From assembly GCA_017451625.1 (NCBI GenBank), contig JAFTNY010000052.1, positions 1 to 34,451 of the forward strand: a stretch of 34,451 nucleotides of DNA. The letters run 5' to 3'. Of the stretch, positions 1-34,451 are shown piece after piece. The stretch comes from Alphaproteobacteria bacterium. GTDB taxonomy: Bacteria; Pseudomonadota; Alphaproteobacteria; Rs-D84. Below the pieces are notes generated by a model, which saw only the letters and a list, made by a program, of their open reading frames with translations, searched no databases and had not been told where the DNA came from. Numbering within the stretch: position 1 is the first letter of the stretch; every line of letters starts with the position of its first letter. The translations under genes were made by a program, and so were the position numbers.

Positions 1-97
1 GCTAGACATCTAATTCCAATGTGATATAATTATTCACGCATCAAATCTTCGTATTCACGCTGTTGCGGCTAGACATCTAATTCCAATGTGATATAAT
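1..97 (+). CRISPR. End of a type II-C CRISPR array (two repeats, one spacer visible)
   Basis: Positions 1-30 and 68-97 are identical over 30 nt, with a period of 67 nt. The second copy is preceded by GTTGCG (62-67), and the tracrRNA can still pair partly with that stretch. The repeat is therefore probably 36 nt (62-97), with one complete spacer at 31-61. The array runs off the left edge of the window, so the number of repeats is unknown. Orientation is fixed by the tracrRNA, whose anti-repeat is complementary to the plus-strand repeat, so crRNAs read rightwards. A hairpin terminator follows the last repeat, making this the transcriptional downstream end. Each repeat ends in TGATATAAT, an extended -10 box. 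Confidence 0.95.
70..97 (+). promoter_or_regulatory. Promoter embedded in the CRISPR repeat
   Basis: TAGACA (70-75) is one base from the -35 consensus. A 16-nt spacer and TATAAT (92-97) follow, with TGA before the hexamer (extended -10). The same arrangement is present in the first repeat (3-30). Transcription would start about 6-7 nt into the following spacer and leave roughly 24 nt of guide. That matches the processing-independent crRNAs known from Neisseria meningitidis. The tracrRNA promoter and the promoter at 5045-5072 have the same 16-nt spacing and extended -10. In-repeat promoter activity is inferred. Confidence 0.7.
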
Positions 98-104
98 ACA
101 TAAC

Positions 105-135
105 ACAAAAGTCCCCAGAAAACTGGGGCTTTTGT
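105..135 (+). terminator. Hairpin terminator behind the CRISPR array
   Basis: ACAAAAG (105-111) and CCCCAG (113-118) pair with CTGGGG (123-128) and CTTTTGT (129-135) around an AAAA loop, with one bulged T. This gives 13 base pairs and T-rich flanks on both strands. It begins only 7 nt after the last repeat, so it would end the array transcript and shield the cas1 promoter. Confidence 0.75.
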
Positions 136-224
136 ATTATGTTTCGAACATCAAAATTGAATCAAAACACAGCAAAAACGATTCGTTTTCTTGATTTTTT
201 TCTTTACAAAAAACTCGCAAACGG

Positions 225-253
225 TTGACAAATATATTTTTCGTGCTTATATA
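225..253 (+). promoter_or_regulatory. cas1-cas2 promoter, leaderless
   Basis: A perfect TTGACA (225-230), a 17-nt spacer and TATATA (248-253) place transcription start at about 260, the A of the chosen cas1 ATG. No Shine-Dalgarno sequence precedes that ATG, so the messenger is probably leaderless. Confidence 0.7.
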
Positions 254-259
254 AAACAT

Positions 260-1156
260 ATGCAGACAAATATTGTTGAAATTTCAAATGACTTTCGTGA
301 ACTGTCGGTACGACGGGGATTCCTGTGCATATCCGACCGCGGAACACCAATCGCAGAAATACCGCTGGATTCAATTTGTTCCGTTATGACGACTGGGCGT
401 GCAATTACTTTTACGCAAAATCTGATGACGGCATTGTGTGAAAATGGAATACCGATGATTATTATTGGTGGCAACTATAATCCAGTGGGGATTATGACAC
501 CGCTGGTTGGACAGATGCGACAGATGGCGGTACAACAGGCACAAATCAATACGTCGCGACCGTTGGAAAAACAACTGTGGAAAAGTATCGTTCAAGAAAA
601 GATAAAAAATCAATCGCGTGTGCTGGATATGCTTGGGTGCGAGAACAGAATAAGAAACCTGCCCCTTGCGGTACAATCCGGAGACACCAGCAACATCGAA
701 GGTATTGCCGCGCGTATGTACTTCCCTGCCCTGTTTGGTGGCGGATTCTTGCGCATACATACAATGAATGGAATTAACAGTTTTCTGAATTATGGGTACG
801 CCATTCTGCGTGGTGCAATGGCACGCATGGTAGTGGGTGCAGGATTAAATCCGTCATATGGGATACAGCACCATAATCAACTGAATCCGATGTGTCTGGT
901 CGACGATTTGATGGAACCATATCGTCCCATCATAGACGCAATTGTATACGAAATCTTTGGCGGCGAAGAAGACATAACACGAGAACTGACACCCACAGAC
1001 AAGGCGCGATTGGCATCAGTGCTGAACACAGAAATAAAAACACGCACAGGTTTTTCACCACTAATAAATATTATGCAACGCGACGTGTGGAACTTTGTAA
1101 ATTCACTGAACGACAAAAAGAACAAATTGGACTATGAAAATGTCATACAAAACTGA
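260..1156 (+). CDS. cas1: CRISPR-associated endonuclease Cas1 (type II)
   Basis: Cas1 is the integrase of the Cas1-Cas2 complex that inserts new spacers next to the leader. The 298-residue product starting MQTNIVEIS matches the usual type II Cas1 size. It carries the family pattern of an N-terminal beta domain (RGFLCISDRG, IPLDSICSVMTTG) and a helical catalytic domain with NIEGIAARMYFPALFG, GYAILRGAMARMVVGAGLNP and a C-terminal HxxQLNPMCLVDDLMEPYR stretch supplying conserved Glu, His and Asp/Glu metal ligands. An upstream in-frame start at 191 was rejected because the promoter at 225-253 lies inside that extension. The downstream cas2 overlaps by 23 nt, indicating a translationally coupled operon. 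No csn2 or cas4 is present, consistent with subtype II-C. Confidence 0.95.
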   Translation: MQTNIVEISNDFRELSVRRGFLCISDRGTPIAEIPLDSICSVMTTGRAITFTQNLMTALCENGIPMIIIGGNYNPVGIMTPLVGQMRQMAVQQAQINTSRPLEKQLWKSIVQEKIKNQSRVLDMLGCENRIRNLPLAVQSGDTSNIEGIAARMYFPALFGGGFLRIHTMNGINSFLNYGYAILRGAMARMVVGAGLNPSYGIQHHNQLNPMCLVDDLMEPYRPIIDAIVYEIFGGEEDITRELTPTDKARLASVLNTEIKTRTGFSPLINIMQRDVWNFVNSLNDKKNKLDYENVIQN

Positions 1157-1478
1157 TGGATTAAAATATATGTGGATGATGGTTATGTTTGATTTACCAA
1201 CCGAGACAAGACAGGAACGTCGCGCCGCAAGCCAGTTTCGCAACTTTCTGCAAGACATGGGATTTTCGATGGCACAATATTCAGTCTATGTGCGCTTTAC
1301 TGGCACGCGCGAAAATTCACAAAAATATGTCCGCGCGGTCCAACGGAACAACCCATGCACAGGGGATGTAAACATATTGTTCTTTACAGACACACAATTT
1401 GGCGACATTATACATCTGGACAAGACAGACGCACCAACCGCGTTGGCGCGTCGCCCCGACCAATTACAGTTGTTTTAA
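1134..1478 (+). CDS. cas2: CRISPR-associated protein Cas2
   Basis: Cas2 is the structural partner of Cas1 in spacer acquisition. The product is about 114 residues, typical for type II Cas2. It shows the ferredoxin-like signature WMMVMFDLPTETRQERR, with the conserved Asp at the end of the first strand, followed by FLQDMGFSMAQYSVYVRF. The start at 1134 overlaps the end of cas1; a second ATG at 1140 gives MSYKTDGLKYMW and is equally possible. The 3' end overlaps the convergent cas9 stop by 15 nt (1464-1478) with no terminator between them, so the two transcripts must run into each other. Confidence 0.95.
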   Translation: MKMSYKTDGLKYMWMMVMFDLPTETRQERRAASQFRNFLQDMGFSMAQYSVYVRFTGTRENSQKYVRAVQRNNPCTGDVNILFFTDTQFGDIIHLDKTDAPTALARRPDQLQLF

Positions 1479-4400
1479 AATCTTTCCTGTTGGACTGACA
1501 TGTACTTTGCGTGCCTTATGCTCTTGCAGCGATGTGGCACTAGCAGCCCACGACTTTGTATCTGCTGCTTCTTTGGCAACATGATGAGGGCGCAGATACA
1601 CAGTCCCCGAACTGCTTATTTTCTTGACCCTGAGTACCATATTAACAGCATCTGTCCGCTCAACCGCACATTGATATTTGACTGCATCTATCAGTCCCTT
1701 GGGCAAATGGGGGTCGTTTTGCGAAAATTCGGCCATTACCATATCATTTATACGCAGGCGCATTACGCGACGTGCAGTGGCGTACTTTTTGCGCCACAGC
1801 GGGGTTCCAGCATTTACCTCGGCATTATAATTTGATATAACGGCCATCTGCCATTTGCCACGTAATTTTGGATAACGTGTGTCGTCACTTCTGATTTCAA
1901 AGATATCTGCACAGAAATTATTGCCACCTACGTACCATTTATATGCACGACGTGCCGCAGCACGATATTGGGCCAGCAAGGCAGATTCAATGTCCTGTTG
2001 GGCACGTTTCTGTTTTTTGTCCGTCATACCAGTTGCGATACCAGCAGCTGTATACCAATCAGCCAGTGTACGATTATATACATTGCGTTCGGCCTTGGTA
2101 CGAAAAACCGGCACATACGACAATGTATCGACATCTGTCTTGTTCATACGCACTTTTTTAATTTGTGGCGTTTGGGCGGCACACCAATCTAGAAAGCGCA
2201 TGCCGATATTAGGTGTCTCATTATTACAACCAGTATTGGCCATAAAAGTCTGCCATGTTGTTTTGTTTACATTTTGCCAGTCTTTTTTGTAGAACTTTTC
2301 CTTGTCCTTGGTTGTTGTTGGCAATGCAACACGATGCGACATTGTTGCCTTGGTACCAGTTTCAAATTCTTCTAAATTATATGCAGTATCTTCGTGCAAC
2401 TGACCCACAGTGCCATCGTCCGCAGGATTTTTGATAGATTGACGATACGATATAACAGTTTGTTCTGTTTTTATCTTGAAATCATAGTAATCAAAGCTAT
2501 CAAAGGGGCGATTTATCCCAACAAATAGTTGTTTACGCTTTTCCTTGGATGGCTTACCAAAATAATTCTCTACACTTGTTGCATTTTTGGATAATGTTTG
2601 TAAATGACCGTTGCTTAAGCACGCGATAACAAACGCATCGATCGCATGATGGATATGATGTCCACGATAGGTTTCGGCATCAGCAGTATCTTTCCACCAA
2701 TTCAACCCCCACATATCACGAAACAGTGCTGTCATCTGCCCAGGCAAGCCATGAACCTTGGACTTGTTTTCACACACGTGTCGTAAATATGTGACCGCCA
2801 TACGGGACATATGACGTGTATCATTCAACGCGCGTGCAATACAATCACCATTGCGATTAAATGTTTCCATAGCATCTTTGCGGAAACGCCATTGGCTGGC
2901 ATCTGGTAACTTTTGCGCCCGTTCCCATATAGCATTATAATCATACGGAGAATTATCAGACGTAAACGCGTCGTATGGCGTCCGATTTCCTTTGAAACGA
3001 TTGGCGTCGACCGCAGAAATAGTCTTGTTTGCCAAAGAGTCATCCAAGGTTTGCGCGTATGGTAAAATATGTTCAATTTCAAAATTACCACTTTTAAACA
3101 ATTCAACAATACTGGTTATTGGTTTGCCTGTATAAACACAACGCCTATTTTGTGGTTCTTTGGCCAAACGTTCCCACAGTTTATACTTTTGAAAATCTTC
3201 GCGAGATGGATGCAAGATACCAATAGATGCCAATTCATCTGCAATTTTGTCGTTTTCTTTTTTATTCTTGTTCTGGGCGGCGACCATATCAGATAAATCT
3301 TTTGCGCCTGACCGCACATCGCGCCCCATTTCGATATTTATTGCATATGGTTTGCCATGAACACCGATTAAATCATTTACAACCGCACGAATTTGATTCA
3401 TAGCAATATGCACCGTTGCATTCATTGTACGATAACGACCGTCACGATCAGCAACCAACAACGAACGCAAAGCAGGCAGGTCGCCATAATATGGCAACAA
3501 TGGCAAATCAGGCGTATCAACAGCAGAATGATTGTAACCTGCCTGCGCGGCAGCCGCATCAAACATCAGGCCAGATTCCAGAAACGGTAACATATTGTTT
3601 ATCGCCAACAACGAAACACTGGCAACATCTTCTTCGGGCGACACAGAAATCACCCGCGTCGCTAAATCTGATGATATATTATATGTTTGAGTTAAGAAAT
3701 CCAGCAACGTGTCATCAGACATAAAATCATCATTAATTTTAGCCAACAGGTCAGATTGTTGTACAGAATCCAAAGAACGCCAAAACCCCAGTGCACCAAC
3801 CAGTGCAAAAGCATTTGCTGTTTTATCTGCATCTATGGCGCGACGACTGTCTGATTCCAAATTAAATTTACACTTGGTGCTATCCAGCAGATGCGCGGCT
3901 TTTAATTGTTTTTTTATTTCAGCAAACGTCAGTTGTCCTTTGACATTTACGGCACTAATGTCGTTCAACGCCATATCTACAATTAGATCGCGTTGCGCTG
4001 GTGTCAATTCTATGGTCTGACCATTTGATACAAATCTTAACTGATTAATTTGCTGTAGCGTGCGCCACTTTTGAAAAGCGGGCTCAAATTTATAGACACG
4101 ATTTTCAGTCGGTTCAAACATACATTTACCAACCTTGGCAGGCAACAAATTGTGCTGAAAAAATATCGCATCGTGAAATTCTTGCCGCATTTGTTCAGAA
4201 ATCCCTTGTGCTGTACAAATACGGTTAAATTCGTCTAGGTACATTTCACGCGTTGGATAAAATGCCCCGTCTTTGATTTTATCGCCATCAAACTGGTTTG
4301 CAAAACGGTATAATTTATTTTGTACTTGGAATTGCGCCAACGTACCGTCGCCGATTGCAGATTGCAATGCGATAGTTGCTGCCTTTAACTTGCCTCCGGC

Positions 4401-4808
4401 ATCGCCACGCGTTTCCTTGCGATTACTTTTAAAGCCGCGACGCAATGCCAAATGAAAGAATACACGCCCCAACTCGGCCGCGGTTAATTTTTCTGACAGA
4501 GCCTTAACACGCAGGCCATATGGGTCTTCTAGCTCCGGATTTTTATTTATATCAAAATTTAGACAGTACTTTTCTATTAACTGCAGTGTACGCTTCTTGC
4601 GTATTTGGACACGTTCACCGCGACGACGCATAGTTCGCGCATTGCGACGCTCTACATTTATCGGGGTATGCGTTTTATCATCACGTCCATCGGGAAATAT
4701 GCGAACGCCCATATCAACCAAGCGCAAAATCTCGTCATTATCACCCAATTCAACGACCGCCCAACCAAGTGATGTGCTGCCTAAATCCAGACCTAATTTA
4801 TACTTCAT
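1464..4808 (-). CDS. cas9: CRISPR-associated endonuclease Cas9, type II-C
   Basis: RNA-guided double-strand DNA nuclease that uses the crRNA:tracrRNA duplex made from this locus. At 1114 residues it falls in the compact II-C range. RuvC-I is LGLDLGSTSLGWAV (catalytic D8). The Arg-rich bridge helix is at about 52-78 (NVERRNARTMRRR). RuvC-II is INIEMGRD (E493). The HNH domain is at about 550-610, with CVYTGKPI, FEIEHILP (H580) and N594. RuvC-III is HHIHHAIDAF (H721, D724). All catalytic residues are present, so the enzyme should cut both strands. The C-terminal 200 or so residues would be the PAM-interacting domain; the PAM cannot be read from sequence alone. The RBS is AAGGG about 9 nt upstream. 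It is transcribed against cas1-cas2 and divergently from tracrRNA, unlike the co-directional cas9-cas1-cas2 order of many II-C loci. Confidence 0.97.
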   Translation of the reverse strand: MKYKLGLDLGSTSLGWAVVELGDNDEILRLVDMGVRIFPDGRDDKTHTPINVERRNARTMRRRGERVQIRKKRTLQLIEKYCLNFDINKNPELEDPYGLRVKALSEKLTAAELGRVFFHLALRRGFKSNRKETRGDAGGKLKAATIALQSAIGDGTLAQFQVQNKLYRFANQFDGDKIKDGAFYPTREMYLDEFNRICTAQGISEQMRQEFHDAIFFQHNLLPAKVGKCMFEPTENRVYKFEPAFQKWRTLQQINQLRFVSNGQTIELTPAQRDLIVDMALNDISAVNVKGQLTFAEIKKQLKAAHLLDSTKCKFNLESDSRRAIDADKTANAFALVGALGFWRSLDSVQQSDLLAKINDDFMSDDTLLDFLTQTYNISSDLATRVISVSPEEDVASVSLLAINNMLPFLESGLMFDAAAAQAGYNHSAVDTPDLPLLPYYGDLPALRSLLVADRDGRYRTMNATVHIAMNQIRAVVNDLIGVHGKPYAINIEMGRDVRSGAKDLSDMVAAQNKNKKENDKIADELASIGILHPSREDFQKYKLWERLAKEPQNRRCVYTGKPITSIVELFKSGNFEIEHILPYAQTLDDSLANKTISAVDANRFKGNRTPYDAFTSDNSPYDYNAIWERAQKLPDASQWRFRKDAMETFNRNGDCIARALNDTRHMSRMAVTYLRHVCENKSKVHGLPGQMTALFRDMWGLNWWKDTADAETYRGHHIHHAIDAFVIACLSNGHLQTLSKNATSVENYFGKPSKEKRKQLFVGINRPFDSFDYYDFKIKTEQTVISYRQSIKNPADDGTVGQLHEDTAYNLEEFETGTKATMSHRVALPTTTKDKEKFYKKDWQNVNKTTWQTFMANTGCNNETPNIGMRFLDWCAAQTPQIKKVRMNKTDVDTLSYVPVFRTKAERNVYNRTLADWYTAAGIATGMTDKKQKRAQQDIESALLAQYRAAARRAYKWYVGGNNFCADIFEIRSDDTRYPKLRGKWQMAVISNYNAEVNAGTPLWRKKYATARRVMRLRINDMVMAEFSQNDPHLPKGLIDAVKYQCAVERTDAVNMVLRVKKISSSGTVYLRPHHVAKEAADTKSWAASATSLQEHKARKVHVSPTGKILKQL

Positions 4809-4834
4809 ACGACAACCCTTTTTCTATGTACAAA

Positions 4835-4863
4835 ATGATAAACATAAAACGGAATAAAATCAA
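4835..4863 (-). promoter_or_regulatory. Candidate cas9 promoter
   Basis: On the minus strand, TTGATT (4858-4863), a 17-nt spacer and TATCAT (4835-4840) predict transcription start near 4828, about 20 nt before the cas9 ATG. That leaves room for the AAGGG ribosome binding site. A TATAAT on the same strand at 4875-4880 is an alternative -10, but without a clear -35. Confidence 0.45.
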
Positions 4864-4868
4864 TTCAT

Positions 4869-4896
4869 TTGACATTATAACTATACATGCTATAAT
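4869..4896 (+). promoter_or_regulatory. tracrRNA promoter
   Basis: Perfect TTGACA (4869-4874), a 16-nt spacer and perfect TATAAT (4891-4896) preceded by TGC form an extended -10. Predicted start is about 4903, roughly 22 nt before the anti-repeat. It is the strongest-looking promoter in the window, as expected for a highly expressed small RNA. Confidence 0.85.
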
Positions 4897-4902
4897 CAGC
4901 GT

Positions 4903-5023
4903 GGTGAAAGAAATTTAGCACTGAATATCACATTGGAATTAGATGTCTAGTCGTTAATAAGAATCTTTCATTTTGAAAGAAGATTTCACCATTTTAGACG
5001 AACACTTCGGTGTTCGTTTTTTT
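4903..5023 (+). ncRNA. tracrRNA
   Basis: Positions 4925-4950 are the exact reverse complement of 26 nt of the CRISPR repeat. Pairing can continue through G:U wobbles to about 4954. This anti-repeat would form the duplex cut by RNase III and bound by Cas9. It is followed by a stem-loop at 4964-4980 (TCTTTCA/TGAAAGA, loop TTT), a linker, and a terminator hairpin at 4999-5016 with a TTCG tetraloop and seven T. The 5' end is inferred from the promoter and the 3' end from the T-run, giving about 120 nt. The long uninterrupted anti-repeat without a central bulge is notable. Confidence 0.9.
4999..5023 (+). terminator. Intrinsic terminator of tracrRNA
   Basis: CGAACAC (4999-5005) pairs with GTGTTCG (5010-5016) around a TTCG tetraloop, followed by seven T (5017-5023). 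In II-C systems this last hairpin usually also serves as a Cas9-binding element. Confidence 0.9.
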
Positions 5024-5044
5024 GTTATAATTATTGGAACCCAG

Positions 5045-5072
5045 TTTACAAGTCTATTTATTGTGATATAAT
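5045..5072 (+). promoter_or_regulatory. Leaderless promoter of the PD-(D/E)XK gene
   Basis: TTTACA (5045-5050), a 16-nt spacer and TATAAT (5067-5072) with an extended TGA. Six nt separate the -10 from the ATG at 5079, so transcription should begin at the start codon. The 11 nt TGTGATATAAT is identical to the 3' end of the CRISPR repeat, which supports the promoter reading of the repeat. Confidence 0.75.
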
Positions 5073-5078
5073 GCAGGT

Positions 5079-5630
5079 ATGTTGATTTCAAAAACTGATT
5101 TTTATAATTGGGCGTATAATGATTTGCTGATGAACAATCAGCGGGGACATTTGGCAGAATATATTGTGGCACGCGCACTGGGGATTACAGACATTGTACG
5201 CGACGAATGGGCGCCATATGATTTGGAATACGAAAATATAAAACTGGAAATTAAAAGCGCCGCATATCTGCAGAGTTGGCACCGTAATCCAACCGCCAAG
5301 ACAAAAGAGTCTAAAATCATATTTGGGATTGCACCGACGTGCGACTATGATTCAATCACAGAACAAAGAATTCGCGGTCAAAAGCAGCGACGTGCGGACG
5401 TGTATATCTTTTGCCTGTTGAAACACAAAGATATAAAGAGCGTCAATCCAACAGACACAGAACAGTGGGATTTTTGGATTGTGCCGACAGAACAAATAAA
5501 TCGGTTGTGCGGTGCGAACAAAACTGTATCAATTGGTGTATTGGAAAGAAATTTTGGCGCGCCGGTGTCTTTTGATGATTTAAAGCCGATGCTGGATGCA
5601 ATATATTTTGATCAAGGGTTGAAATCCTGA
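5079..5630 (+). CDS. PD-(D/E)XK nuclease-like protein of unknown role
   Basis: A 183-residue protein. The N-terminal half has the layout of a PD-(D/E)XK nuclease fold: a helix with RGHLAEYIVARALG (E27), then WAPYDLEY (D48), a turn, and LEIKSAAYLQSW with the E-x-K pair at E57/K59. A probable core strand and helix follow (IIFGIAP, RADVYIFCLL), ending in an aromatic-rich WDFWIVPTEQIN region. From memory, similar uncharacterised proteins with an EVKSAAYLQSW-like motif occur in many bacteria, so a specific CRISPR role is not established. It lies 55 nt after the tracrRNA terminator with its own leaderless promoter. It lacks the Cys cluster of Cas4 and has no methylase partner nearby. DNA cleavage or binding is inferred from the fold pattern only. 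Confidence 0.75.
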   Translation: MLISKTDFYNWAYNDLLMNNQRGHLAEYIVARALGITDIVRDEWAPYDLEYENIKLEIKSAAYLQSWHRNPTAKTKESKIIFGIAPTCDYDSITEQRIRGQKQRRADVYIFCLLKHKDIKSVNPTDTEQWDFWIVPTEQINRLCGANKTVSIGVLERNFGAPVSFDDLKPMLDAIYFDQGLKS

Positions 5631-5813
5631 AAACATTGACTATATGTACAGTGTGGGGCGTGCAAGATTCTGTTGTGGCGCGTTCCGTATTTTCTGGATT
5701 TTTTTGTATGTTTGACGTGGGTTGAAATAGTGTGCGACATTGGTCGTGATTGTTTTGGCGTGCGCAAAAAAACAAAGGAATCAAGCAAAAAAAATAAAAT
5801 ATGGAGAACAAAG

Positions 5814-5984
5814 ATGGAATACGAAAAGATACAAATTCAATTATCATTGCGTCCCGAGGATGCAGTACGTTTATTAACATACGCACACGATCAGGGATTT
5901 ATCACACAAGAAGAATATGCACCAATGGCACAAAACGCCATCGCGCATACGAAATTGTTTATAAAAATGATGAACGACGAATAA
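5814..5984 (+). CDS. Small hypothetical protein, 56 aa
   Basis: The ATG at 5814 has a TGGAG ribosome binding site 7 nt upstream, making it the better start than in-frame positions further up (from 5673) in low-complexity sequence. The product begins MEYEKIQIQLSLRPEDAVRLL and appears helical and acidic, with no signal peptide or membrane segment. The stretch 5631-5813 before it shows no other gene. I do not recognise a family. Confidence 0.55.
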   Translation: MEYEKIQIQLSLRPEDAVRLLTYAHDQGFITQEEYAPMAQNAIAHTKLFIKMMNDE

Positions 5985-5985
5985 A

Positions 5986-6099
5986 CTAACGCGCACTTTT
6001 ACTGCGCGCAACCGAAAAGCGTGCTGGTTTAGATCTGCGATCTATCGCGCCCCGTTTTGTTAACATGTTGCCACCCGCATCGCGTCTTTGTCGTGCCAT
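5986..6099 (-). CDS. Small basic protein, 37 aa, hypothetical
   Basis: This minus-strand reading frame starts at ATG 6097-6099 with AGGGTGG upstream and encodes 37 residues, very rich in Arg and Lys (starts MARQRRDAGGNML, ends SKSAR). It stops 1 nt from the end of the convergent small gene. A TATAAT on the minus strand lies about 50 nt upstream. Composition resembles a nucleic-acid-binding or ribosome-associated peptide, but no family is recognised and it may be chance. Confidence 0.4.
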   Translation of the reverse strand: MARQRRDAGGNMLTKRGAIDRRSKPARFSVARSKSAR

Positions 6100-6194
6100 G
6101 ATATGCCACCCTGTGTATGTATTGTACAGTCATAATGATATTATATCGACGTTGCTTTATCAAGCCATTTCCCTGATTGTCGGACTTAAAATCA

Positions 6195-6217
6195 AAACCG
6201 CCCGAGACGGGCGGTTT
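6195..6217 (-). terminator. Terminator of the rpoZ-tRNA-Ser transcript
   Basis: AAACCGCCCG (6195-6204) pairs with CGGGCGGTTT (6208-6217) around AGA. On the minus strand it is followed by TTTTGATTTT. It sits 15 nt beyond the tRNA 3' end. Confidence 0.8.
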
Positions 6218-6232
6218 AAGATTTTAATTTTC

Positions 6233-6323
6233 TGGCGGAGATGAAGGGATTCGAACCCTTGATACCCTTGCGGGTATACTACATTTCCAATGTAGCGCAC
6301 TAGACCAACTATGCGACATCTCC
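6233..6323 (-). tRNA. tRNA-Ser (GGA)
   Basis: Minus-strand cloverleaf with acceptor GGAGATG/CATCTCC, discriminator G and encoded CCA (6233-6235). The anticodon stem CTACA/TGTAG encloses loop TTGGAAA with anticodon GGA at 6286-6288. A long variable arm (TATACCC/GGGTATC) identifies class II tRNA-Ser. The T arm is AAGGG-TTCGAAT-CCCTT. Its 5' end is only 7 nt after the rpoZ stop codon, so it is probably released from the rpoZ mRNA by RNase P. Confidence 0.95.
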
Positions 6324-6330
6324 GGATTTT

Positions 6331-6699
6331 TTATTCTTCGCTGGCGGAATCGTCCGACGCGTCTTCGATAACAGGTTCATCTGTGGCCAAGGCAGATTCC
6401 AATTCCGCATCAATTTCACGCAGTAATGGATCTTCGCTGCCAACTTCCAAGGATGCTTCACCGTCAACCGCGGATGGGGCATCTTTGTAGGACTGAACAA
6501 ATTCATGACGAACCGCGTTCACATCCAGTTTGCCACTGGCAATGTCACGCAGGGCGACAACTGTCAACTTATCGTTGCCTTTGTCAACAACAGGTTCCGC
6601 ACCACCGTTCAAATCACGAACACGCTGGGATGCCAGCATCCCCAGTTCATAACGGCTTTCTACGTATGGTAATGTATCTGAATTTGTTGTACGCGCCAT
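6331..6699 (-). CDS. rpoZ: DNA-directed RNA polymerase omega subunit
   Basis: The smallest RNA polymerase core subunit, which chaperones beta' folding. The 122-residue product begins MARTTNSDTLPYVESRYELGMLASQRVRDLN, the classical omega N-terminus, followed by KLTVVALRDIASGKLDV. The remaining half is an acidic tail (many Asp, Glu, Ser) common in alphaproteobacterial omega. The start at 6699 has AAAGGA upstream; a longer in-frame extension to 6798 overlaps the divergent mtaB and was rejected. It is followed directly by tRNA-Ser. Confidence 0.92.
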   Translation of the reverse strand: MARTTNSDTLPYVESRYELGMLASQRVRDLNGGAEPVVDKGNDKLTVVALRDIASGKLDVNAVRHEFVQSYKDAPSAVDGEASLEVGSEDPLLREIDAELESALATDEPVIEDASDDSASEE

Positions 6700-6715
6700 T
6701 TGTTTAATTCCTTTG

Positions 6716-6743
6716 TTGAAATCGTTTTTAGCCACGTTATAAT
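6716..6743 (+). promoter_or_regulatory. mtaB operon promoter
   Basis: TTGAAA (6716-6721), 16 nt, TATAAT (6738-6743). Predicted start is about 6750, giving a leader of only a few bases to the ATG at 6753 or about 12 nt to the ATG at 6762. The -35 abuts the rpoZ ribosome-binding region on the other strand. Confidence 0.6.
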
Positions 6744-6752
6744 GCCCTATGG

Positions 6753-8009
6753 ATGGTGAAAATGCAAGCAGAAAATACAAAAAACGATATAAAAACATTA
6801 TCTTTTGGGTGCAGACTGAATGCGTTGGAGTCTGAAAAGATAAAAAATATGCTGAAACCGCATATTTGCGCGGCGATTGTGGTCAATACCTGTGCCGTCA
6901 CAGCCGAGGCGGAAAGACAATCCGGTCAGGTAGTGCGAAAATTAAGTCGCGAAAACCCAAACGCGCCATTATTTATCACCGGATGTGCGGCGACACGAAA
7001 TCCCGACATGTTTGCACAGATACCAAACACTGTGGTTATACCAAACAAAGATAAATTAAATCTGGGGACGTATGTTAGTGCGTTGGCAACGGCTGCATGC
7101 GATACAACAACACCACAAATTACAAAGTTTAATCATACAGATAGCAAACTGTCCAAACAATTTGTGCAAATTCAAAATGGATGCAATCATCACTGTGCCT
7201 ACTGTATAACGCGGGCGTTGCGTGGGCCGTCTGTGTCGTTTGAATATGATGCCATATTGGCAGATGTACGCGCGGCGGTGGCCGACGGATTTGGCGAAAT
7301 CGTACTGACCGGAATTGATATTGCGTCGTATGTACGCCAAGAAGACAATCAGGTAATAATGCTGTCTGGGTTGTGTCAGCGACTGTTGAACGATGTGCCA
7401 GAGATTCAACGGTTGCGCCTGTCATCTGTTGATCCGGCGGTGCCAGATGTAAAAAACATTATTGATTTGATACTGCGTGAACCACGAATGATGCCACACA
7501 TGCACTTTTCAATGCAGTCGGGTTCAAATCCAATTTTGCGTGCCATGGGGCGGCGACATACAGCCCAGACTGTACGTGATTTGGTAGAACGCGCATGCGG
7601 GAAAATTACATTCAGTTGGGATATAATTTGTGGGTTCCCCAGCGAGTCAGACGAATTGTTTAACGAAACTGTTGCGTTGGCACAAGAAACAAAACCAATA
7701 AAAATTCACGCTTTTCCGTTTTCACCACGTCCAGACACGCCTGCGGCATATATGCCGGAACAGGTTGACAGGTCTGTATCAAAAAAACGTGTGAAAATTA
7801 TTGATGATTTAGCAAATAAAAACCGATCAGATTTTATGGGGGCGCAAATCGGAAATACAGTTCAGGTTTTGGTCGAAGAAAACAATATGGCCCGATGCCC
7901 GCACGATATTCCTGTACGAATTGAGGGGACCACCCTGCCCGCGCGAACGATTTGTGATGTAAAACTGATCGATGTTGATGGCGATTATTTTATTGGCAAA
8001 GTAATTTAG
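6753..8009 (+). CDS. mtaB: tRNA (t6A37) methylthiotransferase, MtaB type
   Basis: Radical SAM enzyme that converts t6A37 to ms2t6A in tRNAs reading ANN codons, using two 4Fe-4S clusters. The N-terminal MTTase domain has its three cluster cysteines at C20 (SFGCRLN), C47 (VNTCAVT) and C78 (ITGCAA). The radical SAM motif is CNHHCAYC (C144, C148, C151), followed by GEIVLTGIDI, RLRLSSVDP and a C-terminal TRAM-like region. The SFGCRLN start pattern and 418-residue length fit MtaB better than MiaB or RimO. The start may be 6753 or 6762; the second is better spaced from GGATGG. It is first in a co-directional run with dacF, holB and tatD. Confidence 0.88.
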   Translation: MVKMQAENTKNDIKTLSFGCRLNALESEKIKNMLKPHICAAIVVNTCAVTAEAERQSGQVVRKLSRENPNAPLFITGCAATRNPDMFAQIPNTVVIPNKDKLNLGTYVSALATAACDTTTPQITKFNHTDSKLSKQFVQIQNGCNHHCAYCITRALRGPSVSFEYDAILADVRAAVADGFGEIVLTGIDIASYVRQEDNQVIMLSGLCQRLLNDVPEIQRLRLSSVDPAVPDVKNIIDLILREPRMMPHMHFSMQSGSNPILRAMGRRHTAQTVRDLVERACGKITFSWDIICGFPSESDELFNETVALAQETKPIKIHAFPFSPRPDTPAAYMPEQVDRSVSKKRVKIIDDLANKNRSDFMGAQIGNTVQVLVEENNMARCPHDIPVRIEGTTLPARTICDVKLIDVDGDYFIGKVI

Positions 8010-8028
8010 AATTGTTAATATCAAAATC

Positions 8029-9207
8029 ATGAAAAAGAAAATTATTGCTGTTTTTTTGGCGTTGGTTGCAGGTGCAGCGAACGCCGGTGAATTCAAGACC
8101 AAGGCAAAATCTGCCTTTTTGATTGACTATGATTCTGGGGCAGAGATTGTTGCCAAAAACGCGGACACGTTGATGCCGCCGTCTTCTATGATTAAGTTGA
8201 TGACGTTGGCGGTGCTGTTTGACGAATTAAAGGCCGGAAATATAACAATGGACACGCGCTTTCCGGTGGGTGAAAATGCGGACTATAACCGCCCTGAATG
8301 GTATCCAGCCAGTAAAATTTGCCTGACCGCGGGTCAGACAATCAGTGTGCGCGATTTGATTTTGGGACTGATTGTGTTGTCGGGTGGGGATGCGTCTGTG
8401 GTGGTGGCGGAAAAGTTAGCCGGCAGTGAATCCGCCTTTACTGCGATGATGGAAAAGAAAGCGCGCAGTATCGGAATGGAACAGTCTACGTTTGGCAACG
8501 CCAGTGGATTGCCGGATCCAAACAACCTGATGACCAGTCGTGAATTGGCAATCTTGGCAGAACATTTGATTACAGATTACCCAGATATTTATCCGATGTT
8601 TGCAACCAAACGATTTGAATTCAAAGAACATCAGACAGATTGGTGTCGTGAATGGGGGCGGACACATACGGTAAATTATAACAAACTGTTGTTTAATATG
8701 CGTGGCGCAGACGGTTTAAAGACAGGACACACTGCGGATGGCGGTTATGGCATGGTGGCCAGTGCCAAGATTGGTGGACGGCGATTGATTGGGGTCATAA
8801 ATGGCTTTAACGGCAAAGGACACGAAGCATTGGCAGGCGAGATGAAAAAACTGTTAGAACATGGTTTTGCAACAACGACAAACAAAGTCTTTTACAGTCC
8901 AAATGACGCGGTTGCCGAGATTCCTGTGTGGTATGGTCGCCAACCAACCGTTGTTGCAACCGTTGGTAAACCTTTTGCGATTACGGTGGACAAGGAAGCA
9001 GGATTGAAAGGTGTTCGCGTTCTGGCACGATATGACGAACCGTTGATGGCACCGGTGCGCGCAGGGGACGAGATTGGACAACTGATTGCCGAACAAAATG
9101 GCAATGTGATTGCGCGTGCGCCACTGATTGCAAAAGACAAAGTTGGCAAAATCCAGTTTGTTGGGCGTATTATTAAAAATATCAAAGTTATGTTTGGGTG
9201 GGAATAA
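8029..9207 (+). CDS. dacF: D-alanyl-D-alanine carboxypeptidase (PBP5/DacF family)
   Basis: Periplasmic penicillin-binding protein that trims the terminal D-Ala of peptidoglycan pentapeptides. The signal peptide MKKKIIAVFLALVAGAANA precedes an S11 peptidase domain with the nucleophile motif PPSSMIKLM (S53, K56) and the KTG box (GLKTGHT, 231-233). The second active-site motif, normally SxN (SGN), reads SGGD at 118-121, so the usual Asn is Gly. A C-terminal PBP5-like beta domain follows, with an IIKNIKVMFGWE tail that may be the membrane-associating helix. It lies 19 nt behind mtaB without a clear Shine-Dalgarno, and 3 nt before holB. Confidence 0.9.
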   Translation: MKKKIIAVFLALVAGAANAGEFKTKAKSAFLIDYDSGAEIVAKNADTLMPPSSMIKLMTLAVLFDELKAGNITMDTRFPVGENADYNRPEWYPASKICLTAGQTISVRDLILGLIVLSGGDASVVVAEKLAGSESAFTAMMEKKARSIGMEQSTFGNASGLPDPNNLMTSRELAILAEHLITDYPDIYPMFATKRFEFKEHQTDWCREWGRTHTVNYNKLLFNMRGADGLKTGHTADGGYGMVASAKIGGRRLIGVINGFNGKGHEALAGEMKKLLEHGFATTTNKVFYSPNDAVAEIPVWYGRQPTVVATVGKPFAITVDKEAGLKGVRVLARYDEPLMAPVRAGDEIGQLIAEQNGNVIARAPLIAKDKVGKIQFVGRIIKNIKVMFGWE

Positions 9208-9210
9208 GAT

Positions 9211-10116
9211 ATGGCACCGCGAAAAAAACAATCTGCGGAATACCAATTTCCGCATCCGATGGAAAATGAACGACTGGTCGGGCATGCGGATACGCTGCGC
9301 AGTTTTATGGACGCGTGGGACAATCGGGACACACATCCGATACATCCAGTGTGGATGCTGACAGGCCCAAAAGGTATCGGCAAGGCAACATTGGCATATA
9401 AAATTGCAAAAATGGTGTATGGTAATGTTGGGGATTTCTTTATCATTGACCAAGAAAGAAATATCGACAAGGACGGCAAACCAAAACCGGACGGCAAGGT
9501 AATTTCGGTCTATACGGTTCGCGCAATGATTGATAAGATGCAGATGTCGTCAATGTCGGGCGATTGGCGTGTGGTATTGATTGATTCTGTGGATCAACTG
9601 AATACAGCGGCATCAAATGCAATACTGAAATTATTAGAAGAACCGCCGGCAAAAACACTGTTTTTATTGGTGGTGCATCAGTTGGCAAACGTTCTGCCGA
9701 CGGTGCGTTCGCGTGCGCGCGTTGAAAAAATGCGGCCGTTGACGATTTCGCAACTGCGCGAACTGTGCGCAAAATTCATACCGGACGACGAAGTCAGCAC
9801 TGAAACATTGCGGTTGGCCAATGGCAGTTTTGGTAAAATCGCAAACCTGAAAACATCGGGTGGCGATGTGATTTATGCTGAACTGATGGAATTGTTGGCA
9901 AACAATCACGCCAACAGTGCAGATGTAATGAACGTGGCAAAAAAAATTGCCCCTGCCCCTGAATTACATGGAATCTTGCTGGATGCGATTGCATCCCATG
10001 GTTTGGCAGACCTGTATCCGCGCGCAACACATGCGATTGCAGACATGCGGAATGTAAATCTGGAACCAGAAATTGGAATTTTTAAAATTATAATGGAAAT
10101 CAAGAAATGTTTATAG
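9211..10116 (+). CDS. holB: DNA polymerase III delta' subunit
   Basis: Clamp-loader subunit of the replicative polymerase. The 301-residue product has an AAA+ module with Walker A GPKGIGKAT (about 52-60), the sensor region RVVLIDSVDQLNTAASNAILKLLEEPP and an Arg-finger region VRSRARVEKM, typical of delta'. The zinc-finger cysteines of DnaX are absent, which argues against tau/gamma. It starts 3 nt after dacF and overlaps tatD by 10 nt, so translation is coupled. The pairing of holB with a TatD/YcfH hydrolase is also seen in E. coli. Confidence 0.9.
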   Translation: MAPRKKQSAEYQFPHPMENERLVGHADTLRSFMDAWDNRDTHPIHPVWMLTGPKGIGKATLAYKIAKMVYGNVGDFFIIDQERNIDKDGKPKPDGKVISVYTVRAMIDKMQMSSMSGDWRVVLIDSVDQLNTAASNAILKLLEEPPAKTLFLLVVHQLANVLPTVRSRARVEKMRPLTISQLRELCAKFIPDDEVSTETLRLANGSFGKIANLKTSGGDVIYAELMELLANNHANSADVMNVAKKIAPAPELHGILLDAIASHGLADLYPRATHAIADMRNVNLEPEIGIFKIIMEIKKCL

Positions 10117-10865
10117 ACACACATTGCCACCTGACAGACGACTACTGTCGCGGGGTGGACAGCAACGCAATAATTGCGCGTGCCGCAGATGCCGGCGTTG
10201 GTATGATTATATGCCCAACCGCAGATCCAAACGATATTCCGGCGGCATTGAATTTGGCCAACACACACAGTAATATATACTGCACCGTCGGGATTCACCC
10301 AGAATATGCACCGATGGATGTGGATACACACCTGACCGATGCGGTGTTGAATAATCCGCGCGTTGTTGGTGTTGGTGAAATCGGGCTGGATTATCATCAG
10401 CGCGACGACAATCGCGACCAACAAATCAAAATGTTTGAGCAGCAGTTAGAAATCGCAAAACGACATAATTTACCGGTGGCAATTCATACGCGCGATGCCG
10501 AAGAAGATACCGCCGCGATTCTGAATGGCGATGTGGGCGGTGTTATGCATTGCTTTACCAGTTCGTGGGATTTGGCCAAGAAGATGTTGGACCGCGGTTT
10601 CTTTTTTTCAGCCAGTGGGATTTTAACATTCAAGAACGCGCCAGACCTGCGCGAAACATTTGCCAAGATACCAACAGACCGGATTGTTATTGAAACAGAT
10701 GCGCCGTACTGTGCGCCGGTGCCATATCGCGGCCAGACGTGCGAACCGGCAATGGTTATTGAAACGGCGCGAATGTTGGCCCAAATAAAAAACATTCCCT
10801 TGGACGAATTAGAAACAATACTGATGGACAATGTACAGCGGTTGTACCCAAAGATTGTAATATAA
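10107..10865 (+). CDS. tatD: TatD family metal-dependent hydrolase
   Basis: TIM-barrel amidohydrolase of the TatD/YcfH group; members act as 3'-5' exonucleases or DNases. The motifs are in order: FIDTHCHLTD (metal His pair), VGEIGLDYH (bridging Glu), VAIHTRDA, GVMHCFTSS and IETDAPYCAP (final Asp). At 252 residues it is the usual length. It is the last gene of the mtaB operon, followed directly by a terminator hairpin. Confidence 0.92.
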   Translation: MFIDTHCHLTDDYCRGVDSNAIIARAADAGVGMIICPTADPNDIPAALNLANTHSNIYCTVGIHPEYAPMDVDTHLTDAVLNNPRVVGVGEIGLDYHQRDDNRDQQIKMFEQQLEIAKRHNLPVAIHTRDAEEDTAAILNGDVGGVMHCFTSSWDLAKKMLDRGFFFSASGILTFKNAPDLRETFAKIPTDRIVIETDAPYCAPVPYRGQTCEPAMVIETARMLAQIKNIPLDELETILMDNVQRLYPKIVI

Positions 10866-10866
10866 G

Positions 10867-10894
10867 AAAAAATGCGGCAGACGCCGCATTTTTT
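10867..10894 (+). terminator. Terminator after tatD
   Basis: A run of A, TGCGGC, AGAC loop, GCCGCA and six T. The symmetric A/T arms make it bidirectional, so it can also end the convergent 10929-11582 transcript. Confidence 0.85.
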
Positions 10895-10928
10895 AACTCT
10901 GACAACAAACCAGCGGCTGATTTTATTA

Positions 10929-11582
10929 TTAATGATCGTTTGACGACCAGTCGCTGCTGCTGGGGACATATGGACATGGACCTGCTTGATAGCCACTGCC
11001 GATTGTATCTGTGAATGGAACGTTGCCAGTAAGCACGCAAGATTCTATTCCTACTGGAAAAGAGGTGAAATTGGTATGACTTGCGTCTGCGGTTCCACCA
11101 TCGGGACATTTTTCGCATACTAACCCCGCCCCGAATGAGCTTCTTGGAACAAGGTATTCAGTTGTCGTATCATCACACCAACATACACCGTAGCTAAGCA
11201 AGGTATCAATGACACCCAATTCAATGGCGCGCTGCGACACCAAAAGAATTTCACCACTAGTATGGATCAAGTCATAAGTGTAAGATGTCGCATACGTAGC
11301 TGCATCTTGCGCCATCATATCGCTATAACTATTAAAAAAACTGCACGCATAACCGACACATCCACCAATATCGCCAAGACAGAAACTGATTACTTCATCT
11401 TTATGTGATTCAAACATAACTAATTCGTCATAGCCATAACACTCATTATTGTTCTGACACAAATCTATCATGCGTGTAATAAGGCACGCATAAAAATCTC
11501 CGGCCCATGTGCACCCATCAGATGTCGCGTTGGCCGAGGTTATTGTCATCGCCAAAGATAAACCGACGTTTAGATTCGGCAC
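10929..11582 (-). CDS. Cysteine-rich secreted protein A (shared leader family)
   Basis: Unrecognised protein of about 217 residues, read from GTG at 11582 (MPNLNVGLSLAMTITSANA). The first 20 residues look like the second half of a signal peptide with an Ala-x-Ala cleavage site after SANA. The mature part holds many cysteines, including CWCDD and CEKCPDGG, and is probably disulfide-bonded in the periplasm or outside the cell. No Shine-Dalgarno precedes the GTG. The frame stays open upstream to a TAA at 11616-11618, and beyond that a 12-codon frame starts at ATG 11654. The first 12 or so codons and the preceding 130 nt closely match gene 19909-20256, while the mature parts differ. The start codon is uncertain. 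Confidence 0.6.
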   Translation of the reverse strand: MPNLNVGLSLAMTITSANATSDGCTWAGDFYACLITRMIDLCQNNNECYGYDELVMFESHKDEVISFCLGDIGGCVGYACSFFNSYSDMMAQDAATYATSYTYDLIHTSGEILLVSQRAIELGVIDTLLSYGVCWCDDTTTEYLVPRSSFGAGLVCEKCPDGGTADASHTNFTSFPVGIESCVLTGNVPFTDTIGSGYQAGPCPYVPSSSDWSSNDH

Positions 11583-11719
11583 AAAGAGAGGGATAAAAAA
11601 TGCAGAAATCTGGGATTAAATTTTTGAGAGTATTGCCGAAGACAATCGTCCCATTGGATTCGGCAGTTATTTTTACCTTGTACACCGTATATTCTAGCGT
11701 CTTTGGCGATTTTTTGCAA
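11583..11719 (-). promoter_or_regulatory. Conserved promoter-leader module A
   Basis: Minus strand: TTGCAA (11714-11719), 17 nt, TAGAAT (11691-11696), then a leader of about 100 nt. It contains a 13-codon frame (ATG at 11654, TAA at 11616-11618) in frame with the cysteine-rich gene and exactly 72 nt before its GTG. It aligns over its whole length with 20257-20393; the 29 nt after the TAA are identical in both. Confidence 0.7.
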
Positions 11720-11778
11720 TATAATTTTTTGCAAGCGCGATTATCATGATGGATTTTAAGAAAATATGTCTGTTGCCA

Positions 11779-11806
11779 CTTGAAATCATTTTCTGATTAA
11801 CTATAT
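11779..11806 (+). promoter_or_regulatory. Heat-shock (RpoH-like) promoter of dnaK
   Basis: CTTGAA (11779-11784), 16 nt, CTATAT (11801-11806) resembles the alphaproteobacterial sigma-32 consensus (CTTG near -35, CYTAT near -10). Predicted start is about 11813, leaving a 29-nt leader with AGGAG. The rest of 11583-11841 belongs to the divergent leader module. Confidence 0.5.
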
Positions 11807-11841
11807 CGTGGGTAAGCAAATTTCTAATAGGAGTGAAAAAC

Positions 11842-13737
11842 ATGGGAAAAGTAATTGGTATTGATCTGGGGACAACGAATTCAGCCATGGCGTTCATGGA
11901 TGGTTCTGACCCAAAAATTATCGAAAATGCCGAAGGACAGCGTACAACACCATCTGTTGTTGCATTGACATCTGGTGGCGAACAGTTGGTCGGTATTACC
12001 GCAAAAAATCAGGCGGTAACAAATCCTGAAAATACAATTTATGAAATCAAACGTTTGATGGGATTGCGTTTTGACAGCCCTGCGGTAAAAGAAATCGCAG
12101 CACGCGTGCCATATAAAATTGTGGCGGGCGACAATGGCGACGCATGGGTTGAAATGGATGGTAAAAAATATGCACCATCCCAGATTTCTGCGATGATTTT
12201 GGCAAAGTTGAAAAAAGATGCAGAATCGTATCTGGGCGAAACAGTTACAGATGCAGTTATTACTGTCCCTGCGTACTTTAATGATTCCCAGCGTCAGGCA
12301 ACCAAGGATGCAGGACGTATCGCAGGCCTGAATGTTTTGCGTATCGTCAATGAACCAACAGCCGCCGCGTTGGCATATGGTTTAGACAAAGGCAAAGACG
12401 GCGTTATCGCAGTTTATGACTTGGGCGGTGGAACGTTCGACGTTTCTATCTTGGAAATTATCGATGGCGTATTCGAAGTGAAATCCACAAACGGTGATAC
12501 TGCGCTGGGTGGTTCAGACTTTGACGCGCGCATCTTGGAACACCTGATTGCAGAATTTAAAGCACAGTCGGGCATTGATTTGTCAGGCGACAAATTGGCG
12601 TTGCAGCGTTTAAAGGAAGCCGCAGAAAAGGCGAAAATCGAACTGTCATCCAAGACAAGCACAGATATTAACCTGCCATACCTGACCGCAGATGCGACAG
12701 GACCAAAGCACTTTAACACCACGTTGACACGTGCCAAGTTGGAATCTTTGGTTGCGGATCTGATTGAACGTACAATCGAACCATGCAAAAAAGCATTAAA
12801 AGATGCCGGTTTGGACAAATCACAGATTAACGAAGTTATCTTGGTCGGTGGTCAGACACGTATGCCAAAGGTTGCAGAAACAGTTAAAGAATTCTTTGGT
12901 CGCGAACCACACAAGGGCGTTAACCCAGACGAAGTTGTTGGTATGGGCGCAGCGATTCAAGGTGGCGTTCTGAAGGGCGATGTCAAAGATGTCTTGCTGT
13001 TGGACGTGACACCACTGTCGTTGGGTATTGAAACATTGGGCGGCGTATTTACACGTCTGATTGATCGCAATACCACAATCCCAACCAAGAAATCACAGGT
13101 GTTCAGTACCGCCGAAGATAATCAGTCTGCGGTTACTATCCGCGTATTCCAAGGCGAACGCGACATGGCGGCGGACAACAAACTGTTGGGCCAGTTTAAT
13201 CTGGAAGGGATTGCCCCTGCCCCACGTGGGATGCCACAGATTGAAGTTTCGTTCGACATTGACGCAAACGGTATCGTTCATGTGTCTGCCAAGGATAAAG
13301 GCACCGGCAAAGAACAGACGATTTCGATTAAATCAGATGGCGGTTTGTCCGAAGATGAAATCAAACGTATGGTTGACGAAGCCGCAGCCAATGCCGAAGC
13401 CGATAAATTAAAACGCGAATTGGCAGAGGCGAAAAATACTGCAGAAACCGCAATCTTTAGCATTGAAAAATCGCTGAAGGAACATGGCGACAAGATTTCT
13501 GAGGAAGAAAAGAAAACAATCGAAGATGCCAAAAAGGAATTGGCAGACGAATTGGCCAAGGCAGATGCAACAGCGGAATCCTTGAAAGCCAAGACAGATG
13601 CATTGTCTGAAAAGGCGATGAAGTTGGGCGAAGCGGTCTATAAAGCCGCACAGGCCGAACAAGCCGCCAATGCAGGTACCGAAGACAAGAAAAATGACGA
13701 TGGTACAGTTGATGCAGACTTTTCTGAAAAGAAATAA
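11842..13737 (+). CDS. dnaK: Chaperone protein DnaK (Hsp70)
   Basis: ATP-dependent chaperone working with DnaJ and GrpE. The 631-residue product begins [18 protein letters not shown] (phosphate-binding loop 1). It continues with [51 protein letters not shown] and [13 protein letters not shown], then the substrate-binding domain ([16 protein letters not shown]) and a lid ending in a charged tail (VDADFSEKK). The ATG at 11842 is chosen because AGGAG (11829-11833) sits 8 nt before it; the in-frame GTG at 11833 is inside that site. dnaJ and grpE are not next to it; the gene is monocistronic, closed by the terminator at 13761. Confidence 0.97.
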
Positions 13738-13760
13738 TAAAATGCACAAGAATAAAGAAT

Positions 13761-13787
13761 CCGCCAATTTGGCGGGTTCTTTTTTTA
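13761..13787. terminator. Bidirectional terminator between dnaK and tadA
   Basis: CCGCC-AATTT-GGCGG (13761-13775) followed by a T-run on the plus strand, with an A-rich 5' side for the minus strand. It serves the convergent dnaK and tadA transcripts. Confidence 0.8.
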
Positions 13788-14234
13788 TTTCTTATTGCGG
13801 CGTTGTGCGAAAAAGTCGCGCAACAACTGGGCCGATATGGGGGCCAGTTCGGGAACCTGATATACGTTGGGGTGCCACAGGTGGCGATCTGTGTCATAGA
13901 CGCGTGCGTTCGATGTTATGCCCCCGCCCTTTTCGTCGGTGGCGGCATAGTAAACGTTTTTTATGCGCGCAAAAGATATGGCGGTTGCGCACATTGCACA
14001 TGGTTCCAGCGACACATAAATATCGCAATCGTCCAAAAATTTGGTTCCCAGTTTTTTACACGCACGATTTATCGCAACAATTTCGGCATGCAGGGTTGGA
14101 TTTTTGCGCAGTTGCACCTGATTTTCACCGCGCGCAATAATTTTGCCGGCATGCACAATGACTGCGCCGATTGGCACATCATCATGGGCGGCGGCGCGTT
14201 TGGCGCAAATAATGGCTTGATTCATGAATTTCAT
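13785..14234 (-). CDS. tadA: tRNA-specific adenosine deaminase TadA
   Basis: Zinc deaminase that converts A34 to inosine in tRNA-Arg(ACG). The 149-residue product has the HAE motif (H49, E51) and PCAMC (78-82) that bind zinc and supply the catalytic Glu. VPIGAVIV near the N-terminus and the SNARVYD-like C-terminal loop are typical. It is divergent from rsmD with only 17 nt between start codons, too little for two ordinary ribosome binding sites. A TATAAA on the minus strand (14244-14249) lies 9 nt before the ATG. Confidence 0.93.
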   Translation of the reverse strand: MKFMNQAIICAKRAAAHDDVPIGAVIVHAGKIIARGENQVQLRKNPTLHAEIVAINRACKKLGTKFLDDCDIYVSLEPCAMCATAISFARIKNVYYAATDEKGGGITSNARVYDTDRHLWHPNVYQVPELAPISAQLLRDFFAQRRNKK

Positions 14235-14249
14235 ACTTTATACTTTATA
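14217..14249. promoter_or_regulatory. Overlapping divergent promoters for tadA and rsmD
   Basis: Plus strand: TTGATT (14217-14222), 16 nt, TATACT (14239-14244), then 7 nt to the rsmD ATG at 14252. Minus strand: TATAAA at 14244-14249, 9 nt before the tadA ATG at 14234. The two -10 boxes touch, each promoter reads through the other gene's start region, and neither gene has a Shine-Dalgarno. Confidence 0.55.
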
Positions 14250-14251
14250 GT

Positions 14252-14812
14252 ATGGATTCAAAATTGCAAATTATTTCAGGACAATTTCGTGGACGAAAAT
14301 TACAGTTGCCGCCAGATGCACGCCCAACACAAAATCGTGCGCGAATTGCACTGTTTAACATGCTAGAATCTGGAATCATCAATCCGGCCACGCCATTGAT
14401 TGTATGGGATGCGTTTGCAGGTTCTGGGGCGTTTGGGCTAGAGTGTTTGTCGCGATATGCGGGGGCGCGGGTTTTCCTGACCGATGTTGCGCCATCGTCT
14501 GTAAAGACAATTCGTGATAATTTAATGGCACTGGGTGCCGGTTCACAGGCATCTGTAATCCAAGGCGATGCCGTTGCGGCGGCAAATAAAATAGCGCCAC
14601 AGGCAAATTTGATATTTATTGATCCGCCCTATTCCGAATCAAATTTGGGGCGCAGTTTGATGGCACGTTTGGGAAAAATTGCACAAACTGGCACAATCGT
14701 CATTTGGGAACAAGAAGTCGGGAACCAGATAAATCCCAATGAAAATGTTTGGTCGGTATTACGCGATAAAACGTATGGTCGCGCACGATTTTTAATTCTG
14801 CAGAAAATTTAG
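14252..14812 (+). CDS. rsmD: 16S rRNA (guanine966-N2)-methyltransferase RsmD
   Basis: Methylates G966 in 16S rRNA. The 186-residue Rossmann methyltransferase starts KLQIISGQFRGRKLQLP and has the family PTQNRARIALFNML motif. The SAM-binding loop is DAFAGSGAFGLE (about 53-64) and the catalytic motif is DPPY (124-127). The transcript is probably leaderless, as the -10 ends 7 nt before the ATG. It is followed by rplY after 125 nt with its own promoter. Confidence 0.92.
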   Translation: MDSKLQIISGQFRGRKLQLPPDARPTQNRARIALFNMLESGIINPATPLIVWDAFAGSGAFGLECLSRYAGARVFLTDVAPSSVKTIRDNLMALGAGSQASVIQGDAVAAANKIAPQANLIFIDPPYSESNLGRSLMARLGKIAQTGTIVIWEQEVGNQINPNENVWSVLRDKTYGRARFLILQKI

Positions 14813-14843
14813 GTCATATATATTACTTTCATTATGTTTTTAC

Positions 14844-14871
14844 TTGATTTGTAGCAAATTTTAGGTAATAA
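14844..14871 (+). promoter_or_regulatory. rplY promoter and leader hairpin
   Basis: TTGATT (14844-14849), 16 nt, TAATAA (14866-14871). The leader then contains CATTGC (14881-14886) pairing with GCAATG (14897-14902) around a loop that includes a GGAG sequence, so a strong Shine-Dalgarno-like element sits partly in a hairpin 35 nt before the ATG. Confidence 0.5.
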
Positions 14872-14937
14872 TACGCGACGCATTGCACCCTTGGAGGCAA
14901 TGTGAAACATAAAACAAATGCTATAAAAGGATTAAAA

Positions 14938-15555
14938 ATGGCTATTGAATTAAATGCAGAAATTCGCAACGTTGCCGGCAAGGGGGCCGCACGTAGCATC
15001 CGCAATAACAAAAATATCCCCGCCGTTATCTATGGTGAAAAGAAAGCACCAGTCGCAATCGAATTGAACGGTCGCGAATTTGAAATGCTGTTGAAGACAG
15101 CGGGTTTGCGGACAAAATTGTTCCAAATCAAAACATCCGCAGGTACCGAAGACGCAATGTTGATGGACGTTCAGTATCATCCTGTGTCAGACGCGGCAAT
15201 TCACGCAGACTTTAAACGTATCGACGTTAAAAAGCCAGTTAACGTGGTTGTTCCTGTGGAAGTTATCAACGCAGAAACATCCAAGGGGTTGAAATTGGGT
15301 GGTACATTGAACTTTGCGGTACGTAAGGTTGCACTGCGTGGGTTGGTTGATGTTATCCCAGAAAAAATCATTATCGATTTGGTCAACCTGACAATCGGCG
15401 ACGTGGTTCATGGTTCTGATCTGGTATTGCCAGCAGGCGTTGAATTGGGTCTGCATCAGGCAGAATTGGCGTTCGCCACAATCGGCGGTAAAATGCCAAT
15501 GGAAGAAGACGAAAAAGCCAAGGCCGCGGCAATGGCTGCATCTGCAAAGAAATAA
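14938..15555 (+). CDS. rplY: 50S ribosomal protein bL25, Ctc type
   Basis: Binds 5S rRNA in the large subunit; the long form with a C-terminal TL5 domain is called Ctc. The 205-residue product starts MAIELNAEIRNVAGKGAARSIR, followed by IPAVIYGEKKAPVAIELNGREF. The beta-rich C-terminal domain has LRGLVDVIPEKIIIDLVNLTIGDVVHGSDL and ends in an Ala/Lys tail. The ATG at 14938 is preferred (AAAAGGA upstream, matches family N-termini). An in-frame GTG at 14902 follows GGAGG by 4 nt and would add 12 residues. A clear terminator follows. Confidence 0.93.
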   Translation: MAIELNAEIRNVAGKGAARSIRNNKNIPAVIYGEKKAPVAIELNGREFEMLLKTAGLRTKLFQIKTSAGTEDAMLMDVQYHPVSDAAIHADFKRIDVKKPVNVVVPVEVINAETSKGLKLGGTLNFAVRKVALRGLVDVIPEKIIIDLVNLTIGDVVHGSDLVLPAGVELGLHQAELAFATIGGKMPMEEDEKAKAAAMAASAKK

Positions 15556-15580
15556 TGCAGCGTCTGGTAATGATAAATTT

Positions 15581-15606
15581 AATCCCACCAAATGGTGGGA
15601 TTTTTT
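15581..15606 (+). terminator. Terminator after rplY
   Basis: AATCCCACCA (15581-15590) pairs with TGGTGGGATT (15593-15602) and runs into six T. Confidence 0.9.
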
Positions 15607-15654
15607 GTTGGCGCAGTGTTGTCGTTTCATGCTGTTGCATATTACCCTAAAACA

Positions 15655-15676
15655 AAAATCCCCGCCCTGCGGGGAT
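15655..15676 (-). terminator. Terminator after rpsD
   Basis: ATCCCCGC (15658-15665) and GCGGGGAT (15669-15676) around CCT. On the minus strand the hairpin is followed by TTTTTG. Confidence 0.85.
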
Positions 15677-15698
15677 CTTTGTTTGTATTCCGTTTCGA

Positions 15699-16331
15699 TT
15701 AACGAGAATAGAATTCGACGACCAATTCTGGGAACATCTGAACCGGATATGGTACGTCTTCGAACGCAGGAACGCGGACAAATGTCGCGGTGAAGTTTGC
15801 GCTGTCAACCGATACATAGTCTGCAAAGTTGCGTTCGGCTGATTCCAACGCCAAAACAACCAATGGCATCTGTTTTGCCTTTTCGCTGACAGTGATAACG
15901 TCGCCAGGTTTTACCTGATAAGATGCGATTTTTACGCGTTTGCCATTAACATTGATGTGACCATGGCTGATCAACTGACGTGAAGAGAATACAGTTGGTG
16001 CCAACTTTGCACGATATACAACAGCATCCAAACGACGTTCCAACAAACCAATCAAGTTTTCTGGGGTGTCGCCCTTCATATTGGCCGCTTCCAGATAATA
16101 TTTGCGGAATTTCTTTTCGCCAACGTTGCCATAATAGCCCTTTAATGTCTGCTTGGCACGCATCTGTTTTGCGTAGTCGGATGAATTACCACCACGTGAT
16201 GTTGGGCCATGCTGACCAGGTTTGTATTTACGTTTGTTAAATGGGGATTTCGCCTGACCCCACAGATTCACGCCCAATGAACGTGCAATCTTTAATTTGC
16301 GTGTGCTGCGCTTTGCGCCTGCTCTTGCCAT
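15699..16331 (-). CDS. rpsD: 30S ribosomal protein uS4
   Basis: Primary 16S rRNA-binding protein and small-subunit assembly initiator. The 210-residue product starts [20 protein letters not shown] and lacks the N-terminal zinc cysteines, as in other C-minus S4 proteins. The body has [38 protein letters not shown] and an S4 RNA-binding domain ([28 protein letters not shown]). AAGGAAA precedes the ATG. It stands alone, away from the main ribosomal operons, with its own terminator. Confidence 0.97.
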
Positions 16332-16407
16332 TTTTGTTTTCCTTTTTGTTTTTGGTTTTTAGGTGCCGAGTACTTTTACAGATTCCTTATCACATATGGG
16401 ACCAAAA

Positions 16408-16421
16408 AAGCACCATTGCTT
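16408..16421 (-). terminator. Weak terminator after the PHP phosphatase gene
   Basis: Minus strand: AAGCA, loop ATGG, TGCTT, then T-run. The stem is only 5 bp and is preceded by a 6-bp AATCAG/CTGATT hairpin. The rest of 16332-16461 is the rpsD upstream region. Confidence 0.4.
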
Positions 16422-16461
16422 AATCAGTTCTGATTACCCAGCGGGGCATAGTTTATAGGTT

Positions 16462-17310
16462 TTAATTTGAAAAATCAAGTATTTTCTGCAATGACAGCAT
16501 GTTTTTCACGCCACATTGCTGCGCAAAATGTTCTGCATCTGAAAAATTACGACAGACCTGATCCACTGCGTGGGCATCATCGCTGATTAAAACAGGAATA
16601 TTTGCAGCGGCAACCTGATTCAATATTCGGCCAGATGGGTATGGTTCGTTGTACGGCAATACAAAGCCCTTGGCATTGATTTCCAGTCGCGCCCCAGATT
16701 TGGCAATCACATCAACCGTACGGCATTCTGTATCAAACCAACGCGCATCACGCCCCAGACCGCGCTTTTTAGGCAAATCAAGGTGCGCCAACCAGTTAAA
16801 CATTCCAGATTGGGCCATTTGCTGAATCTTGGTCCAATACAGTGTTAACATTTCGTCGCGCGCATCGTCATCGGCGTTTGCCATATCGTGAATATTGCAC
16901 AGGCGACCATTGTATTCAACAAAATGACCAGAACCGATGATATAATCGGGCTGTAATACCTTTAGTGCGCGTTCAAAGCCGCGGCGCCATGCGGCGGTAT
17001 TGAAAAAATCAACCTCCATCCCGCAAAGAATTTTAATAGACGCGTGCTGGGCAATCCGGCGCAATTCGTCATAATGTTGTTTGAATTCATTTATTGCGCC
17101 GTCAAAATTGTTCATATACATGTGGGCATAACCACCACGCAGTGCGGCGGCGTACGACGGTGTATCAACAATATCAGGATGCACAATAAAATGGTTAGAT
17201 ATGCCAATCGCCACCATTCCACACTGTTGCGCAGTGTCAATCATTTCGGTGGCAGTATTTTTGCCATCGAATAAATTCGTATGGGTATGCAGTGTAAAGT
17301 TTTGCAACAT
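16462..17310 (-). CDS. PHP-domain histidinol-phosphatase-like hydrolase
   Basis: Metal-dependent phosphoesterase of the PHP superfamily; the closest named group is the HisK-type histidinol phosphatase. The metal-site motifs are in order: NFTLHTHTNLFDG (HxH), GISNHF, CGMEVDFF (Glu), IGSGHFVEY (His), NWLAHLDLPKK (His) and LISDDAHAVDQV (DxH). Its 282 residues fit the family. No other his gene is nearby, so the substrate is not certain. The start codon overlaps the lemA stop by one base, indicating coupled translation in an XRE-lemA-PHP operon. Confidence 0.8.
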   Translation of the reverse strand: MLQNFTLHTHTNLFDGKNTATEMIDTAQQCGMVAIGISNHFIVHPDIVDTPSYAAALRGGYAHMYMNNFDGAINEFKQHYDELRRIAQHASIKILCGMEVDFFNTAAWRRGFERALKVLQPDYIIGSGHFVEYNGRLCNIHDMANADDDARDEMLTLYWTKIQQMAQSGMFNWLAHLDLPKKRGLGRDARWFDTECRTVDVIAKSGARLEINAKGFVLPYNEPYPSGRILNQVAAANIPVLISDDAHAVDQVCRNFSDAEHFAQQCGVKNMLSLQKILDFSN

Positions 17311-17849
17311 TAGAACTTAACCTGTGGTGCAATCTTTTCCGCCGCGTCAATTTCAAACATCTTTTCTGGCAGAATTCCAAACATACGTGCCACGATGTTT
17401 GATGGGAACTGTTCAATCTGGGTGTTCAGTGCCATGACAACAGTATTATAAAACTGACGCGCCGCCTGAATCTTGGTTTCTGTGTCGGTTAATTCACGTT
17501 GCAGTTCCAAAAAGTTCTGATTCGCCTTTAAATCTGGGTACGCTTCGGCAACGGCGAACAGACTTTTCAATGTTTGTGTCAATTTGTTCTGGGCATCGGC
17601 ACCTGTGGGGCCATTTGCCGCCATCGCCGCATTGCGCGCACTGGTCACCGCAGACAATGTTTCAGATTCATGTTTGGCCGCACCACGAACCGTTTCAACC
17701 AAATTTGGAATTAAATCATAACGACGTTTTAATTGTGTGTCGATTGTGGCCCACGCTTCGCGTGCCTGATTACGGCGTGCGACCAAGCCATTGTATACAG
17801 CAATAAAATACAACAAAATAATTGCAACAACTGCGATTGAAATCCACAT
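17310..17849 (-). CDS. lemA: LemA family protein
   Basis: Single-pass membrane protein of unknown biochemical role. The N-terminal transmembrane helix (ISIAVVAIILLYFIAVYNGLV) is followed by the LemA signature: ARRNQAREAWATIDTQLKRRYDLIPNLVETVRG, a coiled-coil region, LKANQNFLELQRELTDTETKIQAARQFYN and a tail VARMFGILPEKMFE. At 179 residues it is the standard length. AGGGG precedes the ATG. It is usually next to a TPM-domain or protease gene, but here it is followed by the PHP hydrolase. Confidence 0.92.
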   Translation of the reverse strand: MWISIAVVAIILLYFIAVYNGLVARRNQAREAWATIDTQLKRRYDLIPNLVETVRGAAKHESETLSAVTSARNAAMAANGPTGADAQNKLTQTLKSLFAVAEAYPDLKANQNFLELQRELTDTETKIQAARQFYNTVVMALNTQIEQFPSNIVARMFGILPEKMFEIDAAEKIAPQVKF

Positions 17850-17873
17850 GATACTGTTTCCCCTTTTTGTTTT

Positions 17874-18293
17874 TTATTCTTGTCCGTTCAGTGCGCGCAA
17901 CAACTTCATCACTGTTTCACGCTGGGCATCTGATGGCAATTTCCAGTACAGATTGATAATCTGCAAAGACTCATTTTTTGCCAATGGATCCGACACATCT
18001 TGGTCGCCGACACGTACCTTGGGTAATTTGCCATTGCGTGGTTCGCGTTCCATATACCCAGGAAGTCCCGCAAAGAAAAACGATACAGGCGTTTCCAGCG
18101 CGGCACTTAATTCAAACAAGCGCGATGCAGAAATACGATTTCCGGCACATTCATACTTTTGTATCTGTTGAAATGTGACACCACATAACTTTGCCAAATC
18201 TTTCTGGGACAGGCCCATCATAACACGACGCAGTTGCATACGCTGGCCAATATGTTCGTCGATTGCGTTGGGGGTATAGGGTTTTCCACTCAT
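17874..18293 (-). CDS. XRE-family transcriptional regulator
   Basis: DNA-binding protein of 139 residues. An N-terminal Cro/CI-type helix-turn-helix lies at about 14-70 (IGQRMQLRRVMMGLSQKDLAKLCG, then VTFQQIQKYECAGNRISASRLFELSAAL). A short C-terminal helical part follows (ESLQIINLYWKLPSDAQRETVMKLL). This architecture is common in Alphaproteobacteria as a stand-alone regulator. It has a GGAG ribosome binding site and is followed by lemA after 24 nt, so they probably share a transcript. Target genes are unknown. Confidence 0.88.
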   Translation of the reverse strand: MSGKPYTPNAIDEHIGQRMQLRRVMMGLSQKDLAKLCGVTFQQIQKYECAGNRISASRLFELSAALETPVSFFFAGLPGYMEREPRNGKLPKVRVGDQDVSDPLAKNESLQIINLYWKLPSDAQRETVMKLLRALNGQE

Positions 18294-18410
18294 ATTTTAA
18301 TCTCCGATATGAAACTCTTCCTGTGGTCTGATTTATACAATTTTTCTTTTGCTTTTGCAATTAAAAAACGGTTATGATACCTTGAATTAAGAAAGATAGG
18401 GGAATTAGTT

Positions 18411-19883
18411 ATGAAAAAACCTGTGGTTTTATGTATTATGGACGGTGTTGGAATCAGTGCAGATTGTGCACATAATGCGGTATGTCAGGCAAAAATGCTA
18501 TTTTGGAATGATTTATTAAAAAAATATCAACATTCAAAACTGAACGCCAGTGGTACGGCGGTTGGTCTGCCTGATGGGACAATGGGAAATTCCGAAGTCG
18601 GCCATATTACAATCGGCACAGGACGTGTTGTTAACCAATTCCTGCGGCGTTTTCAGATTGAAGATTGGGACAACAATGCAGCACTGCAAAAATTTATAAG
18701 CGACGTAAAAACAGATAACGGAATTGTGCATGTCGCCGGACTGATGTCTGATGGGCGTGTTCATGCAGATGTAAACGATATTCTGACAATTATTGAATAC
18801 ATTGTTCGTGTGGGCCTGCGCGTATGTATGCACTTTATCGCAGATGGGCGCGATACCCTGCCCCAGTCGGCGGAAACATATATCAAACTGATTCAAGAAA
18901 AATTGGGCAGCGCACTGGCCGACGGTCGGGTGTTTTGGGGCACACTGACGGGGCGTTATTATGCAATGGATCGAAATCAGAACATGGACCGCACACAGTT
19001 GGCCATTAACGCAATCGCATGCGCACAGGCAGAATATCACGCACCAACGATTGATGCGGCACTGGCGGCGGCATATGCACGTGGTGAAACAGATGAATTT
19101 ATAAAACCAACCGTTATTGACGGCGATGTTGCAATCAGACCACAAGACGGATTCTTGTTCGGGAATTATCGCAGCGACCGCGCACGTCAGATAATGCGCG
19201 AAATTGTCAAAACAGGGGCGCACATATTGTGCTTTTCACAATATGGCGAAGGACTAAACGAGGTATGCCCTGCCCTGTTGCCGGATGTGGTGGTGGAAAA
19301 TACATTGGGCGATGTGTTGGCAGCAAATGGTCTGCGCCAGTTGCGTATTGCAGAAACAGAAAAATATAATCATGTGACGTACTTTTTCGACGCAGAACGA
19401 CATATCGATTTTGATGGTGGCAAAAAGGTTCTGATACCATCGCCAGATGTTGCAACGTTTGATATGAAACCAGAAATGTCTGCCACAGAAATTACAGATG
19501 CTTTGTTGCCAATCTTGGGCGACTTTGATGTTGTTATATTGAACTATGCCAATGGCGATATGGTTGGACATACGGGGAACGAAGCCGCCACAATTCGCGC
19601 GATGGAAACACTGGATGCCCAGTTGGCAAAAATCGTGCCGGCAACATTGGCATTGGGCGGCGTGGTACTGATTACAGCCGATCATGGGAACGCAGAAAAA
19701 TTGTGGGACGATGTGAATAACCTGCCTTGGACGGCACATACAACCAATCCTGTGAATCTGGTTGTGGTGGCCGATGATGCGCCGGCGGTTCGCGATGGTG
19801 GTCTGGCCGACATTGCACCAACAATACTAAAGATATTGGGTATTCCACAGCCATCTGAAATGACAGGAAGTGCGCTGATATAA
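18411..19883 (+). CDS. gpmI: 2,3-bisphosphoglycerate-independent phosphoglycerate mutase
   Basis: Glycolytic interconversion of 3- and 2-phosphoglycerate through a phosphoserine intermediate, with two Mn ions. The alkaline-phosphatase-like fold is marked by VLCIMDGVGIS (D11), LPDGTMGNSEVGHITIGTGR (nucleophile S61), the inserted phosphotransferase domain with HFIADGRDTLP and GTLTGRYYAMDR, FFGNYRSDRARQ-type loops (LFGNYRSDRARQ), and the C-terminal metal motifs LNYANGDMVGHTG and TADHGNAEKLWD. Its 490 residues are slightly shorter than the E. coli enzyme. The RBS is AGGGGA. It is monocistronic. Confidence 0.95.
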   Translation: MKKPVVLCIMDGVGISADCAHNAVCQAKMLFWNDLLKKYQHSKLNASGTAVGLPDGTMGNSEVGHITIGTGRVVNQFLRRFQIEDWDNNAALQKFISDVKTDNGIVHVAGLMSDGRVHADVNDILTIIEYIVRVGLRVCMHFIADGRDTLPQSAETYIKLIQEKLGSALADGRVFWGTLTGRYYAMDRNQNMDRTQLAINAIACAQAEYHAPTIDAALAAAYARGETDEFIKPTVIDGDVAIRPQDGFLFGNYRSDRARQIMREIVKTGAHILCFSQYGEGLNEVCPALLPDVVVENTLGDVLAANGLRQLRIAETEKYNHVTYFFDAERHIDFDGGKKVLIPSPDVATFDMKPEMSATEITDALLPILGDFDVVILNYANGDMVGHTGNEAATIRAMETLDAQLAKIVPATLALGGVVLITADHGNAEKLWDDVNNLPWTAHTTNPVNLVVVADDAPAVRDGGLADIAPTILKILGIPQPSEMTGSALI

Positions 19884-19888
19884 AAAAC

Positions 19889-19910
19889 GCCCCAAATGGG
19901 GCATTTTTTT
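19889..19910. terminator. Bidirectional terminator after gpmI
   Basis: GCCCC-AAAT-GGGGC (19889-19902) followed by A and seven T. The A-rich other side serves the convergent gene at 19909-20256, whose stop codon overlaps the T-run. Confidence 0.85.
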
Positions 19911-20256
19911 AATTCTGTGTTGTTTGGCAATAGCAGTGCGACGTGGTACTGCTGGCCGGTGTGGTACGATAGCAATCATATGTACTTTGCGTTGGGCTGC
20001 ATGATGTGTATGTCAGGGTGTATGAGCCAGTACTGTCTGAACCTGTTTCACTGCTGCGATCACATGATGTTTTGCTGCTGTTTATTGTCCAACCAGATGG
20101 GCAAGAATACGTGGTACCAGTAGACCCAGTTGGACAACAACAAGCACCATCCCACAAGGACACCGAGCAGCTTTCAAGAGACAGACATGATACAATCGCA
20201 TGTGCGGATGAAGATATGACCATTGCCAACCCCAAACCGACGTTTAGATTCGGCAC
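19909..20256 (-). CDS. Cysteine-rich secreted protein B (shared leader family)
   Basis: Unrecognised protein of about 115 residues, read from GTG at 20256 (MPNLNVGLGLAMVISSSAHA). The mature part is dominated by Ser, Thr and Cys, with patterns such as CCCPTGSTGTTYSCPSGW and SHCYCQTTQN, suggesting a small disulfide-rich exported protein. The N-terminal segment and everything upstream to the promoter match gene 10929-11582; the mature regions are unrelated. There is no Shine-Dalgarno at the GTG. The frame is open upstream to TAA at 20290-20292, preceded in frame by ATG at 20328. The true start is uncertain for the same reason as in protein A. Confidence 0.6.
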   Translation of the reverse strand: MPNLNVGLGLAMVISSSAHAIVSCLSLESCSVSLWDGACCCPTGSTGTTYSCPSGWTINSSKTSCDRSSETGSDSTGSYTLTYTSCSPTQSTYDCYRTTPASSTTSHCYCQTTQN

Positions 20257-20393
20257 AAAAAGAGGGATAAAAAATGCAGAAATCTGGGATTAAATTTTTG
20301 AATATTTTGCCGATAACAATCGTCCCATTGGATTCGGCGTTTGTTAATCTTGTCTACACCGCATATTTTAGCGCGTTTGACGGATTTTTGCAA
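20257..20393 (-). promoter_or_regulatory. Conserved promoter-leader module B
   Basis: Minus strand: TTGCAA (20388-20393), 17 nt, TAAAAT (20365-20370). A leader follows with a 13-codon frame (ATG 20328, TAA 20290-20292) placed exactly 72 nt before the GTG, as in module A. Promoter boxes, spacing, the small frame and its stop are all kept between the two copies. Confidence 0.7.
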
Positions 20394-20420
20394 TATGTTT
20401 TTGGATGCAATATATAAAAT

Positions 20421-20449
20421 TTGCATTTGTTGGTTTGTTGGTATAAAAT
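20421..20449 (+). promoter_or_regulatory. smpB promoter, short or no leader
   Basis: TTGCAT (20421-20426) and a -10 at TATAAA (20442-20447) or TAAAAT (20444-20449). The ATG at 20459 follows 9-11 nt later with no Shine-Dalgarno, so the messenger is leaderless or nearly so. Confidence 0.45.
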
Positions 20450-20458
20450 GTGCGCATT

Positions 20459-20929
20459 ATGGTACGTCAAATTATTAAATCTGGTCAGGTTTCTGAAAAT
20501 CGCAAGGCGCGGTTTAATTACTCTATCGAAGATACAATAGAGGCCGGAATTTCATTGACCGGTGCAGAAATAAAATCTGTTCGATATGGACTGGTTACGA
20601 TTGTTGATGGCTTTGTTCAGCGTCGCGGCGATAACCTGTGGTTGGCAGGCGTTGAAATTCAGAAATTGCCAACTGCGGCGCGAATTGTAAACTTTGACGA
20701 AAGACGCAGCCGCCAATTATTATTGCATCGTAATCAGATAAATCGGCTGATTGGTAAATTGCAGGAAAAAGGCGCGACGATTGTGCCATTAAAATTGTAC
20801 TTTAACAATCGTGGCAAACTGAAAGTATTGTTGGGCGTTGGTTATGGTAAAAACAAAGTGGACAAACGCGAAACAATAAAACGCCGCGAATGGGACAAGA
20901 GCAAGGCACGAATCCTGAAAGGAAGATAA
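20459..20929 (+). CDS. smpB: SsrA-binding protein SmpB
   Basis: Partner of tmRNA in rescue of stalled ribosomes. The 156-residue product has the OB-fold signature RKARFNYSIEDTIEAGISLTGAEIKSVRYG, followed by VDGFVQRRGDNLWLAGVEI, and the C-terminal basic tail KVDKRETIKRREWDKSKARILKGR that inserts into the decoding centre. The in-frame GTG at 20450 would add three residues and lies in the -10 region, so ATG 20459 is chosen. tmRNA itself is not in the window. Confidence 0.94.
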   Translation: MVRQIIKSGQVSENRKARFNYSIEDTIEAGISLTGAEIKSVRYGLVTIVDGFVQRRGDNLWLAGVEIQKLPTAARIVNFDERRSRQLLLHRNQINRLIGKLQEKGATIVPLKLYFNNRGKLKVLLGVGYGKNKVDKRETIKRREWDKSKARILKGR

Positions 20930-20934
20930 TAAAA

Positions 20935-20965
20935 ATCCCCCAAAAATATGGGGGATTATTTTTTG
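20935..20965. terminator. Bidirectional terminator between smpB and rnj
   Basis: ATCCCCC (20935-20941) pairs with GGGGGAT (20950-20956) around an A/T-rich loop, followed by a T-rich stretch. The A-run on the left serves the convergent rnj transcript. Confidence 0.8.
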
Positions 20966-20984
20966 TGGTCAAAATTCAGACAAA

Positions 20985-22781
20985 TTATTTCTGAACAAAG
21001 TGTACGCTGTACTGTGGTTTTTTATCAGCACCCAGCGATGCACGAACAACCTTGTTAGATGCGATTTGAACCGCGCGAATCAGGTTATTGCGATCCTTGC
21101 GTTCTGCCTTGCTTAAGCCGTCAATCGCACGAGTGATTTCGATTTGAATCTGGCGTTTCATGAAACCGGTTTCGTCTGTTTCAAAGATACCGGCACTGGA
21201 AACCTCGGGCACGCCTTTCAAGAAACCACGCTTGTCCACCGGCAGTGTTACAAACACCGCGCCATTAGATGCGATTTTCTTGCGGTTTTTGTAAACTTGG
21301 TCGTTGGCACTGCGTTCTGTTTCGCCTTCCATAACGACATAACTGGTTTCGATTGTTTCAGCAACATATGGTTCGGCACCATCGGCCAACGCAATCATTT
21401 CACCATTATGAACGACCATCATATGTTTGGCACCGCCGCGTTCCATCGCCATTTTGCCGTTCAGCATTTCGTTTATATAATCGCCATGCATTGGTATCGA
21501 CACCTGTGGATGCACCATGTCATAAAAGCGTTCTAATTCCGGACGACCGGCGTGGCCACTGGCGTGCAGATTATCGGTATCAAAGATTGTATGTGTCTTT
21601 ACACCCATACGCGCCAATTTGTTATACAGGTATGAAACATCCTGTTCACGCCCAGGGATGATGATTGCGCTGAACACAACTGTGTCTGTTGGTTGCAGTT
21701 TTAATTCTTTGACCTGACCATGACACAGACGTGTTAACATTGCGAACTTTTCCCCTTGGGAACCGGTCAAGAATATTGCCTGTTTTTCTGCCGGCAAATC
21801 TTTAATTTCGCTGTGCAGATAAACATCATCCTTGTTCAAATATCCAAACTTAATACCCATTTCGCGAAATTCTGGCAATCCGACATATGGCACAGGATTT
21901 GGATTACTGCGTTCCTTGATGGCGGCAACGCGACCGGCGGCACGCGCGGCCTGAGAAAACATTTTCATACGTGCCAGACTGCGCGAATAACCGGTGACCA
22001 AAACGCGCCCAGGGGCGTTCTTCATAATTTCTGTCAGGCTTTCGCGAACCTGTGTTTCAGTGATCTGTTTTGTCTGACGTGAAGAGTTTGTGGAATCGCA
22101 CATACACGCCAGTAATTTTGGATCAGACCCAATTTCAGACAAGCGCGCAAAATCTGTTGGATTTTCGATTGGAATATCATCATTAAATGTCCAGTCGCCA
22201 GTGTGCAAAATCTTGCCGGCACCAGTGCTGATGATTAACATCTGCGCTTCGGGGACAGAATGGGTAACGTGAAACGTTTCAACGGTGAACGGATTCAAAT
22301 CCAACGTTGCGCCATTATGGTCAAATTCAACGATGTCTTTGACAGGGTCAAAATCCATTTCAATCCCTGCAAACGTCTGACGCAGAATTTCCGCAGGAAA
22401 ACGAGTGCAGTAAATTGGCTTTCTGAATTTTGGCCAAATATATTTCAGCGCACCGATATGATCTTCGTGGCCATGTGTAATAACAAAACCAACAACGTCT
22501 TTCTTGCGTTTTTCCAGCCATGTTGTATCACAGTATTGAACGTCGCCTGCGCCAATTTCTTCGTCCAAGAAGCCCATACCACAGTCAACAACCAGATATT
22601 TGCCCTTGTACTTGTAAACGTACATGTTCTGGCCAATGTGTTCCAATCCACCCAATGCCATAAAATAAATCTTGTCATCGTTGGCATCTGTTTCATGTTT
22701 ATTCATGCCCTTGATTGCCTTTGGTGTCTTGGGCGCGGCGCCTTTGGTTGGCGCAGTCTTTTTTTCTTTAACTTTTACCAT
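20985..22781 (-). CDS. rnj: Ribonuclease J
   Basis: Metallo-beta-lactamase/beta-CASP nuclease with 5'-3' exonuclease and endonuclease activity in RNA turnover. The 598-residue product starts with a Lys-rich 30-residue extension. The core follows: YFMALGGLEHIGQNMYVY, FVITHGHEDHIGALKYI (zinc motif HGHEDH at 103-108), FHVTHSVPEA, ILHTGDWTFND, beta-CASP motifs VLVTGYSRSLARM and ASGHAGRPELERFYDMVHPQVSIPMHGDY, and a C-terminal dimerisation domain. The family is usual in Alphaproteobacteria. AAGGAAT precedes the ATG. It is preceded by a folded leader of about 200 nt. Confidence 0.94.
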   Translation of the reverse strand: MVKVKEKKTAPTKGAAPKTPKAIKGMNKHETDANDDKIYFMALGGLEHIGQNMYVYKYKGKYLVVDCGMGFLDEEIGAGDVQYCDTTWLEKRKKDVVGFVITHGHEDHIGALKYIWPKFRKPIYCTRFPAEILRQTFAGIEMDFDPVKDIVEFDHNGATLDLNPFTVETFHVTHSVPEAQMLIISTGAGKILHTGDWTFNDDIPIENPTDFARLSEIGSDPKLLACMCDSTNSSRQTKQITETQVRESLTEIMKNAPGRVLVTGYSRSLARMKMFSQAARAAGRVAAIKERSNPNPVPYVGLPEFREMGIKFGYLNKDDVYLHSEIKDLPAEKQAIFLTGSQGEKFAMLTRLCHGQVKELKLQPTDTVVFSAIIIPGREQDVSYLYNKLARMGVKTHTIFDTDNLHASGHAGRPELERFYDMVHPQVSIPMHGDYINEMLNGKMAMERGGAKHMMVVHNGEMIALADGAEPYVAETIETSYVVMEGETERSANDQVYKNRKKIASNGAVFVTLPVDKRGFLKGVPEVSSAGIFETDETGFMKRQIQIEITRAIDGLSKAERKDRNNLIRAVQIASNKVVRASLGADKKPQYSVHFVQK

Positions 22782-23016
22782 TTATATTCCTTTTTTTAGG
22801 TTCATATTATGCGCGACCGTCAAAATTCATTGCCAATAAAGACTGATTGTTTATGGTCTTTATCCGTAGTGAATCTGTGGGTCGCGCGGTACACACCCCA
22901 TGGTAGTTTATTATCATCAATAAAAACATAGGGATTTAATCCGTACAGAACGCGTGGCGTTCATGTATTCTCTCGCCTTTGCTGTAATATAATAGTTCAT
23001 TTACATCTAAAATCAA
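22782..23016 (-). promoter_or_regulatory. Promoter and structured 5' leader of rnj
   Basis: Minus strand: TTGATT (23011-23016), 16 nt, TATTAT (22989-22994), start near 22982. The leader then folds into successive hairpins. GAACGC/GCGTTC (22948-22962) comes first. Next is CCCTATG/CATGGGG with an inner TTTATT/AATAAA (22896-22933). A long interrupted stem follows at 22811-22887: GCGCGACC/GGTCGCGC, then ATTCA/TGAAT, then ATAAAGAC/GTCTTTAT. The fold is a clear sequence pattern. Its role, possibly autoregulation by RNase J or a separate small RNA, is inference. No other gene is seen here. Confidence 0.55.
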
Positions 23017-23029
23017 GTGAATAATAAAA

Positions 23030-23047
23030 ATCCCCCAGTTGGGGGAT
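23030..23047 (-). terminator. Terminator after the outer-membrane protein gene
   Basis: ATCCCCC-AACT-GGGGGAT on the minus strand followed by TTTTTATTATT, directly after the stop codon at 23052. Confidence 0.85.
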
Positions 23048-23051
23048 GTAA

Positions 23052-24032
23052 TTAAAATTCAAACCGCAGCCCCAGCAATGCATTGATGTATATCATATTT
23101 TCTGCGCTGAAAAATTCGCGTTGACGTGTATCGTCGACATTGGTCAGTTCCCACTTAACACGTGGCAGATATGCCGCACGCACCCCAAAATCCATAAACA
23201 ACGTTTCGGTGATACCATAAGACAACCCCAACGCCAATAAACCCGCGACATTAGATGTATTATGTTCAGAACGATAAAAACTGTCAACCAAGGGATAGCC
23301 GTTAACTTCGACCACGTCGCCATAGTCTTTGAATTCATCTTGGAATTTGATGTCGCCGTATGGATCGGCCAAGTTCAAAATTGTTTTTGTGTCTGCGTAT
23401 CCAATACCAAACCCAATGTATGGAATAATATCGCGTGTTGGCTTTCTAATCCCATCAAAGAAATCATAAAACGCCATAACGCTGATGATGTCGGTTGTTA
23501 TCTTTGAATGAACCGAACCGCTGGTTATATCGGCAACAACACCACTGATGTCGCCACCAATCAATTCAACATCACCCTGAAACATTGGGGATGCGTTATA
23601 GTCGCTTTCTGCGATGTGATCCCATCCGGCCTCAAGCCGCCATTGTGGACGATTTGGGATCGTCCAACCGACACTGGCACCGGCGGCAAATGAAAAACTT
23701 TCAAAATCCTTGGCCGCGGGTAATTTGCCCAATTCGGCATAACCTGCGTATGTCCAACCATCACATGTGCCATACAATAGGCATTGCCCTTCGGGTGCAA
23801 TGACCGATGATGTTTCATCGATATAGTATCCCGCCGTTGCAGCACCGATATTGTTTTCGATTGACCCCATACCAAAAGATGCACCACCGCGTGCAGATAT
23901 GATAAAGCGCGAACCGTCATCTTCGTACCAGCCATCGCCAACATAGATGCCAGAATACTGCCAATTTGCCATTGCCGGCACAGTGGCGCAGCATGACATC
24001 AGTGATAAAACTGTAATAATTCTTTTTCTCAT
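23052..24032 (-). CDS. Outer-membrane beta-barrel protein, hypothetical
   Basis: The 326-residue protein has a signal peptide (MRKRIITVLSLMSCCATVPAMA, cleavage after AMA). Repeated amphipathic beta strands alternate aromatic and small residues (RFIISARGGASFGMG, FSFAAGASVGWTI, IIPYIGFGIGYADTK, LALGLSYGITETLFMDFGVRAAYL). It ends in Phe (LLGLRFEF), the usual C-terminal signal for BAM-dependent insertion. It resembles opacity or OmpA-type small barrels without a peptidoglycan-binding domain. Function is unknown. The messenger is probably leaderless, as an extended -10 lies 7 nt before the ATG. Confidence 0.8.
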   Translation of the reverse strand: MRKRIITVLSLMSCCATVPAMANWQYSGIYVGDGWYEDDGSRFIISARGGASFGMGSIENNIGAATAGYYIDETSSVIAPEGQCLLYGTCDGWTYAGYAELGKLPAAKDFESFSFAAGASVGWTIPNRPQWRLEAGWDHIAESDYNASPMFQGDVELIGGDISGVVADITSGSVHSKITTDIISVMAFYDFFDGIRKPTRDIIPYIGFGIGYADTKTILNLADPYGDIKFQDEFKDYGDVVEVNGYPLVDSFYRSEHNTSNVAGLLALGLSYGITETLFMDFGVRAAYLPRVKWELTNVDDTRQREFFSAENMIYINALLGLRFEF

Positions 24033-24039
24033 ACCCTAC

Positions 24040-24048
24040 AGTATATCA
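24040..24048 (-). promoter_or_regulatory. Extended -10 promoter, leaderless, of the barrel gene
   Basis: Minus strand TGATATACT: TATACT at 24040-24045 with TGA before it. Seven nt separate it from the ATG at 24032. The -35 region is weak. Confidence 0.5.
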
Positions 24049-24080
24049 CATTTTCACAACCGATAAAAACAGATTTTAAC

Positions 24081-24109
24081 AAAAATCCCATCGTGATGAT
24101 GGGATTTTT
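24081..24109. terminator. Terminator after the ABC exporter gene
   Basis: AAAAATCCCATC (24081-24092) pairs with GATGGGATTTTT (24098-24109) around GTGAT. The symmetric arms make it bidirectional. Confidence 0.9.
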
Positions 24110-24112
24110 ATT

Positions 24113-25930
24113 TTATTCTGGGATAAATCCGCCCGACTGCATCCGCCACAGGCGCGCATATTCGCCACCACGTTTGCGATACAGTGTTTTGTGCGTACCC
24201 TGTTCAATAACATGGCCGTCTTTGATGACGACAATTCTGTCCATGTTTCGCAATGTTGACAGACGATGCGCAATCGCCAGCGTTGTGCGTCCATCGGCCA
24301 ATTCGTCAAACGATTTTTGAATACAAACCTCGGTTTCGCTGTCCAATGCAGATGTTGCTTCGTCCAAGACCAAGATTGGTGCGTCTTTCAGGAATGCGCG
24401 CGCGATTGCGATACGCTGACGCTGGCCACCCGACAGTTTAATACCACGATCGCCGACCATTGATTCATACTTTTTATCAGTATCTACAATAAAGTCGTGG
24501 GCGGCGGCACGCTTGGCCGCGTTTTGAATCTGGCGTTTGGTGGCATCGGGGCGACCGTACGCAATATTTTCACGCAGTGTGCGATTAAACATCGTCGGTT
24601 CTTGGGGAATAAACGATATATTTTCGCGCAAAGAATCTTGGGTCACGTTGCGAATGTTCTGGCCGTCAATCAGAATTTCACCAGAATTTGGATCATAAAA
24701 TCGCATCAGCAAATTTACCAGCGTTGTCTTGCCGGCACCTGATGGGCCGACCAATCCGACACGTTCGCCACATTTTATTTTCAGGTTAAAGTTTCTTAAA
24801 ACCCATTTGTGTTTGTATTTGAACGAAACATTGCGAAATTCAATTTCACCACACGAAACATGCAACGCCGGCGCATTTGGCGCATCCATAACATCCACCG
24901 GCACAACCAATTCACTGTACGCCTTGGTTGCAGCCCCTAATTTGTCTGTTATATTTGGAATTTGGTTTACAATCGCCCCAATTGTTCCCATAACAGTAAA
25001 GAATACAGAATTTGTAAAAACAATCTGGGCCACTGTAATTTCACCGCGCATATACAGCCATACACACAAAACTAACGTTGCGCCATAGCATATGTCCCAG
25101 ATAATCATTGGAACGCCCCAAAAGAAGCGTTGAACAAAGAAAGAATGAATACGCGCGATAATATTTTTCTGACGTGCAGGTTCCAGATAGGCACGTTCAC
25201 GCGCAGCACCTGCAAACAGTTTTACCACAGAAAAGTTTGAGATACTGTCAACATTACGGCCGGACAGTTCACTGGATGCGGCGGACGCGTCCTTGGACGC
25301 GCGATGCATCGGTTTTACCATCGCCCAACTGTACGCGGCACGAAACACAAAAACGATGCAAAATATAATTGCGACATACTTATTGATAGACAATATCAAT
25401 CCGACGTTGATAAACACGACCGCCAGCATGCAAAAAATACGCCAAAAATCATCAATAACCTGAAAGCCGTCCGCAACATACAGAATTTGTGTATGAACCT
25501 TGCCCGACATGCGCCCCGTCCAAAACGACATAGACTGGGCGTGAATATAATCGTTCAAAACAACAGATATTCTGTTCTTTATCGGCGCAGACCAACGCGC
25601 ATGAAACATGCCGCGGAACAGTGCGCTGCCGTCTATAATCAACAGCAAAACAACGATTAACATAATTGTTGGTGCCGCATGCTGCATAAATGTCATACCG
25701 GTTGGTATTGGATTTTCAAACAATGCAATAAACCAACGTTGAAAGTTTGGGAATAACACACCGTCCATTGCCACAATGAAAAAGAATATCGCCCACGCAA
25801 TCAGCGCACCCCACGACCCCGACACCGCATATTTGAAGTAAAATTTCCACAGGGAACGCGGCAAGACTGCGTTCTGGGATTTAAGATTTTTATTGGATTG
25901 TTTTGATTTTCCAATGATTCTGCGTAACAT
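24113..25930 (-). CDS. ABC exporter, fused permease and ATPase (MsbA-like)
   Basis: Half-transporter of 605 residues that would work as a homodimer. The six-helix transmembrane domain spans about 35-325. The nucleotide-binding domain has Walker A GPSGAGKT (395-402), Q-loop FIPQEP, signature LSGGQ (499-503), Walker B ILVLDE (519-524) and the H-loop His at 555. The type is that of lipid or multidrug exporters such as MsbA; the substrate cannot be told from sequence. AAGGATAAC precedes the ATG. An optional small reading frame sits just upstream, and the gene is followed by a strong terminator. Confidence 0.88.
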   Translation of the reverse strand: MLRRIIGKSKQSNKNLKSQNAVLPRSLWKFYFKYAVSGSWGALIAWAIFFFIVAMDGVLFPNFQRWFIALFENPIPTGMTFMQHAAPTIMLIVVLLLIIDGSALFRGMFHARWSAPIKNRISVVLNDYIHAQSMSFWTGRMSGKVHTQILYVADGFQVIDDFWRIFCMLAVVFINVGLILSINKYVAIIFCIVFVFRAAYSWAMVKPMHRASKDASAASSELSGRNVDSISNFSVVKLFAGAARERAYLEPARQKNIIARIHSFFVQRFFWGVPMIIWDICYGATLVLCVWLYMRGEITVAQIVFTNSVFFTVMGTIGAIVNQIPNITDKLGAATKAYSELVVPVDVMDAPNAPALHVSCGEIEFRNVSFKYKHKWVLRNFNLKIKCGERVGLVGPSGAGKTTLVNLLMRFYDPNSGEILIDGQNIRNVTQDSLRENISFIPQEPTMFNRTLRENIAYGRPDATKRQIQNAAKRAAAHDFIVDTDKKYESMVGDRGIKLSGGQRQRIAIARAFLKDAPILVLDEATSALDSETEVCIQKSFDELADGRTTLAIAHRLSTLRNMDRIVVIKDGHVIEQGTHKTLYRKRGGEYARLWRMQSGGFIPE

Positions 25931-25933
25931 ATG

Positions 25934-26062
25934 TTATCCTTTTTTGTAAAAAAACTTAATATTTTGCCCCCCAATTACAAAATCAAGGAACATCACATAA
26001 ACCACAGCAACATCATTGAAAAATCCTTTTGTTTTAACATTACTTTTCCCTTGTTTTAGCAT
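25934..26062 (-). CDS. Possible 42-aa small protein upstream of the ABC exporter
   Basis: ATG at 26060-26062 preceded by AAAGG and 5 nt; 42 codons ending in a TAA that overlaps the ribosome binding site of the ABC exporter gene. The product has a hydrophobic middle (VAVVYVMFLDFVIG) between basic ends. It could be a small membrane protein or leader peptide coupled to the exporter. It is equally possible that this 169-nt gap is untranslated; nothing else is seen in it. Confidence 0.3.
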   Translation of the reverse strand: MLKQGKSNVKTKGFFNDVAVVYVMFLDFVIGGQNIKFFYKKG

Positions 26063-26099
26063 AAAAGCCTTTGTTTATCAATCTTTTTTCGAGCGACAC

Positions 26100-27068
26100 C
26101 TATCTGTCGTCGCGACTGGCGATTACTTGTGCGATTTCTTTGAAAAGCGCATCATCTGCCGCATCTGCGTCCGTTATATTTTTCCCTGCCAATCGAGTTG
26201 CAATCACATCCATTTCTTGGTTTGACAAAGATTGCAGGGTCGGGTCGTTTTTATAGCCCGATGCAGATGGGTCAATTTTCGGCTGTGTCGGCTGGGTTGG
26301 CGGTTCCACGACCGGTCTGTCAACGACAGTCAGGCCAGCAAATTTGAAAAAATCCTGTAAATAAGAACCCTCGATTGCATAGACCTTTTTGCTGCGCACC
26401 CTGCCGCCATCCAATGCGACGACCTTTGGTGTCGGCATAACCGCATCGGGATTTTGTTTAGCAAATTCACGTATCATTTTATCCAACGAACCTTCGCTTA
26501 TGTTTTTAGTGAACAAGTACTTTTGTAAGATAGTGTCCGCGGTCAAACCGTTTTGTATTTGTTCTTTGCGTTTTGATATAAAATCATTCGTAAAATCCAT
26601 AAAAGAACCCAATGCGATTTTGCGCAGATAAAAATCCCCTGTATTGGCATCTTGCACGACCATGTCCGGATGAATATCAGCATATTTTTCCAACAGACTA
26701 TTTAGTGTATGCCCATATGGAATTTTAGGTATATAGTCAAATAACTCTGTTTTGAACATAATCGGTTTGCCGATTCTTGCCTGATTATAAGCCACAACAA
26801 ATCTGTTTTTTTCATTTAGATATAACCACAACCTAATATTTTTATATGTTGCTGTAAACTGTTCGTATTTTGTTTTTTTATCTGCGGGCGCACTGTCTGA
26901 CAATTTGCGCGTTGCTGATTCCTTGGCTTTGGTTGATAAAATTATATCGGCATCTTCTGCCCGCGCTTCTGGCGAATGTTCGGACAAAATTTTGCGACGT
27001 CCGTCAACCTGCGCACTTAGCCCTTTAAAAATTTCATAAGCCCCTGCGAATTGTTCTTTTTTATTCAT
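26100..27068 (-). CDS. Hypothetical protein, 322 aa, preceded by structured RNA 1
   Basis: I do not recognise this protein. It has no signal peptide or transmembrane segment and is rich in charged residues and predicted helix. A Pro/Thr/Gln linker (VVEPPTQPTQPK, near residue 252-265) separates a large N-terminal part from a roughly 55-residue acidic helical tail (SLSNQEMDVIATRLAG). The start at 27068 has CGGAG about 12 nt upstream. The gene lies 20 nt downstream of the terminator of the structured RNA at 27089-27261, which probably controls its transcription. It is separated from the ABC exporter by about 170 nt and has no obvious operon partner. Confidence 0.7.
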   Translation of the reverse strand: MNKKEQFAGAYEIFKGLSAQVDGRRKILSEHSPEARAEDADIILSTKAKESATRKLSDSAPADKKTKYEQFTATYKNIRLWLYLNEKNRFVVAYNQARIGKPIMFKTELFDYIPKIPYGHTLNSLLEKYADIHPDMVVQDANTGDFYLRKIALGSFMDFTNDFISKRKEQIQNGLTADTILQKYLFTKNISEGSLDKMIREFAKQNPDAVMPTPKVVALDGGRVRSKKVYAIEGSYLQDFFKFAGLTVVDRPVVEPPTQPTQPKIDPSASGYKNDPTLQSLSNQEMDVIATRLAGKNITDADAADDALFKEIAQVIASRDDR

Positions 27069-27088
27069 CTTGATTTTAGCTCCGTTAT

Positions 27089-27261
27089 AAAAAATACCGC
27101 CACAGGAATGACGGTTGGAGGTTCGAAACTATTAACATACGAAAGCGAGCTTATTCAATATATTCACCGCCCTCCAACCACCGCAGGTTGGAGATTTTTT
27201 CGTCCGTTCAGACGCGTATGTTAAACAAGGGTTTCGACGCCCAACACAGTCGCCCTGTGCA
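27089..27261 (-). ncRNA. Structured leader RNA 1 (attenuator-like, new family)
   Basis: Minus-strand RNA of about 173 nt. P0 hairpin: GCACAG/CTGTGT (27244-27260). P1: TCGAAAC with GTTTCGA (27231-27237 and 27123-27129), continued by TTAACATACG with CGTATGTTAA (27215-27224 and 27132-27141). Inside P1 are P2, CGTCT-GAAC-GGACG (27201-27214), and P3, CTCCAACC/GGTTGGAG (27186-27193 and 27172-27179). A CCTCCAACC (27113-27121) can pair instead with the P3 3' arm and overlaps the 5' arm of a terminator (ACCGTC/GGCGGT, 27096-27115, then six T). The same layout with compensating changes is found at 33008-33182. It lies 20 nt before the 26100-27068 gene. Confidence 0.7.
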
Positions 27262-27267
27262 CAGGTT

Positions 27268-27296
27268 GTTATAACACAAGTAAATTAAATTGTAAA
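27268..27296 (-). promoter_or_regulatory. Promoter of structured RNA 1
   Basis: Minus strand: TTTACA (27291-27296), 17 nt, TATAAC (27268-27273) with an extended TGT. Start is predicted near 27261, at the foot of hairpin P0. Confidence 0.6.
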
Positions 27297-27315
27297 TAGT
27301 GATATAAATAAATGT

Positions 27316-29085
27316 TTACTGGCTGACAATCGCACGAAATATCTCGGCCGGTTTTGTACCGCCGGTTATTTTTGAATCCATTGGTGTAAAGTCGTCATTA
27401 CCCATCCACACACCGATTATCATATCATGCGTTGCGCCAACAAACCACGCATCGCGATTTTCATTGCTGGTGCCGGTTTTTCCACCCAGCACCCCATCTG
27501 TACGCGCACGACCGCCGGTCCCCCCCACCGCAATCACATCTGATAACAATTCCTGCATATATGCAACGGTCTGGGGTTGCAGGACATCAATCGGATCTGA
27601 TGGGTTACGTTCATAAATTATGTTGCCAGCCATATCGGTGATTTTTGTAATTGAATATGGCCGTACAGACTGGCCATTGTTCCATATCACTGCATAAATG
27701 TTGGTCAGGTCCAGCAAACTCATTTCCGATGCGCCCAAGACCGTTGAATATTCACGTCGCAATTTGGTGCCAACACCCAAACGTCCCGCCATCGACAGCA
27801 CAGAATCAATTCCATAAGTTTCGGTCAATTTCAATGGTACAGAATTAACACTTTTGGCAAAGGCAGTCGCCAACGTTATATCGCCATAATACCGTTCATT
27901 ATAATTTTTTGGATTGTAATCCCCGATTGCAAATGGGGAATCATTGACATATGTGTCTGGTGTCATTCCGTTTTCCAACGCCACCAAATACACCACAGGT
28001 TTAAACGCACTGCCCGATTGACGTGGGGCGGTGGCACGATTAAATTGACTGGCCTGATAATCTGTGCCGCCGGACATTGCGCGGATTGCGCCACTGGGTT
28101 CGATTGCGACCACCGCCCCCTGATATTGTCCAACGTGCGACGGCAAAATTGCGGCAATATCATCCTGCAGTTGCGTGTCCAGCGTGGTATAAACATACAT
28201 ATCAGATTCAAATTCACCAATGCGCGATTTTAGTTCATCCATCACAAAGTCTGTCCAATATCGATACAGATTCGTGTCCGCAGATGGGGTGGCGGGCTGC
28301 AGACTTTGCGCAGCGGCACGCGCCTGATTTACGGTGATAAAGCCCTGACGTACCATTTCTGTCAAGACAGTGCGCGCACGTGCAATATTCTTGTCCGGAT
28401 TACGCAGGGGGCTGTACGTTGTTGGGGCCTTTAACATTGCGGCAATCTGGGCCGCCTGACCAACGCTTAATTTATTGGCTGGCACGCCAAACATAACGCG
28501 CGCCGCCGCATCGATTCCACGCATTCCGCCGACCAATGATACGCGGTTCATGTATAAATCCAGAATTTGATTCTTGTTAAATCTGTTTTCCAGCCAGTAC
28601 GACAAAATCAACTCTTGCACCTTGCGGGAAATCTTTTTTTCGCGGGACAGAAATATGTTTTTTGCCGTTTGTTGCGTAATGGTTGAACCGCCGGCCGCCA
28701 TACGGCCACGTACTAAATTAGACACAGCCGCCCGCGATATTCCACGAATATCAATGGGGCCATGTGAAAAGAAACGTTTGTCTTCGATGGCGACAATCGC
28801 CTGCCATACATGTGGGGGCAGTGTTTCAACAGATACCGGCGTTCCCATTATTCGATTTGCACTGCGCAGTTCGTTTGCATCTTTGTCCAGAAATACAACC
28901 GCAGCCGGTCGCGTTTCGTGCAATATCGCATCCAACGATGGCATGCGCAGATAAATTATCGCAACATACGCACATACGGCAACACCAGCCAACAAAATAA
29001 AGTTTAACGCCCACACCACCAATCGTCGTTTAAATGACAGGCGTTGTTTTTCATCCGGAAAATCTTTGTCAGTGCGACGCGACAC
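27316..29085 (-). CDS. Bifunctional penicillin-binding protein, class A (PBP1A type)
   Basis: Peptidoglycan glycosyltransferase plus DD-transpeptidase anchored in the inner membrane. From the GTG at 29085 (MSRRTDKDFPDEKQRLSF) the protein has 589 residues. An N-terminal transmembrane helix (WALNFILLAGVAVCAYVAIIYL) comes first. The GT51 domain follows with AIVAIEDKRFFSHGPID, GGSTITQQTAKNIFL and LILSYWLENRFNKNQILDLYMNRV. The transpeptidase has SGSAFKP (SxxK), SVNSV (SxN) and GGKTGTSNE (KTG). The frame is open upstream to 29346 but would run through the promoters and into the divergent gene, so the GTG with AAAGGGA upstream is preferred. It is short for PBP1A, lacking a large OB insert. Confidence 0.88.
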   Translation of the reverse strand: MSRRTDKDFPDEKQRLSFKRRLVVWALNFILLAGVAVCAYVAIIYLRMPSLDAILHETRPAAVVFLDKDANELRSANRIMGTPVSVETLPPHVWQAIVAIEDKRFFSHGPIDIRGISRAAVSNLVRGRMAAGGSTITQQTAKNIFLSREKKISRKVQELILSYWLENRFNKNQILDLYMNRVSLVGGMRGIDAAARVMFGVPANKLSVGQAAQIAAMLKAPTTYSPLRNPDKNIARARTVLTEMVRQGFITVNQARAAAQSLQPATPSADTNLYRYWTDFVMDELKSRIGEFESDMYVYTTLDTQLQDDIAAILPSHVGQYQGAVVAIEPSGAIRAMSGGTDYQASQFNRATAPRQSGSAFKPVVYLVALENGMTPDTYVNDSPFAIGDYNPKNYNERYYGDITLATAFAKSVNSVPLKLTETYGIDSVLSMAGRLGVGTKLRREYSTVLGASEMSLLDLTNIYAVIWNNGQSVRPYSITKITDMAGNIIYERNPSDPIDVLQPQTVAYMQELLSDVIAVGGTGGRARTDGVLGGKTGTSNENRDAWFVGATHDMIIGVWMGNDDFTPMDSKITGGTKPAEIFRAIVSQ

Positions 29086-29119
29086 GCTGTATAATCCCTT
29101 TCCCTTGGTTATGATAGGT

Positions 29120-29128
29120 ATTGTAGCA
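29120..29128 (-). promoter_or_regulatory. Promoter of the class A PBP gene
   Basis: Minus strand TGCTACAAT: extended -10 with TACAAT at 29120-29125. Start near 29113 leaves a 27-nt leader to the GTG, which rules out the longer frame. Confidence 0.5.
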
Positions 29129-29136
29129 TAAACATC

Positions 29137-29166
29137 TTGCGTTTTACCAGAATTTATAATTATAAT
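29137..29166 (+). promoter_or_regulatory. Promoter of the 29196 barrel gene
   Basis: TTGCGT (29137-29142) and tandem TATAAT boxes (29155-29160 and 29161-29166). An AAGGA ribosome binding site precedes the ATG. Confidence 0.45.
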
Positions 29167-29195
29167 CTTAACACATAAAATATGGGGCAAGGAAT

Positions 29196-29837
29196 ATGAA
29201 AAATTTAATATTTGTTTTGGCAACACTGATAACAATCCCCGCATTCGCGGACGTATATGATTCTTATGATGGATATGCAGATATGCCTGTGGCGCGTCGC
29301 GATAACTATGTTGGATTTCGCATACATAAAAACGAACGCATTTCATTCAAATACGACATTCATGGCGCAGGCAATGCAACAATCCGCCAAGACAACTTTG
29401 GTTTTGGGGCCGTTGTTGGCAACCGCCTGAATGATTTTGTTAAATTGGAATTTGAAACAATGTACACCGGTGCCAGTCAAACAAGACACCAAACAAAATA
29501 CGACTTTGACGTGTGGGCAAATATGCTGAACGTCTATCTGTTCCAAGAATACGCAGATAGCGTTGCACCATATGTCGGACTGGGTATCGGTTTTGCGACA
29601 ATCTGGGGGGATGTTGATGCGCCATACGGCCACATGTCTGATTCTGTGTTCGATTTGTCATACAGTGCGATGATTGGCGTGAACTTTGCCTTGAATGAAC
29701 GTGTTGACCTGAATCTGGGGGTAAAGTATCAATATTATGGCGAAGTCGAACATGAATTGAACGGCGCTGAACACGCCATTACGGATGCAGATGCCACAGA
29801 AGTATATTTTGGCGCGGTATATAAATTCGGGCTGTAA
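29196..29837 (+). CDS. Outer-membrane beta-barrel protein (opacity-type porin family)
   Basis: The 213-residue protein has a signal peptide (MKNLIFVLATLITIPAFA). It has eight or so amphipathic strands, including NFGFGAVVGNRLNDFVKLEFETMYTGAS, YVGLGIGFATIWG, FDLSYSAMIGVNFALNERVDLNLGVKYQYYGEVEHEL and a final VYFGAVYKFGL. The C-terminal strand ends in Leu rather than Phe, preceded by alternating aromatics. The pattern is that of small OmpA/opacity-like barrels. It is divergent from the class A PBP gene with a 110-nt regulatory gap, so both may be controlled together. Function is unknown. Confidence 0.8.
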   Translation: MKNLIFVLATLITIPAFADVYDSYDGYADMPVARRDNYVGFRIHKNERISFKYDIHGAGNATIRQDNFGFGAVVGNRLNDFVKLEFETMYTGASQTRHQTKYDFDVWANMLNVYLFQEYADSVAPYVGLGIGFATIWGDVDAPYGHMSDSVFDLSYSAMIGVNFALNERVDLNLGVKYQYYGEVEHELNGAEHAITDADATEVYFGAVYKFGL

Positions 29838-29854
29838 TTCGGATTCTTTTTCCG

Positions 29855-31890
<2,036 letters not shown>

Positions 31891-31892
31891 AA

Positions 31893-31918
31893 ACGCCCCG
31901 CGATTTTGTGTGGGGCGT
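31893..31918 (-). terminator. Terminator between ligA and the DUF378 gene
   Basis: ACGCCCC (31893-31899) pairs with GGGGCGT (31912-31918). A five-T run is on the minus strand, so it mainly ends the DUF378 transcript; the plus side lacks a good T-run. Confidence 0.7.
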
Positions 31919-31941
31919 AGACATGAAACTGTTGAGTGTGT

Positions 31942-32154
31942 TTAACGGTCACGCGACACAGGACGGTCAATAAACATCCATATCAGCCATACCAACGCCG
32001 CAATACCGATTATCGCATATACGATGTTGCTGGCCAATGTTGCCGGCCCAAATAAAAACGCAACCAAGTCAAAACCAAAGATACCAATCAACCCCCAGTT
32101 CAGGGCGCCGATAAACGTCAATGGTATAAGAACATAGTTTGTAAGTCCTCTCAT
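31942..32154 (-). CDS. DUF378 family small membrane protein
   Basis: The 70-residue protein begins MRGLTNYVLIPLTFIGALNWGLIGIFGFDLVAFLFG, the DUF378 signature with the conserved GALNWGLIG. Two transmembrane helices are separated by a short loop (LFGPATLASN) and followed by a basic tail (DRPVSRDR). Function is unknown for the family. The ATG at 32154 is chosen for its AAGGAG site; an in-frame extension to 32193 lacks support. The 32194-32329 region upstream holds a CGAACA/TGTTCG hairpin (32271-32288) but no gene. Confidence 0.88.
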   Translation of the reverse strand: MRGLTNYVLIPLTFIGALNWGLIGIFGFDLVAFLFGPATLASNIVYAIIGIAALVWLIWMFIDRPVSRDR

Positions 32155-32329
32155 CTGTTTTCTCCTTTTCAAGGTTTGTAAATGTCTTACCATAAGACAG
32201 TAATATTATAACCATTTTCATTTGTGCATGCAATCGTAATACCACATATGGGAAAAGGTTCCTGAATCAGCGAACACAGTGATGTTCGAATACGAATTGC
32301 CACATACGCATCGGATTGTTATTATTATT

Positions 32330-32358
32330 AAAAAATCCGCCGAATTGGCGGATTTTTT
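32330..32358. terminator. Terminator after the EF-hand protein gene
   Basis: AAAAAATCCGCC (32330-32341) pairs with GGCGGATTTTTT (32347-32358) around GAATT. It is strong in both directions. Confidence 0.9.
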
Positions 32359-32366
32359 AATTTGTT

Positions 32367-32897
32367 TTATTCGGCCATCTGTGGCGCAGGTGCCGGCATT
32401 TCAGGTTCTGCTGGCATTTCTGGGCGTGGGCCATGACGCATGTGCTTTCTGGCGGCCTTGAATTCTTCTTTGGTGACACAGCCGTCTTGGTCAACGTCCA
32501 TCATTGGAATCATTTCTGCCATTTTTTGGCATTTTACAACCAAGCAACCGTTATCAAATTCTGGGCGTGGGCCAAATTTACCCTTTTTGCAGCAGCACAT
32601 TTTCGCCGCAGCAAAACCCAATGCAAAAATAATCAAAATCAAGATTAATTTTTTCAAGAAACGACCAAATGTGCATTTCTTTTTCGCGCATACGCAATCG
32701 CCACCGCATGCACAGCCATGGTCGCAACCACATGGATGCTTTTCAACCACAGGGGCAGCCACAACTTTCTTTGGGGCTGCTGGCTTTTTTGCAGGGGCTT
32801 TCTTTGCAACTGGCTTTTTCGCCGGCGCAGGTTTAGAAACTGTCTTTTTCGCAGATGCTGTTTTTGCAACTGGTTTTTTTGTAGATTTTTCTGCCAT
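32367..32897 (-). CDS. Lys/Ala/Pro-rich, Cys-cluster, EF-hand membrane protein
   Basis: Hypothetical 176-residue protein with an unusual mosaic. Residues 1-52 are a histone H1-like Lys/Ala/Pro-rich repeat region (AKKPVAKKAPAKKPAAPKK). Residues 55-75 form a Cys/His cluster (CGCDHGCACGGDCVC) suited to metal binding. Residues 82-98 are a single transmembrane helix (KKLILILIIFALGFAAA), followed by CCC. Residues 134-145 are a canonical EF-hand loop (DVDQDGCVTKEE, with D134, D136, D138, T142 and E145 at ligand positions), and the tail is Pro/Met/Glu-rich. There is no signal peptide, so the basic part is probably cytoplasmic and the EF-hand periplasmic. GGAAGG precedes the ATG. Function is unknown; calcium binding is inferred from the motif. 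Confidence 0.75.
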   Translation of the reverse strand: MAEKSTKKPVAKTASAKKTVSKPAPAKKPVAKKAPAKKPAAPKKVVAAPVVEKHPCGCDHGCACGGDCVCAKKKCTFGRFLKKLILILIIFALGFAAAKMCCCKKGKFGPRPEFDNGCLVVKCQKMAEMIPMMDVDQDGCVTKEEFKAARKHMRHGPRPEMPAEPEMPAPAPQMAE

Positions 32898-32926
32898 TTG
32901 TCCTTCCTTTTTTGTTTGACGCTTTG

Positions 32927-32955
32927 ATTGTATTCAATAAAAAAAACGATGTAAA
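32927..32955 (-). promoter_or_regulatory. Promoter of the EF-hand protein gene
   Basis: Minus strand: TTTACA (32950-32955), 17 nt, TACAAT (32927-32932), start near 32920, 23 nt before the ATG. Confidence 0.55.
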
Positions 32956-32973
32956 GAAAAATTTTTTAATTTC

Positions 32974-33003
32974 TTGCATTTAAGTCAAGATATGATTTAT
33001 CAT
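32974..33003 (+). promoter_or_regulatory. Candidate promoter of structured RNA 2
   Basis: TTGCAT (32974-32979), 18 nt, TATCAT (32998-33003), predicting a start near 33008-33010 at the foot of hairpin P0. It is weaker than the promoter of RNA 1. Confidence 0.4.
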
Positions 33004-33007
33004 TATG

Positions 33008-33182
33008 GCGACATAGGGCGTTCCTGTGTCGGGGTGTCGAAACCCGTTAATGTAGCGTCATGATGACGTAAAAAAGACTCCAATCTTTTGGTTAGAGGGT
33101 TGGTGGAATATACGAATACACCACACTATTACTACATTATAGTTTCGAACCTCCAACCGTCTGAATTTTTCGACGGTTTTTT
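33008..33182 (+). ncRNA. Structured leader RNA 2 (attenuator-like, new family)
   Basis: Plus-strand RNA of about 175 nt with the same architecture as 27089-27261. P0: CGACATAGG/CCTGTGTCG (33009-33031). P1: TCGAAAC (33037-33043) with GTTTCGA (33142-33148), continued by TAATGTAG (33048-33055) with CTACATTA (33132-33139). P2: CGTCAT/ATGACG (33056-33068). P3: CTCCAATC (33078-33085) with GGTTAGAG (33090-33097). P4: TGGTG/CACCA (33101-33123). CCTCCAACC (33150-33158) can pair with GGTTAGAGG (33090-33098). It overlaps the terminator arm AACCGTC (33155-33161), which otherwise pairs with GACGGTT (33172-33178) before a T-run. The next gene starts 31 nt later. Confidence 0.7.
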
Positions 33183-33213
33183 CATTCAAAAAAAATGAAA
33201 AAGGAGGATTGGA

Positions 33214-33702
33214 ATGAAAAAAATACTAATCACCGCAGGGTGTGTGGCGTTGGTTGCCGTAAATGCCAATGCTGCAAAAAACTGTTGTGGCAAATGTACA
33301 TATAATACAAATGATCTGGCGTGTACAGCAAACTGTTGCGACAGCACAGGGACAACCGTAGGTTCACCAGATGCCAATCACATTATATTGGTCACAACAA
33401 AAACAGAAACCGTTACCTGTGCCACCAGCAGCAGTGGCGCTAATTTAGTAACGTGCCGCTCAACATATTCGTGCAAGTGCGAACAAGGATATTATGGTAC
33501 ACCGGTGGCCAACTTAGGCGGCACGTGTTCGGGCACATGCACACGTTGCCCATCATCGGGTGGCGTATATGGCACAACGGCATCCAGTGGTGCAACCAGC
33601 ATCACAGAATGCTATATCCCATCTGGAACGACGCGCACATTTTCAGACAGTGTCGGTTCCGGCACTGAAACAATTACATCAAATTGTTATTATACCAATT
33701 AG
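33214..33702 (+). CDS. Cysteine-rich secreted protein C
   Basis: Hypothetical 162-residue exported protein. The signal peptide MKKILITAGCVALVAVNANA is followed by a Cys-, Ser-, Thr- and Gly-rich mature part (KNCCGKCTYN, CTANCCDSTG, YSCKCEQGYYGTP, CSGTCTRCPSSGG) ending TFSDSVGSGTETITSNCYYTN. The CxxCP-GG spacing recalls EGF- or ephrin-receptor-like cysteine modules. Its tail (FSDSVGSG) resembles FTDTIGSG in the protein at 10929-11582, so they may be distant relatives. It has a strong AAGGAGG ribosome binding site, unlike the other two Cys-rich genes, and is preceded by structured RNA 2. Confidence 0.75.
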   Translation: MKKILITAGCVALVAVNANAAKNCCGKCTYNTNDLACTANCCDSTGTTVGSPDANHIILVTTKTETVTCATSSSGANLVTCRSTYSCKCEQGYYGTPVANLGGTCSGTCTRCPSSGGVYGTTASSGATSITECYIPSGTTRTFSDSVGSGTETITSNCYYTN

Positions 33703-33704
33703 AA

Positions 33705-33730
33705 AATCCCCCAATCGGGGGATTTTTTTG
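33705..33730. terminator. Terminator between Cys-rich gene C and hup
   Basis: AATCCCCC (33705-33712) pairs with GGGGGATT (33717-33724) around AATC, then a T-run. The A-run on the left also serves hup. Confidence 0.88.
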
Positions 33731-33744
33731 TTTCAAACTAATCT

Positions 33745-34017
33745 TTAGTTCAAAGCATCTTTCAATGCTTTACCAGGTTTGAACTTTGGCTGAACAGATG
33801 CAGGAATCTTGATCGCTTCGCCTGTCTGTGGGTTACGGCCAGTTGTCGCTTTGCGTTTTGCACTGGTGAATGTACCAAAGCCAACCAAACGAACGTCCTG
33901 TTTCTTTTTCAATGTGCGTGTGACGATGTTAATCAATGCGTCCAAGCATGCAGCCGCAGTTGCCTTGGTAACGTCAACTTCATTTGCAATGGCGTCAATC
34001 AGTTCTTGTTTGTTCAT
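33745..34017 (-). CDS. hup: DNA-binding protein HU
   Basis: Nucleoid-associated histone-like protein that bends DNA as a dimer. The 90-residue product has MNKQELIDAIANEVDVTKATAAACLDAL, then VRLVGFGTFTSAKRKATTGRNPQTGEAIKIPASVQPKFKPGKALKDALN, with the conserved RNPQTGE arm loop and Pro in the DNA-intercalating arm. HU is favoured over IHF by length and arm sequence, though alpha or beta type cannot be told. AAAGGAG precedes the ATG. Its promoter is TTGACT (34118-34123), 17 nt, TACGAT (34095-34100). Confidence 0.95.
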   Translation of the reverse strand: MNKQELIDAIANEVDVTKATAAACLDALINIVTRTLKKKQDVRLVGFGTFTSAKRKATTGRNPQTGEAIKIPASVQPKFKPGKALKDALN

Positions 34018-34094
34018 ATGTTTCTCCTTTCATAAGAAATTTGTTTAAAGGTGTCCCGCAGTTCCAATGGACATTCCTTGTACTGCTTGTACGA

Positions 34095-34123
34095 ATCGTA
34101 GAGAATTCCGCGCTTTAAGTCAA
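34095..34123 (-). promoter_or_regulatory. hup promoter
   Basis: Minus strand: TTGACT (34118-34123), 17 nt, TACGAT (34095-34100). It gives a leader of about 70 nt before the HU start. Confidence 0.5.
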
Positions 34124-34135
34124 GTCAATAATTAA

Positions 34136-34150
34136 AAAGTCCCAGACTTT
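34136..34150 (-). terminator. Terminator after the right-edge membrane protein gene
   Basis: Minus strand AAAGTC, loop TGG, GACTTT followed by T-rich sequence. It lies 24 nt after the stop codon at 34174. Confidence 0.6.
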
Positions 34151-34173
34151 AGCAATGTTGACAAATTTACGCA

Positions 34174-34451
34174 TTACGGATGTACTAAATTTGCAGGCGC
34201 AGCGCGGGCCCCAGGGGTATTGGAATCGCATAAAACCCATTCGCCACGCGCGCCATCAACGTGTACACTGCGAAAATAATTTGGCGTATGAACCAACATC
34301 AACATAATCACAACCGTCCAAAACAGCATCTTGGTAAGGCCCCATGGACTTTTGAACGCGTCGCGAACAAATTTATCTTTTAATAAGTTCTGGTACATTG
34401 CCCACGCCCATGAAAACAACAACAATATCAATGCAAAAAATAATCCGATTA
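34174..34451 (-). CDS. Membrane protein, 5' end outside the window (partial)
   Basis: The frame is open to the right edge; the visible part begins GLFFALILLLFSWAWAMYQNLLK, a transmembrane helix. It continues with a basic cytoplasmic stretch (KDKFVRDAFKSPWGLTK), a second helix (MLFWTVVIMLMLV) and a periplasmic tail (HTPNYFRSVHVDGARGEWVLCDSNTPGARAAPANLVHP). The TTG at 34429-34431 sits in a hydrophobic run, so the true start is probably beyond the edge. No family is recognised. Confidence 0.6.
   Translation of the reverse strand, partial: IGLFFALILLLFSWAWAMYQNLLKDKFVRDAFKSPWGLTKMLFWTVVIMLMLVHTPNYFRSVHVDGARGEWVLCDSNTPGARAAPANLVHP

Follow-up and report, generated by a model that had tools for sequence, protein, structure and literature searches.

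The window, by which we mean the whole 34,451-nt stretch of DNA analyzed here, is predicted to hold two copies of a cis-acting leader RNA that would work as a transcription attenuator (probability roughly 0.85), with function in vivo inferred from sequence. In each copy, strand B can pair either with strand A, forming helix P3, or with strand C, which overlaps an intrinsic terminator. The main result is a three-strand covariation among A, B, and C: judged by the alignments, the competition between the two pairings, which the initial annotation had inferred, is under selection.

Competing helices in the two window RNAs

RNA 2 lies on the forward strand and RNA 1 on the reverse strand, with the following elements.

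32974–33003 (+): putative RNA 2 promoter, −35 TTGCAT at 32974–32979 and −10 TATCAT at 32998–33003
33009–33031 (+): 5′ hairpin, where the transcript probably begins, from sequence, fold, and the same place in the copies inspected
33031–33046 (+): P0 hairpin, covarying; its loop displays a1 (TCGAAAC, 33037–33043) with a U-N-R motif
33048–33055 (+): strand b1, the 5′ strand of P1; P1 pairs are of several types
33056–33068 (+): P2 hairpin, variable and missing from some copies
33078–33085 (+): strand A, 5′ arm of P3 and partner of B; covariation, all 8 pairs changed on both sides
33090–33098 (+): strand B, 3′ arm of P3 and partner of A or C; covariation
33102–33122 (+): P4 (GGTG...CACC) with facing AATA motifs, equivalent to the first inner hairpin of RF02221
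33126–33142 (+): P5 (CTAT...ATAG), loop holding b′ (33132–33139); covariation
33142–33148 (+): a′ (GTTTCGA), partner of a1 in pseudoknot PK1; all 7 pairs changed on both sides
33150–33158 (+): strand C, partner of B or of the terminator; covariation, B:C being the RF02221 closing stem
33155–33182 (+): intrinsic terminator overlapping C, from sequence; comparable terminators in other copies
33203–33702 (+): ribosome site GGAGG (33203–33207) and gene (33214–33702), from sequence
27089–27243 (−): RNA 1, the second copy, from sequence; RF02221 at 27.1 bits, E 0.0076
27186–27237 (−): RNA 1 upstream elements a1 27231–27237 and b1 27215–27224, with A at 27186–27193; B follows at 27171–27179
27089–27129 (−): RNA 1 downstream elements a′ 27123–27129, C 27113–27121, and terminator 27089–27115
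26100–27068 (−): gene behind RNA 1, 322 aa, without a Pfam family

Reading on from the promoter, the 5′ hairpin comes first, then P0 (its loop displaying a1), b1, P2 where present, strands A and B, P4, P5 (its loop holding b′), a′, and C; the terminator, ribosome site, and gene follow. The gene behind RNA 2 encodes a secreted, Cys-rich protein of 162 aa without a Pfam family. Two details recur in the window and in other copies. The loop of the 5′ hairpin (33009–33031) is small and mostly ends in RTT on a varying stem, and the AATA motifs of P4 (33102–33122) often take the form of GAATA facing GAATA and survive insertion of a hairpin between them.

Strands B (GGTTAGAGG, 33090–33098) and C (CCTCCAACC, 33150–33158) of RNA 2 lie exactly where the initial annotation had placed them, and they can pair, through eight of nine positions; full nine-base complementarity does not hold, with one C·A mismatch. 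The reverse complement of this C is GGTTGGAGG, which differs from B at that single base, and P3 of RNA 2 carries the same mismatch as B:C because the changed base lies in B. The perfect 9-bp helix proposed for RNA 1 (B 27171–27179 with C 27113–27121, minus strand) was confirmed. In RNA 2 the terminator pairs AACCGTC (33155–33161) with GACGGTT (33172–33178), followed by a T-run; its 5′ arm was said to overlap C and does so, with AACC common to both, and in RNA 1 the terminator and C have ACC in common. The distance of 20–31 nt claimed between terminators and genes agrees with gaps of ~30 nt in RNA 2 (gene start 33214) and ~20 nt in RNA 1 (27068).

Covariation and energetics

We aligned 97 copies from the genus and order together with 59 from more distant genomes, using a covariance model that did not contain B:C. 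Counts for B:C, P5, and P0 are free of alignment bias because these helices were absent from the aligning model; the covariation tables treat related sequences as separate cells. Among the 59 distant copies, B:C was paired in 98.1% of cells, compared with 88.5% after shuffling and 27–59% when slid by 1–3 columns, and 52 cells had changed on both sides vs 9.8 in shuffled data. The competing helix A:B (P3) was paired in 94.6% of cells with 49 changed on both sides. The same distant copies supported the remaining architecture, with a covarying a1:a′ (PK1) at 99.3%, P5 at 94.4% with 12 cells changed on both sides, and P0 at 89.3%. Pairs of B and C differ by lineage (GGTTGGAGG/CCTCCAACC, GGCAGGAAG/CTTCCTGCC, GCGAGAGG/CCTCTCGC, and GGACTGGGAG/CTCCCAGTCC), and strand A changes along with them. 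Covariation of both helices across distant genomes bears out the earlier proposal that pairing of C with the 3′ arm of P3 excludes P3.

Stacking is stronger in B:C than in A:B in 93/97 near and 45/50 distant copies. Median energies are about −21 kcal/mol for B:C, −18 for A:B, and −10 for the terminator hairpin, so that A:B and the terminator together outweigh B:C alone. This balance amounts to a bistable arrangement, which suits a switch. Nested folding of both window RNAs favors A:B plus terminator by ~10 kcal/mol; such folding cannot show pseudoknots, nor B:C together with P1 and PK1. Two criteria for an attenuator are met: the helices are mutually exclusive and both conserved, and the terminator shares a strand with the alternative helix and stands directly before a sense gene.

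Promoter, terminator, and downstream genes

Counting from the GGGG of P0, 116/155 copies have a −10-like box between −50 and −28, compared with 13–16% in shifted control windows. Its position 28–50 nt upstream of P0 places the transcript start at the 5′ hairpin. A terminator overlapping C is present in 86/95 near and 30/46 distant copies, in support of the claim that pairing of C with the 3′ arm of P3 also excludes the terminator. In 132/156 copies the next 75 nt include a start codon with a ribosome site, the median distance being 27 nt. Together with the promoter before the RNA, this proximity favors control by readthrough, as the initial annotation had it, with regulation in vivo remaining an inference.

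Signal-peptide-like proteins make up 84 of 128 distinct downstream products, against 102 of 323 background ORFs; the secretion test was crude and home-made, and gene calls were imperfect in both protein sets. Families behind the RNA include outer-membrane barrels, Surface_Ag_2, opacity-type porins, small HTH proteins, superinfection immunity proteins, and glycosyl- and Stealth transferases, with most proteins lacking any family. In some places tandem leader copies, each with its own terminator, precede a single gene (loci L066 1019–1647 (−), L020 1444–1799, and L071 1501–1872).

No leader peptide was conserved: only 49/131 copies have a start codon downstream of B, and ORF lengths are scattered. 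A trp-type peptide-leader attenuator was rejected in the absence of a conserved leader ORF.

The window has other features of its own. CRISPR repeats at the contig edge (1–97) are followed by Cas1- and Cas2-like ORFs (191–1156 and 1134–1478) and a compact Cas9 of 1114 aa (1464–4808; HNH_4, RuvC_III, Cas9_a). A 193-nt stretch occurs in two places (11536–11728 and, on the minus strand, 20210–20402) with 81% identity. Each occurrence covers the DNA ahead of a gene and the gene's first codons, the two genes encoding different secreted proteins that start with GTG; this is another conserved upstream element, with no relation to the leader RNA. An ORF at 32367–32897 (−) fuses a Lys/Ala/Pro-rich, histone-like N-terminus to an EF-hand-like end.

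Family size and distribution

RNA 1 and RNA 2 are members of an unnamed RNA family. A DNA search detected further sites with the same elements in this genome and several in each genome of the same genus. Searches with a covariance model (R1) built from 20 copies, which give lower bounds, found about 20 copies in this 0.9-Mb genome (at least 17 at E ≤ 1e-5), at least about 28 in a complete 1.0-Mb genome, and up to at least 51 per genome across ‘Candidatus Enterousia’ and its order. The RNA was present in 132/142 genomes of the order sample. In the class sample it was found in 21/289 genomes, mostly from other families and scattered within Alphaproteobacteria, and the phylum sample yielded only this genus and one weak match. 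The exact core motif occurs in records of alphaproteobacterial assemblies from gut and termite, and it was absent from IMG/VR when searched for a phage location of the Enterousia type. In the literature Enterousia is assigned to order Rs-D84; its genomes are reduced, and it probably lives as a symbiont or parasite (PMC12306168).

We also observed a second subtype with a long b1-to-A segment (loci L006, L008, L144, L146–L148, L150, L175–L176, L178, and L288). Some of its copies carry a terminator-like hairpin as at sRNA-Xcc1 loci, and B is often GTCAGGAGG.

Relationship to sRNA-Xcc1

At gathering cut-offs Rfam returned no family at the site, including tRNA/tmRNA and riboswitches. For RF02221 (sRNA-Xcc1) this cut-off is 53 bits; the RNA 1 match listed above was obtained at relaxed cut-offs and falls below it, and RNA 2 does not appear among the matches listed. 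Two canonical R1 copies from a sister species (G075) matched at E of about 1e-5, again below the cut-off. We call the window RNAs relatives and not members of RF02221 because they lie below the Rfam threshold. Other copies exceed it: a distant member (L241) scored 66.2 bits and a copy in this genome (L288) 56.4 bits.

The RF02221 structure closes with exactly B:C and encloses P4 and P5, so the window family shows the closing stem with two inner hairpins that is the structural criterion for sRNA-Xcc1. Further likenesses to the window family are a first inner hairpin of the form AATAC...GGAATA, a second with a variable loop, a′ before C, an a1/b1 half upstream, and a gene start shortly after. 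From this evidence we hold with considerable confidence that the 3′ half of the window-type RNA is a diverged, homologous sRNA-Xcc1.

The comparison set was 29 bona fide RF02221 loci, all from other Proteobacteria. Upstream they carry b1 and a hairpin resembling P0, both complementary to the a′/b′ of the same locus; in 24/29 this complementarity exceeds the 95% level of mismatched pairs, and a/b repeats lie near the ribosome site in 14/29. The two groups differ in their terminators. A hairpin with a T-run lies ahead of B at 19/29 sRNA-Xcc1 loci, whereas such an internal terminator-like hairpin occurs in only 7/97 window-family copies; conversely, none of the 29 loci has the C-overlapping terminator. 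Downstream genes differ as well, being mostly for secreted proteins in the window family and for antirepressors and symE at sRNA-Xcc1 loci (BRO, KilA-N, Rha, P22-type antirepressors, and SymE). In two annotated phages, an ant and a KilA-N gene lie ~40 nt beyond sRNA-Xcc1. In Xanthomonas, sRNA-Xcc1 lies upstream of symE in integron cassettes (PMC12444791). Northern blot and end mapping gave sRNA-Xcc1 a length of ~88 nt (PMC2996969); a 2011 title, as cited in PMC12444791, describes it as a trans-acting sRNA.

An attC recombination site was considered, since PK1 contains AAC...GTT and sRNA-Xcc1 is linked to integrons. We judged against it given four outer bases that vary freely as pairs, the promoter and terminator, and the fixed place before genes.

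Proposed mechanism

In our proposal, transcription would begin at the 5′ hairpin from the RNA’s own promoter. The P0 loop would present the short code a1, followed by b1, and the complementary b′ and a′ would be made later. B would pair first with A to form P3; the emerging C could then displace A and pair with B in the Xcc1-type closing stem, removing the 5′ arm of the terminator and letting polymerase enter the gene. Alternatively, A:B would persist and C would fold into the terminator. The Xcc1-type fold and the terminator would exclude each other because Enterousia has the terminator that overlaps C. Comparison of the copies supports the helices A:B, B:C, a1:a′, b1:b′, P0, and P5, the overlap of C with the terminator, and the constant position ahead of genes; regulation of this choice is inferred, without expression data.

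The input may be a released copy from the same locus that occupies a1/b1 of the next transcript, an inference from the pairing code. Codes formed by a and b were all distinct between copies within one genome (16/16 and 24/24). Identity of b′ between copies was 0.27–0.30, near random, vs 0.72–0.82 for B and C, and B, C, and P4 are common to the copies of one genome. The a1 loop carries the U-N-R motif, which forms the U-turn of natural antisense RNAs, in 90/97 near and 51/59 distant copies. Private codes and a U-N-R loop therefore favor RNA pairing at the code as the input; such pairing would act in cis, and perhaps also in trans through RNA transcribed earlier from the same locus, which has not been shown. 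By analogy with C4 we would expect self-limitation, the direction of the effect being not known. Control by antisense pairing at the a/b code instead of by a metabolite remains an inference that we place just short of even odds.

The full reading, an attenuator built from an sRNA-Xcc1/C4-type antisense module with input by code pairing, seems to us slightly favored. Against it stand the lack of expression data, the absence in Enterousia of the classical C4 target (a/b repeats near the ribosome site), the low RF02221 score of RNA 1 and the unlisted RNA 2, and the preference of nested folding for A:B plus terminator. Variable helices are also found in riboswitches, and the AATA motifs of P4 are conserved in sequence, as a binding site would be.

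Alternative explanations

The strongest rival is a riboswitch of a new class, in which P0/PK1, P1/P5, and P4 would fold into an aptamer. Binding of a small molecule or ion would then favor one of the helices B:C and A:B and so adjust a regulon of secreted proteins. A compact pseudoknotted fold that overlaps a terminator, the conserved AATA internal loop of P4, and many copies before functionally related genes (the signal-peptide excess above) would all fit. However, the 3′ half is homologous to sRNA-Xcc1, which has the same a1/b1 and a′/b′ pairing before antirepressor and symE genes; the downstream genes suggest no metabolite, Rfam gave no riboswitch match, and c-di-GMP is disfavored in the absence of a GGDEF protein from 59 genus genomes. 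We regard a riboswitch as unlikely. The initial annotation thus stands in its reading of attenuation, and the ligand-type input that it implied is less likely than antisense pairing, given the kinship of the 3′ half with sRNA-Xcc1.

An RNA-binding antiterminator protein might instead read P4 or B and set the switch across the regulon. Uniformity of B, C, and P4 within a genome and their divergence between lineages are what such a protein would produce, but lineage-wise change is also explicable by descent. No candidate protein emerged, with no CsrA match above cut-off in the 59 genomes, and we consider this explanation improbable. Both c-di-GMP and CsrA were rejected as inputs, neither GGDEF nor CsrA being found above cut-off in the genus.

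Fewest grounds remain for a free trans-acting sRNA of the sRNA-Xcc1 kind, whose 3′ end would be the terminator while the gene was expressed otherwise: RF02221 has been described as trans-acting and every copy comes with a promoter and a terminator, but the sense gene start (median 27 nt, 132/156 copies) leaves no space for a second promoter, a simple sRNA has no need of B:C covariation in competition with A:B and the terminator, and a private code in every copy also speaks against it.

Comparison with C4 antisense RNAs and other attenuators

Regulation is usually lost in reduced genomes; here, in a 1-Mb genome, up to 50 or more genes have the same RNA module in front of them, mostly genes for secreted or outer-membrane proteins of bacteria regarded as obligate symbionts or parasites (PMC12306168). 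Probably the old antisense fold has turned into an antiterminator in Enterousia, with the code repeats at the ribosome site lost and a C-overlapping terminator gained. A broader and more speculative account, which we consider less likely than not, combines two ideas: that a phage-type antisense RNA was domesticated in gut symbionts with reduced genomes and multiplied into dozens of self-recognizing attenuators with private codes, one per gene, controlling secreted and surface proteins, and that Rfam sRNA-Xcc1 is the processed 3′ half of a C4-type leader and not primarily a trans sRNA.

The C4 RNA is excised from its leader, and its a′ and b′ pair with a and b around the antirepressor start (PMC5320573, PMC12197685). 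We infer that sRNA-Xcc1, too, has the look of a C4-type antisense leader, placed before symE and phage antirepressor genes. An Rfam orphan labeled a trans sRNA would thereby be tied to the antisense logic that C4 applies to phage antirepressors. In the Rfam output RF02221 has no clan and c4-2 has one. At locus L272 a P22-type antirepressor is preceded by an sRNA-Xcc1, and a c4-2 RNA (2890–2958 (−), below cut-off) lies ~1.3 kb from the latter RNA, so that this neighborhood holds two related RNA types.

C4 of phages P1/P7 and c4-2 (RF02944) resemble the window RNAs in a closing stem with two hairpins and variable a′/b′, and C4 and the Xcc1 relatives are alike as leaders of antirepressor-type operons. 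Many-copy chromosomal versions of C4 are known in Acinetobacter (PMC5320573). The GGT at the start of B resembles the C4 GGW site (PMC5320573), which is only suggestive, RNase P processing not having been shown. The window RNAs differ in having no Rfam C4 match and in their control point, which is the ribosome site in C4 and the terminator here. C4-type a/b repeats near the ribosome site exceeded the chance threshold in only 2/95 and 3/46 Enterousia-type copies, itself a chance-level frequency, so the criterion for C4 was not met.

Compared with trp-type and riboswitch-type attenuators, the window RNAs are without a leader peptide, a known ligand, or an Rfam riboswitch match. They share with these attenuators the three-strand choice, with an anti-antiterminator, an antiterminator, and a terminator competing ahead of the gene.
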